Shown here: piece by piece, positions 1 through 53,243 of the stretch
How the letters are laid out: every line of letters starts with the position of its first letter
Position numbering within the stretch: position 1 is the first letter of the stretch
Source: Candidatus Zixiibacteriota bacterium
GTDB lineage: Bacteria > Zixibacteria > MSB-5A5 > GN15 > FEB-12
Direction: 5' to 3'
NCBI GenBank assembly: GCA_022571985.1
Contig: JACZWU010000011.1
Location: forward strand, 1 to 53,243
Length of the DNA: 53,243 bases
Translations under genes and position numbers: made by a program
The notes under the pieces: generated by a model
The model's database searches: none
What the model was told of the DNA's origin: nothing
What the model saw: the letters and a program-made list of their open reading frames with translations, nothing else

Positions 1-3000
1 ACTGCGCCCCAATTGAAGTTAATACTGGCAGCTGATTGCCACCGTCAGTTACTGTAATTGTAACGATTTCACTATCAACTGCTGTGCTGTCGTCGGTGGC
101 GTAAAACGTTACATTGTAACTGCCTGACTGAAAGAAATCCGGCGTCCAGACAAATGATCCGGTACCGTTGCCGTTATCTGTAAAGACTGCACCGCTCGGA
201 AGTGTCGAAGTAGCAAGAACTGGGAATGCGCCTTCGGCGTCAGTCGCCGAAACTCCGAACGAAAGCAGAACATTTTCAGTAGTTGACTGAGCGCCTATCG
301 CTGCAAGTACCGGCAGCTGATTGCCGGCTTCAGTAACCGTAATCGTGACTACTTCACTATCGGCCAAGCTACCGTCAGAAGCAATAAACGTTACATTGTA
401 AACACCTGATTCAGCAAATCCGGGCGTCCAGCTGAATGATCCGGTATCATTACCATTGTCTGTAAAGCTGGCTCCAGCCGGAAGATTCAGAACGGTCAAA
501 GTTGTAATAGTGGCATTGGGGTCGCTGGCAGTAACATCAAAACTCAAAAGCTGACCCTCGGTAACAGCCTTGGCGCCTATCAAATCAAGTACAGGTGCCT
601 GATTTGACTGAAGGTCTAAGCGAAGTTCAATTGCATCTACGTAATAAGCGAAGTCATCAGGACCACCAGTTTTTACAACACCTCGTAACTGTACCTGGAA
701 ACCGTCGACCTGGCTTGAAGTAGTTATGGCACTAGCTGAAAAAGGGCCGACTGTGGTAAGTGTAGTTGGAATATTGGCAAAAGATTCAAACGGAATAAAA
801 CTGGTACCATCAAAATATTCCAAAACCAAACTGTCATTTGAATATCCGCTCTGCCTGTGTGTTATGTATATGTCTGCTGAATTGATTGGCACTCCCGGAT
901 TGACCGTATTATCAAAATCGAAAGTCCAGGTGTGCCCATTAGCAAGTTTGCCGGTAATGCTGGCCTCAGCACCATCAGGAGCGCCATGAGAACTTATCTC
1001 TGACGCGATAGGACGGGTAGACACAGAAGTAACTACATAAAGCGACTCGGCGGATGCTACTACTCCGGCTTCAGTTACTGTAATCGTGACAATTTCTGAA
1101 TCTACTGCCGATGAATCATCAGTTGCATAAAACGTTACATTGTAACTGCCTGATTGCAGGAATGTCGGGGTCCAGTCAAATGATCCGGTGCCGTTGCCGT
1201 TATCCGTAAAGATTGCACCTGTAGGTAGAGTTGAAGTTGTCAGAACCGGAATGCTCTCTATATCTGAAGCTGAGACAACAAAACTTAAAAGAACATTCTC
1301 AGTTGTAGACTGCGCCCCAATCGCAGCAAGAACCGGCAGCTGGTTGCCGACTTCAGTTACTGTAATCGTGACTACTTCAGAGTCTACTGCAGTGCTGTCA
1401 TCAGTGGCATAAAATGTTACATTGTAACTGCCGGATTGTAAGAAATCCGGTGTCCAATCGAAAGATCCGGTACCGTTGCCGTTATCAGTAAATATTGCAC
1501 CGGTCGGAAGTGCCGAGGTTGTCAGAACTGGCGTGCTTTCTATATCTGTCGCTGAAACACCAAAACTTAATAGAACATTCTCGGTAGTAGACTGAGCGCC
1601 GATAGCAGCTAAAACTGGCAACTGGTTGCCACCGTCAGTAACTGTAATCGTGACTACTTCAGAGTCTACTGCAGTGCTGTCATCGGTGGCGTAAAAGGTT
1701 ACATTGTAACTGCCTGATTGTAAGAAATCCGGCGTCCAGTCAAATGATCCGGTACCGTTGCCGTTATCGGTAAATACCGCCCCGGTCGGAAGCGCCGATG
1801 TAGTCAGAACTGGCGTGCTTTCTATATCTGTCGCTGAAACACCAAAACTTAGCAGAACATTTTCAGTTGTAGACTGCGCCCCAATCGCAGAGAGTATCGG
1901 CAGCTGGTTGCCACCGTCAGTTACTGTAATTGTGACAATTTCTGAATCTACTGCCGACGAAGCATCAGTTGCATAAAACGTTACATTGTAACTGCCTGAC
2001 TGCAAGTAGTCCGGGGTCCAATTGAAACCGCCATTGCCATTACCACTATCTACAAATACCGCCCCTGTCGGAAGTGTCGAAGTTGTTAAAGTAGGAGTAC
2101 TCTCTGCATCTGTGGCTGAAACACCAAAACTCAGTAGAACATTTTCAGTTGTTGACTGAGCACCAATCGCAGAGAGTATCGGCAGCTGGTTGCCGGCCTC
2201 AGTAACCGTAATCGTGACTACTTCACTATCAACCGCCGATGAATCATCAGTTGCATAAAACGTGACGTTATAGCTTCCCGCCTGAGTCAAGTCCGGTGTC
2301 CAGTCAAATGATCCGGTACCATTGCCATTATCTATAAAGACTGCACCGGTCGGTAGAGTCGAAGTGCTTAAACTTGGAATGCTCTCTATATCTGAAGCTG
2401 AAACACCAAAACTTAGCAGAACATTTTCAGTTGTAGACTGAGCCCCAATCGCAGCAAGAACTGGTAGCTGATTGCCGGCTTCATTGACTGTGATTGTAAC
2501 TACTTCACTATCAACCACAGTGCTGTCATCGGTGGCATAGAAAGTTACATTGTAACTGCCTGACTGCAAGTAGTCCGGTGTCCAGTCAAATGAACCGGTA
2601 CCGTTGCCGTTGTCTATAAAGACTGCACCTGTCGGAAGTGCCGATGTAGTCAGAACTGGCGTGCTTTCTATATCTGTCGCTGAAACACCAAAACTTAGCA
2701 GAACATTTTCAGTTGTAGACTGCGCCCCAATCGCAGAGAGTATCGGCAGCTGGTTGCCACTGTCAGTAACTGTTATGGTGACAACTTCAGAGTCAACTGC
2801 AGTGCTGTCATCGGTGGCATAAAAAGTTACACTATAGACACCTGATTGGGCAAACGTCGGCGTCCAGCTGAATGAACCTGTGCCGTTGGCGTTATCAACG
2901 AAAGTTGCTCCGGAGGGAAGAATTGAAGTTGTTAACGTCGGTATCGTTCCGTCGCCGTCCGTCGCTGATACGCCAAAACTAAGATTAAGATTTTCTGTTG

Positions 3001-6000
3001 TAGATTGTGCCCCGATTACAGCCAGTACTGGCAGCTGATTAACATTATTAATTGTCTTCGATACTACCTCAGAGTCAACCAGAGCACCATCCGAAGCATA
3101 GAAAGTACAGCTATAAACTCCCGACTGAGAGAAGCTCGGAGTCCAGTTAAACACACCCGTGCCATCACCGTTGTCCACAAACGTAGCGCCCGAAGGAAGA
3201 AGAAAAGTGGTCAACACCGGAATCGTACCGTCAGGATCGCTGGCACTAACTATAAAGTTAAGATTCTGACCTTCGTCAATCGTCTTATTACCTATCGCTG
3301 CTAATACCGGTGCCTGATTAACATTATTAACCGTTATAGAAACTATTTCAGAATCGGTCGCAATACCGTCAGTAGCATAAAAAGTTACACTATAGACACC
3401 CGATTGAGCGAATGTCGGCGTCCAGCTGAAGCTGCCCTTACCGTTCAGACTGTCTATAAAGACGGCGCCAGCTGGCAAGGCCGACGTATTAAAAGTTGGA
3501 GTCGTGGCATCGGCATCCGTGGCCGAAACAGCAAAGCTGAGAGTTACATTCTCATTTACAGACTGAGCGCCTATCGCTGCCAAAACCGGTGCCTGATTAA
3601 CATTACTAACTGTTATTGTTACAACTTCAGAGTCTATTGCAGTGCTGTCATCAGTGGCGTAAAACGTTACATTGTAACTGCCGGATTGTAAGAATGTCGG
3701 GGTCCAGTCAAAGCTTCCGCTACCATTGCCATTGTCTATAAAGACTGCGCCTGTAGGTAGAGTCGAGGTGGTTAAACTTGGAATGCTTTCTATATCTGTT
3801 GCAGAGACACCAAAACTTAACAGAACATTCTCGGTAGTTGACTGTGCGCCAATTGCAGAGAGTATCGGCAGCTGGTTGCCACCGTCAGTTACTGTAATTG
3901 TGACAATTTCTGAATCTACTGCCGACGAAGCATCAGTTGCATAAAACGTTACATTGTAACTGCCTGACTGCAAGTAGTTCGGGGTCCAGTCAAAGATTCC
4001 GGTACCGTTGCCATTATCTATAAAGACTGCACCTGTCGGTAGAGTCGAGGTAGTTAAACTTGGAATGCTCTCTATATCTGAAGCTGAAACACCAAAACTT
4101 AGCAGAACATTCTCAGTAGTTGACTGTGCACCGATTGCAGCCAGTATCGGCAGCTGATTGCCACCATCATTGACTGTTATCGTGACTACTTCAGAGTCTA
4201 CTGCAGTGCTGTCGTCGATAGCATAAAACGTTACATTGTAACTGCCTGACTGTAAGAAATCCGGTGTCCAATCGAAAGATCCGGTACCATTGCCATTATC
4301 TATAAAGACTGCACCAGTCGGTAAAGTCGAGGTTGTTAAAGTCGGAGTACTCTCAATATCTGAAGCTGAAACTGCGAAAGTGAGTAATACATTTTCTGTG
4401 GTAGACTGCGCCCCAATTGAAGTTAATACTGGCAGCTGATTGCCACCGTCAGTTACTGTAATTGTAACGATTTCACTATCAACTGCTGTGCTGTCGTCGG
4501 TGGCGTAAAACGTTACATTGTAACTGCCTGATTGCAAGTAGTCCGGAGTCCAGTCAAATGATCCGGTACCGTTGCCGTTATCTATAAAGACTATGCCTGT
4601 AGGAAGTGTCGATGTAGTCAGAACCGGAGTGCTCTCAATATCTGTAGCTGAAACTCCGAAACTTAGCAGGACATTCTCAGTGGTTGACTGAACGCCAATT
4701 GCAGCCAGTATCGGCAACTGGTTGCCACCATCATTGACTGTTATCGTGACAACTTCAGAGTCTACTGCAGTGCTGTCATCGGTAGCATAAAACGTTACAT
4801 TATAACTGCCTGACTGTAAGTAGTCCGGTGTCCAGTCAAAGCTGCCCGTGCCGTTGGCGTTATCTATAAAGACTGCGCCGGTCGGAAGTACCGAGGTTGT
4901 TAAAACCGGAGTGCTCTCGATATCTGTCGCAGATACACCAAAACTTAGCAGAACATTCTCAGTGGTCGACTGTGCGCCAATTGCAGCCAGTATCGGCAAC
5001 TGGTTGCCACCGTCAGTAACTGTTATCGTGACTACTTCAGAGTCTACTGCAGTGCTGTCATCGGTAGCGTAAAATGTTACATTGTATGTCCCGGATTGTA
5101 ACAAATCTGGAGTCCAGTCAAAGCTGCCCTTACCATTGAGACTGTCTACGAAGACCGCCCCGGCAGGCAGAGCAGAAGTGCTAAGAGTTGGAGTAGTGGC
5201 ATCGGCATCCGTGGCCGATACACTAAAGCTTAGATTTACATTTTCATCAACTGACTGAGCGCCTATCGCTGCTAAAACCGGAGCCTGGTTAACATTGTTA
5301 ATCGTCTTCGTTACTACCTCAGAGTCAACCAGCGCACCGTCAGAAGCATAGAAAGTACAGCTATATACACCCGACTGTGAGAAACTCGGGGTCCAGTTGA
5401 ACACACCCGTGCCATCACCGTTGTCCACAAATGTGGCACCCGAAGGAAGAAGAGAAGTGGTCAACACCGGTATCGTTCCATCAGGATCGCTGGATGTAAC
5501 TATAAAGTTAAGATTCTGACCTTCGTCAATCGTCTTATTTCCTATAGCTGCCAAAACCGGAGCCTGGTTAACGTTATTGACTGTTATAGCAACTATTTCA
5601 GAATCGGTCGCAACACCGTCAGTGGCATAGAAAGTAACACTATAGACACCCGACTGGGCGGAAGTCGGCGTCCAGCTGAAGCTGCCCTTACCATTGAGAC
5701 TGTCTACGAAGACCGCCCCGGCAGGCAGAGCAGAAGTGCTAAGAGTTGGAGTAGTGGCATCGGCATCCGTAGCTGAAATACCAAAGCTGAGATTTACGTT
5801 TTCATCAACTGACTGAGCGCCTATCAGAGCCAAAATCGGCGGCTGATTAACATTATTCACTGTTATGGTGACAACTTCAGAATCTACTGCTGTGCTGTCA
5901 TCTGTGGCGTAAAATGTTACATTGTATGTCCCGGATTGTAACAAATCTGGAGTCCAGTCAAAGCTGCCCTTACCATTACCGCTGTCTACAAAGATTGCGC

Positions 6001-6690
6001 CTGTTGGAAGTGACGAGGTCGTTAAAGTCGGTGTACTTTCAGCATCTGTGGCTGATACGCCAAAGAGAAGCTGAACATTTTCGTTCGTTGACTGAGCGCC
6101 TATTGCTGTAAGTATAGGCAGCTGATTGCCAGCGTCAGTTACTGTTATTGTGACAACTTCACTATCAACCGCCGATGAATCATCAGTAGCATAAAAGGTG
6201 ACGCTATAGGTTCCCGCCTGGGTCAAGTCTGGTGTCCAGTCAAAGCTCCCCGTGCCGTTGCCATTGTCTATAAAGACTGCACCGCTTGGCAGTGTTGATG
6301 TCATCAGAGTCGGAAGTGCTCCTTCTGCATCACTGGCAGAAACACCAAACGAAAGCAGAACATTTTCAGTAGTTGCTTGTGCACCAATTGCAGCCAGAAC
6401 CGGTAACTGATTACCGGCTTCATTAACCGTAATAGTTACGACTTCACTATCAGCCAAGCTGCCGTCGGAAGTTATAAACGTTACATTATAAACTCCGGAT
6501 TGAGTAAATCCTGGTGTCCAGCTGAACGATCCGATGTCATTGCCATTGTCTATATAGCTGGCGCCGGCCGGAAGATTTAGAGCCGTAAGTGTCGTTACCG
6601 TAGCATTAGGGTCACTGGCTGTAACATCGAAATTTAGGGGCAGACCCTCAGTCACAACCTGAGCGCCTACAGGGTCAAGTACCGGAGGCA
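1..6690 (-). repeat. Tandem 281-285 bp repeats encoding Ig-like domains
   Basis: Units recur about every 282 bp, with boundaries near 25, 310, 600, then 1060, 1340, 1620, 1900, 2180, 2465, 2745, 3030, 3310, 3590, 3870, 4150, 4430, 4715, 4995, 5280, 5565, 5840, 6120, 6400 and 6690. The 600-1060 gap is the second copy of the non-Ig module. Positions 1-127 are identical to 4404-4530 by direct reading, so units have been copied recently or homogenised. Several subtypes occur, for example units whose linker reads NVNQ (near 3030, 3310, 5280, 5565) and the commoner NQLP type. Confidence 0.9.
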
Positions 6691-7219
6691 GATTAGCTTC
6701 TAGTGTCAGTCGCAATTCAACAGCGTCGACAAAGTAAGTAATATTATCATGAGCCCCACTTTTCGAGACCCCACGCATTCTTACCTGGAATCCGTCTAGC
6801 TGGTTTGCTGAAACAATTGCAGTGATTACAAAAGGACCGACTGTCGTCAAAGTTGTTGGAATATTGGCAAAAGACTCGAAGGGAATAAAACCAGTACCGT
6901 CAAAGTATTCTAAAACCAGACTGTCATTTGATAAACCCGACTGTCTGTGAGTAAGAAAAATTTCTGCCGAAGTTACTACGTCCCCAGTATTAACAGTATT
7001 GTCGAAATCAAATGTCCAGGTATGTCCGTTATTTGCTAGACGGCTATCGTTGATACTGGCTTCGCTTCCATCAGAGACACCATGAGAATTGATTTCAGAA
7101 GTTATGGTGACAGAACTGACAGAACTATTTACATACAATGATTCGGCTGTTTGTCCAGCAACCGAAACAGCCGCAAACAGAAATACTGCCGCTGTTAATA
7201 TGACTTTATGTGTACCCAT
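1..7219 (-). CDS. Giant secreted Ig-like repeat protein (3' end outside window)
   Basis: The minus-strand frame stays open from an ATG at 7219 to the left edge, giving at least 2,406 residues. The N-terminus has a typical signal peptide (Lys at 5, hydrophobic core, Ala-Gly-Gln near residue 22). Residues about 25-174 form a beta-rich module of about 150 residues, containing HTWTFDFDNT and YFVDAVELRL, that looks like a carbohydrate-binding or jelly-roll fold. Twenty Ig/cadherin-like repeats of about 94 residues follow, each with the pattern NQLPVL, GAQ, SFGVSATDAE, FDWTPD, YNVTFYATDDS, VVTITV. A second copy of the module lies at about residues 2055-2205, followed by at least two more repeats. 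Repeats of this kind in established families are adhesins or stalk proteins; an adhesive or structural surface role is inferred. The gene begins 24 bp after the previous stop, so it is probably co-transcribed. The C-terminus, where a sorting domain would be expected, is not visible. Confidence 0.9.
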   Translation of the reverse strand, partial: MGTHKVILTAAVFLFAAVSVAGQTAESLYVNSSVSSVTITSEINSHGVSDGSEASINDSRLANNGHTWTFDFDNTVNTGDVVTSAEIFLTHRQSGLSNDSLVLEYFDGTGFIPFESFANIPTTLTTVGPFVITAIVSANQLDGFQVRMRGVSKSGAHDNITYFVDAVELRLTLEANLPPVLDPVGAQVVTEGLPLNFDVTASDPNATVTTLTALNLPAGASYIDNGNDIGSFSWTPGFTQSGVYNVTFITSDGSLADSEVVTITVNEAGNQLPVLAAIGAQATTENVLLSFGVSASDAEGALPTLMTSTLPSGAVFIDNGNGTGSFDWTPDLTQAGTYSVTFYATDDSSAVDSEVVTITVTDAGNQLPILTAIGAQSTNENVQLLFGVSATDAESTPTLTTSSLPTGAIFVDSGNGKGSFDWTPDLLQSGTYNVTFYATDDSTAVDSEVVTITVNNVNQPPILALIGAQSVDENVNLSFGISATDADATTPTLSTSALPAGAVFVDSLNGKGSFSWTPTSAQSGVYSVTFYATDGVATDSEIVAITVNNVNQAPVLAAIGNKTIDEGQNLNFIVTSSDPDGTIPVLTTSLLPSGATFVDNGDGTGVFNWTPSFSQSGVYSCTFYASDGALVDSEVVTKTINNVNQAPVLAAIGAQSVDENVNLSFSVSATDADATTPTLSTSALPAGAVFVDSLNGKGSFDWTPDLLQSGTYNVTFYATDDSTAVDSEVVTITVTDGGNQLPILAAIGAQSTTENVLLSFGVSATDIESTPVLTTSVLPTGAVFIDNANGTGSFDWTPDYLQSGSYNVTFYATDDSTAVDSEVVTITVNDGGNQLPILAAIGVQSTTENVLLSFGVSATDIESTPVLTTSTLPTGIVFIDNGNGTGSFDWTPDYLQSGSYNVTFYATDDSTAVDSEIVTITVTDGGNQLPVLTSIGAQSTTENVLLTFAVSASDIESTPTLTTSTLPTGAVFIDNGNGTGSFDWTPDFLQSGSYNVTFYAIDDSTAVDSEVVTITVNDGGNQLPILAAIGAQSTTENVLLSFGVSASDIESIPSLTTSTLPTGAVFIDNGNGTGIFDWTPNYLQSGSYNVTFYATDASSAVDSEIVTITVTDGGNQLPILSAIGAQSTTENVLLSFGVSATDIESIPSLTTSTLPTGAVFIDNGNGSGSFDWTPTFLQSGSYNVTFYATDDSTAIDSEVVTITVSNVNQAPVLAAIGAQSVNENVTLSFAVSATDADATTPTFNTSALPAGAVFIDSLNGKGSFSWTPTFAQSGVYSVTFYATDGIATDSEIVSITVNNVNQAPVLAAIGNKTIDEGQNLNFIVSASDPDGTIPVLTTFLLPSGATFVDNGDGTGVFNWTPSFSQSGVYSCTFYASDGALVDSEVVSKTINNVNQLPVLAVIGAQSTTENLNLSFGVSATDGDGTIPTLTTSILPSGATFVDNANGTGSFSWTPTFAQSGVYSVTFYATDDSTAVDSEVVTITVTDSGNQLPILSAIGAQSTTENVLLSFGVSATDIESTPVLTTSALPTGAVFIDNGNGTGSFDWTPDYLQSGSYNVTFYATDDSTVVDSEVVTITVNEAGNQLPVLAAIGAQSTTENVLLSFGVSASDIESIPSLSTSTLPTGAVFIDNGNGTGSFDWTPDLTQAGSYNVTFYATDDSSAVDSEVVTITVTEAGNQLPILSAIGAQSTTENVLLSFGVSATDAESTPTLTTSTLPTGAVFVDSGNGNGGFNWTPDYLQSGSYNVTFYATDASSAVDSEIVTITVTDGGNQLPILSAIGAQSTTENVLLSFGVSATDIESTPVLTTSALPTGAVFTDNGNGTGSFDWTPDFLQSGSYNVTFYATDDSTAVDSEVVTITVTDGGNQLPVLAAIGAQSTTENVLLSFGVSATDIESTPVLTTSALPTGAIFTDNGNGTGSFDWTPDFLQSGSYNVTFYATDDSTAVDSEVVTITVTEVGNQLPVLAAIGAQSTTENVLLSFVVSASDIESIPVLTTSTLPTGAIFTDNGNGTGSFDWTPTFLQSGSYNVTFYATDDSSAVDSEIVTITVTEAGVVASAESLYVVTSVSTRPIASEISSHGAPDGAEASITGKLANGHTWTFDFDNTVNPGVPINSADIYITHRQSGYSNDSLVLEYFDGTSFIPFESFANIPTTLTTVGPFSASAITTSSQVDGFQVQLRGVVKTGGPDDFAYYVDAIELRLDLQSNQAPVLDLIGAKAVTEGQLLSFDVTASDPNATITTLTVLNLPAGASFTDNGNDTGSFSWTPGFAESGVYNVTFIASDGSLADSEVVTITVTEAGNQLPVLAAIGAQSTTENVLLSFGVSATDAEGAFPVLATSTLPSGAVFTDNGNGTGSFVWTPDFFQSGSYNVTFYATDDSTAVDSEIVTITVTDGGNQLPVLTSIGAQ

Positions 7220-7243
7220 CACCCTAATAGTTCTCCGTACTCA

Positions 7244-9925
7244 TTACTTGATAAGCAGCATTTTCTTGGTTTCACTTTTAGAGCCCACCCGAAGTCTGTA
7301 GAAATAGACACCTGTTGAGACCCTGTGTCCGCTGTAACTTCTGGAATTCCATTCGATAGTGTAGTGCCCTGAGGGAAGTTGTTCGTCAACCAAACTTTTA
7401 ACTCTTTGGCCCAAAATATTGAATATATCAAGGGCAACTTGTTGAACTCCTGAGCCATCTGATGACAGTCCGATAGTAAACTCAATAATGGTCGAGGGAT
7501 TAAACGGGTTAGGATAATTCTGGAATAGTTCAAATGTTTCAGGCAATAGCGGACCGTCGCTGATACCCTCTACTGCAACCGCAACCGAATTGGAAGTAGA
7601 AAGAAGTGCACCATCGATTTTGAGCTGAGTTTCATCACCTGTATAGACGTACCTCTGGGCATACATCGGAATCTCCAGCATATCAATATTTCCGGCAGGC
7701 AACTGCTGAGCAGCATCAAACGGGTTACTGAAGTGCATCAATATTTTCATTTTGCCATCGGCCGTAATTTTGTACTGCATGGTCATTCCTGAAGCATCAA
7801 CAGCTAATTTGGGGGCACCCAGTACGACCACGGTCGGATCAAATTCTATATCAAGCTCCACCGCTGCTATTTTTTCCGGCAGGTAAGACTGAATCACCAT
7901 TACATCGCGTTGACCGGGATTTAGATTTTGGTAACTTAATGACATTGTTGCCGGTTCAGTAGTAATAGGAGGCGGCGGGGCCGGTGAGACCGGAATACCA
8001 AAAATTGTGTTAAGTGTTGCGACTAAATCGAAGACGTTGACAACATCGTCGCGGATAAGATCGGCCGCTTCGAACTGGCGTCCCGATAATGCGTAGTTAC
8101 CAATAATGTAGGCTACGATGCTGACTAAGTCAGCAACGTTGATGTTTTTATCAAGGTTAACGTCACCGGGTTTGTCTACCTGCACCACGCCCCCTTCAGT
8201 AACCATTTCCAGCGAAGGAAAGTTCGGGTCGGGGTTGACCGACTCGAAACCGTTGACCAGATCAATGATATAGTCAGTCCAGGGAATTGCCCCTGTGTCA
8301 ATCGTCAGATAAACGTTTATAACTGCAGAGCTGGTTGTATCTGCTACCACCGAGTCGTTGGCCAGACCAAAAGCAACTACTCGAACTTCACCGGGTAATA
8401 TCCCGATATTATCTGAAACCGTGAAATTCTGAATCCTCGGAGTGCCCGCCAAAGAATCTATTGTTATCGCACGATGGTCATAGAACATATCAAACTGAAT
8501 TCCATAGACAGTTTGCGAGGTAACCATATTGATTGGAAAGACCAGGTCCCTGGTGCCTGTTAGTCCGCCAATTGGGTCTTGCCCCGTCGCTGAAGATGAA
8601 AACAGTCTGTCAAACTCCAGAGCTTCGACTGTAATAGAGGCGTTGGCGCTGCTGCTCTTGTTGCCATTATCGGTTGCTACAAACTGAATGACAAATGTCC
8701 CCTCCTGCGTAACATCGGGAGTGAAACTAAAATTTCCCGTGACGGTATTGGTACCGATTACAGTATTAAAAGTGGCGTTGGCCGGAACGTTGTTGGCACT
8801 AAGCGTGACAATGTCGCCTGTGTTGGGGTCTGTTGCAGTTACGTCAAAAGTGACCGTCTGTGCTTGTTCGACAACATGGAAGCTACCCTGAGGGAATGAA
8901 ATAACCGGAGCGTCAGTAGAAGGAGGTGTTGTCGTATCGCCTGTATCAGGTACCACCGTGACATTAACGAAAGATTTGACAGAATCAAAAATGTTCCAAG
9001 CGGTCAAAGTAAATGAGGCATCGGAAGACGGCGACAAGAATAACGACCCGCTAAAATTTGTAGAATCAAAGAAATTTAAGCCCGGACCGGTAATTTTAAG
9101 CGAGTCCGCGTTATCAACTATATAGCTTATCTGAGTGGTGCTGCCCTCTTTGATTGTATCCGGGATTGCTAAGAATTCTACAATTGAAGGAGCTGGAGCA
9201 GTATCTGCAACAATGTAGCCGTCAATAGTTTTCGGGTATATTGTAATGGGGACGCCCGTATCATTGAAGTCAGCACTCATCTCCGTTCTCTGACAGTCAA
9301 GAACTATAATATTACCATCATCATCGACAAATACCGGCTGGATTTCATAGAATCTGATCAAGCCCGAATCGTTATGCTGCATATTTCCAAGCAGCTCAAA
9401 AGCCATTCTAAAAATTACCCCCTTGCCCCGCTCTGTCGAAAAAAGTGTAGTATCACTTGTAATCGATAGATTGTAGCCGGCGATAATAGCTCCGGAATCA
9501 AACGGATTCTGAGAAATCTGAGCAAAAAAGTTGGTTATTGTATCAGTCGGATCAGTTGGATCAGTTTTTACAAATCTTCCGGCTAGCTGGGTTACCAGTC
9601 GAGAAAGGCTGTCAATCGGATCAAAAATTGTTATTGGCTGAATCTTGGTACTGTCCCAGTGGATGAGCATTCTGAAACCGGACATAGCCGAATCATTTTC
9701 CAGAAAGAGTGGCACCCAGACAGTATCGTTCGGTTTTCCAATCGTTTTAATAATTCTTACTTCATCAAACGGAGATTCTGTAAGATTGTCACAATTCAGG
9801 GAAACTTGAGACTGAACCTGATTTGAAAATGCTGTCAGAATAACAAAAGCAAATACTGTCAGCTTGAAAGCTGAAAGTAAATAATAAGAAGATTCAGTTT
9901 GGTGAAGTCTGTTATTTGTCTGCAT
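7244..9925 (-). CDS. Secreted cohesin/Ig/dockerin-like protein with C-terminal sorting domain
   Basis: The ATG at 9925 is preferred because it is followed at once by a signal peptide (hydrophobic run ending at about residue 38, before QVSLNCDN) and lies 13 bp after the upstream stop. Longer starts would overlap that gene. The product is 893 residues. In order it shows a cohesin-like beta-sandwich (about 40-190), an Ig-like stretch, a putative Ig/cadherin domain (about 330-430), a second cohesin-like domain, a dockerin-like calcium-loop segment (DVNLDKNINVADLV, then DVVNVFDLV), a third cohesin-like region, and a C-terminal FlgD-Ig/type A sorting domain (FQNYPNPFNPST to TKKMLLIK). By family knowledge such domains direct export through a type IX-like system and surface attachment. 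The binding partner is unknown. Confidence 0.85.
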   Translation of the reverse strand: MQTNNRLHQTESSYYLLSAFKLTVFAFVILTAFSNQVQSQVSLNCDNLTESPFDEVRIIKTIGKPNDTVWVPLFLENDSAMSGFRMLIHWDSTKIQPITIFDPIDSLSRLVTQLAGRFVKTDPTDPTDTITNFFAQISQNPFDSGAIIAGYNLSITSDTTLFSTERGKGVIFRMAFELLGNMQHNDSGLIRFYEIQPVFVDDDGNIIVLDCQRTEMSADFNDTGVPITIYPKTIDGYIVADTAPAPSIVEFLAIPDTIKEGSTTQISYIVDNADSLKITGPGLNFFDSTNFSGSLFLSPSSDASFTLTAWNIFDSVKSFVNVTVVPDTGDTTTPPSTDAPVISFPQGSFHVVEQAQTVTFDVTATDPNTGDIVTLSANNVPANATFNTVIGTNTVTGNFSFTPDVTQEGTFVIQFVATDNGNKSSSANASITVEALEFDRLFSSSATGQDPIGGLTGTRDLVFPINMVTSQTVYGIQFDMFYDHRAITIDSLAGTPRIQNFTVSDNIGILPGEVRVVAFGLANDSVVADTTSSAVINVYLTIDTGAIPWTDYIIDLVNGFESVNPDPNFPSLEMVTEGGVVQVDKPGDVNLDKNINVADLVSIVAYIIGNYALSGRQFEAADLIRDDVVNVFDLVATLNTIFGIPVSPAPPPPITTEPATMSLSYQNLNPGQRDVMVIQSYLPEKIAAVELDIEFDPTVVVLGAPKLAVDASGMTMQYKITADGKMKILMHFSNPFDAAQQLPAGNIDMLEIPMYAQRYVYTGDETQLKIDGALLSTSNSVAVAVEGISDGPLLPETFELFQNYPNPFNPSTIIEFTIGLSSDGSGVQQVALDIFNILGQRVKSLVDEQLPSGHYTIEWNSRSYSGHRVSTGVYFYRLRVGSKSETKKMLLIK

Positions 9926-9938
9926 CTTATCTTTTATT

Positions 9939-11021
9939 TTAAAAGCACCATTTTTCGTAAAGTGAGCCCGGTTCACTGTCAATCCGGTAAAAGTAAACCC
10001 CGCTGGACTGGTTGTTTCCCTGATAATCCCTGCCATCCCAGCTGACAAAATGCTCTCCCGGAGACAGCACACCCTCAACCAGAGTATTCACCCTTTGACC
10101 AAGCAAATTGTAAACCGAAAGCTCAACCCGGGCAGTTCTAGGCAGATGAAAGCTTATTTTTGTCTCAGGATTGAATGGATTGGGGTAATTGGCTGATAGA
10201 TAGTAACTTTCGGGAATCGCAGCAGTTACCGCCGCATAGCCGGCTTCCAATAACTCCCCCTGGCCAGAAGCCATTTGCCGGCCGAATATTTCAAATTCTG
10301 CAAGATTTTTCACAGTCAGAAAATTTTCAGTATCTGCCGGAAGACGATTGCCATCAAGGTTATATATCATAACTCTGAGCTGGTTGCCGTCATGGAAATA
10401 CTGTGCTGTTATACCGGCGTAGATGTCAAATTCAAGATAGGCAATCTCTTCTTGCTGAATCTTGGCACCGGAGAAATTTGTCAGAGTGTTGTCATCTTTG
10501 GAGAGGCTGTCTAAAAATCTAAATTTCATCGGAATATTGAATCCTGCAAAATCGTGATTTCTTGAAATAGAAAATTTTAGTCTGGCGATCTGTCCTGAAC
10601 CGGCCGAAAGCGGTAAATGAGAATTGTCCTGGTTTAAGTCCGCAATTCCGACCAGGTGTATATTTTCCTGTATACCGTCTGCATCAAACTGGTAACTGAA
10701 ATATTCAAAGCTGGCCGAGCCACCAGTAAGGTTATCAACTTGCACTGCCGCCAGTGCAGAAACGTCGTAGCTAAAAAGAATATTAAAAGAGCTGACAGAA
10801 ACGGAATCCAAAGCTAAAGCAGGCATAGCCAGCGAGGCGCTATTTTCCAGCGTCTCAAAGTGAGGCATCGCTTGTTCCAATTTCTGATACTCCGACTCAG
10901 ATTTAATATCTGTCTTCATTCCTCTTTCGGTTCCAATTTCTTCGGCCTGTGCAATAACTGAACAAGCTAAAGCCAGGGCGACTATCGGCATTATGGCCAT
11001 CCGCAAAATTGGTCTTTCCAT
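9939..11021 (-). CDS. Secreted cohesin-like protein with frameshifted sorting-domain end
   Basis: The ATG at 11021 gives MERPILRM and a signal peptide ending near AQAEE. A longer in-frame start at 11057 would add an acidic stretch and is less likely. The product is 360 residues: a cohesin-like beta-sandwich (about 80-220), a linker, and a sorting domain with ANYPNPFNPETKISF and GVYFYRID. The last residues read GSLYEKWCF, whereas the family ends in a KMVLLK-type motif. An alternative frame over the same bases (stop at 9936-9934) encodes LTLRKMVLLK. A single-base change near 9945-9965, real or an assembly error, therefore seems to have removed the conserved end. Confidence 0.8.
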   Translation of the reverse strand: MERPILRMAIMPIVALALACSVIAQAEEIGTERGMKTDIKSESEYQKLEQAMPHFETLENSASLAMPALALDSVSVSSFNILFSYDVSALAAVQVDNLTGGSASFEYFSYQFDADGIQENIHLVGIADLNQDNSHLPLSAGSGQIARLKFSISRNHDFAGFNIPMKFRFLDSLSKDDNTLTNFSGAKIQQEEIAYLEFDIYAGITAQYFHDGNQLRVMIYNLDGNRLPADTENFLTVKNLAEFEIFGRQMASGQGELLEAGYAAVTAAIPESYYLSANYPNPFNPETKISFHLPRTARVELSVYNLLGQRVNTLVEGVLSPGEHFVSWDGRDYQGNNQSSGVYFYRIDSEPGSLYEKWCF

Positions 11022-11053
11022 TTCTTCTTCTTCTGCTCGGATACTTAACAGTA

Positions 11054-11116
11054 TCATCGAATTGAGCAATTATCAGACCAAGCCACACATATTGTGGTTG
11101 TGGCCGCCCATCCCAT
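11054..11116 (-). CDS. Possible 20-codon leader ORF overlapping the next start
   Basis: On the minus strand a consensus AGGAGG stands 5 bases before an ATG at 11116. The 20-codon ORF ends in TGA at 11054, and that stop overlaps an in-frame ATG (11057) of the downstream secreted-protein gene as ATGA. The Shine-Dalgarno sequence and overlap are visible; a role in translational coupling is inferred. The peptide has no recognisable homology and could be fortuitous, with the Shine-Dalgarno serving nothing. Confidence 0.25.
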   Translation of the reverse strand: MGWAATTTICVAWSDNCSIR

Positions 11117-11776
11117 TTTGCCTCCTGGCCGGGCTGACCGATTCAATTCCGGATACCTTTAAGTTCCGTCTAATGGTATGTACCGCAGGGAATTACACTC
11201 CCCTGATTCGCGGTTATTAACCGATAGCTATCTGACTCTTATAGTCCTTTTTTGCTATAGGTAAGTGAGGTAAACTGAGGTAAATCGAGAACCAAACTAC
11301 TACCTCTGCAACTTCCGGCAACTTTGCACCTGCTTTGTGCACAAGCTGCCAACCAACCTTAAGATTTACATTAATATAATATATTATCTCATTCATAGAC
11401 AACAATTTGCCAAATTTTTTCACGTTTTTTCCCACTACTGACGTACTTTTTGCGACCATTCTTTTTAAGTCCGAATTATTAAAATTTTTGCTCCGGTTTC
11501 CTGTTTTTGGACATAAAAATAACCGCTTCTCATATCAAATCTCAGAATTGCAGATCCAAAGTAGATATGATGTTGGCGGTTTTTGTCTATTGCTTTGGGT
11601 AAGTCCGGTCTTTCCTGACCGAAAGGCTGGTTGCAGATTTTTGTCATTTTTTGCTCGCCTCTAATAATTCCTGGTTAATACTTACTTAGCTGATTTTTTC
11701 TATAATCTTCTCCTTTTTTATTTATTCCCCGGAGAGGAATTAACCTCTCCGAGGGAATATTTATCCCGAATGGGGA
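11117..11776. other. Gap between surface-protein genes, probable 5' region of the 9939-11021 gene
   Basis: About 660 bp of mostly AT-rich sequence with only short ORFs that lack ribosome sites and familiar motifs. On the minus strand short hairpins occur near 11175-11220 (for example GGTTAATAACC and AGGGGA with TTCCCT). A strong inverted repeat lies at 11725-11757. I recognise no riboswitch class and no gene. Confidence 0.5.
11725..11757 (-). terminator. Strong stem-loop downstream of the 11777-14425 gene
   Basis: TTCCCCGGAGAGG and CCTCTCCGAGGGAA pair as a 13-bp stem with one bulged base and a six-base loop, 20 bp after the gene stop. No long U-tract follows in either direction, so it may be a processing or 3'-stabilising structure rather than a classical intrinsic terminator. 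Confidence 0.6.
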
Positions 11777-14425
11777 TTACTTCAAAAGTACCATTTTCTT
11801 GGTCTCTTTGAATTGGCCATCCTTGGAATCAGCAACCACACGGTAGAAATAAACACCGCTGGCCTGATTGGAGGCATCCCATTCGACATTCACAATACCG
11901 GCTTCGGCATTGCCAGCAAAATCAGCAACTTTCTGACCGGCTACGTTGTAGATAGTCAGAGTGTAATTGCTGGCTGTTGGCAGCGCAAAACTGATGTTTG
12001 TGGATGGGTTGAACGGGTTAGGATAGTTCTGATTCAGAGCAAATTCAGTCGGAAGTTCGACTTCTTTGGCAGTGATCGGGGCGCCATCGTAGGTGGCCAT
12101 TTCAATGCTGACGACTACAGAGCCGTTAGTATTGATAAATTCACCTGTGAAGGATACGTCCTTATCAGTGTTGTTATAAACCAGAACGCGAGTTACGTTG
12201 TTGGCAGCATCAAATGCATATTCCATGTCCATGTTTTCAGCCAACAGAGTCGGCTCAACATTGCCCTGGAGCTGCAATGCGGCAGCGCCAACTTCGATAT
12301 CAACTTCAAGGATTCCCTTGGAGTTGACAGTATAAATTGCTTCGACCGGAACGGTCTTGGCAAACGGCAGGGCATCACCAAGAACTATACGAATCAGGTA
12401 TACCAAATCAGCTACCGAAAGAGTCAAGCCATCGGCATTGACGTCTGTGGCAGCAATCTGTCCCTGAAGGTTAATGTTGAATACGCCGATACCATAGATG
12501 AAATAGTTGGTGAACAGAACGGCGTCAGCAACTTCGTTGGCAACGTTGTTCAAGTTGATATCACCACGATCATCGATGGAGTCGACACAAACGATGTCTA
12601 TACCGCCGTTAAGGAAGTCGATAAAGCGTACAGGAGCCGGTTTTTCGGGATCTGCACCCGCAGGGTAGCAGTCGACATCCTGGGCACCCTGAACAGTCGG
12701 GTAGCCAACATTCGGATTGGCAATGTCACCAACCAGATCAAAATCAATAACCGCACGGGAGATAGCCAGTCTTTGTTCAAAACCGGTTACATCTTCGGCA
12801 GGGTTAAATGAAATTGTGTTGTCACCGCAGTCATACCAGAAAAAGCGGATCGGTATGTACTGACATTCAAATGTCTGATCTGCAGTAACAAGGAAATCCA
12901 GGCAGAACATTTCTGCCGGCAATGAAGACGGCAGATAACAGGCCGGATGGTTGGCGCCGTTATTGGTTTCAGCAATACCAACTACTCTCAACTGACCTGA
13001 AGGACAGGCGTTGCCGCAGTTGCCACTGGCACCATAACGATAATTGAAATATTCCCAGCCGCAGCCGTTGGCATACAAGTCGGAGCCTTCGAGAGCTGTC
13101 TGGAAGCTCAAGGCGGATGCGTCATAAGCGATCAGGAAGTCAAATCCCCACATCTGCTCGGAACCTTTTTCTAAGGTTACGCAAACGAGTTCATGTCCGC
13201 CCTGAGCGGTATTATGGGTTTTTTCAATCAAGACTTCATAAGGCTCAGTAAACAGTACATCAATAGTAGTTTCACAACAGACGGTTTCTTTACCATCAGT
13301 CACACAAACTGTAAAGACGAACTGTTTGTCACCGTCGTCATTATCCGTGTTGAAAGTCACCAGACCAGTGCTGGCGTCAATGCTGTAGCCGCCGACCGGA
13401 GTCGGGGACACACCACTAATGCTGAAGCTGATCGGGTCACAGTCGTCAGAGACCGCATCAAAATCGAAAACAAGCGTGTTTCCTTTACCAATTGGAATGG
13501 TTTCATTGCAACCGTCGGTAAAGGAGGGAGCCACGTTAGTGAAGTTCAAAGATGTTACACAGTTCGGTCCGAGGTTACCCGGAGTATCCTGAGCCTGTAC
13601 ATCAATTGAAAGTGAAGCGCCAACATCGGCCAGTGTTGGGGCATAGGACCACAAACCTGAAGAGGATGTGGAACCAGGGCCACTATTCTGTACGAATGTA
13701 AGCGGGCGTGCGCCCAGAGTATCCCGATCCAGTGCTTCATACTGAAATTCAGCCAAAGCACAGTGATCAAAGTCCAAACTTGCCTGACAATTAGTTATGT
13801 CTGGAGGCTGGTTCGGCACTTTGAAAATTGTATAACAGTGCGGGCCAGACCAGTCTGGCTTGCTGTCGGCAGCCGACCACAGCCACTCTTCGTTAGGGCC
13901 ATATCCTGACGAATCAAGACAAATAGTCTTGCCATTGTCAGCATCATTAGGCACTGTGACCGAAATAGTTATGGCAGGAAGGTCAAAACCATCAGTAAAT
14001 GAGACTCCCAGGGGCGGATCTTCACCATCAATTCCATCGATACTGAATCCACCAAGTCCAACGGTGTCAGTACCTGAACCATTGTTGGTAGGGGCACGAT
14101 AGAATCTAAACAAACCATCATATCTCGTCTTCCAGGCAAAGCCAGTGGAAGTCAAGAGATCCACCGTGTCGATCACAGGCAAGGTCCAACTGGAACCTGA
14201 TCCGCCGTCATGAATAATCCAACCGTTGTTAGATCCGTTCAGGGTATCGCCAGCCGCCATCCTGAGGGATATAGTCCAGACGATTGGCGCACCTACTGCT
14301 ACGGTATCAGGACCTGAATAGCCGGTGTTAACGCTACTTAAATAAAGAGCGTTTTGGCCATTAGCCAGCCCAAAAGAAAGAACCAGCATTGCTGCTAAGG
14401 CAAGAAAGAATGAATAGCGTTTCAT
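11777..14425 (-). CDS. Secreted Ig/cohesin/dockerin-like protein with C-terminal sorting domain
   Basis: The ATG at 14425 has AGGAGAG just upstream and starts a clear signal peptide (MKRYSFFLALAAML to about residue 23). Earlier in-frame starts add a non-signal extension. The 882-residue product carries an N-terminal beta-sandwich region, two cadherin/Ig-like domains (about 210-400), a cohesin-like domain (WGFDFLIAYDASALSF), a dockerin-like calcium-binding segment (DDRGDINLNNVANEVADAV, then DVNADGLTLSVADLV) and a C-terminal type A sorting domain (NQNYPNPFNPSTNISF to ETKKMVLLK). It is cysteine-rich for a surface protein, which suggests disulfides. A surface role is inferred from the modules; no catalytic domain is recognisable. 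Confidence 0.85.
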   Translation of the reverse strand: MKRYSFFLALAAMLVLSFGLANGQNALYLSSVNTGYSGPDTVAVGAPIVWTISLRMAAGDTLNGSNNGWIIHDGGSGSSWTLPVIDTVDLLTSTGFAWKTRYDGLFRFYRAPTNNGSGTDTVGLGGFSIDGIDGEDPPLGVSFTDGFDLPAITISVTVPNDADNGKTICLDSSGYGPNEEWLWSAADSKPDWSGPHCYTIFKVPNQPPDITNCQASLDFDHCALAEFQYEALDRDTLGARPLTFVQNSGPGSTSSSGLWSYAPTLADVGASLSIDVQAQDTPGNLGPNCVTSLNFTNVAPSFTDGCNETIPIGKGNTLVFDFDAVSDDCDPISFSISGVSPTPVGGYSIDASTGLVTFNTDNDDGDKQFVFTVCVTDGKETVCCETTIDVLFTEPYEVLIEKTHNTAQGGHELVCVTLEKGSEQMWGFDFLIAYDASALSFQTALEGSDLYANGCGWEYFNYRYGASGNCGNACPSGQLRVVGIAETNNGANHPACYLPSSLPAEMFCLDFLVTADQTFECQYIPIRFFWYDCGDNTISFNPAEDVTGFEQRLAISRAVIDFDLVGDIANPNVGYPTVQGAQDVDCYPAGADPEKPAPVRFIDFLNGGIDIVCVDSIDDRGDINLNNVANEVADAVLFTNYFIYGIGVFNINLQGQIAATDVNADGLTLSVADLVYLIRIVLGDALPFAKTVPVEAIYTVNSKGILEVDIEVGAAALQLQGNVEPTLLAENMDMEYAFDAANNVTRVLVYNNTDKDVSFTGEFINTNGSVVVSIEMATYDGAPITAKEVELPTEFALNQNYPNPFNPSTNISFALPTASNYTLTIYNVAGQKVADFAGNAEAGIVNVEWDASNQASGVYFYRVVADSKDGQFKETKKMVLLK

Positions 14426-14710
14426 TGTTTCTCTCCTAATTTCTTCGTTAACATTAATAAACGTCTTATTGTCGTTAAACATAATCGCTATACCCCCCAC
14501 AATCCACAAAAACGAACACTTCAGCAGATGAGAGCCAACTAACCTGCAATTGATTCGGATTAGGTAATTGCGAATACATAAAACGTTCTTTCGTTTGAGC
14601 GCGTGTCATTTATACCTCTTTTAAGAGTCCTCCTTTCCACCTTGGGGGTTAAAGGTTTGAATTGCGGTTTTCGTTAAAACCGTAATCCTTCACTTTTATT
14701 TTAAATTTTT
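14426..14710. other. Intergenic leader of the 11777-14425 gene
   Basis: About 285 bp. On the minus strand a perfect hairpin (CGGTTTT with AAAACCG, 14665-14682) lies just after the 14711 gene stop but lacks a U-tract. A 44-codon ORF (14475-14609) follows an AGAGG but shows no motif. Nothing else is recognisable. Confidence 0.4.
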
Positions 14711-15832
14711 CTAACATCCAGGACAAACTGGCTGTCCTCCCCTAAAAATAAAATCAACCAGATATGTTAAGTCCAAAATATTTGCGCAGGTGCCATTACA
14801 ATCCAAGTCGGCACGACAGAGCGGATTCGGCGAGGGGCCTCCCCGGAATATGAAATCTATCAGGAAAGTTAGATCAATTATATTCCCGAAATTGCCGTCG
14901 TTATTTAAGTCCCCACAGGGAGAGACATCATTGATTATCAGGGTACCGTCGTAAAGTTTTATACGGGTTGTATCAATGAAAGCCGTGGATTCCGGTACAA
15001 CAACAATAGAATCAAATGGAGGAGTACTTGTACGCTCGTAGTTGAGACAGCTGAGAGTATCGGGAGGATCAACGGTTGTATCAATTGCCCACTGAGTACA
15101 AATCCAGCCATTGGTATCTGCAAACACATTGTAGTCCCAGGGAGACCAAGACGGGTCTGCAGAAGCCAGATTGAAATTACCCTGGAACAGCTTATCTATT
15201 TGAATCAGAATTGTTCTGTTAGTAACAGTATCAGAGACATCAAGAACATCTACCAACAGTCTCATCAAAAGCCCGCCCTGCTGAGGAGCAAAGCCTTTGG
15301 TAACTGGCCCGCCGAGTAAATCCGCTATCCCCACCAAAATCAAGCTATTACTATTCTCGACCCGAGACTGTGCCTTAACATGTTCCCAGCCGCCGATTAG
15401 AGTTCCTACGGTGTCAAAGTTGCCAATTAATACTTCATAAATATCTACAACTATGAAATCATAGTCACTACTGTCGGCAATGCTGTCGGGATTGACATTG
15501 GTGGAGTCAATACATACGGAATCGATATCGAATGAATCGCATATCCAGTAGGTGGTATCATATGAAAGGCCGCTATCGGTCTGAAACTCAACCATATTGG
15601 GAGGGCTATTCAAAGTTATTTTCAATTTGAAACCGACTATTGTATCTGCATTGGGAAAATTATCTACAAAAACAGAAATAACAGTATTTGTGGTATTGGG
15701 AAACGCGATTGTATCACCTACTGTAATGACGACGTCATTCTGGGCAGATGAAGTTGAGCTAAGGCTAAAGCAAATTAGCATTGCCGCTAAAGATAACCGA
15801 AAAACATTCGCTGCAAGTCCGACCGGGGCCAT
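14711..15832 (-). CDS. Secreted cohesin-like protein with C-terminal dockerin-like repeats
   Basis: Two adjacent ATGs exist. The second (15832) lies 6 bases after AGGAGG and is preferred, giving 373 residues. A signal peptide ends near SSAQNDVV. The body is a cohesin-like beta-sandwich (about 35-240). The C-terminus has two dockerin/EF-like calcium-loop repeats (CGDLNNDGNFGNIIDLTFLI and CRADLDCNGTCANILDLTYL), each followed by DFIFRGG, and ends in Cys-rich CPGC with no sorting domain. In known systems dockerins bind cohesins, so it could be presented by a neighbouring cohesin-bearing surface protein; that pairing is inference. It is the first gene of the surface-protein series. Confidence 0.8.
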   Translation of the reverse strand: MAPVGLAANVFRLSLAAMLICFSLSSTSSAQNDVVITVGDTIAFPNTTNTVISVFVDNFPNADTIVGFKLKITLNSPPNMVEFQTDSGLSYDTTYWICDSFDIDSVCIDSTNVNPDSIADSSDYDFIVVDIYEVLIGNFDTVGTLIGGWEHVKAQSRVENSNSLILVGIADLLGGPVTKGFAPQQGGLLMRLLVDVLDVSDTVTNRTILIQIDKLFQGNFNLASADPSWSPWDYNVFADTNGWICTQWAIDTTVDPPDTLSCLNYERTSTPPFDSIVVVPESTAFIDTTRIKLYDGTLIINDVSPCGDLNNDGNFGNIIDLTFLIDFIFRGGPSPNPLCRADLDCNGTCANILDLTYLVDFIFRGGQPVCPGC

Positions 15833-16740
15833 CATAGTCCTCCTGAAATCAGGGTTTTATTAGTTAGCTGCTTTCTAAGATCAGAAATCTCATGCATAAG
15901 AGATCCCAAGCGGTCGGGGCAATTCATTGCGCTCGACAGCCATTTCGATTTTCTGATTCTCTTCAGTTAACAGTTGCGGCCTATAAACGTAACCTGTTGT
16001 ATATCCCGAGCGTCCCCCATAGGCCACCCGAAGATGAAGTAACTATTTAAGATTACTCCGGAAAGTAGCGAACCCATTAGTCGGGCTCTTTACTCTAAGT
16101 AAGTTTAAGTTTGGATTGTTCACCTATCATCCGAGAGCAAATATACAGTCATCCTTTCGAACTGTCAATAGGTAAAAGCAACCAAGGCCATTTTTTTTAC
16201 TGTCCTGTTTTTGCAGAAAACCGCGCCAGAACTCTTGACTATCCTGAAATAACAACAGACTTACGAATCTTCATGAAAGCGACTCCATTAGTCGAATCAG
16301 GAGAGAGCTGTAATAGTCAATTCTCGTTTCAGTCAGTCAAACTGCCTTACAAGAGGTTTCTGGTTTTAGCACATATGGTTAACTCTGGCAACATTTGTGC
16401 CGTATGATTTTCTTTCAAGAGACCGCAGACCGCCTGTTTGAGAATTATAACCCATTGTTTATCAAAAACTTATGCGCGTCGCTCGGTGCCTATGTGAGTA
16501 ACCGCTCTTCATATAGGCAGTCGTTTGCAATTATTTGGCTTTATGTCTTGTTAAAATTTATTGGAAACTGTCAAAATACTACTCTATTGTTCGGTGTTCA
16601 GGTCAGGTAATTACCGATTCTAGCTACATTGACAGGTGGTCAATATCCCTTAGTAGTTGACTTGGCCATAGTTCAACAGCTTATTCTGAGCTGCTACAAA
16701 ACTTTAGAAACAATCAGAAATACTTAGTGAAATAATTCGC
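15833..16740. other. 0.9-kb gap between divergent genes
   Basis: No convincing gene is present. Short ORFs on the plus strand (16111-16610) have no ribosome sites or motifs. On the minus strand, upstream of the dockerin-like gene, several potential stems occur: GAGCCC with GGGTTC near 16070-16090, and GGCCTAT with ATAGGCC near 15970-16030 enclosing a G-rich stretch. This could be a structured 5' leader. It matches no riboswitch family I know. Confidence 0.4.
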
Positions 16741-17688
16741 ATGGCTAAAATATCTAGGCAAACCAAAGAAATCATTAACATTATTCTATTCTTTTTAGTG
16801 ATAGGCCTTCTGGTAACATTCTACTGGATCTATCCGCTGAACCTGGCCAAAACCGGCATGGGTAGAAATGACCTCGATAATTATAATGAAATGCTGGACA
16901 CATTGTCGGAGCTGCCAAACGAGGCTTTGCTGTGGCAAGAGGCCGGGCTGAATCCGGACACCTTCCGGGTTGAGGCCGACGGGCTGACCACTTTGGCCTG
17001 CCTGCGCTGTTTGCCTGAGGACAGTTTCATCGGGACGGTTTTTCTGCTGCATAATGATAACCAAAATCGTGACTCTATACTATGGCTGGCTTCAGCTTTG
17101 CTCCAAAGAGGTTATGTTGTTTTAGCCTGGGACCAGCGAGCCTCGGGGCGTTCTACCGGCCTGAATCGCGGAGCTGGACAGTACGAATCTGCTGATTTAA
17201 ACGAGCTTATAGCAAATTTAGATTTGCGATACCGCCTGGTACATCCGCTGGTAGCTGTTGGTTTTGGCACCGGCGCAGATGCGGTTATTCTTTCTTCTCA
17301 AAGCGAAAGCCGCCTTGATGCCATCGTTGCTATTGAGCCATACCTGACTTCGACCCGCCTGTTAAATAAACTTAAAGAACAGCACGATATGCTCTGGTTT
17401 CCATTTTTCCGGTCGGTTTTCTGGTGGTGGTACGAGATGCGCTCAAGCTACGCTGTAGAGTACAGAGAGATTTCTGATATCGACCCGGTAGTAGTTCCTG
17501 CTCTTCTTCTGGTATCACCAGAAGATTTAGATGATGTGGAGGTCCGGCAAATTGAGACGGTTTCAAGCAGCAGCGGAAAGTTGAGACTGCAGACAACCCC
17601 GGCTGATAATAGCAGCTTAGAAACGATAATCCTGGACTTTGTGAAAAATTTACCAGTTGATTCTGTCTCATTGAAATTGGAAAACTAA
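16741..17688 (+). CDS. Membrane-anchored alpha/beta-hydrolase-like protein, probably non-catalytic
   Basis: 315 residues. One transmembrane anchor lies at residues about 10-30, then an alpha/beta-hydrolase-type domain: a strand/oxyanion-like region (TVFLLHNDNQNRDS), GYVVLAWDQRASGRS after it, and a nucleophile-elbow region VGFGTGAD at 173-180. The usual Gly-x-Ser-x-Gly is Gly-Phe-Gly-Thr-Gly, so the nucleophile is missing, and no His follows in the C-terminal 100 residues. Catalysis is therefore doubtful and a binding or scaffold role is possible. The AhpD-like selenoprotein starts 7 bp downstream, suggesting one transcript. No clear Shine-Dalgarno precedes the ATG. Confidence 0.7.
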   Translation: MAKISRQTKEIINIILFFLVIGLLVTFYWIYPLNLAKTGMGRNDLDNYNEMLDTLSELPNEALLWQEAGLNPDTFRVEADGLTTLACLRCLPEDSFIGTVFLLHNDNQNRDSILWLASALLQRGYVVLAWDQRASGRSTGLNRGAGQYESADLNELIANLDLRYRLVHPLVAVGFGTGADAVILSSQSESRLDAIVAIEPYLTSTRLLNKLKEQHDMLWFPFFRSVFWWWYEMRSSYAVEYREISDIDPVVVPALLLVSPEDLDDVEVRQIETVSSSSGKLRLQTTPADNSSLETIILDFVKNLPVDSVSLKLEN

Positions 17689-17695
17689 GCTGACT

Positions 17696-18250
17696 ATGTC
17701 CTTTATAAAATACATTCCTTACGATGAAGCCTCAGAAGAACTAAAAGCGCTCTATGAAAAATACGGCGGTAAGAACAAAATTCCTGCCAATATTGTCAGG
17801 GTTGCAGGATTTAACCCCAAAGCAATGGCAGCCCACCTTGATTTTTACCGGGCAATTATGTTTGGCAAGTCTCCTCTCAACCGTGACCAGCGGGAGATGA
17901 TAGCGATAGTTGTCTCGGCCATAAATGGCTGCCACTACTGAATTGAACATCACTGGTCCGCGTTGCGGGCTCTGGGAAATGTAGAAGATTCGCTAAGAAA
18001 TCAGCTGGTTAAGGATTTCGAATCTGCAGATATATCCGAAATTGACCAAGCCATTTTGAATTACGCCGCTAAGTTGACCAAAGAGCCGGCATCTATATCC
18101 GGGAACGATGTAAGTGATTTCCGAGCCAAACACCCCGAGCTAACCGATCATATGCTTCATGATATTGTTCAGGTCGTATCCTATTTCAATTATGTCAATC
18201 GCTTAGCCGACGGCCTGGGGGTTGAACTCGAAGAGCGCTTCAAGAAATAG
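17696..18250 (+). CDS. AhpD-like peroxidase-related selenoprotein (in-frame TGA)
   Basis: The frame is continuous from ATG at 17696 to TAG at 18250 apart from TGA at codon 82 (17939-17941), giving 184 residues if read through. The sequence on both sides belongs to the carboxymuconolactone decarboxylase/AhpD-like peroxidase-related family. Residues 67-86 match the active-site pattern Glu-x11-Cys-x-x-Cys-x3-His, with E67, C79 and H86 present and TGA exactly at the second redox Cys (CHY-TGA-IEHH). Selenocysteine at this position is known in this superfamily. A hairpin suited to a bacterial SECIS lies just downstream. Likely role: thiol/selenol peroxide or disulfide chemistry. A conventional annotation would wrongly split this gene into 81- and 95-residue pieces. 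Confidence 0.85.
17955..17971 (+). promoter_or_regulatory. Candidate bacterial SECIS hairpin
   Basis: GGTCCGC and GCGGGCT pair as 7 bp (two G-U pairs) around a GTT loop whose first base is G. The loop begins 20 bases after the TGA. A short apical loop with an early G at roughly 16-37 bases fits the usual description of bacterial SECIS elements. Pairing was judged by eye. Confidence 0.6.
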
Positions 18251-18263
18251 AATTATGGTGTCT

Positions 18264-18318
18264 TTCCAGCGTAGGCTGGAATCCATCTCCTTGCAGGTCA
18301 GGAACCTTGTGTTCCTGA
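18264..18318. terminator. Two consecutive hairpins after the selenoprotein gene
   Basis: TTCCAGC/GCTGGAA (18264-18281, four-base loop) and TCAGGAAC/GTTCCTGA (18298-18318, five-base loop) lie between convergent genes. Neither has a clean U-tract. They may act as bidirectional 3' structures or be intergenic repeat units. Confidence 0.5.
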
Positions 18319-18455
18319 TAATCTCTTCTTGGCAGAACCGCTAAATGGCCATGGTGCCCTACTTTTCTGGGCGGACAAAGTCCCGAATCGTGGTCGAGGG
18401 AGTCGAAGGGTAACAGCCACATGGCGATTCCCTATTGCAGCGGGCTGGATTTGTA

Positions 18456-19520
18456 TTACTCCTTTTCAAACAAAGTCGCACAATCTTCCAAGCGAGTGCC
18501 GTTTTCATCGGTTACAGCAAACTTCGCCGGTCCCCACATGGAAACTCCCGTATGACTGCCGTCTTTGGAAAGTAAGTAGAACTTTAGCCCAAATTTAGGC
18601 CGGCCTTTTTCATCAAGTAATCGCTTTTCGGTATGAGCATTGACCCGTTTTAGGATTTCTATCCCCGCATCTTTGGGCGACATTCCGCTGCGCATTAATT
18701 CTACCGCCGCAAAACTGCACAAATTCTGTAGATTGGCTTCACCACGACCGGTACTACCGCATGAGCCTATTTCATTGTCCACATATAATCCAGCACCTAT
18801 TATCGGCGAATCTCCAACCCGTCCCGGAATCTTAAATGATAGTCCGCTGGTAGTAGTAACACAGGATATGTCGCCGTTGGCATTCATCCCGGCGCAATGA
18901 ATCGTGCCGGCTGGACGGCCAAAGAATTTCGCTACGTCGGGATCAAGCTCTGAATCCGGGGGCGGTACCCAGTCGTCCTTACTGGAAAGTGATTGTTTCC
19001 AGTAAAGCCAGATTTTACGTGCTTTTTCTGTAAGTAGATTCTCCTCCTGAAATCCATGTGCCCTGGCGAACCGAAGGGCGCCTTCGCCGACCAGTAAAAC
19101 ATGGTCGGTTTGCGTCATGACAAGTTTAGCTACTTTCGAAGGATTGCGGATTTTCTGAATTGCCGCGACGGCGCCAGCTTTATGGGACGGGCCGTGCATG
19201 ACTGCGGAATCCAATTCCACCACTCCGTTTTCATTAGGCAGTCCGCCCAATCCGACGCTGATATCTTTCGGGTCGTCTTCTTGAATATTAACTCCGGCTA
19301 TTACTGCATCAAGCGTGTCCTTACCTTCAAGCAGCATTTCGTAGGCTCGTCTGGTCGCCTTTTTGCCATTTGCCGACGAAATAGCTTTGACAGGAAAGTT
19401 GCCTTTGGCCGGGCGCGCCATCTTGTCCAGCACCTGCGCCTTGGTCAATAGAGGCACCGATGCTGCCAATGCGGCCGACGTTAACAAGAATTTCCGACGT
19501 GAAACCGAGTTTTCCTTCAT
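18456..19520 (-). CDS. Tat-exported N4-(beta-N-acetylglucosaminyl)-L-asparaginase-like Ntn hydrolase
   Basis: The ATG at 19520 lies 5 bases after GGGAGG and is preferred to a GTG at 19526; 354 residues. The N-terminus has a twin-arginine signal (SRRKFLLTSAALAAS). The body matches glycosylasparaginases: DAVIAGVN, VGLGGLPNENG, GPSHKAGAVAA, then the autoprocessing site before Thr206 (GTIHCAGMNANGD), then the beta-chain motifs TTSGL, GRVGDSPIIGAGLYVDNE and GSTGRGE. By family knowledge the enzyme self-cleaves at that Thr and releases aspartate from N-linked GlcNAc-Asn. The Tat signal places it in the periplasm, where it would degrade glycoprotein fragments. It is apparently a single-gene unit. Confidence 0.9.
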   Translation of the reverse strand: MKENSVSRRKFLLTSAALAASVPLLTKAQVLDKMARPAKGNFPVKAISSANGKKATRRAYEMLLEGKDTLDAVIAGVNIQEDDPKDISVGLGGLPNENGVVELDSAVMHGPSHKAGAVAAIQKIRNPSKVAKLVMTQTDHVLLVGEGALRFARAHGFQEENLLTEKARKIWLYWKQSLSSKDDWVPPPDSELDPDVAKFFGRPAGTIHCAGMNANGDISCVTTTSGLSFKIPGRVGDSPIIGAGLYVDNEIGSCGSTGRGEANLQNLCSFAAVELMRSGMSPKDAGIEILKRVNAHTEKRLLDEKGRPKFGLKFYLLSKDGSHTGVSMWGPAKFAVTDENGTRLEDCATLFEKE

Positions 19521-19974
19521 ATCCACCTCCCGTTTAAATCTTGTTGAAGCGCAATATAGCAGACCACAGGTTGAATAAAATCGATTTATTTACCATTTCA
19601 CACTAAGAGATTTGGTTGAGGCGGCTGTGCCCATTTACCGCGCACTGAACATCTCATTTTGGCTCGAAAATGCAGGAAAATGGACCACGGTCCCTCGACG
19701 CTTCGCGCAAATGGGTTCGTTTCGTCATAATTTACTTTCCATCTATCAGGAGTTGTAGTCATTCTGCAAAGGTCAAATTCTTGCTTCGTATTGTGGTACG
19801 GCCGAGTATTTTGCAGGGAATTGGTAGTGTTTTTGAATATTTAATGTGGTGCAAAATCGAAAGGAACCCACAGCCCGCCTCTGGCGGGTGGGCGACCAGA
19901 GCCAAATGAGGAAAGGGGCAGATCCTTCGACAGGCTCAGAACAGGCGAGGACATTTGCCACGTAAAGTAATAGC
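19521..19974. other. Intergenic region with repeat-like palindromes
   Basis: No supported gene. A palindrome CCCGCCTCTGGCGGG lies at 19874-19888. Near 19924-19945 is CTTCGACAGGCTCAGAACAG, a form of an intergenic motif that I associate with dispersed repeats in many environmental genomes. It separates the asparaginase gene from the AT-rich HD/YwgA pair and could mark an insertion boundary. Confidence 0.45.
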
Positions 19975-20481
19975 TTACTGAAGCTCAGTTATTTCATAAT
20001 GCTTGTCTGCTAATTCATATGCCTCATTATAATATTTTTCCAAATTCGGTTTTAATTCTTTGAGTTTTCTCGTCAATCGATCCCCATGGTAGTAATTGCT
20101 ATTGAGATAAACAATTGTACTTAGAACTTCTAAAAGCTGCGGGTCTTTTTGGCCAAGAGATTCAATTAAGTCTTCACTTGTATTTTCCAAATTGTCACTA
20201 GCGATAAAATCTGAGGCTGGTTCAGATAAAGCAATTTTGTAACCCGCTAGAGCATCATCCTTATCTTGATTGATCATACTAATGGCACATCCAAATTCTA
20301 AATCACGTGCCAATAATGGAGAGAAAACACCGTAATGATGAAATACAAAATCATATCCAAAATTTTCCCCCGAATTCTGAATAAGATAAACCAATTTGTG
20401 TAATTTTTTACGACTATATATACTACCTCCCATTTTTTCAAGCAAAGACCTCACCTTTCCAAGTCTTTTCAATGAACTCAA
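19975..20481 (-). CDS. YwgA-like protein
   Basis: 168 residues, AT-rich compared with neighbours outside the island. The N-terminal half, with KKLHKLVYLIQNSGENFGYDFVFHHYG split over about residues 25-50 and FSPLLARDLEF after it, resembles the YwgA family of Firmicutes and more distantly Panacea/SocA-type domains (winged-helix-like, function uncertain). It overlaps the upstream HD gene by 4 bp (ATGA), so the two are probably translationally coupled. YwgA next to an HD phosphohydrolase is also seen in Bacillus (ywgA/ywfO neighbourhood), which supports the call. A defence or nucleotide-sensing role is only inferred. Confidence 0.6.
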   Translation of the reverse strand: MSSLKRLGKVRSLLEKMGGSIYSRKKLHKLVYLIQNSGENFGYDFVFHHYGVFSPLLARDLEFGCAISMINQDKDDALAGYKIALSEPASDFIASDNLENTSEDLIESLGQKDPQLLEVLSTIVYLNSNYYHGDRLTRKLKELKPNLEKYYNEAYELADKHYEITELQ

Positions 20482-21860
20482 TTCTCTTCCTCCTGTTTAA
20501 TTTGTTTAACTTCATGAACAATTTCTTCTGGAACTATTATAAAATGATGTTGATATTTGGCGGGTCCAATTATGGCACCGCTTATTGGATGGTCGTTGAC
20601 ATCAATTTGGGAATACCTTTTCGGATTATTTCCTTCTTCGAATAAAAAAATTTCTTTATAATCCAATTTCTTATACGCCACTCTTTCCGGATCGCTAACT
20701 ATAAAATAGTATTCTGGGGGGAAATCATTCTTATCCAAAACCTCTTTCACTCTACTAGAAATTCTTTCGTATATAGATAAGCTAAATTTTTCAAGTTTTA
20801 CAGCTTTTAACAATTTTCGATTTAGAAAACGCGCTGATAAATCATATAAATATTGATCAATTTGTTTGTTTCTTGACCAATGAATTATCCACGACATCAC
20901 TAAGACATCATCCAATTCAAGGTAGTCATTCATGGATATTTTTTCTTCCTTCGCAATACAATTCAAGACGCTATTATTAACTTTAATGTCTTTGCCTTCT
21001 TTGAGCAAATCTATTGCTCTAATTAGAATTTTTATGAAAACACCCTCTGCACACTGGACAGTTTTGTGGTAGTACACGTGATTAAAGAGATATAGATTAC
21101 CTAAAAGGAACTGTTCCAAAGCACTAATACCACGCCTGACGTCTAAGGCGATCGTGTCCACGGAAAATGGAATTCCGTCTTCATCTAGCATTTGTACGCT
21201 CTTTACAGTTAAGTTACGAAGCATCCAATTTAAATCAAATTTGCCGTAATGCGCGCCAGTCATGTAAGTATCGCGTAGCATGTAATCAAACTTATCTACA
21301 TCTAGTTGAGAGTTGACTATTGAACGAATCAAAGGAGATTTGTAATCTCCTGTAATAACGTCTTTTACATCAGATTGAAATTCTTCTCCATACTTATCGA
21401 AGCATTCTATTAATTCTTTATGTTCCATGACAATAGAGCCCGACCACATTTCGTGACTTTTTGTATATTTGAATCTCAGTTCGTTAAGAAATGCTTCAAA
21501 TAGATGGCTAAAAGGACCGTGTCCAATATCGTGTAAAAGGGCTGCAACCTGAACAAGAAGCATGTCATATTCATTTTTCTTGTCCTTCGATGTGATTTGG
21601 TTTAACATCCGTCCAGCCAAATGATAAACGCCAAGCGAATGTGCGAATCTACTATGTTCTGCAGCTGGATAAACCAGTGATGCAACCCCTAATTGCCTGA
21701 TTCTCCGCAATCTTTGCATTGGTTCAGTAGCCAACAAATCCAGAACAAGTTTGTGTTCTACCTTGATCAGATCGTGTATAGGATCTCTGATTATTTTGGC
21801 TGGAGTTAGAAGATTATTTTGAATTAATTCTGCTATATCTCCCAAATTTTCGCTCTCCAT
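20478..21860 (-). CDS. HD-domain phosphohydrolase, dGTPase/YwfO-like
   Basis: 460 residues. HD metal-site signatures are visible: ARFAHSLGV-type (here SRFAHSLGVYHLAGRM, about 70-85), HDIGHGPFSHLFE (about 110-122), and DVDKFDYMLRD (about 203-213) carrying the last aspartate. These match the dGTP triphosphohydrolase/YwfO branch, whose members hydrolyse dNTPs. Some dNTP-hydrolysing HD enzymes restrict phage by depleting nucleotides; whether this one does is unknown. It is followed in a 4-bp overlap by the YwgA-like gene. The DNA is clearly more AT-rich than the DUF58 and asparaginase genes, consistent with transfer. No good Shine-Dalgarno precedes the ATG. Confidence 0.8.
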   Translation of the reverse strand: MESENLGDIAELIQNNLLTPAKIIRDPIHDLIKVEHKLVLDLLATEPMQRLRRIRQLGVASLVYPAAEHSRFAHSLGVYHLAGRMLNQITSKDKKNEYDMLLVQVAALLHDIGHGPFSHLFEAFLNELRFKYTKSHEMWSGSIVMEHKELIECFDKYGEEFQSDVKDVITGDYKSPLIRSIVNSQLDVDKFDYMLRDTYMTGAHYGKFDLNWMLRNLTVKSVQMLDEDGIPFSVDTIALDVRRGISALEQFLLGNLYLFNHVYYHKTVQCAEGVFIKILIRAIDLLKEGKDIKVNNSVLNCIAKEEKISMNDYLELDDVLVMSWIIHWSRNKQIDQYLYDLSARFLNRKLLKAVKLEKFSLSIYERISSRVKEVLDKNDFPPEYYFIVSDPERVAYKKLDYKEIFLFEEGNNPKRYSQIDVNDHPISGAIIGPAKYQHHFIIVPEEIVHEVKQIKQEEEN

Positions 21861-21901
21861 TTGTCGAGTTTCTTGATTCGTTTTGTCACCTCATCCTAAA
21901 A

Positions 21902-21966
21902 CGTCACTTTTGTTCTGTACTAAATACTCTGATTTTGACCCTCTGACATCACTTTTCGTTCTGCTA
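21902..21966 (-). repeat. Imperfect direct repeats upstream of the HD gene
   Basis: CGTCACTTTTGTTCTGTAC (21902-21920) and CATCACTTTTCGTTCTGCTAC (from 21947) are similar 19-20 bp units 45 bp apart, within the 193-bp space before the HD gene. They could be operator half-sites or remnants of an intergenic repeat. Confidence 0.45.
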
Positions 21967-22053
21967 CAGAAACATTGTGACAAACAATCACTAATAAAAA
22001 AACAGTTTCAGTCAATAAAAAAGGCTTTGGCGGTTCATGCAGCCAGGGCCACC

Positions 22054-22953
22054 TCAATACAACCTTTCCCGTTTGGACAAGAAGGCGTAGAGGGCTTTGT
22101 CGAAAGGCATCGAAGTGTCGACCGGGTGGTAGTCGATTCTTGACTGGCGGCAGGCGGAGGCAATCTCTTCCGAGAAATCAGAGACCGCTTTGGCATAATG
22201 CCCCTTGATCTGATAGGGCAGAGTGGTCAGCTCTTCACCTGTTTCCATATCTTTAAATATCGCCTCAGAGGGAAAAGCAAAATCCCGTTCGCGCGGGTCC
22301 AGAATATGAAAGACTATGACCTCGTGCTTGTTGTACCTGAAATGCTTGAGTCCCGAGATAATCTTGCCGGCATCGTCAAGCAGGTCGGACAAAATAATAA
22401 CCAGCCCGCGTCTTTTAATACGTTCGGCCATTTCGTGTAAAGTCGAGGTAATATCAGTTTTGTCCGAGGGCGCCTGGTTGGCAAGTTCGTTTAACAAGAC
22501 ATGCAGATGTCCCGATTTTGAGCGCGGGGGAATATAGCGCCGGAGTTTTTCATCAAAAGTCACCAGGCCGACGGCGTCTCTCTGACGAAGCATCATATAT
22601 GACAGTGCGCCGCATAGCAGTCGAGCATAATCCATTTTAGTGATGCGGTCTCCGGACTTATAGGCCATCGAGGCTGAGCAGTCCAGCAGCAGATAGGCTT
22701 TGAGATTTGTCTCTTCTTCGAACTGCTTGATATAATAGCGGTCTGATCTGGCGTATACTTTCCAGTCGATGTCGCGGATATTATCACCCGGCATATACTG
22801 GCGGTGCTCGGCGAACTCTACCGAAAAACCGTGGTAGGGAGATTTGTGAAGACCGGCGATGAAACCTTCGACCACCATCCGTGCGCGGATTTCCATCCCT
22901 TTTAGTTTGGAGACAATTTCCGGGTCGAGGTATTGCTGGTAGTTTCTGCTCAT
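22054..22953 (-). CDS. DUF58 protein with vWA-like fold
   Basis: 299 residues with the DUF58 hallmark near residues 35-75 (GLHKSPYHGFSVEFAEHRQY, PGDNIRDIDWKVYAR) followed by a vWA-like domain with MIDAS-type DCSASM (about 92-97) and VIILSDLLDD. DUF58 proteins are nearly always linked to MoxR ATPases and are thought to act with them in assembly or activation of partner proteins at the membrane. Here moxR lies upstream on the same strand, separated by a restriction-modification pair and a membrane protein. Its start overlaps the upstream gene by 4 bp. The BatA/BatB genes that often follow are absent; the HD gene lies there instead. Confidence 0.9.
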   Translation of the reverse strand: MSRNYQQYLDPEIVSKLKGMEIRARMVVEGFIAGLHKSPYHGFSVEFAEHRQYMPGDNIRDIDWKVYARSDRYYIKQFEEETNLKAYLLLDCSASMAYKSGDRITKMDYARLLCGALSYMMLRQRDAVGLVTFDEKLRRYIPPRSKSGHLHVLLNELANQAPSDKTDITSTLHEMAERIKRRGLVIILSDLLDDAGKIISGLKHFRYNKHEVIVFHILDPRERDFAFPSEAIFKDMETGEELTTLPYQIKGHYAKAVSDFSEEIASACRQSRIDYHPVDTSMPFDKALYAFLSKRERLY

Positions 22954-23489
22954 TGTTTTTCGGTTGGTTTTTCTAGCAGGTTAACGTAAATGACAAAAGA
23001 CATATAAGCGATTGAACCAAGTATCAAAAATCCGCTGATAGCCAGCAGGTCGTCATAGAACCAATGAAAATGGTGGCCGGCCAGTCCGAAAGCGTGAACG
23101 AATATAGAAAGACCAAAAACCCAGAGGACAGTTTTTTTTATTTTTGATTTTACTGAGGTGAACAAAAAGACAAAGCCGATTGCAAAGAACAAAAGCGTCT
23201 GGCCGTTAATATGGGTGTGCGCTAATTTAACATTGTGCTCGAATTGATCCGGAGTTAGCCCATTTTCTGTTTCGCCAGCCTCAACCTCTTCCTTGGTGTC
23301 GTTTGCCGTTTCTGCCTGGCCGTATGGTTCGGTGACATAGGCGGGGACTTCTTCTTCGCTAATCATCCCTTCCTGGATATAAAGAATCAATATCGTCCAG
23401 GCACAGACACAAAGCATCAGTGTGGTGAACAAACCTACGAAGAGCTTGGCGTAGGGTGGAAGATTTGAGATTAAATAGCCTTGATCCAT
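22950..23489 (-). CDS. Four-helix membrane protein of unknown function in the moxR operon
   Basis: 179 residues. A transmembrane segment lies at about 13-38, an acidic loop of about 50 residues (EEEVEAGETENG region), then three more segments at about 95-170. Histidines cluster at membrane borders (LAHTHINGQ, and GLAGHHFHWFYDD), which could bind metal or haem; this is a guess. I recognise no family. It is sandwiched between the restriction endonuclease (2-bp gap) and DUF58 (4-bp overlap), and its composition is like DUF58 rather than the R-M genes, so it is probably an original member of the moxR operon. Confidence 0.75.
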   Translation of the reverse strand: MDQGYLISNLPPYAKLFVGLFTTLMLCVCAWTILILYIQEGMISEEEVPAYVTEPYGQAETANDTKEEVEAGETENGLTPDQFEHNVKLAHTHINGQTLLFFAIGFVFLFTSVKSKIKKTVLWVFGLSIFVHAFGLAGHHFHWFYDDLLAISGFLILGSIAYMSFVIYVNLLEKPTEKQ

Positions 23490-23491
23490 CT

Positions 23492-24139
23492 TTATTCAGA
23501 TAGCTTTTTTAGACGTTCAATTTCTGCGCGAATTTCATCAATTACTTCAGGGTTTTGAATCGTCTTTTTATCCTTTGTTCCAAGAGAAATAACATAAAAT
23601 ACGTTTCCACCATATTTTGCTCGAAATTCCTCATGAGTTCGTTTTTGAATATCTCTCTCCTTAAATATCTGAGGAATGTGACTTACGTCGCTTGCTGGTT
23701 TGATCTGAATTCCTATATGATTGTTACCTATTTTGATGAAAAAGTCGACATTAAACAGTCTATCCCATTCATCAGAGGCCGGTTTAATAGGAACACTCAA
23801 AATCTCTTGTAGCTGACCATAAATTGTCCTAATTTCTGTGACGTACCCATCGTATGTTCGATTAATAATTAGATTCTTAATATATTCAATGCAGTCTTCT
23901 TCAGTAATCTCTTCTATTTCAGCCACCAATACTTCGGTGATTTTCACATAAAGTTTTCTTCCTAAACTTTCTAAATGTACTTCCGGGTAAACCTTTTCAA
24001 AATAGTACTTTTTCCAATCTTCCAAACTCTTAGGCTGACATTTTCTAATGTTATACGAAGTTGGACCTACGTTACGTTTGAAATTTAGCTGAAAACGATT
24101 GGTAGCCGAATTTAATACCCATTCTTTAGCCAAATTCAC
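23492..24139 (-). CDS. Type II restriction endonuclease, probably MjaI-like
   Basis: 215 residues, GTG start overlapping the methyltransferase stop by 4 bp (GTGA). The region FNVDFFIKIGNNHIGIQIKP (about 129-148) has the Asp ... Gln/Glu-x-Lys spacing of a PD-(D/E)XK nuclease core, followed by a basic helix (KRTHEEFRAKYGG) and a beta-strand (VFYVISLGTK). Size, layout and the adjacent N4-cytosine-type methyltransferase recall the MjaI family (known specificity CTAG). The family call is by eye and moderate. Its AT-rich composition differs from the flanking operon genes. It presumably cuts unmethylated DNA at the site protected by the adjacent methyltransferase. Confidence 0.65.
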   Translation of the reverse strand: MNLAKEWVLNSATNRFQLNFKRNVGPTSYNIRKCQPKSLEDWKKYYFEKVYPEVHLESLGRKLYVKITEVLVAEIEEITEEDCIEYIKNLIINRTYDGYVTEIRTIYGQLQEILSVPIKPASDEWDRLFNVDFFIKIGNNHIGIQIKPASDVSHIPQIFKERDIQKRTHEEFRAKYGGNVFYVISLGTKDKKTIQNPEVIDEIRAEIERLKKLSE

Positions 24140-25413
24140 CTCGCCAATTTGAGAAGAGTTCGATTGCTCAGATTCTTGGACACGTCTACGCTTGCCAAAC
24201 CATATTTGATTAAGTGTGCATTGATGAAGGTTTTATTCTTCAAGTAGAGATAAACAAGCAAATCATCAGATTCATCATACTTGATGTGATCAAATTTTAT
24301 GGTGACTTGTTTCCCTTTAACTTTCTTCAACAAGAACTCCATTGCCTCATTTTTTCGATCTTGAACGGGTGACACTCCCATTAGTCTCACTAACAGGTTG
24401 TCATTCAGTCTAAGCTTATTCACAGAAACAATATCGCTTACTTTATAGTATTCGCTCACCTTTTTGGATTGGTGCGTTTTCGATATTGTTGAACCAAACA
24501 TTAATTTTCTTGGGTCTACTTTCTTATCAAAAGCTAGGGGGTCCTTAAATAAGTAGGGCAGTTTCTCTAAGAGCCGTGAAGAATGTTCTATAGAATCATT
24601 CTCAAAAGCGATTTCTGCTTCATTGAATAAATTTTTGGCTCCAAATAATTTATGTTCTATGTTGGCTTTAAAGCTTTCATTTATTTCATAACCGATTGAA
24701 TTTCTGTTGAGTTTTATGGCGACAAGTGAAGTGGTTCCGCTTCCAAGAAACGGGTCTAAGACGTTCTCACCATGAAAACTAAACATTCTTATTAGTCGCC
24801 TAGGTAGTTCTTCTGGAAACATTGCAAGATGTTCAGATTGTTTTTCACCGGGGAAATTCCAATGACCGTTGAAATACAGATTCCAGTCTTTTGTACTCAT
24901 TGCTGACAACTCTTTTACTTTTTTATCAACCTTGGGCGGTTTACCGAGTTTCTTAAACAGCAAAATAAATTCGTAATCAATTTTGACTATACCATTTCTG
25001 GGGTATGGGAAAGATCCCATGATTGAGGCGCCACCGGTCGTGTTACAAGTAGTAACTTTTTGCCATATGATAGAGCCCATGAAATCAAAGCCAATCGTTT
25101 CGCATAAACGAATTATCTCAGTACGAATAGGAATCACTTTATATCGGCCATAATAGACCGATCGGGCAAATTGGTCTCCTATGTTGATACATAACCTACA
25201 ACCGTCATGAATAATCCGGTGGCATTCTTTCCACACTAGATTAAGATTATTTATATAATCTTCATAAGATTCGTGAAAACCAATCTGTTCATCAGAACCG
25301 TAATCTTTCAACTGCCAGTAAGGAGGAGAAGTCACAACTAAATGAACGCTATTATCATTCACTTTATTCATCTGGCGAGAGTCGCCAAATATTATTTTGT
25401 GTGTTGTTTTCAC
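24136..25413 (-). CDS. N4-cytosine/N6-adenine DNA methyltransferase fused to an SNase-like domain
   Basis: 425 residues, GTG start overlapping the moxR stop by 4 bp. Residues 1-250 are a beta-class methyltransferase: catalytic motif IV TSPPYW at 28-33, target region in the middle, and the AdoMet motif DPFLGSGTT at 220-228. TSPPY suggests N4-cytosine modification, as in CTAG systems. Residues about 330-415 look like a staphylococcal-nuclease/OB fold (VRLMGVSPVQDRKNEAMEFL, then LLVYLYLKNKTFINAHLIKY). The positions expected for the catalytic Glu43 and Arg87 of nuclease are not conserved, so this tail is probably a DNA-binding or regulatory module. It forms an R-M pair with the following gene. 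Confidence 0.8.
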   Translation of the reverse strand: MKTTHKIIFGDSRQMNKVNDNSVHLVVTSPPYWQLKDYGSDEQIGFHESYEDYINNLNLVWKECHRIIHDGCRLCINIGDQFARSVYYGRYKVIPIRTEIIRLCETIGFDFMGSIIWQKVTTCNTTGGASIMGSFPYPRNGIVKIDYEFILLFKKLGKPPKVDKKVKELSAMSTKDWNLYFNGHWNFPGEKQSEHLAMFPEELPRRLIRMFSFHGENVLDPFLGSGTTSLVAIKLNRNSIGYEINESFKANIEHKLFGAKNLFNEAEIAFENDSIEHSSRLLEKLPYLFKDPLAFDKKVDPRKLMFGSTISKTHQSKKVSEYYKVSDIVSVNKLRLNDNLLVRLMGVSPVQDRKNEAMEFLLKKVKGKQVTIKFDHIKYDESDDLLVYLYLKNKTFINAHLIKYGLASVDVSKNLSNRTLLKLAR

Positions 25414-26417
25414 GCCTTCTCCTTGACCGTTTCAAGTATCCGTCTGATGATTTCGTTGGTGTCGATGCCATCGGCTTCGGCGTTAAACGAGGTTACAATC
25501 CTGTGGCGCATAACCGGGTAAGCAGCAAAGCGGACATCCTCGGCGCCCGGGGTAGGACGGCCATCGAGAATCGCTTTGGTTTTGGCAGCCAGTATCAAAT
25601 ACTGCGAGGCTCTCGGACCGGCGCCCCAGTTAACCCAGTTTTTGATAAAGTCCGGCGCGCTATCATCGGAGGGGCGAGTGGCTTTGACTAAGTTAACCGC
25701 GTATTCAATTAAATGGTCCGAAACCGGCACCCGGCGCACCAGTTGCTGAAATCCAATAATCTCTTCCGGCGAAAGAACTTTGCTAAGCTGATAGTCCGGC
25801 ACGGCGGTGGTCGATTTTACAATTTCCTGCTCTTCGGCGCCTGAGGGATAATCGACCATTATGTTAAACATAAAGCGGTCAAGCTGCGCTTCGGGCAGCG
25901 GGTAGGTGCCTTCCTGTTCTATCGGGTTCTGGGTAGCCAGCACAAAAAATGGTTCGTCCAGTTTATAGGTGTTACCGGCGGCGGTGACTTCATGTTCCTG
26001 CATCGCCTGCAGCAGGGCGGCCTGAGTTTTGGGTGGGGTGCGGTTTATTTCATCTGCCAGAACTATATTGCCAAAAACCGGTCCTTTGACAAACTTAAAT
26101 TGTCTTTTACCGGTAGTGTGATCTTCTTCAATTATTTCAGTGCCGGTGATATCTGAGGGCATAAGGTCAGGTGTAAACTGAATCCGGCTGAATTTTAGAT
26201 TAAAAGCATTGGCCAAGGTTGAGATCAGCAGCGTCTTGGCCAGACCGGGCACGCCGATTAGCAGAGAATGGCCGGAAGACAAAAGTGATATCAATAGTAG
26301 CTCAATGACTTTATCCTGGCCGATAATAACTTTGCCGATTTCTTTGATTATCTTCTGGTGAGCGGTGTGAAGTTGTTCTACCGCAGTAATATCGGATTTT
26401 GTATCAACAAGGGACAT
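25410..26417 (-). CDS. MoxR-family AAA+ ATPase
   Basis: 335 residues. Walker A is GVPGLAKT (55-62), Walker B VLADEINR (119-126), sensor-1 region ATQNP, and the arginine-finger region has the DRFMFN signature. GGAGG precedes the ATG by 6 bases. MoxR ATPases act as chaperones with vWA/DUF58 proteins. Here the partner DUF58 lies 2.5 kb downstream after an interposed R-M pair. The gene is first in its operon, with a TATAAT -10 box about 50 bp upstream. The divergent neighbour is the thioredoxin/Cys-rich peptide operon. Confidence 0.95.
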   Translation of the reverse strand: MSLVDTKSDITAVEQLHTAHQKIIKEIGKVIIGQDKVIELLLISLLSSGHSLLIGVPGLAKTLLISTLANAFNLKFSRIQFTPDLMPSDITGTEIIEEDHTTGKRQFKFVKGPVFGNIVLADEINRTPPKTQAALLQAMQEHEVTAAGNTYKLDEPFFVLATQNPIEQEGTYPLPEAQLDRFMFNIMVDYPSGAEEQEIVKSTTAVPDYQLSKVLSPEEIIGFQQLVRRVPVSDHLIEYAVNLVKATRPSDDSAPDFIKNWVNWGAGPRASQYLILAAKTKAILDGRPTPGAEDVRFAAYPVMRHRIVTSFNAEADGIDTNEIIRRILETVKEKA

Positions 26418-26467
26418 CTAACCTCCAAACAGGCATAACGTGATTAACTTCAATTTTAACTTCCCCC

Positions 26468-26473
26468 ATTATA
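26468..26473 (-). promoter_or_regulatory. Probable -10 box of the moxR operon
   Basis: TATAAT on the minus strand, 50 bp upstream of the moxR ATG. No close TTGACA match is found at 16-18 bp, so the -35 element is weak or activator-dependent. Confidence 0.5.
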
Positions 26474-26521
26474 CTATATATCTGGAAAAAAGTGGTGGAA
26501 ATTTTGGGGAAGAACCAATAT

Positions 26522-26546
26522 CCCACTGACACAAATTGTCAGTGGG
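26522..26546. promoter_or_regulatory. Perfect 9-bp dyad between divergent operons
   Basis: CCCACTGAC and GTCAGTGGG flank a 7-base spacer, 20 bp upstream of the -35 box of the thioredoxin/peptide operon and near the moxR promoter. It could be an operator or a terminator for neither gene. No U-tract follows, which favours an operator. Confidence 0.5.
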
Positions 26547-26566
26547 TAAAACAGTCTATTTTTCTC

Positions 26567-26595
26567 TTGACATGCTATTCTATGGCCCATATAGT
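26567..26595 (+). promoter_or_regulatory. Sigma-70-type promoter of the thioredoxin/Cys-rich peptide operon
   Basis: TTGACA (26567-26572), a 17-bp spacer, then TATAGT (26590-26595). The leader that follows contains a 7-bp stem (AGCTGGG 26646-26652 with CCCAGCT 26670-26676) just before the AGGAGG ribosome site of the first gene. Confidence 0.75.
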
Positions 26596-26694
26596 TATGC
26601 GTTAGATAACGCAGTAGGGAACTGTTCACAAAAAAATAATCGATTAGCTGGGTGACTATGGTTTGGATTCCCAGCTTGTCTTGAAGGAGGAGCT

Positions 26695-27261
26695 ATGCGC
26701 CACTTCATTGCAAAGGCAATTATTGCCTGTGTTTTGATTTTTGTCGGTGTTGGGGGTGGAATTTATGTCGGAACAGCCTTTTCCAATAGGGCTATGCCGG
26801 GAGGTATCACTCCAGACATTCTAAATAATGATTCTTACTTAAAAATAGGTGAGACATTCCCAGACTACGAGTTCTTCCCGCACAATTCAGATTCAAGAAT
26901 AAAACTCTCTTCTATCACTAATCAAAACCCTGCTTTGCTTCTGTTTGTAAGTTCAGGCTGTGGGGCATGCGTCTCGATGGCTTCATCAATACGAAATAGA
27001 GTCTTGCCGGATCTCAGGGAGGATATCGATCTGATTCTCATATACGATATTATCGAACTTGAAAATATCGAAAACGATTCAGTTCTCTTAGACATACCGG
27101 GCTCTTCGGTGTATGGTGCTGTTCGAAAAGAGCAGATTGAGCAGGATGGAATGTTTGCAACTCCTGCAATGGTAGCCATAGATTCAGACCGGGAAATCAA
27201 ATTCATAATGACAGGGTTTAATCCCAAAATAGACGCAGAATTCATAAATGATAATCTTTGA
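26695..27261 (+). CDS. Membrane-anchored thioredoxin-like (TlpA-type) protein with CGAC motif
   Basis: 188 residues, with AAGGAGGAG just upstream of the ATG. An uncleaved-type N-terminal membrane segment (about 7-29) is followed by a linker and a thioredoxin-like domain: GETFPDYEF entry strand, LLLFVSSGCGACVSM with the redox pair Cys89/Cys92, and the cis-proline loop ATPAMVAID. This is the layout of periplasmic TlpA/ResA-like thiol oxidoreductases. It is the first gene of an operon that continues with two small secreted Cys-rich peptides 90 and 430 bp downstream, so these are its likely substrates (inference). Confidence 0.85.
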   Translation: MRHFIAKAIIACVLIFVGVGGGIYVGTAFSNRAMPGGITPDILNNDSYLKIGETFPDYEFFPHNSDSRIKLSSITNQNPALLLFVSSGCGACVSMASSIRNRVLPDLREDIDLILIYDIIELENIENDSVLLDIPGSSVYGAVRKEQIEQDGMFATPAMVAIDSDREIKFIMTGFNPKIDAEFINDNL

Positions 27262-27353
27262 GACACGCGCGTTTTTTTGAAGTCCGTTCATTTTCAGAAG
27301 AATTCTTCTGAGAATCCACGAAAAACAATTAACCTAAAGCAAAAGGAGTTGTA

Positions 27354-27602
27354 ATGAAAAAACAAGTACTTGCCATGGTTGCGATCTTAGTCGTTGCATT
27401 TGCACTCGGTTCTTTCATTAGCGTGATTTCTCCCACAGAAATTCAAGCTGGTGAAAACGAATGCCTGTCATTCGATTGGTGTATCTATCAAGGGCCTCCC
27501 GGTTCCGGTGGCTGCCCACAAGGCATTACTGAGTACTGGTCTATGACAGCCCAGTACGGTTGCTGCGGTACTCTACTATTTTCGTGTTGCTACTGTCCAT
27601 AA
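27354..27602 (+). CDS. Small secreted cysteine-rich peptide A
   Basis: 82 residues with AAAGGAG upstream of the ATG. A Lys-Lys start, hydrophobic run VAILVVAFALGSFISVIS and SPTEIQAG point to an exported precursor cleaved near residue 33. The mature part of about 49 residues holds eight Cys (37, 43, 54, 70, 71, 78, 79, 81) and ends CCGTLLFSCCYCP. It is a paralogue of the next gene, sharing the signal peptide, WSM and the CCG-x-LL-x2-CC-x2-CP ending. No known bacteriocin or RiPP family is recognisable. Disulfide-rich toxin, signal or surface peptide are all possible. Confidence 0.8.
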   Translation: MKKQVLAMVAILVVAFALGSFISVISPTEIQAGENECLSFDWCIYQGPPGSGGCPQGITEYWSMTAQYGCCGTLLFSCCYCP

Positions 27603-27691
27603 TGTAGAATCGCGCAATATGCAGGTGAGGCGAATAATTTTTATTCTCCTCAATAATATTTCACTAATTTTAACCGCGAAAGGAAGTCGCG

Positions 27692-27943
27692 ATGAGAAAG
27701 TTAATCACCCAAGTAGCAGTCGTACTTGTTGTGGCGTTTGCCCTAGGAGCAATCGTTGGAATAAGTTCTCCGACTGAAGTTCTGGCAGCAGACTGCGAGT
27801 GCATTGGACTATCAGCATGTTACCAATGGATTCCTGGAGATGCTAACTGTCTTGTAGGTTACCAGCAAAAATGGTCAATGTCAGATAATTGCGGCAAATG
27901 CTGCGGGATACTATTGCAGCAATGCTGTGGTCCCTGCCCGTAA
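27692..27943 (+). CDS. Small secreted cysteine-rich peptide B (paralogue of A)
   Basis: 83 residues with GAAAGGAAG upstream. The signal region (VVLVVAFALGAIVGIS, SPTEVLAAD) matches peptide A almost position for position, with cleavage likely after residue 33. The mature part has ten Cys (35, 37, 43, 53, 67, 70, 71, 78, 79, 82). The C-terminus CCGILLQQCCGPCP aligns with that of A, while the middle (YQWIPGDANCLVGYQQK) has diverged apart from the shared WSM. A strong terminator follows 28 bp later, so it closes the operon. Function unknown. Confidence 0.8.
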   Translation: MRKLITQVAVVLVVAFALGAIVGISSPTEVLAADCECIGLSACYQWIPGDANCLVGYQQKWSMSDNCGKCCGILLQQCCGPCP

Positions 27944-27970
27944 TGTCGACGTGAAACCGCTATGAGCTAA

Positions 27971-28006
27971 TGGGAGGGAAATAGTCTCCCTCCCATTTTA
28001 TTTTTT
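27971..28006 (+). terminator. Rho-independent terminator of the Cys-rich peptide operon
   Basis: TGGGAGGGA pairs with TCCCTCCCA over a 7-base loop and is followed by TTTTATTTTTT. Confidence 0.93.
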
Positions 28007-28200
28007 GGATTTAATTTTAGACAACTATCCTATTAGAACGTAACCAGTTAATTACTGCAACTGTGGATAAAGCTATACTTTTAATTTATCTCAAGGGCGT
28101 TATTGCTTGAAATATAACAACTTAGAGTCTTATCCACACATTGGGCTGTTTTTCCACAATTCAACAATTCAACAACTGAACAATCAAAAATTCAGAAATG
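28007..28200. other. Candidate replication origin (oriC) with clustered DnaA boxes
   Basis: AT-rich stretch between convergent genes with two perfect DnaA boxes, TGTGGATAA at 28062-28070 (reverse) and TTATCCACA at 28130-28138 (forward), plus the variant TTTTCCACA at 28150-28158. All lie within 97 bp. The neighbourhood is the conserved origin-proximal cluster with parA/parB and parS. dnaA itself is not in the window. Confidence 0.6.
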
Positions 28201-28632
28201 CTAATCTTCGTAGTCTTCGTCGCCGGATTCAACTGCCGGTACCGGTTCGCGATTCTCTTTTGGAGCCAAAAAGCCCAGATCGGTGTGGGAATCTTTCATA
28301 TTACAGGCACCCGAGAACATAGCGCCCTGCTCAATAACCAGCGATTTAGCCCGAATATCACCATCCATCTCGCATTTGGCCTGAAGCTCTACTTTTTCTG
28401 TGGCGCTGACATTGCCAATCATCCGTCCGGCGATAATAACTGTGGATCCTTCAATTTCTGCCTCGACCACGCCGGTGGCCCCGATTGTGACCGCATCGGA
28501 ACAGATAATTTTGCCTTTGGCCGTGCCGTCAACTCTCAGGCCGCCTTTGACGTCAAGAGTTCCGTTAAATACGGTGTCTTTGCCAATAATCGTATTCATT
28601 GCACCATCCGTTTCGCTTTGAATTAGTTTCAT
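28201..28632 (-). CDS. Bactofilin (polymer-forming cytoskeletal protein)
   Basis: 143 residues with a central right-handed beta-helix region (about 15-115) of the bactofilin/DUF583 family: GKDTVFNGTLDVKGGLRVDG, GTAKGKIICSDAVTIGATG, AGRMIGNVSATEKVEL. It has short polar tails and an acidic C-terminus. Bactofilins self-assemble without nucleotide at the inner membrane and often organise cell-wall hydrolases. The M23 peptidase gene lies 3 bp upstream, the common bactofilin/LytM pairing, and parB/parA precede it. A cell-shape or pole-organising role is inferred. Confidence 0.93.
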   Translation of the reverse strand: MKLIQSETDGAMNTIIGKDTVFNGTLDVKGGLRVDGTAKGKIICSDAVTIGATGVVEAEIEGSTVIIAGRMIGNVSATEKVELQAKCEMDGDIRAKSLVIEQGAMFSGACNMKDSHTDLGFLAPKENREPVPAVESGDEDYED

Positions 28633-28635
28633 AAC

Positions 28636-29403
28636 TTACTTCAATTCTAAAGGGTTAATGGGTTCATCGTTTATCTTTATTTCATAATGCAAATGCGGGG
28701 CGGTAGACTTTCCGGTATTGCCAGATAGCGCAATGCGGCTGCCCGGCAAGACTTTGTCCCCTTTCTGCACCAGAATTTCTTTGTTGTGACCGTAAAGAGA
28801 GGTAATAGAGTCATTATGTTTTAGAACGACAATTTTCCCGTAAACTTCATCCTCACCACTAAATATAACTTCACCAATAGCTGTTGCCAAAACCGGAGTT
28901 CCCTCGGCACAGGCTATATCAATGCCCGGGTGATAACGGGCAGAGTCATCTGTCACAAAGTCCTGTGAGATAAATCCCTGTATCGGCAAGCCCGAGGGAA
29001 TGCTCATATCTGCACCGGCTGAGCGCCTGACCGCCGCCATGGCTGTTTTATCAATTGAGGCAAACAATGTGGAATCATCGGGCAGCAGCGGAAACTCAAT
29101 ATCAATTCCGGCCAGATCAATCAGGCGGCTGACAATGTCGCGGGTCTGGTTTAAATTTTGTTCTAACAGCTGCACTTTATACTGATACTTCAGGAGTCGT
29201 TCGTTTTCTTCTCTCAAATTATCGGCCATTGTTGCTTCGGCCAAAATTCTGCCATAAAAAACAAAAAACAATATTATGCCCAGCAGCAATACCCCGAAGG
29301 CACCGGCGACCGCCTGCAGCAGCAATTTGCGGACACGGATGCCGTGCCTGGGCTCGGCTCCTTCGGGAATGAACATAATGGTTATGAATTTTGAACTGGC
29401 CAT
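28636..29403 (-). CDS. Membrane-anchored M23 (LytM) metallopeptidase
   Basis: 255 residues. A basic N-terminus is followed by one transmembrane helix (about 28-50), then a coiled-coil-like stretch (EENERLLKYQYKVQLLEQNL, about 60-90) and a C-terminal M23 domain. Zinc-site motifs are visible: HPGIDIA (about 167-173, His and Asp ligands) and HLHYEIK (about 237-243). Such enzymes cleave peptidoglycan cross-links. Adjacent bactofilin suggests spatial control, as in Helicobacter Csd and Caulobacter systems. It starts 9 bp after parB. Confidence 0.92.
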   Translation of the reverse strand: MASSKFITIMFIPEGAEPRHGIRVRKLLLQAVAGAFGVLLLGIILFFVFYGRILAEATMADNLREENERLLKYQYKVQLLEQNLNQTRDIVSRLIDLAGIDIEFPLLPDDSTLFASIDKTAMAAVRRSAGADMSIPSGLPIQGFISQDFVTDDSARYHPGIDIACAEGTPVLATAIGEVIFSGEDEVYGKIVVLKHNDSITSLYGHNKEILVQKGDKVLPGSRIALSGNTGKSTAPHLHYEIKINDEPINPLELK

Positions 29404-29412
29404 TTTGTATTA

Positions 29413-30258
29413 TTATATTCTCTTAAAAAGTGAGACAAGGCGCACCAGATCTTCTTCGCCGTAGTATTCGATTTCAATCTTTCCTCTTTTAAGTCCGTGC
29501 TTTATTTTTACCGACGTTCCCAATAATTGTTTCAAACTCGATTCAAAATCAGCAATCATCGGCGCCTTTCTTTTGGGAATCAACCGTCTCTTTTTTATAC
29601 GCCTGATTGTTTCTTCTGTTTCCCGAACCGAAAAAGAGCCTTTAACAATCTGGTCGGCAAATTTCAGCATCTGTTCTTCGGTGGGCAGCGACAATATTGC
29701 CCGGGCGTGACCTTCGGTCAGCCGCCCTTTTCTAACCAACTGCTGTACCGGCAGCGGCAAAGACAATAAGCGCATGACATTGGTCACCGAGGTTCTGCTT
29801 TTGTTGACGCGTCCGGCCAGCTGTTCGTGAGACAAGCCGCATTTTTCCAGCAAGGTTGTAAAGGCGAAAGCAATTTCTATCGGGTTTAAGTTTTCACGCT
29901 GAATATTTTCTACCAGAGCCAGTTCAAGTTTACGAATGTCATCGGTTTCATCCATTACAATAACCGGCACTACGGTAATATCGGCAAGTTTGGCGGCACG
30001 CAGCCTGCGCTCGCCGGCAATGATCGTAAAATTGTCACCAGCTTTCGCTACCACCAGCGGCTGCATGATGCCGTCGGTCTTAAACGACTGCGCCAGTTCA
30101 CTAAGGCGTTCCTCGTTAAATGTCTGGCGCGGCTGCATCGGATTGGGGCTGATGCGATCAGTTGCCACCATTTTCAATTTACTTTCGGTAGTATCCGTGA
30201 CGGTCTTACTGGGGATCAAAGCCTCAAGACCGCGTCCTAACGCAATTCGATTATTCAT
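29413..30258 (-). CDS. parB: Chromosome-partitioning CTPase ParB
   Basis: 281 residues. The N-terminal ParB/Srx domain includes NPMQPRQTFNEERLSELAQS (box for CTP binding) and GERRLRAAKLA. The central HTH (GLSHEQLAGRVNKSRTSVTN) binds parS, and a C-terminal dimerisation region follows. It overlaps parA by 4 bp (ATGA). Its expected targets are visible: a perfect parS inside rsmG and a near-perfect one between mnmG and mnmE. It loads as a clamp at parS and organises origin segregation together with ParA. Confidence 0.96.
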   Translation of the reverse strand: MNNRIALGRGLEALIPSKTVTDTTESKLKMVATDRISPNPMQPRQTFNEERLSELAQSFKTDGIMQPLVVAKAGDNFTIIAGERRLRAAKLADITVVPVIVMDETDDIRKLELALVENIQRENLNPIEIAFAFTTLLEKCGLSHEQLAGRVNKSRTSVTNVMRLLSLPLPVQQLVRKGRLTEGHARAILSLPTEEQMLKFADQIVKGSFSVRETEETIRRIKKRRLIPKRKAPMIADFESSLKQLLGTSVKIKHGLKRGKIEIEYYGEEDLVRLVSLFKRI

Positions 30259-31013
30259 CCTGCTATTACCTCTTTGGTGAGTGACATATAATTTTCTGCA
30301 CCAGTTGACATTATATCATAAAGGATTATCGGCTTGCCAAATGACGGCGCTTCTGATAACCGCACGTTTCGCGAAATTACAGTTTCATAAACACGTTCGT
30401 CAAAATGTTTGCGAACTTCGTCTGAGACCTGCCTTGAAAGATTTAGCCTGCTGTCATACATGGTAAGCACGACACCTTCAACAACAAGGCTCGGATTCAA
30501 ATTTTCTTTAACCAGATTGATAGTGTTCATCAGCTGCCCCAGTCCTTCGAGCGCGAAGTACTCACACTGTATGGGGATGATGACCGAATCAACCGCCGTT
30601 AAGACGTTGATGGTTAAAAGCCCCAGGGAGGGCGGACAATCGATGATAACATAGTCAAAGTTCTCCGCTATTGGTGTCAGCACTTTTTTTAGCTGATGTT
30701 CACGCGACATCATGTTAACCATTTCGATCTCGGCACCGACCAGAGATATTGACGCTGGCAGGATTTTTAAGTACTCCAGAGCTGTGTCCTTTATAACCTC
30801 TTTTGGAGAAACGTTATTTATCAGGATGTCATAGATTGATTTCTCTATTTTATCTTTTGAAAACCCCATGCCGCTGGAACTGTTGGACTGTGGATCCATA
30901 TCTACCAAAAGGGTCCTGTTTTCGGCGGCGGCCAGGCAGGAGGCCAGGTTAACTGCGGTAGTTGTTTTTCCGACCCCGCCTTTTTGGTTGGCAATTGCAA
31001 TTTTCTTACCCAG
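30255..31013 (-). CDS. parA: Chromosome-partitioning ATPase ParA, apparent CTG start
   Basis: From the CTG at 31013 the protein is 252 residues. The deviant Walker A KGGVGKTT lies at 11-18, then LLVDMDPQSN and VIIDCPPSLG. The first ATG (30908) lies after Walker A and would remove the essential P-loop. The frame is closed upstream by TAA at 31058-31056. Between that stop and the P-loop no ATG, GTG or TTG occurs in frame. CTG has AAGGAG (31025-31020) six bases upstream. The start is therefore CTG unless the assembly has an error. It is co-transcribed with parB and follows rsmG. Confidence 0.93.
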   Translation of the reverse strand: MGKKIAIANQKGGVGKTTTAVNLASCLAAAENRTLLVDMDPQSNSSSGMGFSKDKIEKSIYDILINNVSPKEVIKDTALEYLKILPASISLVGAEIEMVNMMSREHQLKKVLTPIAENFDYVIIDCPPSLGLLTINVLTAVDSVIIPIQCEYFALEGLGQLMNTINLVKENLNPSLVVEGVVLTMYDSRLNLSRQVSDEVRKHFDERVYETVISRNVRLSEAPSFGKPIILYDIMSTGAENYMSLTKEVIAG

Positions 31014-31025
31014 AACAGACTCCTT
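31013..31025 (-). promoter_or_regulatory. AAGGAG ribosome site deciding the parA CTG start
   Basis: AAGGAG at 31025-31020, six bases, then CTG at 31013-31011. No canonical start codon is available in frame before the Walker A motif. Confidence 0.7.
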
Positions 31026-31097
31026 AAGAAATAACGTTTTTCCTATAACTTCCCTTTAATCTTATCTTTGAGTGAGTTTTCAAACAACTAAAAAGGA

Positions 31098-31278
31098 GAC
31101 GAAGTCTCTTTATTTTACAAATTACCTTTTCTGAAAATTGTGAAAGCTTTTCCTGATGAATCGTCAACAGCAGCATAGAGATAGCTGGACGAAGTCTCTT
31201 TCTTTTATTTACTATATTTTCTTGAAAATCGTGAAAGCTTTAGCCGGCGAATCGTCACCAGTAGCATAGGAATAGATG
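31098..31278 (-). repeat. Tandem duplication of the rsmG 3' end
   Basis: Two units of about 90 bp (31098-31187 and 31188-31278). The first 13 bases, GACGAAGTCTCTT, are identical. The rest is similar, and in minus-strand translation both encode a related C-terminal tail (GDDSPAKAFTIFKKI-stop in rsmG; VDDSSGKAFTIFRKGNL-stop in the downstream copy). The downstream copy lies after the rsmG stop in another frame and is a vestige. Confidence 0.8.
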
Positions 31279-31826
31279 GTATACGAAAGCTCACGGGGAC
31301 ATTTACTTGACTGGAATGCACCATAGTAGATAAAAACAGCTGAATGAGATAAAATCTCAGAAATCTTTTTTAGAATAGGACCGGAGAGGCGGACTAAACG
31401 GACAGTAATAAGATCAAAAGTCTTATCAAATACGATATCTTCGAATGTCTTCTCAATTATAGAGGGCTTTATTCTCAGTTCCAGCGAAATACGCTTCAAG
31501 GCTGAGGCTTTCTTATTTCTGCGCTCTATCAAGATAGTTTGGGCGGGATTTTTAGTAATTATAATAGGAATAGCAGGCAGTCCGCCGCCTGAACCAATAT
31601 CAAGAAAATTATTGATAGATTCGAGCTCAAATTTTTCGAAAGGAACCAGAGACTCTGCGATTAGTCTCTTTAGATCTGCAGCTGATGTTTCACGTGAAAC
31701 AAGATTAATTTTCTCGTTTTCTAATGTCAGCAGGCTTAAATAAGCTTGTAATCTGCCGTCCCGGGTATGCTTTTTAAGAATATCCTCAATTTTGACTTCA
31801 AAAAAGCAGTTTTCTGATTCAGCCAC
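31212..31826 (-). CDS. rsmG: 16S rRNA (guanine-N7)-methyltransferase RsmG
   Basis: 204 residues, GTG start sharing one base with the mnmG stop. The Rossmann methyltransferase core is FLDIGSGGGLPAIPI (AdoMet loop, about 71-85), with LIERRNKKASALKRI (motif II/basic region) and FDLITVRLV. The family methylates G527 of 16S rRNA, and the gene commonly follows mnmG, as here. A perfect parS lies inside the coding region. The 3' end is repeated downstream after the stop. Confidence 0.94.
   Translation of the reverse strand: MAESENCFFEVKIEDILKKHTRDGRLQAYLSLLTLENEKINLVSRETSAADLKRLIAESLVPFEKFELESINNFLDIGSGGGLPAIPIIITKNPAQTILIERRNKKASALKRISLELRIKPSIIEKTFEDIVFDKTFDLITVRLVRLSGPILKKISEILSHSAVFIYYGAFQSSKCPRELSYTIYSYATGDDSPAKAFTIFKKI
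31686..31701. promoter_or_regulatory. parS site (perfect consensus)
   Basis: TGTTTCACGTGAAACA, the 16-bp palindromic ParB binding consensus, lies within rsmG about 1.4 kb from parB. Confidence 0.93.
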
Positions 31827-33694
31827 TATGCTGTCGCTTTATGCCTTTTTAAATGTACAGAAAGTACTGCTACGTCGCCGGGTGTGATGCCTTCTATGCG
31901 ACTGGCCTGCCCTAAAGAATCCGGGCGGAAACGTTGAAATTTTTCAGTAGCTTCCCGTTTCAACCCCGTAATCGCTTGAAAAATAAAGTCTTCGGGGATT
32001 GCTTCATGCTCAAGTTTCTTAAACTTGTCGATTTCGCGTTGCTGCTTCTCGATATACCCTTGATAGCGGATAAAAATCGCCGCACGTTCTAAAACTTCGA
32101 GCCGGTCTCTAAATTCACCATTATATGAAACTAACAGGGGCATTGCTCTGGCAATACTTATCCGAGGCTGCTTCAGGAAGTGCTCCAAGGTCATACTATT
32201 CATATTGTTAAGTTCGTTAGAGTAGTTCAACAAATCCTCAGCTGTTAATCGAACTTTCTTAAAACTCGAAATAGACTGCTTCGTTTTATTCTGAAGCTCC
32301 CGAAATGAATTTAGCACAGTTTTTGGAAGTAAATTATACTTTTCAGCGTAATCAGCCATTCTGTCTCTGGCGTTATCTTCGCGCATTGAAAGTCTGTATT
32401 CGGCTCTGGAAGTAAACAAGCGGTATGGCTCGGTGGTCGAGCGGGTTGTCAAATCATCAATCATAACCCCGATATAGCCTTCAGAACGGTCTAAGATAAA
32501 CGGCGGCTCTTTTTCGATCTGCAAAACAGCGTTAATGCCGGCCATAAGTCCCTGTCCGGCTGCTTCTTCGTAGCCTGAGGTGCCGTTTATCTGACCGGCA
32601 AAGAAAAGACCCTTGATAAGGTGAGTTTCTAAATTTGCTTTGATCTGACGCGCCGGGCAGTAGTCATATTCCACGGCGTAGCCCGGCCGGGTTATTTCCA
32701 CTTGCTCCAAGCCGGTAACTGTTTTGATAGCAGCAACCTGAACCTCTTCTGGTAGAGATGTTGAAAAGCCATTGGGATAAACCTCGCTGGTGCCGTTACC
32801 TTCCGGCTCCAAGAAGAGCTGATGACGCGGCTTATCCACAAATCGGTAGAACTTATCCTCAATAGACGGGCAATAGCGCGGACCGGTGGAATTTAGCTGA
32901 CCGGAAAAAATAGGCGAGCGTTTGATGTTTTCTAAGATAATCTCTTTGGTCTTAGCGGTAGTATAAGTCAAATAGCAGGGAGTTTGCTCGAATGCGACCC
33001 TTTTTGTCTGATGCGAAAAGAGCGGCATCGGTTCATCTCCCGGCTGAATCTGGCATTTGTCCCAGTCTATAGAATCTCCATTGAGACGGGGAGGAGTGCC
33101 GGTTTTTAGCCGTGAGATTTCAAAACCTAACCCCCGAAACGAATCAGAAAGTTTATAGGCTGCCTTTTCTCCAATGCGACCGGCCTTTATCTTTTTTTCT
33201 CCGATGTGAATCAGTCCGCCTAAGAATGTTCCCGTAGCAACTATGATCACTTCGCATAGTATGATCTCACCCGATTCTGTTCTGATTCCTTTTACTCTGC
33301 CGTTTTCAGTCAGAATTTCGCCGGCCAGATCTTCGATGATTTCAATTTTATTGGCCCTTGAGACATATTCTACAATATAATCATTGTAGTGACGGCGGTC
33401 ACACTGCACCCTGGTAGACCAGACCGCCGGACCTCGCGATAAATTTAATCTCCGAAATTGAATCCCTGCAGCGTCAGCAGCCATGCCCATAATTCCACCC
33501 AGAGCATCTATCTCTTTGACGACGTGAGATTTGCCAATCCCCCCGATAGCAGGATTGCAGGACATCAGCGCTAACTTCTTAGCGTCCATGGTGACAATAG
33601 CCGAAGTTTTACCCATCCGCGAGGCGGCCAGAGCGGCTTCAACCCCGGCATGTCCGCCGCCTATTATAACTATGTCAAAATCTTTAGTAGTCAT
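31826..33694 (-). CDS. mnmG: tRNA uridine-5-carboxymethylaminomethyl modification enzyme MnmG
   Basis: 622 residues from the ATG at 33694 (a TTG at 33706 would add four residues). The FAD-binding GGGHAGVEAALAASRMG lies near the N-terminus, followed by SCNPAIGGIGKSHVVKEIDA, the GidA signature GPRYCPSIEDK, and EYDYCPARQI. With MnmE it adds the cmnm5 group to U34 of certain tRNAs using FAD and folate. mnmE lies just upstream and rsmG follows with a one-base overlap. This order is typical of the origin-proximal region. Confidence 0.97.
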   Translation of the reverse strand: MTTKDFDIVIIGGGHAGVEAALAASRMGKTSAIVTMDAKKLALMSCNPAIGGIGKSHVVKEIDALGGIMGMAADAAGIQFRRLNLSRGPAVWSTRVQCDRRHYNDYIVEYVSRANKIEIIEDLAGEILTENGRVKGIRTESGEIILCEVIIVATGTFLGGLIHIGEKKIKAGRIGEKAAYKLSDSFRGLGFEISRLKTGTPPRLNGDSIDWDKCQIQPGDEPMPLFSHQTKRVAFEQTPCYLTYTTAKTKEIILENIKRSPIFSGQLNSTGPRYCPSIEDKFYRFVDKPRHQLFLEPEGNGTSEVYPNGFSTSLPEEVQVAAIKTVTGLEQVEITRPGYAVEYDYCPARQIKANLETHLIKGLFFAGQINGTSGYEEAAGQGLMAGINAVLQIEKEPPFILDRSEGYIGVMIDDLTTRSTTEPYRLFTSRAEYRLSMREDNARDRMADYAEKYNLLPKTVLNSFRELQNKTKQSISSFKKVRLTAEDLLNYSNELNNMNSMTLEHFLKQPRISIARAMPLLVSYNGEFRDRLEVLERAAIFIRYQGYIEKQQREIDKFKKLEHEAIPEDFIFQAITGLKREATEKFQRFRPDSLGQASRIEGITPGDVAVLSVHLKRHKATA

Positions 33695-33757
33695 CTTAAG
33701 TTTCAATAGAGTTCAATTTATATGAAAAACAGAAAAAAGCGAATAGAAAAGACTGTG

Positions 33758-33773
33758 CGTTTCATGTGAAACA
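33758..33773. promoter_or_regulatory. parS-like site between mnmE and mnmG
   Basis: CGTTTCATGTGAAACA differs from the parS consensus at two of sixteen positions. It lies in the short intergenic space, 2.1 kb from the perfect site. Confidence 0.75.
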
Positions 33774-33789
33774 AAAAAATAGTCAGCTG

Positions 33790-35193
33790 TTATTTACCAA
33801 TGCAGAACTTCGAAAAAATCTGCCCCAGAATATCCTCATTATATATGCGGCCGGTAATCTCGGCCAGTTCACTGGCGGCCAGTCTTAAGTCTAAGGCGGT
33901 TAGCTCCGGCGATTGATTTTCAGCTAGTTTTGATTTTGCCTGCTTGATTTCAGCTAAAGCTGATTTAAGTTTTTGCTGATGTCTTGCTGAAGTTACGACT
34001 AAGCCGGAAGTCAGGTCCGGCATCGATTCAGCTATGGCGTTGACTAAAACTCTTTTAAAGCTGTCAATTCCCTGACCGGTCAGACACGACAGAGGCAGAA
34101 CATTATAATCTGATAATAATTCCTCGGTCTTTTTGTCGACTGAAACTTTGTCAATCTTGTTGCCCAAGATAATTGAATTTCTATTTAGATTTTCGTTTAA
34201 GTCTTCTGACAGATTTTCAGCCCATTTTTTCTGGGAAAGGTCGGCCATCCAGATAATCAAATCAGCCTGGCCCATAATTTTTTTAGCTGAGCTCTGGCCG
34301 GCTTTTTCTATAACACCGCCACCGCTTCTGAGACCGGCGGTGTCTGTAATGTTGACAGCCTGCCCCCCCAGTTCAATCCATTCCGACAGATAATCCCTGG
34401 TAGTGCCCGGAGTTGGAGTAACCAGAGCACGCTCTTGTTTTAAGAGAAGATTAAAAAGTGATGACTTGCCTGCATTCGGGCGTCCGGCGATGGCAACTTT
34501 GAAACCTTCGCTGATAATCCTACCACCTGTATACGAATCCGCCAGTTCTTTTATAGATTGAGCTAGATTATTTAACCGGTCGACCAGCTGGCTGGTTTCT
34601 TCGGGATCAATTTCTTCTTCAGGAAAATCAATAGAGGCTTCGACTTCGGCCAATATCTCGATTAGCTCAGTGCGAAGTTTTTCGATATGCTCAGAATAAT
34701 TTCCGATTAAGTGTTCTCTGGCAACATCATATGATTTTTGGGTATTGGCCTCGATAATTTCGGCCACAGCTTCGGCTTTACTCAGGTCAATCCGCCCCGA
34801 TAAAAAGGCAAGTTTTGTAAACTCTCCAGGTTCGGCTGCTCTGGCTCCGGACTTCAGCAGGATTTCCTGAATTTTTTTAACCACCAGAGAGCCGCCATGG
34901 CTGAATATCTCTATTTGCTCCAGGCCGGTATACGATCTTTCCTTTGGCATAAAGACCGCCAGGATTTCATCTATTTTTTGAAGATTGTCATCGACAAAAA
35001 ACCCGTAACGCATCAGAAACGGTTTGAAGTCTGATTCATCTTTTCGAATAGCTCTGAAATGTTTTGATAAAAAAGCGAGGCTTTGCCTCCCGGCTAAACG
35101 GATGGCAGCAATACCGCCTTCACCCGGAGGCGTAATAATAGCGACAATCGTATCTTCATTTATGGAGGACTTTTGGCTTGTGGTTGTCATCAT
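33790..35193 (-). CDS. mnmE: tRNA modification GTPase MnmE
   Basis: 467 residues. The N-terminal folate-binding domain ([21 protein letters not shown]) is followed by a helical domain and an inserted Ras-like GTPase: G1 GRPNAGKS (about 223-230), G3 DTAG, G4 NKID. The C-terminus ends FCIGK, carrying the catalytic Cys typical of the family. It acts as a heterotetramer with MnmG. It lies 10 bp downstream of yidC and is probably co-transcribed. Confidence 0.97.
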
Positions 35194-35203
35194 TAGAATT
35201 TGC

Positions 35204-36928
35204 TTAAGACGTTTCTACTTTATTTGCTTTGGGCCGTTTAAAGATAACGTAGTCGAGCAAAGAGAATATTGAAAAGCATGTCCAGTATAAAACCAGTCCG
35301 GCTGCAAATCTGTAGAATATAAAACCCATAAAGAACGGCATAATATACATAATCATTTTGTTCTGCTGAGTTGAAGCCATTGTAATTTTCTGCGACACAA
35401 ACTGGGCGCCTATCATGACTAAGACCAGCAAAATGTAGGGGTCGGTTAAACCGGAGGCACCGCGAGAGAGGTCATCGATGAACCAGAAAAAAGGCGCTTC
35501 ACGAAGAAGTATGGTTGAGCGAAAAACAGAAAACAGAGCAAAAAACAGAGGCATCTGCGGCAGCATTGGCAGACAGCCGGAAATAGGATTTACCCCGTGC
35601 TTCTTATAGAGCTTCATCATTTCTTTATTTAATGCTGCCGGGTCCTTTTTATGTCTTTTCTTAAGTTCTTCAAGCTGCGGCTGTATATCTTTCATGGCCT
35701 GCATGGACTTGAAGGATTTTAAAGACAGCGGCAGAGTTATCAGTTTTACCAATAATGCGAACAGGATAATGACAATGCCGTAGTTGGGAATGAAGTTATA
35801 CATGCGCGGCAAAATCCAGACAATAGCGATTGCAAACGGCTTTATGAGCCAGCCGACATAAGGGGTGGTGCCAATACCCAGGATATCTTCAAGCCCGACA
35901 TCGTAATCCGCAAGCAAATTGTAATCCATAGGGCCGACAAAGATCGTAAAGCTGTCAGCAAACGAGGGCACATATTCTATTGGCAGATTAAGTCCGGCAA
36001 TAATTTCGCGCGCTTCGACAGGGCCATCGCTGGTTATGACTGTTCCAATCTGACCACGCGCAAAAACCCGGTCGGCGGCTTTATTTCGCGGGATAATAAT
36101 TGATGCAAAATATTTTGAGCGCAGGCCGGCCCATTGCGTGACGCCGTCAAGAGTCTGATTAAGTTTGTCGTCTTCGTAGTCATCGAGCATCACCCTCGAA
36201 TCACCCATCATGGCAACCGCCGCCATTTCTTCGTAGTCCTGCTCGATTTGAGGTTCGGTTACTCCCGGAGAAGTGTTCCAGACAATCTGGTACTGCCGCT
36301 CAAATCCGAACTGGTCCCGGTTACGAATTTCTATAACCAGATCAAAGTCGTATTTGTCCGGATAAAATTTGTAATGCTTAATCAGCTCGCCGCCATTGCC
36401 GTAGTTGTAGCGGTAGGTCAATTCGACTACCTCAGATTCGGCGTAGTAAGTTCCGGCAGGTTTGCTTGAGCTATAATGAACTTTTGAAGCCGAGAAAGTC
36501 TCTGCTGCAAAGGTGAAATCAGGCGTGGCGTTTTTGGACAAACTCAGCATATCAATTTGTCCGTTACCGCCATAGCTGTATTCTTTTAGTAAAAGAGTAA
36601 CCAGCCCGCCGCCGTAAGAGCTGAGACTTACTTCGTATTTATTAGTGATTATCTTAACAGTATCAATAGTTGCTGTCTCGGCTGCAAGACTGGCGGTATC
36701 AGCCTTGAAAGGATCATAAGGTTGATTTGTTGGTGGTGACTGGTCGGAAAATAATTGAGGCTTACTTTTGTCGGCCTGCCTGACATCTGATTCAGCCTGC
36801 GAAGTACTGTCGGCAGTTTTTTCCTCTGGCGTCGGCGGTTCATACAGCCCCAGCGTCTCAAGCAGGGGATAGTAAAAAATTATCAGCAGCGCTAAAACTA
36901 TTATGATGGGGAGAGTTTTCTTATCCAA
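35204..36928 (-). CDS. yidC: Membrane protein insertase YidC
   Basis: 574 residues, the long Gram-negative form. It has an N-terminal membrane anchor (6-20), a large periplasmic beta-supersandwich (about 90-340) and a C-terminal five-helix insertase core (about 350-560) with the conserved cytoplasmic hairpin (SMQAMKDIQPQLEELKKRHK) and GCLPMLPQMPLFFALF. It inserts and folds inner-membrane proteins with or without SecYEG. The periplasmic domain supports a diderm cell. It belongs to the rpmH-rnpA-yidD-yidC series. Confidence 0.97.
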   Translation of the reverse strand: MDKKTLPIIIVLALLIIFYYPLLETLGLYEPPTPEEKTADSTSQAESDVRQADKSKPQLFSDQSPPTNQPYDPFKADTASLAAETATIDTVKIITNKYEVSLSSYGGGLVTLLLKEYSYGGNGQIDMLSLSKNATPDFTFAAETFSASKVHYSSSKPAGTYYAESEVVELTYRYNYGNGGELIKHYKFYPDKYDFDLVIEIRNRDQFGFERQYQIVWNTSPGVTEPQIEQDYEEMAAVAMMGDSRVMLDDYEDDKLNQTLDGVTQWAGLRSKYFASIIIPRNKAADRVFARGQIGTVITSDGPVEAREIIAGLNLPIEYVPSFADSFTIFVGPMDYNLLADYDVGLEDILGIGTTPYVGWLIKPFAIAIVWILPRMYNFIPNYGIVIILFALLVKLITLPLSLKSFKSMQAMKDIQPQLEELKKRHKKDPAALNKEMMKLYKKHGVNPISGCLPMLPQMPLFFALFSVFRSTILLREAPFFWFIDDLSRGASGLTDPYILLVLVMIGAQFVSQKITMASTQQNKMIMYIMPFFMGFIFYRFAAGLVLYWTCFSIFSLLDYVIFKRPKANKVETS

Positions 36929-36956
36929 TTAATTTTCCTTTAATTAGTCAGCCTTG

Positions 36957-37256
36957 TCAGTTGACCGGATCGTATCCGCCCGGGTGCCAGGGGTGGCATT
37001 TACTTAATCTTTTGAGCGTCATCAAAAACCCTTTCATCACTCCGTACCGGGAAAATGAATCAATGGCATAATTTGAGCAGGAAGGATAAAAGCGACAGTT
37101 GCTGCCTATAAGTGGTGAAATTAAAATCTGATAAATACGAATGAGGTAAACAACCGGGTAGGCCAGCAGAGAATGCAGGCTATTTCTGCTCTGAAATTTT
37201 TCTGAAAGCGAGATTGATTTCCTGGCTGATGTTCTGGAAAGAAGGTTCATTTTCAA
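36957..37256 (-). CDS. yidD: Membrane protein insertion efficiency factor YidD
   Basis: 99 residues. The core is [20 protein letters not shown] with the Cys-rich [10 protein letters not shown] and [11 protein letters not shown], the YidD/DUF37 signature. A family-sized protein would begin near residue 28, but no canonical start occurs there, so the ATG at 37256 is used, overlapping rnpA by 77 bp. Such overlap is common for this gene pair. Confidence 0.93.
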
Positions 37257-37527
37257 TTATGCGAAGCAGTATGGCGACTGTGACTGGACGGCTTAAAATA
37301 TTTCTGTTTAATCTTACAGCCTCGCGGAAAAGACGTTTGAGGCGATTGCGAAATGCTGCAGTTTTTATCTTCCCTGACAGCAACACCGCACATTTGAAAG
37401 ACTGAGAATTTTCCCATACAACAGTACAATAGCGACCCGGATAGCGCTGCCCTCCTTTTAAAAGCCGTGATATTTCAAGCCTGCTTTTTAAGCTTTCACT
37501 TCTGTTAAGTCTATTTGCTACGGGCAA
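37180..37527 (-). CDS. rnpA: Ribonuclease P protein component
   Basis: 115 residues from TTG at 37527, which overlaps the rpmH 3' end by 17 bp, a frequent arrangement. The signature [20 protein letters not shown] (about 63-82) is the RNR motif that binds RNase P RNA. It matures tRNA 5' ends together with that RNA. Confidence 0.94.
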
Positions 37528-37663
37528 CTTTTACGGTCAATCTTTTCCTTTTTTTAGCGCGTCTACGGGCCAGCACATTACGTCCGCCTTTGGTGGCCAT
37601 TCTTTTTCTAAAACCGTGGTCGTTCAGTTTTTTACGGTTCGATGGTTGAAATGTTCTTTTCAT
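37511..37663 (-). CDS. rpmH: 50S ribosomal protein L34
   Basis: 50 residues from [12 protein letters not shown], the invariant L34 start (ATG at 37663; an upstream in-frame ATG at 37699 would overlap the promoter). Typical [20 protein letters not shown] follows. It is first gene of the rpmH-rnpA-yidD-yidC operon. Confidence 0.97.
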
Positions 37664-37690
37664 CAATAATACCTTTCTTACGAGCCACCC

Positions 37691-37718
37691 AATATACAAA
37701 TAGGCAGGCTTTCGTCAA
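37691..37718 (-). promoter_or_regulatory. Sigma-70-type promoter of the rpmH operon
   Basis: On the minus strand TTGACG (37718-37713), a 16-bp spacer, then TATATT (37696-37691), 28 bp before the rpmH ATG. It supports the short L34 start. Confidence 0.75.
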
Positions 37719-37809
37719 GGCAATATATGCTTTTATTGCTATCTTCGAGAGCATTTGGGCGAAATTCAAAAAGGTTTAACGAATCAGACCGAAGTACCCT
37801 ATATTATTA

Positions 37810-38769
37810 TTGTCAATGAGCATGTCATTTATGGGTGAAAATATGGGTGAAAAAGCTGCCAATTTATTTGAGTATTTTGGCTTTAAGTCGAAAAACTACT
37901 ATCATGCCGAGGCCAAGGCCAATTATCAGGCCGATGACCAGCTGGCTTATTATCTTGATATGTCCGGCCGGGCTGAATTTTCCGGCACATTTAACGAAAA
38001 TCAAATTCCGTTATATAGCTCTAAGGGGAAATTTGCGGTTCACCCGGTTATGATTTGTTTATACGCCCTGGGTAATAGCGAAATTTATCTTAAAACGAAA
38101 AGAGAAAGCAGCCGTGACAATCTTATCAGGATTGCAGACTGGCTTACTGAGTTTCAAAAAGCCGATGGCGGCTGGCAAAACCCGTTTGCTATGCCGAAAT
38201 TTGAGCTTGAGGCCGGTTTTTTATCGGCCATTACTCAGGGAAAAGGGATTTCTGTTTTAGTCCGGGCATTTTTGGTCAGCAAGGAGTCCAGATATGTTGA
38301 TGCGGCCATCAAAGCTTTGAAGTCATTCTTTGTCGATATTTCTAATAATGGGGTGCGAAGGCAGCTGAATGATATTATTTTTTATGAAGAATATCCGGCT
38401 GTGAAAAATTATCAGGTCTTAAACGGCTTTATCTACGCACTCTGGGGACTATTGGACCTGGTCAGATTAACTGATGACCAGCAGGCCAAAGAGTTATGGC
38501 ACGACGGCCTGGAATCTCTGACGCAGCTGCTTCCTTCATATGATAACGGCTACTGGTCACTTTATCATATCGGGGACGGCATCAAAAATCCGGCGACAAT
38601 ACCCTATCACAAAATGCATATCGAGCAGCTGAAAGTGATGTTTGAGATTACAGGTAATGGTTTGTTTTATGAATACTCTGAAAAATGGCAAAAATATTTA
38701 GATAATAACTTTAATGCTATGAAAACATTACCGCAGAAAATTCTCTGGAATCTGAGCCGGGGCCTATGA
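37810..38769 (+). CDS. D-glucuronyl C5-epimerase-like protein
   Basis: 319 residues. An alpha/alpha-toroid-like sequence carries the hallmarks of the glucuronyl C5-epimerase C-terminal domain: FQKADGGWQNPF, KNYQVLNGFIYALWGLLDL, SYDNGYWSLYHIGDG, and HKMHIEQLKVMFEITG. In animals the family epimerises GlcA to IdoA in heparan sulfate; bacterial members act on surface uronic polysaccharides. No signal peptide is seen, so it is cytoplasmic or acts on lipid-linked precursors. The N-terminus has four in-frame ATGs and no clear ribosome site, so the exact start is uncertain. It lies divergent to rpmH where dnaA is often found. Confidence 0.8.
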   Translation: MSMSMSFMGENMGEKAANLFEYFGFKSKNYYHAEAKANYQADDQLAYYLDMSGRAEFSGTFNENQIPLYSSKGKFAVHPVMICLYALGNSEIYLKTKRESSRDNLIRIADWLTEFQKADGGWQNPFAMPKFELEAGFLSAITQGKGISVLVRAFLVSKESRYVDAAIKALKSFFVDISNNGVRRQLNDIIFYEEYPAVKNYQVLNGFIYALWGLLDLVRLTDDQQAKELWHDGLESLTQLLPSYDNGYWSLYHIGDGIKNPATIPYHKMHIEQLKVMFEITGNGLFYEYSEKWQKYLDNNFNAMKTLPQKILWNLSRGL

Positions 38770-38788
38770 TTTTTGAACATAGCCGGGT

Positions 38789-39967
38789 CTAAAGTAACGG
38801 GGTAATTTCTGTCTGAAGGGGTAAAGTAGTAATTTCCGGGCCGTTTTCAGTCATTAGCAGATCAATCTCAGAGCGAAAACCGCAATCATCGAGATAAATT
38901 CCGGGCTCGACTGAAAATAAATGCCCGCTCTGCAGAATTCTTCTGTCTTCGGTTTCAAGGTTATCGATATTCGGGCCAGCTCCGTGAACGCTGGTGCCGA
39001 TTGAATGGCCGGTGCGATGTGTGAAGTTTTTCCCGTATTCCGTTTGATTAATGATATTCCGGCAAGCGTCATCGGCATCGGCGCCATAAAGCGGTTTTTT
39101 GCCGAAATTTGAGTGAAGATATTCAACAGCAGCATCTCTGGCTTTGGCAACGGTTGAAAAAATATTGCTGAGTCTTTGAGGAATTTCTTCTTTTTGGCCG
39201 CAAAAGGCCATCCAGGTAATATCAGCAAAGACCGCTTGCGGCTGTTTCAATTTCCCCCACAAATCCAGTAAAAGCAGCTGCCCTTTTTTGATTTCGGCTG
39301 ATTTCCCATTTACAGCTTCATAATGGGGATTGCCGGCGTTGCCATCGACACCGCAGATCGGGGCATGATCTGTTTCCATATTGTTTTCTGTAAATTTATT
39401 TAAAACAAACTGGGCCACATCATATTCTGTAATGGCGCTGCCGTTTCTTAAAGAGTCTGTCACGTACTCAAAAGCCTGGTCTTTTATTGTAAGAACAAGT
39501 TTGGCGGCCTGTCTGTGAAGAGCTACCTGTTCATCGCTCAGGCGGGCTTCAAAATTGGCAATCAAATCTGCCGAAGAGACAATTTTTTCAACATGCTGAG
39601 ATACCTGTTCAATGGTGCCGGCATCTACCAGTCCGATATACGGCAGTCTGCCCGACGGCGAATATTCCATAGCTATTCTCTTTTTGCCCTGCAAAATTTC
39701 TGCGAGGGCGGCTTCAACTTTCTTGTAGCCAAAACAAGGCCGGATTTCCCCCGGCAGATGCTTATATAGGATTTCTTCGATTGGATTTACCAGACAGATG
39801 GGCTCGCCGTCTGCTGGAATGAGATAAAACATCCGGCGGGTCACAAATCCGGTTACGTTTAAGAAATCCATTGCGATTCTGTTATAGCCGTGGAAATCTG
39901 CTAAGAGCCAGCCATCCAGATTATGCTCTTTTAAATAGCTCTGTATTTTCGGTATATCTAAGGCCAG
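38789..39967 (-). CDS. M24 family Xaa-Pro aminopeptidase-like protein, apparent CTG start
   Basis: From CTG at 39967 the product is 392 residues. The extra 32 residues before the first ATG (39871) contain SYLKEHNLDGWLLADFHGYN, which belongs to the family N-terminal domain, and the frame is closed by TAA at 39985-39983. The only workable start between is CTG, seven bases after AAGGAG. The C-terminal pita-bread domain shows the metal ligands: LLDLWG (Asp), ADITW (Asp), HRTGHSIG (His), FSVEPGIY (Glu) and FRSEIDLL (Glu). It would remove N-terminal residues before proline. Confidence 0.9.
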   Translation of the reverse strand: MALDIPKIQSYLKEHNLDGWLLADFHGYNRIAMDFLNVTGFVTRRMFYLIPADGEPICLVNPIEEILYKHLPGEIRPCFGYKKVEAALAEILQGKKRIAMEYSPSGRLPYIGLVDAGTIEQVSQHVEKIVSSADLIANFEARLSDEQVALHRQAAKLVLTIKDQAFEYVTDSLRNGSAITEYDVAQFVLNKFTENNMETDHAPICGVDGNAGNPHYEAVNGKSAEIKKGQLLLLDLWGKLKQPQAVFADITWMAFCGQKEEIPQRLSNIFSTVAKARDAAVEYLHSNFGKKPLYGADADDACRNIINQTEYGKNFTHRTGHSIGTSVHGAGPNIDNLETEDRRILQSGHLFSVEPGIYLDDCGFRSEIDLLMTENGPEITTLPLQTEITPLL

Positions 39968-39985
39968 AGAGGGGCTCCTTTTTTA
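39965..39985 (-). promoter_or_regulatory. Stop codon and AAGGAG fixing the M24 peptidase CTG start
   Basis: In-frame TAA at 39985-39983, AAGGAG at 39980-39975, seven bases, then CTG at 39967-39965. Confidence 0.7.
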
Positions 39986-40097
39986 TTAAGTCGAAGTTTG
40001 CATAACAAATATAGCAAAAACTGCGGCCAAGTCACATATCATTTTGAGTCGTCTTGACCTCAGAAGCAGATAGCGATATGCTTTAGGGCTGAATAAT

Positions 40098-40640
40098 ATG
40101 AATATTTCTCGAATTGTAATAACGGGCGCTCCGGCCTCGGCCAAAACAGAATTTATTGAACGGCTCAAAGCGATGCCCGAGTTTGGGAAATTCAGATTTT
40201 TCGAGGAGCTGGCCAGAAAGCTTCTGGCAGAAAACAGCAGCGGCAGAAATAACCCCGAAGAATTTCACCGACGTATTTATGAGGCACAAACCAAACGTGA
40301 AAGCGAGCTGGGAGAGAGGCCGTTTATTACAGACCGGGGGACTCTTGACGCTTTTGCCTTTCATCCGGAATCAATCAATTTGATTGGTACAACTTTCGAG
40401 CGTGAATATCGTAGATATTCAGCAGTTATGCATCTGGGGACAGCGGCAACTTTAGGAGAAAAGTTTTACGCTCGGGATGACATTCGCACAGACAGCATAG
40501 AAGAGGCACTCAAGATAGAAAAAGCTTTGGGCAAGATCTGGAGCGGTCATGATTCGTATAATTATATAGCTGCAGAAATTGAAATAGAGCAGAAGTTTTC
40601 GAAATTTATGGCTTTACTTAGAGGGCTTATAAACAAATAA
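40098..40640 (+). CDS. AAA_28-type P-loop NTPase
   Basis: 180 residues resembling small AAA_28/NadR-like ATPases. A P-loop lies at residues 10-17 (GAPASAKT, Ala in place of the usual last Gly). FFEELARKLLAENSS, then FITDRGTLDAFAF (Walker B-like Asp, about 80-92), and a C-terminal helical part follow. Members are kinase-like, but the substrate is unknown. It stands between a peptidase and a secreted protein, with no clear Shine-Dalgarno. Confidence 0.75.
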   Translation: MNISRIVITGAPASAKTEFIERLKAMPEFGKFRFFEELARKLLAENSSGRNNPEEFHRRIYEAQTKRESELGERPFITDRGTLDAFAFHPESINLIGTTFEREYRRYSAVMHLGTAATLGEKFYARDDIRTDSIEEALKIEKALGKIWSGHDSYNYIAAEIEIEQKFSKFMALLRGLINK

Positions 40641-40703
40641 CTAATTGATAATAGCGGCCATTAAACGTTATATAAAGAACATCTGAATATATTAGGAGAA
40701 ATA

Positions 40704-42932
40704 ATGAGAAGAATCGTTTGTTTTGCTATAGCAGTTTTGCTCGCTCTTTCGGCCAGCGCTTTTGCCGGTTCTAAATCCGACGATTTTAAGAAATTTAAGG
40801 CTGACTATAAACAGCTTAACATCGACCTGCTTAATACTACCTGTGAAGTAATTGAAGTTGAAAACTTTGTATACTCAAAAGATCTGGCCACTTTCACTTT
40901 TGAAAAGGGCACTTTTTATCTGTTAAGGTATGTAAATGACCGGCCTACTACGGCCATTTTTTCAGGACAGGGCCGCGCCCATATTTCCATACCGTCTGAT
41001 GTAGAACGAAACAGTTTGAGATCAGTTGCCAAAGACAGCGTTGTAAATGAAAGCTTTGAATACTGCTTTATTCGCTTTGGCGACAATCTGGACGCGAAAC
41101 TAAAAGAGCGATTTAAAGCCGAGCGGATAAAGCTTAACTGGAAGATATATAACATCGCCAAGCAGGGACAGGGAGAGGTGTTTTTTCGTCCGGTTATCCA
41201 GCATTATTACGACAACTATTTTCAACTTCTTCGTTCATGCTATGAACGGGCCGATGATGGTTTTTTCTGGATTGATTTTAACCGCTATGTGCTGGCCTTT
41301 GACCCTAATCAGCCCGAAGAGTTTCAGCTGTCTTATGAATTTCAAGGCGGCGATTTTACCGTTACCCCGGCAGCAGTTTTGCAGCGGCAGGAATCTGCCG
41401 TTTATGACAATGCCGACATTTCAGAACTAAATTACCCCACTACCAGTCTTAAGCGACACGGCAAAATTAAAATGGGCGGCTCCGACGGCACCAGACTTGA
41501 TGCCGCCGAAAGTTCTATTTCAATTGTTATAAATCGTGACAGCCTGAAATATGTCTCTCTTTTTCTGCACCGTTATCTCAGAGAAGATTCGATTTATTTT
41601 GACGGCGCCAAAGTTGATTATAAACGAAGAAAAGATTTTGCCTTCATAGGCGTAATCCTGCCAGAATACAAATATAAAGGGGACACGCTGAATTTCAGGC
41701 TATGGTACAAGGGTAAGAATTTTGACAACATCCTGCCATATGTGGATAACCCGGCGGCCTCAACAGTATCATTTGAATTTGAAATCCGCTCCGGCTCAAA
41801 CTATTACATGCCGGGAAAAATGGCTGTTTCCAGTTCAGGGAGGAAAACAGATTCTTTTGAGGCTATACCCGACCACCTTTATAACACTTTTTATATTCAA
41901 GGTTATGTTTCGGGAACGGATACGGTTAAGCACAATTCGGATATCGGCATTCAACTGAATCTTCTCAGACTGGGATATATTAACAAGCGTAATTTCACCT
42001 GTTTTATCCCTGACCATACCCACCAGGGAGCAGTAGTAGACGCCTTTAACTATCTGACCTCAAAGTTCGGTTCACCTCATGCGGCCTTTGAAATTTTTGT
42101 GTCACCGGAAGATGGACGCGGTATGCCGGGACTGATTTTTGCCCCGCAGGTTGTCTGTACTTCTGAGAAGGAAGCATTTGGAGGCATAGATTTAGTTGCA
42201 GGTAACGGTGTGGCTGAACAATGGTTTGGCGGAGGACTTAGGCCAATGTCCGACCGCGAGTCGTGGGTCGGCAGAGCATTACCAGAATATCTGTCGCTCA
42301 TGTTTGTTGAGCACAATCGCGATGCCCGCTCCTACTATTCAAATCTGTTTAACAGACGCGACACTCTTCTGAACGCTATTGCCAGAGGCTGGGACAAGCC
42401 GCTGGCGACAGGCAGCAGGCTGAACAGAACACTCAGCAGTAACAAAGGTGTCTGGATGATGCATATGCTGCGCATGCTGATGTTTGATACCGAAAAACAT
42501 ACCGCAACTAAATTTATGCGCTTTTTAAGAGAGCTCTCAGTGGTCTGCAACAATTCAACATTTACTAACAAAGACATAATCAAACTGGCCGAGAAACATT
42601 ACGGCGGATCACTTACTGACTTTTTCAAGCACTGGCTTTATGATTTTAATATTCCGGAGTTCAACGTGGAATATTCATTTACTATAAAAGATGACGGTTA
42701 TTATGTCAGCGCTGCTGTCGTTACTAAAAGAGTTGGTGAAGATTTTACAGCCTCAGTAATTATGCGAGTGCGTTTAAAAGGTGATGGTAAGGATGAATCA
42801 GTTTATTTTCGTAAAACTATAAACGGACCGAGTGATACCTTTGAGCTGGGACCGTTTTCACGTGAGCCGAAAGAATTTACATTCAACGAATTTTTCAGCG
42901 TCTTGTCTGAGGATAAAGTGAAGAAGAAGTAA
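40704..42932 (+). CDS. Secreted M1-peptidase-like protein lacking the zinc site
   Basis: 742 residues with TTAGGAG before the ATG and a clear signal peptide (cleavage near SAFAGS, residue about 22). A beta-rich N-terminal domain is followed by a region similar to gluzincin M1 aminopeptidases. AEQWFGGGLRP at 504-514 aligns with the family HExxHQWFG block, but the positions of the two His and the Glu are occupied by Asn501, Glu505 and Gly502. WVGRALPEYLSLMFVE matches the downstream WLNEGFAEY block. It is therefore probably a non-catalytic relative acting as a binding or scaffold protein in the periplasm. The fold assignment is by motif only. Confidence 0.7.
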   Translation: MRRIVCFAIAVLLALSASAFAGSKSDDFKKFKADYKQLNIDLLNTTCEVIEVENFVYSKDLATFTFEKGTFYLLRYVNDRPTTAIFSGQGRAHISIPSDVERNSLRSVAKDSVVNESFEYCFIRFGDNLDAKLKERFKAERIKLNWKIYNIAKQGQGEVFFRPVIQHYYDNYFQLLRSCYERADDGFFWIDFNRYVLAFDPNQPEEFQLSYEFQGGDFTVTPAAVLQRQESAVYDNADISELNYPTTSLKRHGKIKMGGSDGTRLDAAESSISIVINRDSLKYVSLFLHRYLREDSIYFDGAKVDYKRRKDFAFIGVILPEYKYKGDTLNFRLWYKGKNFDNILPYVDNPAASTVSFEFEIRSGSNYYMPGKMAVSSSGRKTDSFEAIPDHLYNTFYIQGYVSGTDTVKHNSDIGIQLNLLRLGYINKRNFTCFIPDHTHQGAVVDAFNYLTSKFGSPHAAFEIFVSPEDGRGMPGLIFAPQVVCTSEKEAFGGIDLVAGNGVAEQWFGGGLRPMSDRESWVGRALPEYLSLMFVEHNRDARSYYSNLFNRRDTLLNAIARGWDKPLATGSRLNRTLSSNKGVWMMHMLRMLMFDTEKHTATKFMRFLRELSVVCNNSTFTNKDIIKLAEKHYGGSLTDFFKHWLYDFNIPEFNVEYSFTIKDDGYYVSAAVVTKRVGEDFTASVIMRVRLKGDGKDESVYFRKTINGPSDTFELGPFSREPKEFTFNEFFSVLSEDKVKKK

Positions 42933-42941
42933 GCGAAAAAT

Positions 42942-43298
42942 CTACAGTAACTTCTCAAGCAAGAGCTCAATGTCTGTCATTAGAAATGGCTTGTTAAGAA
43001 AGCCATCCGGTTTGGGGCAATCGGGATCGGACTCAATTTCGCTTACGGAATAACCTGAAATAATCACTACCGGCATCTCCGGATTTTTCCCTTTGATATT
43101 TTTTAGCAACTCCAGCCCGTTCATGTTGGGCATTCGTAAATCTGTGATAACCATGGCAAATTTTTGCTGGTCTAATTTCGAAAGCGCTTCCTGGCCGTCT
43201 GCAGCCTGAACCGACTTATAAGCAAACACTTCCAGCATTTCTGATAAGAGAGATGCCATATTGGGGTTGTCATCGACTATTAATATAGGTTTTTCCAC
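42942..43298 (-). CDS. Stand-alone CheY-like response regulator receiver
   Basis: 118 residues forming a complete receiver domain: acidic pair IVDDN (about 8-12), phosphorylatable Asp in MVITDLRMP (Asp about 53), VVIISG with the conserved Ser, and Lys in FLNKPF. No output domain is present, so it signals by interaction. It is convergent with the M1-like gene and lies downstream of hflX. Confidence 0.93.
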   Translation of the reverse strand: MEKPILIVDDNPNMASLLSEMLEVFAYKSVQAADGQEALSKLDQQKFAMVITDLRMPNMNGLELLKNIKGKNPEMPVVIISGYSVSEIESDPDCPKPDGFLNKPFLMTDIELLLEKLL

Positions 43299-43342
43299 TT
43301 ATATTTCTCCACTATAGGATATCGACAGTTAATGCCTATTGA

Positions 43343-44461
43343 TTAGCGCTTTTCAGGTCTATTAAGGCGTTTTTCAGCGACGGCCACCAGCTCGGCCTGC
43401 ATAGCCGGCAAACCTGTTTTGTTGAGAGATGAAATCAAAAAGCCCGGGGAAGAATCGTTTAAAGGCATGATGAATTCCGGATTTGCATCGTGTTTATTAT
43501 AGATCATGAAACAGGTAATATTTCCGGCCCCAATCTCATTCAGAACTTCTCTGGTCTGGGCAACTCGCTCTTCGAGCTGCGGGTCGGAGCAGTCGGCCAC
43601 ATGTAAGAGAAGATCGGCATTGCTGACTTCCTCAAGAGTGGATTTAAATGACTCTACCAGCTGATGAGGCAATTTTTTGATAAAGCCCACGGTATCAGAA
43701 AAAACGATTTGACAGGGATAGCCCGAAGACATCACCCGGGTAGTCGAATCAAGAGTGGTAAACAGCATATTGGCTGTTTGAACCTTAGCTTTGGTCAAAA
43801 GATTAAATAATGTAGATTTGCCGGCGTTGGTGTAACCGACCAGCGCGACTTTGAAGAGACTTTGCCGCCTTTTTCTCTGGGTGGAGCGCTGGACATCAAG
43901 CTTGGCTAATTTCGATTTAAGATGAGCGATTTTGGTTCTGACCTGCCGTCTGTCAGTTTCAAGCTGGGTTTCACCGGGACCTTTGGCGCCGACACCTCCA
44001 TACTGCCTGGAAAAGTGCACCCAGGCACCGGTCAGCCGTGGCAAAGTATATTCCAACTGCGCCAGTTCTACCTGCAAACGCGCAGCAGCGGTTCTGGCCC
44101 GGGACGCAAACAGGTCAAGAATAAGAATCGGCCGGTCTAAGACTTTGACGTCAAGTTTCTCTTCAAGATTACGCTGCTGGGCCGGGGTCAGCTGGTCGTC
44201 AAAAATAAGACAGTTGCCATCAAGTTCTTCAAGTTTTTCTTTCAGCTCCTCAACTAAACCCTTGCCGATATAAAAAGCCGGGTCCGGGCGATTTTTGACC
44301 TGAATCCGTCTGCCAATTACTTTGCAGGCCGATGAAATAGCCAAAAGTCGCAGTTCATCCAGCGAATCGTTAACATCAGCCTTAAGCCGGGAATTGGCCG
44401 CCAGCCCTACCAGAATTGCTCTCTCTGAATTGCTCTTATCGTTACTAAATGCCATCTCCAT
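43343..44461 (-). CDS. hflX: Ribosome-associated GTPase HflX
   Basis: 372 residues. The N-terminal HflX domain includes NLEEKLDVKVLDRPILILDL, FASRARTAAARLQVELAQLE and GPGETQLETDRR. The TRAFAC GTPase follows with G1 GYTNAGKS, switch TLDSTTR, G3 DTVGF, G4 NKHD. HflX splits or rescues stalled ribosomes under stress. Two nearby ATGs (44461, 44455) are possible. It is divergent from the LOR/SDH-type gene. Confidence 0.95.
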   Translation of the reverse strand: MEMAFSNDKSNSERAILVGLAANSRLKADVNDSLDELRLLAISSACKVIGRRIQVKNRPDPAFYIGKGLVEELKEKLEELDGNCLIFDDQLTPAQQRNLEEKLDVKVLDRPILILDLFASRARTAAARLQVELAQLEYTLPRLTGAWVHFSRQYGGVGAKGPGETQLETDRRQVRTKIAHLKSKLAKLDVQRSTQRKRRQSLFKVALVGYTNAGKSTLFNLLTKAKVQTANMLFTTLDSTTRVMSSGYPCQIVFSDTVGFIKKLPHQLVESFKSTLEEVSNADLLLHVADCSDPQLEERVAQTREVLNEIGAGNITCFMIYNKHDANPEFIMPLNDSSPGFLISSLNKTGLPAMQAELVAVAEKRLNRPEKR

Positions 44462-44524
44462 TATAATATGTCAGTTATCAGCCGATTCAACCAAATATTC
44501 TGTAAATAAACCGATATAACTCTT

Positions 44525-45733
44525 ATGGCTGCTTTAGAAAAAATCGTGACTTCCGAGGGTCACCTGATAGACTCCGGCCTGATGCGCCAGATTTTTGATG
44601 CCATTATCTCCGACGGCGGCGAATTTCAAATTCTCAATTTCGAGATCGGCAAAACCAATCAGGAAGCCTCTAAGGCTGATCTTAAAATTATGGCCGGCGA
44701 CATTGAGTCGATGAACAAAATCCTGCTCAAGCTGAGTTCACTTGGCTGTGTCATAGACCAGGAGAGCGAAGTTTCGCTGAAGCCGGCCCCAGCCGATGGC
44801 GTGGTGCCTCCGGATTTTTACAGCTCAACCAACCATGAAACTTTTGTTCGTCTAAATGGCGGCTGGAGCACAGTTGAAAATCTTAGAATGGATTGTGCGA
44901 TAGTGGTGGAGGGCAGCAAAGCCTCGGTCAAGAAATTCCGGGACCTGAAAAAAGACGAACAGATAGTGGTCGGACTGGGCGGCATCAAAGTTGTGCCGGA
45001 ATTTGCCGAGCGCGACCGGGCAGACTTTGCTTTCATGACCGGCGAAATTTCTACTGAGCGAAAAGTCCGGCTGGTGGTTGACCGGGTGGCTGAAATAATC
45101 GGAGATAAATCCAGAAGAGTAGCGGTTGTCTCCGGCCCCGTGCTGGTTCATACCGGCGGCTCGAACGGACTTATCAAACTTATCGAAAACGGATATGTTC
45201 AGCTTCTCTTAGGCGGTAATGCCATAGCCGTTCATGATATCGAAGCGGCTCTTTACGGAACCTCGCTGGGGATCGATCTTTCCACGGGTAAACCGGTTGA
45301 GATGGGACACCGCAATCATTTGAGAGCCATCAACGAAGTCAGACGGGCTGGTTCAATTGCCAATCTGGTAAAAGAAGGCACACTTAAATCGGGCATTATG
45401 TACACCATTGTTAAAGCAGGTATTCCTTATTCGCTGGCCGGCTCTTTGCGTGATGACGGGCCGCTGCCTGAAACTATCACCGATATGAACGAAGCACAGG
45501 ATGACCATTTCCGGCTGCTTAAAGATGTTGATATTGTTATTATGCTGTCATCCATGCTGCATTCAATCGCGGTGGGAAATATGATACCATCCCGGGTCCT
45601 GACAATCTGCGTTGATATTAATCCGGCGGTTATTACTAAACTCAAAGACCGCGGCTCTCTGCAGACTATTGGCGTTGTCACCGATGTCGGCCTGTTCATT
45701 CATATGCTGGCTGAACAACTGACTGCCAGTTAG
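44525..45733 (+). CDS. LOR/SDH-domain protein, archaeal-type ornithine cyclodeaminase-like
   Basis: 402 residues. Residues about 1-100 form the LOR/SDH bifunctional-enzyme conserved domain (VTSEGHLIDSGLMRQIFDAI). The rest has VVSGPVLVHTGG, LLGGNAIAVHDIEAALYGTS and EMGHRNHLRAINEV, as in the TIGR00300 family, some members of which are reported as ornithine cyclodeaminases or related arginine-metabolism enzymes. The substrate here is unproven. It is followed by a weak hairpin and by the IscU-like gene. Confidence 0.75.
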   Translation: MAALEKIVTSEGHLIDSGLMRQIFDAIISDGGEFQILNFEIGKTNQEASKADLKIMAGDIESMNKILLKLSSLGCVIDQESEVSLKPAPADGVVPPDFYSSTNHETFVRLNGGWSTVENLRMDCAIVVEGSKASVKKFRDLKKDEQIVVGLGGIKVVPEFAERDRADFAFMTGEISTERKVRLVVDRVAEIIGDKSRRVAVVSGPVLVHTGGSNGLIKLIENGYVQLLLGGNAIAVHDIEAALYGTSLGIDLSTGKPVEMGHRNHLRAINEVRRAGSIANLVKEGTLKSGIMYTIVKAGIPYSLAGSLRDDGPLPETITDMNEAQDDHFRLLKDVDIVIMLSSMLHSIAVGNMIPSRVLTICVDINPAVITKLKDRGSLQTIGVVTDVGLFIHMLAEQLTAS

Positions 45734-45755
45734 CTAAATCTGCTTATCTGGCAGT
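45722..45755 (+). terminator. Weak hairpin at the end of the LOR/SDH gene
   Basis: ACTGCCAG (45722-45729, overlapping the last codons) pairs with CTGGCAGT (45748-45755), followed by a partly T-rich stretch. The loop is long (18 bases), so its strength is doubtful. Confidence 0.4.
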
Positions 45756-45790
45756 TTGCCTCTTGTCAATAATTTTAGTAACTTCCGATC

Positions 45791-46192
45791 ATGTACAACG
45801 AAACCGTAATTGATCATTTCAAAAATCCTCGCAATGCCGGTGAGATAGAAAATGCCGATGGCATCGGTACGGTCGGCAATCCGGCTTGCGGCGACGTCAT
45901 GAAAATGTATATCAAAGTGACAGATGACGTTCTTGCTGATATTAAACATAAGACCTTTGGCTGCGGAGCGGCTATAGCCTGCAGCTCGGTAGCCACCGAA
46001 ATGGTTAAGGGGAAAAGGTTAGACGAAGTGAGTAAGCTTACCCGGGATGAAGTTGCCGCCGAGTTAAAGGGACTGCCGCCTGAGAAGATGGACTGTTCCA
46101 ATCTGGCGCCTGATGCAATCCGGGCGGCTATTGAAAATTATAGAGGAAATAAACTCGAAAACAAAGAAGATCAAAATGAATCAACAGCTTAA
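45791..46192 (+). CDS. IscU/NifU-like Fe-S cluster scaffold
   Basis: 133 residues. VIDHFKNPRNAGEI and GNPACGDVMKMYIKV (Cys33, Asp35) are IscU/NifU-N signatures. Further Cys are at 58 (FGCGAAIACSS) and about 101 (MDCSNLAP), giving the three ligands of the family. It assembles Fe-S clusters from a cysteine desulfurase that is not in the window. The acidic, polar C-terminal tail extends beyond the usual length. The 3' end overlaps the Zn-ribbon gene by 17 bp. Confidence 0.93.
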   Translation: MYNETVIDHFKNPRNAGEIENADGIGTVGNPACGDVMKMYIKVTDDVLADIKHKTFGCGAAIACSSVATEMVKGKRLDEVSKLTRDEVAAELKGLPPEKMDCSNLAPDAIRAAIENYRGNKLENKEDQNESTA

Positions 46193-46388
46193 TTACAAAT
46201 GTTCAAAATGCGCTAATAACGTTTGTGAAATTGGCGAAATGCGGGTGGCCGGCGGATTCTGGAGTAAAATTTTTGACGTTCAAGGCAGCAAGTATACTGC
46301 TGTTATCTGTCAGCGCTGCAGTTATACTGAGTTTTTCAGAGCTGACAGCAGCAAATTGGGCACAATTTTCGATTTCTTCACTAACTAA
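46176..46388 (+). CDS. Small Zn-ribbon protein (YpzJ/COG3478-like)
   Basis: 70 residues from ATG at 46176; a longer in-frame start would lie wholly inside the previous gene. Two CxxC pairs are visible, CSKC (9-12) and CQRC (about 47-50), with FDVQGSKYTAVIC between them. This is the pattern of small predicted nucleic-acid-binding Zn-ribbon proteins. Function unknown. It is probably translationally coupled to the IscU-like gene. Confidence 0.8.
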   Translation: MNQQLNYKCSKCANNVCEIGEMRVAGGFWSKIFDVQGSKYTAVICQRCSYTEFFRADSSKLGTIFDFFTN

Positions 46389-46393
46389 GTTAG

Positions 46394-46523
46394 TTTTCCG
46401 CTGCGCGTTGTATTTAGATTTAGAACAATAAGGAAAAGCTTTCTTCATATTCATTACTTTTTCCGCTGCGCGTTGTATTTAGATTTAAGCCAGAGTAAAC
46501 AAACTCTCTTCGTATTCGTGGGT
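46394..46523 (-). repeat. Tandem duplication of the GNAT gene 3' end
   Basis: Two 65-bp units (46394-46458 and 46459-46523). The first 29 bases of each, lying downstream of the stop, are identical. The remaining 36 bases are the last codons of the GNAT gene (HEYEESLFTLA-stop) and a diverged copy that would encode NEYEESFSLLF-stop. The distal copy is a vestige after the real stop. Confidence 0.8.
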
Positions 46524-47273
46524 TTTTTCAAAACCAAGATTCGTATAGCATTTTATGGCGGCCGCGTTATCACATTTGACGTTTAATGCTACCAGCAAGC
46601 CTTCGGCGGCAAGTTCTTTCATTAATACCGCTGTTACTTTGGATGCCAGTCCCTTATGCCGAAATGTTTCAGACGTGGCAATATTGCCAAGCATAGCTAT
46701 CTTATATTTTTTTGAGTAAACGTGAACACCTGCCGCCGCAACTAAGTCATTTTCAAAAAAACAGCCGAAATATTTCTGAGTCTCAAGCATACGATTATTG
46801 AAATAGTTATCAGGGTAAGCTTGCTTATAAAGTTCCTGCAGCTGCTGGTAATGTGACGAATCAAGTCTGATGATGTTGTCATTTTTATCAGGAGCGATAC
46901 TATCGCATTTTTGTCTGTCGACAAGTTTCATTTTCAAGAATTTGCCAAGCGGCTTTTCGTTATAACTTTCTCTGAAGACGCTGCGGCAACCTTTGAGAAA
47001 ATGGCAGTAAAATTCTTTTGGCATAAGCGTCACAGTTTCTTTAAGCAAATCATAAAATCTGTCTGTCAAGCCAAAGGCAAATACCGTAGCTGTTTTTAGT
47101 CCGCTGTATATCAGGATCAGTTCTTCTATTCGGGCACGCTGGTAGTAGTCGGCCGCCCACTGGCAGTCCCGGAAATAAAAGTCATCAAGGTCCCCCTGAT
47201 GATAGCCGAAGAGAACCGGGTCTTTCTGGAAATGTCGCTCCAGATGCTTTTTGTTGGTAGTAAAGACGAGCAT
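46485..47273 (-). CDS. GNAT family acetyltransferase-like protein
   Basis: 262 residues. The C-terminal half (about 130-262) is a GNAT domain: FENDLVAAAGVHVYSKKYKI (central beta-strands), IATSETFRHKGLASKVTAVL (acetyl-CoA pyrophosphate loop), and NVKCDNAAAIKCYTNLGF (motif B). The N-terminal half is a degenerate GNAT-like region. Acceptor unknown. The 3' end is repeated downstream. It is convergent with the Zn-ribbon gene. Confidence 0.88.
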   Translation of the reverse strand: MLVFTTNKKHLERHFQKDPVLFGYHQGDLDDFYFRDCQWAADYYQRARIEELILIYSGLKTATVFAFGLTDRFYDLLKETVTLMPKEFYCHFLKGCRSVFRESYNEKPLGKFLKMKLVDRQKCDSIAPDKNDNIIRLDSSHYQQLQELYKQAYPDNYFNNRMLETQKYFGCFFENDLVAAAGVHVYSKKYKIAMLGNIATSETFRHKGLASKVTAVLMKELAAEGLLVALNVKCDNAAAIKCYTNLGFEKTHEYEESLFTLA

Positions 47274-47321
47274 GTTCTTTATAGAACGAAAGAGTCAAAG
47301 ATAGTCGTGGCTGCTGTGTGC

Positions 47322-48131
47322 TTACTCCTGTGATGAAACAGGTTCGGCCTCAATTGTGTTTACTCTTGGATTGCGAAAATATTCGGTGCCAGTCCAGCTT
47401 ACTCCTATAAAAAACATAGCTTTTCCCTGACCGGTAAAATCAAAGCGGGTTTGGAACCAGTAGCCATCCGAGTTGGGAGCGAACATCATAGACATCTCAA
47501 GCTTTTTCATTTTGAAAAAGAAATTCCCTCTTTTTTTAGCAGGGGTGAAATCAACCCTTACCAGATGAAATGAGTCGGCGTCAAAATAGTATTCACCATT
47601 GATGGCCTTTTTGTCTTCTGTCAATGATTCCACCTTAAATTTATGGCAAAGATAATCGCTGATCGTGCTGTCATGCACGCCAAGATAGGTTATGCTGTAA
47701 TCCTGTTTGTTTTGATCATAGAAGGGTGACAAAATCGAATAAAAGATATCGAGTGAGCCTCTTTTCTTTTTCTTTTCTGTCATTACTTTGGCTATTTTGG
47801 TCAACTCATCTTCGGACATAAGTTTGCCATTTTTGTAATAGGCGTTAAATGTTTCATCGTAGAATACAGAATCGTTTTTAAACGTGAGCGTTACTGTTTT
47901 TTCCAGACGCATTTTTTCTTTCATTTCGCCGTTGTCATCTTTCTCCAGCTCTATAAATTCCGCGTCGAAAATTACATCTCTAATTTCCGCCCTCTGCCGT
48001 GCCTCGACTTCGACTACTTTCTGTATTATAGCATCGGGGTCAATCGCAGTCTCCTGCTGTGAAAAACTACTGCCTGCTAAAAGCGTAAATATAACGCTCA
48101 GGCTTACGGTCAAAAGCTTTGAATAGTTCAA
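47322..48131 (-). CDS. Secreted LolA/LppX-like protein of unknown function
   Basis: 269 residues with a signal peptide (cleavage near SFSQQ, about 25). The mature protein is beta-rich with the layout of outer-membrane lipoprotein-sorting (LolA-like) domains: DVIFDAEFIELEKDDNGEMK, TVTLTFKNDSVFYDE, GEYYFDADSFHLVRVDFTP, GYWFQTRFDF. Assignment to the superfamily is tentative. Its start overlaps the HEAT-cyclophilin gene by 4 bp, so both are made together in the cell envelope. Confidence 0.65.
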   Translation of the reverse strand: MNYSKLLTVSLSVIFTLLAGSSFSQQETAIDPDAIIQKVVEVEARQRAEIRDVIFDAEFIELEKDDNGEMKEKMRLEKTVTLTFKNDSVFYDETFNAYYKNGKLMSEDELTKIAKVMTEKKKKRGSLDIFYSILSPFYDQNKQDYSITYLGVHDSTISDYLCHKFKVESLTEDKKAINGEYYFDADSFHLVRVDFTPAKKRGNFFFKMKKLEMSMMFAPNSDGYWFQTRFDFTGQGKAMFFIGVSWTGTEYFRNPRVNTIEAEPVSSQE

Positions 48132-50128
48132 TATAAATTTTCCTCTATTTCTATTGTTTCTATGATATCACCGACGACAATATCGTCAACAAATTCCATC
48201 CCCGCAATAACCTGCCCAAAAACAGTATAGCGTGCTTCCAGATGAGGCTGCGGCGACAGAGTTATAAAGAACTGCGAGCCGCCGCTGTCCTTGCCGGAGG
48301 TTGCCACGCCGAGAGTGCCTCTGCGATACTTTTCCGAAGAATACTCGCACCTGATATAATAGCGCGGACCGCCCCAGCCGTCGCCTCTGGGGTCGCCTCC
48401 CTGAGCTACAAAATTTGGCACTACCCGATGGAATTGTAGTTCATCATAAAATCCGTCTTCGGCCAGTTCAATAAAATTAAGAACTGTCAAAGGCGCCACA
48501 TCGAAATATAATTCAATTTCAATATCTCCGCGGTTTGTTTTGATTGTGGCATAAGGGTTGGTACGATATTTCTCCAGTCTGCTTTCTAATTCGCTTTCGC
48601 TGATTATGGTAAATGTCTGGCGGATAATATTATCGCGATTTTCACCTATAACTTCTTTGTAAATCCTGGCCGCATCCTGGCGCACAATATATTCAGGGTC
48701 AATTGCTGCATTTAATAAAAGTTTCATGGCCAGCGAGTCATTCTTATTATCTTTTAGAAATGTTTCGGCTAAGGAAACTATGGAGCGTCGTATATCGACA
48801 TGGGGTTTTTTGCTGGCCATTATTAATTTTACCAGCTGCGGCAGGTAGTTTTTTAATTTATGTTTTTCAATCTGCCCGACAGCGCTGGCTGTTACTACAT
48901 AATCTGAATCAGCCAAAGCCTGACTGATATAATAGTCGCGGTTTGAGCTGTCGCTTGAAATCAGGGCCTCAAACGCCGCTGTTCTGACCATAGCGCTGGC
49001 ATCCATAAAGAGTTTTGAGAGGCGTGGGGCTACTGTGCTCTGTCCTATAAGCTGGTAGCTTTCGGCGCAGGCGGCTTTTAATCTGGGGCTGTCTGTGGCC
49101 ATCAGCGAATCAATAAGATTTACAGCCCTATCTTTTTGAAACTCTGCCAGATATTTAACCGCCGCCGAGGATACATAATCCGAGCCGAACGTTCTGATAA
49201 TGTCATAGGTTTCGGCTATGGCGCCATCGTTGTCTTGTGCACGCAAGGCGTTAAGAATTGCTACAACTATTTGGGGCCTGTCTGCCCGGGTTAACTTTCT
49301 TAAAAGCTGCCTTTGTGCTTCCTCGGAATTTTTGTTTCCCAGAGCGGTAATCGCCTGGGCTTTCACCCCCGGGTCGCTGTCATTGGCCGCAATTGACAAC
49401 AGGTGGGTGGCTTCATCTGTTTTAACATTGTCCAGCCCGCGCACGGCGATACCTCTGACAAAGGGGTCGGCGTCGGCCAGATATCTTTTATAGAGAGGCA
49501 GAGCTTGAGAAACTTTGAGCCGAGCCAGGCTGTATAGCGCCATTATCTTTACTTCTTCGTCAGGCTCAGTATTAAAAAGATCAAAGAGATCCGGAACCAA
49601 AGCAATCGCCCTGGCATTGTAGACCGACATGCAGGCAGCTTCGCGAACTTCGGGTGAAGGATGTTTTAAATAAGGAACTATTTCAAGGTGCAGTTCGGTC
49701 ATAGTGCTGTCAGCCAGTCTGCCGGCCGCCAGGACTGCTTCAACGGCTACTTTGCCGGGCAGTTCAAAGGCTATATCCAATAGTTTTGAGGCGTAATGTT
49801 TTTGCCCGGTCAGTCCGATAGCAAAAGCCGCCTGGCGGGCTACGTCGGACGAGGCGTCTTCTAAAATCGCCGCATACAATTTTTCGCCGGAATTCTTACC
49901 GCCAATGCGCCCGATGGCCAAAGCAGCCCGTCGCCGGATTTCGGGCTCTGTCTCATTGAGATAATCGTTCAGACGATCCGAATGCAGACGCTGGTCTTCG
50001 AAATGAATAATTTCGGCAATTTTTTCTTCTATCGATAGCGAGCGAAAAGTGTCATAAATGAAATATGCAAAAACTACCAGAATAATTATTGCCAGAAATG
50101 AGGCTGCTCTTTGAATTTTCTTCTTCAC
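48128..50128 (-). CDS. Membrane-anchored HEAT-repeat protein with cyclophilin-type PPIase domain
   Basis: 666 residues. An N-terminal transmembrane anchor (about 7-28) is followed by about a dozen HEAT/PBS-type repeats (about 40-510; examples RRAALAIGRIGGKNSGEKLY, VRGIAVRGLDNV, VREAACMSVYNARAI). A complete cyclophilin domain follows (about 520-660) with active-site FHRVVPNFVAQGGDPRGDG, GSQFFITLSP and YTVFGQV. It probably faces the periplasm and combines protein-protein docking with proline isomerisation. This fusion is unusual compared with single-domain cyclophilins. It is coupled to the LolA-like gene. Confidence 0.92.
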   Translation of the reverse strand: MKKKIQRAASFLAIIILVVFAYFIYDTFRSLSIEEKIAEIIHFEDQRLHSDRLNDYLNETEPEIRRRAALAIGRIGGKNSGEKLYAAILEDASSDVARQAAFAIGLTGQKHYASKLLDIAFELPGKVAVEAVLAAGRLADSTMTELHLEIVPYLKHPSPEVREAACMSVYNARAIALVPDLFDLFNTEPDEEVKIMALYSLARLKVSQALPLYKRYLADADPFVRGIAVRGLDNVKTDEATHLLSIAANDSDPGVKAQAITALGNKNSEEAQRQLLRKLTRADRPQIVVAILNALRAQDNDGAIAETYDIIRTFGSDYVSSAAVKYLAEFQKDRAVNLIDSLMATDSPRLKAACAESYQLIGQSTVAPRLSKLFMDASAMVRTAAFEALISSDSSNRDYYISQALADSDYVVTASAVGQIEKHKLKNYLPQLVKLIMASKKPHVDIRRSIVSLAETFLKDNKNDSLAMKLLLNAAIDPEYIVRQDAARIYKEVIGENRDNIIRQTFTIISESELESRLEKYRTNPYATIKTNRGDIEIELYFDVAPLTVLNFIELAEDGFYDELQFHRVVPNFVAQGGDPRGDGWGGPRYYIRCEYSSEKYRRGTLGVATSGKDSGGSQFFITLSPQPHLEARYTVFGQVIAGMEFVDDIVVGDIIETIEIEENLY

Positions 50129-50184
50129 TATTCAATCAATCTATAACCGGCCGATTTGGCGGTCAATAAATAACGGAGCCGATT

Positions 50185-51129
50185 CTACTTGCTGAATTTT
50201 CTGGCCATTTTTTCAAAGAGCGGGCTGGAAAGTTTTTTCAGGTCTTTGCTCAGTGAGCTTAATTCAGCCTGGCTTAGATTATTGAGTTTTCTGGCAAATT
50301 TTCCGCTTTCAATCTCTTTATAGCGGGCTCTCATTTTCTTTTTGACCGATTCACCCACTATTTCAGGACCGGCCTCAAGAGAGCCAAATCTGGCCGCCAC
50401 CGAAATACGCTCAAACATGCCTTCTATCCCATATTTCTTGATCAAGGCTATTATCAAATCAAGCTGATAAGCAACCTCAAGATAGGCGTTCTCCGGCGGA
50501 ATGCCGTTTTCCACCAGGACCTCGAAGCCGTTTTTGATTAAACCGGCCAGGCCGCCGCACAAAACCGCCTGCTCACCAAACAAATCCCCCAGCGCTTCAT
50601 CTTTGAATGTCGTTTTGACCAGCTTTGATTTCTTAAAGCCAATAGCTCCGGATAGCTTGAAAACGGTTTTGTGGGCTCTGCCGGTGGCATTTTGATAAAC
50701 AGCGAAAAAGGCAGATAAAGATTTACTTCCCAGATATTCATCTCTGACAGTCAGTCCCGGCGCGTGGGGAGCTATCAGGATGACATCGCAATGCGGAGCA
50801 GGCTTGATAAAACCGAAGTGAACTGCAAAGCTGTGCAGAAACCAGAGTGTGCTGTTGTCGTTCAGGTTTGCCTGAATTTCACTTTTATAAGTCTGCCCCT
50901 GAAGATGGTCCGGAAAAGCAAAGCAGAGAGTCGTGGACTCCTTTACAGCCTGGCTGACAGAGAAAATTGCTGAAAATTTATCAGCTCTCGCTTTTTTGCG
51001 GGATTTTGATTTGAGTGGCAGCCCAATAGTCACATCGTAGCCGGAATCGCGTAGATTCAGGGCTACTGAGCGGCCCTGTGAGCCGTAGCCCAAAACGGCT
51101 ATTTTTTCAGTCTTTCTATTTTTTATCAT
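50185..51129 (-). CDS. Divergent ketol-acid reductoisomerase-like protein
   Basis: 314 residues from ATG at 51129; an earlier in-frame ATG (51201) would overlap the divergent nadC start. The N-terminal Rossmann fold has GYGSQGRSVALNLRDSG. The helical domain keeps DLFGEQAVLCGG with the two metal ligands and HSFAVHFG. However, the block usually YFE-x3-HELKLI reads YLEVAYQLDLII, so the second of the paired glutamates is Gln, and the usual PKGPG is PHAPG. No ilvB/ilvN or leu genes are near. It may have a different substrate or be degenerate. Confidence 0.78.
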   Translation of the reverse strand: MIKNRKTEKIAVLGYGSQGRSVALNLRDSGYDVTIGLPLKSKSRKKARADKFSAIFSVSQAVKESTTLCFAFPDHLQGQTYKSEIQANLNDNSTLWFLHSFAVHFGFIKPAPHCDVILIAPHAPGLTVRDEYLGSKSLSAFFAVYQNATGRAHKTVFKLSGAIGFKKSKLVKTTFKDEALGDLFGEQAVLCGGLAGLIKNGFEVLVENGIPPENAYLEVAYQLDLIIALIKKYGIEGMFERISVAARFGSLEAGPEIVGESVKKKMRARYKEIESGKFARKLNNLSQAELSSLSKDLKKLSSPLFEKMARKFSK

Positions 51130-51186
51130 CAGATTCAGTATAATTTCCCGATTGACAATCGCCAAGCAGTCCTTTGATTGATATTT

Positions 51187-52083
51187 ATGCCGCTCAAGCA
51201 ACAGGACTTAATAACACTGGTCAAAGCTGCTCTGGCAGAAGATATCGGCCGGGGGGATATGACCTCGCTTTCTTGTCTGGAGCCATTTTCTGTTAAAGCT
51301 GAGATTATTGCCAAATCTGAAGGAATTTTGTCAGGCCTTAAACCGGCTCTTTTGGCTTTTATGATTGTAGATTCGGCCAACATAATTATGCCATTGAAGA
51401 AAAACGGCGACAGTTTCAAACCCGGGGACATAATCGCCAAAATCGATGGCTTCAATCAGACAGTATTTGCCTCAGAGCGGGTGGCTCTCAATTTTATGGG
51501 GCATTTAAGCGGGGTGGCCACATTGACTAATAAATTTGTGGGAAAAATCGCAGAGGCCGGACACTCCGGCTGCAAAATTATTGATACCAGAAAAACTCTG
51601 CCGGGTTTAAGAAGTCTGCAAAAGCAGGCGGTTGTCGATGGCGGCGGCGTCAATCACAGGCAGGGGCTGTACGATATGATTTTAATTAAAGATAATCATA
51701 TAGCCGCCGTCGGCACTATATCAAAAGCTATCGAGCTCTTAAACGAAAATATAGAAACGCCGGAGTTTCATCTGCAGTTTGCTCTGCATAAAGATGAAAT
51801 TAAGATAGAAGTTGAAATTTCAAATGAAGAGCAGTTGAAAGAAGCAATAGGCTGTGGAGTGAAACGGCTGCTTTTTGACAATCAATCTGTCGATGAACTA
51901 AAGAAACTAACAAAGTTAGCCCACGGTTTAAGTGATAATCTGAAACTTGAAGCATCGGGGAATGTCTCGCTTGAAAACGTGGCAGACATTGCTGCCACCG
52001 GTGTTGATTATATTTCAGTAGGCGCCCTGACCCACTCGGCGCCAGCGGCCGACTTTTCACTCAACGTAACAGACCAACAATGA
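51187..52083 (+). CDS. nadC: Nicotinate-nucleotide pyrophosphorylase (quinolinate phosphoribosyltransferase)
   Basis: 298 residues from the ATG at 51187 (a start 9 bp earlier is possible). Family motifs: EDIGRGDMTS near the N-terminus, SERVALNFMGHLSGVAT, DTRKTLPGLRSLQKQAV with active-site Arg/Lys, GGGVNHRQGLYDMILIKDNH, EVEISN, and YISVGALTHS near the end. It makes NaMN from quinolinate in NAD synthesis. It overlaps birA by 4 bp. Confidence 0.96.
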   Translation: MPLKQQDLITLVKAALAEDIGRGDMTSLSCLEPFSVKAEIIAKSEGILSGLKPALLAFMIVDSANIIMPLKKNGDSFKPGDIIAKIDGFNQTVFASERVALNFMGHLSGVATLTNKFVGKIAEAGHSGCKIIDTRKTLPGLRSLQKQAVVDGGGVNHRQGLYDMILIKDNHIAAVGTISKAIELLNENIETPEFHLQFALHKDEIKIEVEISNEEQLKEAIGCGVKRLLFDNQSVDELKKLTKLAHGLSDNLKLEASGNVSLENVADIAATGVDYISVGALTHSAPAADFSLNVTDQQ

Positions 52084-53075
52084 ATCAGAGCGAATTAGTA
52101 AAACTGGCTGATGATATTCTTGTGCTTATCAGAAAAAAGCCTAAACAGGTTTTCGCGATTTCAACTCTTGCCAAAAAACTAAAATCTGAAAGTTTTGATA
52201 TCTATAAAGCCGCTAAAGTCTTAAAAAGCTGGGGCTATGGCATAAAACTTAGCAAGAGTGAAATAACTTTCAAGCAGGCAGCTGATACATTGAGCGCTAC
52301 CGAAATAAGTTTCTATCTGAAAACTAAAATCATAGGTCACAACCTGGTTTCTTTTCAGTCGGTTAAATCGACTAACGATCTCGCCTCGCAGGTGGCCGGT
52401 AATTACCCGGACGAGGGTGTTGTAATTACTTCTGAGAAGCAGACGCTCGGCCGGGGGCGGCTGGGGCGAAGCTGGCATTCGCCGGAAAAAGTCGGGGCGT
52501 ATATTTCAATAATTATTACGCCAAAAATGTCTCCTGAGAAAGCGCCGGGCCTGTCTGTCATGACTGCCCTGGCTGCGGCCGAAACATTTGAGAGTTACTG
52601 CCCCGGCCAGGTAAAAATAAAATGGCCCAACGATATCCTGCTCGGTAATCGCAAAATCGCCGGAGTGCTGACCGAGCTGTATACTAAAAACAATAAGATA
52701 GATTATGTTGTAGTCGGTATTGGCATAAACGTAAACCAGAAGCCGCAGGACTTTCCGCAGAATTTGAGAAAGATTGCGACGTCGCTTAGGCAGGTTGCGG
52801 GCAAGAAAATAAATCGGGCCGAGCTGACAGCAAGGTTTTTGAAAAACTTCGAAAAGGAATATAAGCAATATCAAAAAAACCAGCTGGCTGGGTCGCTTAA
52901 ACGTCTTCGCGCTTACTCATCGCTGTTGGGACAAACGATAACATTAAAAACTGGTGACAAATTACTGACCGGACAAGCGCTTGATATAGATAAAACCGGT
53001 GCGCTGATAATTGAAACGGGCGGTAAGAAAATAATAGTTTCAGGCGGAGAGGTAACGGTGGTAAAGAGACCCTAA
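52080..53075 (+). CDS. birA: Biotin--protein ligase, bifunctional type with N-terminal HTH
   Basis: 331 residues. Residues about 1-70 are a winged-helix region, suggesting biotin-responsive repression. The catalytic domain follows: GRGRLGRSWHSPEKVGAYIS (biotinyl-AMP loop), KWPNDILLGNRKIAGVLTE, VVVGIGINVNQ. The C-terminal SH3-like domain (about 283-330) ends with EVTVVKRP. It biotinylates acetyl-CoA carboxylase and may regulate bio genes. It is coupled to nadC by ATGA. Confidence 0.95.
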   Translation: MNQSELVKLADDILVLIRKKPKQVFAISTLAKKLKSESFDIYKAAKVLKSWGYGIKLSKSEITFKQAADTLSATEISFYLKTKIIGHNLVSFQSVKSTNDLASQVAGNYPDEGVVITSEKQTLGRGRLGRSWHSPEKVGAYISIIITPKMSPEKAPGLSVMTALAAAETFESYCPGQVKIKWPNDILLGNRKIAGVLTELYTKNNKIDYVVVGIGINVNQKPQDFPQNLRKIATSLRQVAGKKINRAELTARFLKNFEKEYKQYQKNQLAGSLKRLRAYSSLLGQTITLKTGDKLLTGQALDIDKTGALIIETGGKKIIVSGGEVTVVKRP

Positions 53076-53083
53076 TAGGGTGC

Positions 53084-53101
53084 CCCACCATTCATGGTGG
53101 G
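53084..53101 (+). terminator. Hairpin after birA
   Basis: CCCACCAT and ATGGTGGG form an 8-bp dyad just after the birA stop, followed by a weakly T-rich run. It is the probable end of the nadC-birA transcript. Confidence 0.55.
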
Positions 53102-53142
53102 CTTAGATTGAAACATAAGATGGATTCCCTAACTTCACAAAC

Positions 53143-53243
53143 GAAGTGCAACACCTTATTAAGGTGTTGTTATGGGACAAAGATATAAACAAATTACCAT
53201 TGAAGAGAGATGTGAGATTTCCCGTTTACATTCCTCGGGGTGC
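53143..53243 (+). mobile_element. Left end of an IS30-family insertion sequence (partial)
   Basis: The left end has GAAGTGCAACACCTTATT before the transposase start, with AACACCTT and AAGGTGTT forming a dyad, as in IS30-type termini. The exact outer boundary is uncertain, and the rest lies beyond the window. Confidence 0.7.
53172..53243 (+). CDS. IS30-family transposase, N-terminal fragment
   Basis: 24 codons before the edge: MGQRYKQITIEERCEISRLH, the typical IS30 helix-turn-helix start. The catalytic DDE domain is outside the window. It is truncated only by the window edge. Confidence 0.8.
   Translation, partial: MGQRYKQITIEERCEISRLHSSGC

Follow-up and report, generated by a model that had tools for sequence, protein, structure and literature searches.

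A probable TIGR01926 AhpD-like selenoprotein with an in-frame SECIS in Candidatus Zixiibacteriota

Described AhpD-like proteins and the Zixibacteria gene

AhpD-like proteins that carry selenocysteine (Sec) have been described before: a review table of 2026 lists an 'AhpD-like protein, TIGR01926, CxxU', credited to its reference 59 (PMC13188914), and AhpD-like selenoproteins have been reported from the Sargasso Sea (PMC1088965) and from GOS (PMC2398784). A related AhpD-domain selenoprotein, with CxxU in common, is captured by NF041238 (AhpD_rel_CFYUT (seleno)protein), a model of 357 positions. In M. tuberculosis AhpD the relay comprises Glu118, Cys130, His132, Cys133 and His137 (PMC3141380).

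The gene studied here lies at 17696-18250 on the forward strand of the window, by which we mean the whole 53,243-nucleotide stretch of DNA that was analysed. Its product belongs to the already known TIGR01926 CxxU kind, with which it shares the family model, Sec at the second position and a SECIS just downstream. It differs in lineage, being closest to Candidatus Zixiibacteriota, and in its Zixibacteria-specific SECIS, which lies on HHW-x-A-L-R/H-S codons where the known AhpD-like genes use common HHGAGLR codons. We estimate a probability of about 93% that this is a genuine TIGR01926 selenoprotein, in which UGA82 is read as Sec via SelB, Sec-tRNA(Sec) and the in-frame SECIS, and which has a Sec-based redox role, most likely in peroxide defence. 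The first-pass annotation had seen novelty in the lineage; this is weakened by the earlier catalogue entries (PMC13188914, PMC2398784, PMC1088965) and by homologues with the same TGA in many phyla. What the locus adds is a selenoprotein with good support, from an uncultured phylum in which tRNA-Sec is present in most of the relatives surveyed.

Mechanical ORF calling had split the gene in two, an error that is now corrected. One ORF (17696-17941, 81 aa) stops at TGA, and a second (17963-18250, 95 aa, TTG start) lies in the same frame; translation with TGA as U joins them into a single 184-aa protein with an ATG start, a TAG stop and one internal TGA. The motif of the joined protein is C79-H80-Y81-U82-I-E-H-H86, with E67 twelve residues ahead of C79, so that the in-frame TGA at 17939-17941 falls at residue 82, the second redox position, just where it had been placed on first reading. 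The AhpD-like assignment also held: an NCBIfam search gave 128 bits to TIGR01926 'peroxidase-related enzyme' (cut-off 81.8) across residues 3-177 of 184, PF02627 scored 47.8 against a cut-off of 23, and all 25 aligned members match TIGR01926 at E <= 0.001. The protein lies outside two neighbouring families, scoring 23.6 bits against a cut-off of 191.95 for TIGR00777, the classical AhpD that partners AhpC, and 59.6 against 175 for NF041238, of which it matches the C-terminal half only.

The predicted structure (AlphaFold, pLDDT 93) is an all-helical CMD/AhpD fold, on which E67, C79, U82 and H86 form an E-x11-C-x2-C/U-x3-H active site. A fold search placed 3c1l (Mlr4105), 6k40 (D. radiodurans AhpD), 2oyo and 2pfx nearest (TM 0.82-0.87); these proteins are similar in length and about 28-35% identical to the window protein. 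They presumably have a C-x-x-C centre with a Glu and His relay, and Cys where the window protein has Sec.

Active-site spacing is identical in M. tuberculosis AhpD, and Sec82 therefore corresponds to its Cys133. By motif, Cys79 (17930-17932, +), the partner (resolving) redox residue, matches Cys130 (PMC3141380), and by spacing the proton-relay residues Glu67 (17894-17896, +) and His86 (17951-17953, +) match Glu118 and His137. The window protein differs in having Tyr81 for His132 and Sec for Cys133, and in falling far below the TIGR00777 cut-off. As first proposed, Glu67, Cys79 and His86 are intact; all three are invariant in a 25-sequence alignment.

We searched 98 genomes, including the window's own, for relatives of the protein (query P0001). 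They hold 27 orthologous places, with protein conservation on either side of the TGA. The Sec codon (17939-17941, +) is TGA at the aligned site in 25 of the 27; the first-pass objection that TGT or TGC might stand in its place in the window does not hold. The two other orthologues (L039 and L041) encode CEYC, with TGT and TGC respectively, and the TGA aligns with a conserved Cys.

The downstream hairpin

The hairpin first noticed 13 bases after the TGA, with a 7-bp stem and a GTT loop, was recovered by folding and proved to be conserved, with covariation, in at least 20 related genes. It occupies 17955-17971 on the forward strand, where 17955-17961 pairs with 17965-17971 (including two G-U pairs) around a GUU apical loop at 17962-17964; the stem starts 13 nt and the loop 20 nt after the TGA, and the predicted energy is -11.9 kcal/mol. 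The published bSECIS model calls for a loop of 3-9 nt that begins with G then U, a spacing of 16-37 nt and an MFE below -7.5 (PMC13188914), and the GUU loop, 20-nt spacing and folding energy of our hairpin agree with each of these rules.

A 7-bp hairpin of some kind, loosely defined, comes after about 5% of the TGA triplets in the window. By single-sequence folding the stability of this one is unremarkable (z -0.87), being equalled in 32 of 200 dinucleotide shuffles (16%). As the hairpin is not significant by that measure, the case for it rests on comparative evidence. Across 20 sequences with the hairpin at the same position, 99.3% of pair cells hold standard pairs, and at three of the seven pairs both partners change, for a total of 14 double-sided cells. 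In 500 shuffles neither the pairing score nor the covariation score of the real alignment was reached, and partners slid out of register pair in only 42-57% of cells, with much lower scores. The compensations include a change from CC/GG to AU/AU in two genera (g3 and g4) and single compensated pairs in two loci (L027 and L042); to judge from the genus labels, several independent compensation events are likely.

The pairing also leaves its mark on the protein. Ala89 is encoded by GCG and Leu90 by TTG in all 21 sequences, despite four and six possible codons, and residues 88 and 91 co-vary because their codons pair, mostly as Ala, Ser or Thr with Arg, or Asn or Asp with His. The SECIS is a case of RNA pairing that dictates correlated amino-acid changes and freezes synonymous codons. 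At the same place in the two Cys homologues no such hairpin was found (-2.3 and -2.6 kcal/mol).

A covariance model of the hairpin (R1) scored 60.5 bits at its own site and 17.3 bits at the next site in the genome; because the model had been trained with the window sequence included, only the gap to the next match is informative. An Rfam scan across the whole window gave no match. Separately, we observed that relatives of the window's organism (L044, and also G042, G047, G050 and G095) carry another AhpD-like family, distinct from the first, which has CRYU and a hairpin of its own. Its identity to the window protein is about 30% across the first 97 residues, and the hairpin in L044 reads CUUCCGC-GGU-GCGGAAG.

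Possible function and gene neighbourhood

In the mechanism that we propose, SelB carrying Sec-tRNA(Sec) would decode the UGA at codon 82, guided by the hairpin, and Sec82 would stand where the AhpD CxxC centre has its attacking cysteine. With E67 and H86 as the activating relay, its selenolate may then reduce peroxide, or else a peroxiredoxin or disulfide partner. C79 would resolve the resulting selenenic acid, giving a selenenylsulfide that would be re-reduced by a dithiol donor. We infer both substrate and reductant, and the substrate is uncertain because the peroxidase activity of the AhpD-like protein PA0269 is weak (PMC3141380). Peroxide defence is the most likely role in this Zixibacterium, since the gene directly follows that of a flavodiiron O2/NO reductase in eight relatives.

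These eight genomes span seven genera (G004, G006, G007, G020, G032, G035, G040 and G048; loci L150-L154, L027, L031 and L025). In each, a flavodiiron protein of about 395 aa is encoded directly upstream of Sec-AhpD on the same strand, with gaps of about 4 to 225 nt. Five of the eight proteins were checked and have ODP beta-lactamase and flavodoxin domains, and the remainder were matched by tblastn. The adjacency suggests an oxygen-defence context, and gives an otherwise uncharacterised selenoprotein family a testable physiological role. No flavodiiron protein passes the Pfam cut-off in the window's own genome, and the functional link is therefore borrowed from relatives.

A selenoprotein that is not a peroxidase is the most serious alternative, and we give it a sizeable minority of the probability. 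The protein might be a thiol/selenol adaptor for a peroxiredoxin or another disulfide protein, as M. tuberculosis AhpD is for AhpC, and the weak rate of the AhpD-like peroxidase fits such a role (PMC3141380); or it might be a reductive dehalogenase like the debrominase Bmp8, which the fold search also returned as a distant structural match (E about 2e-5). Yet the closest structures (3c1l, 6k40, 2oyo and 2pfx) are of the peroxidase-related group, the recurrent neighbours included no recognisable peroxiredoxin, and the flavodiiron neighbourhood fits the handling of O2 and peroxide.

Peroxide defence, which we prefer, can be extended to a more specific model, for which we claim only tentative standing. 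The Zixibacteria Sec-AhpD may remove peroxide in partnership with the flavodiiron O2/NO reductase, the two being encoded in one conserved oxygen-defence operon; a catalytically dead, membrane-anchored hydrolase homologue would be the ancestral neighbour. The order hydrolase, flavodiiron, Sec-AhpD occurs in three of the genomes above (G020, G035 and G040). In the window's genus, we hypothesize, the flavodiiron gene has been lost and the rest kept. No description of a flavodiiron and AhpD operon, or of the hydrolase neighbour, was found in the open-access papers searched, where absence counts for little.

In the window, the hydrolase homologue is a 315-aa alpha/beta-hydrolase-like protein (16741-17688, +) that ends 7 nt before the Sec-AhpD start and has one N-terminal hydrophobic, probably membrane, helix. 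In place of a G-x-S-x-G nucleophile elbow it has GFGTG, with Gly at the nucleophile position, and the elbow residue varies freely across 30 homologues (G, D, E, S, A, Q and others), so that a serine hydrolase is unlikely. Its structure, predicted from eight sequences, is of low confidence (pLDDT 51) and was set aside.

The pairing of the selenoprotein with a nucleophile-less hydrolase had been put forward as a novelty in its own right. It stands for the window and its genus, but not as a general partnership, and in the eight relatives described above the place directly upstream is taken by the flavodiiron gene. That the two form one functional unit we consider unlikely. The 7-nt gap speaks for such a unit, as does an adjacency kept in three genera, namely the window's own, g20 (G021 and G045) and g4 (G033 and G043), the only ones in which it occurs. 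Against this, the hydrolase family is present in 69 of the 98 genomes, many of them without Sec-AhpD, versus about 25 with Sec-AhpD; in several genomes the two genes lie on different contigs; and all that is left of the hydrolase beside the Sec-AhpD of G005 is a short fragment, matching over 36 positions with three stops, at a distance of 82 bases. An exclusive pairing as a general rule is ruled out by this distribution.

Elsewhere in the window, a very long open frame of over 2400 aa runs off the window edge (2-7222, -) and is accompanied by three large proteins (7244-10078, 9939-11069 and 11777-14509, all -) with type IX / FlgD-like C-terminal sorting domains. A 168-aa protein (19975-20481, -) has a weak match to antitoxin DarG (24 bits, far below the cut-off), and adjoins an HD-domain protein (20478-21860).

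Sec machinery and other readings of the TGA

The selA, selB, selC and selD genes that the first-pass annotation had implied are all present in the window's genome (G000, 2.93 Mb, 97.6% complete), which disposes of the objection that the machinery might be missing. There, selA (506 bits, TIGR00474) is directly followed by selB (343 bits, TIGR00475), and a single tRNA-Sec with anticodon TCA (RF01852, 71 bits; tRNA-SeC by ARAGORN) lies about 12 kb away on the same contig. The selD gene (390 bits; L046:1501-2424) has an in-frame TGA of its own, in the N-terminal CAGU motif. Among the 98 genomes, 77 have tRNA-Sec, including 24 of the 25 with the TGA gene versus 53 of the 73 others (Fisher p = 0.012); this co-occurrence is consistent with Sec insertion but weakly discriminating, because tRNA-Sec is widespread in these relatives. 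Taken from sequence evidence, insertion of Sec at residue 82 appears near certain, and the selenocysteine interpretation is strongly supported.

The UGA might instead be read as Trp under a reassigned code, or as Cys by plain readthrough with a near-cognate tRNA. Any in-frame TGA formally fits recoding, and the inserted residue is invisible in the sequence. Nonetheless, we regard this reading as highly improbable: TGA works as a stop in 10 of the 34 long ORFs of the window, the residue homologous to Sec82 is Cys and never Trp in the non-Sec homologues compared, and a complete Sec machinery coincides with a SECIS at the right spacing. On the conservation of the TGA, its use as a stop and the dN/dS values given below, we reject code reassignment.

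A pseudogene, in which a nonsense mutation or sequencing error split a Cys-type AhpD gene, would account for the listing of the two halves as separate ORFs, but is ruled out for practical purposes by the recurrence of this TGA at one and the same codon across many genera and phyla, by the conserved SECIS and by purifying selection downstream of the TGA (dN/dS 0.11-0.25 among three species of the window's genus).

Selection within the genus is likewise purifying before the TGA (dN/dS 0.08-0.15). Among named records the closest is L050, a Candidatus Zixiibacteriota MAG with 85% identity; more Zixiibacteriota and other FCB-group MAGs come next. The TGA is also shared by more distant homologues, which belong to Gemmatimonadota, Acidobacteriota, Planctomycetota, Chloroflexota, Halanaerobiales, Cloacimonadota and others. 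The same TGA is present in 78 of the best 80 homologue matches, a frequency biased by their choice as the most similar to a Sec-rich query. On contigs of the Gemmatimonadota group the gene neighbourhood is also conserved, but differs: the Sec-AhpD homologue is closely followed by a hutH-like (histidine ammonia-lyase) and then a hutU-like (urocanase) gene, names that were given by eye from sequence (L065, L067, L069, L071, L074, L075, L090, L100, L102, L104, L109, L111, L113, L116, L117 and L121).
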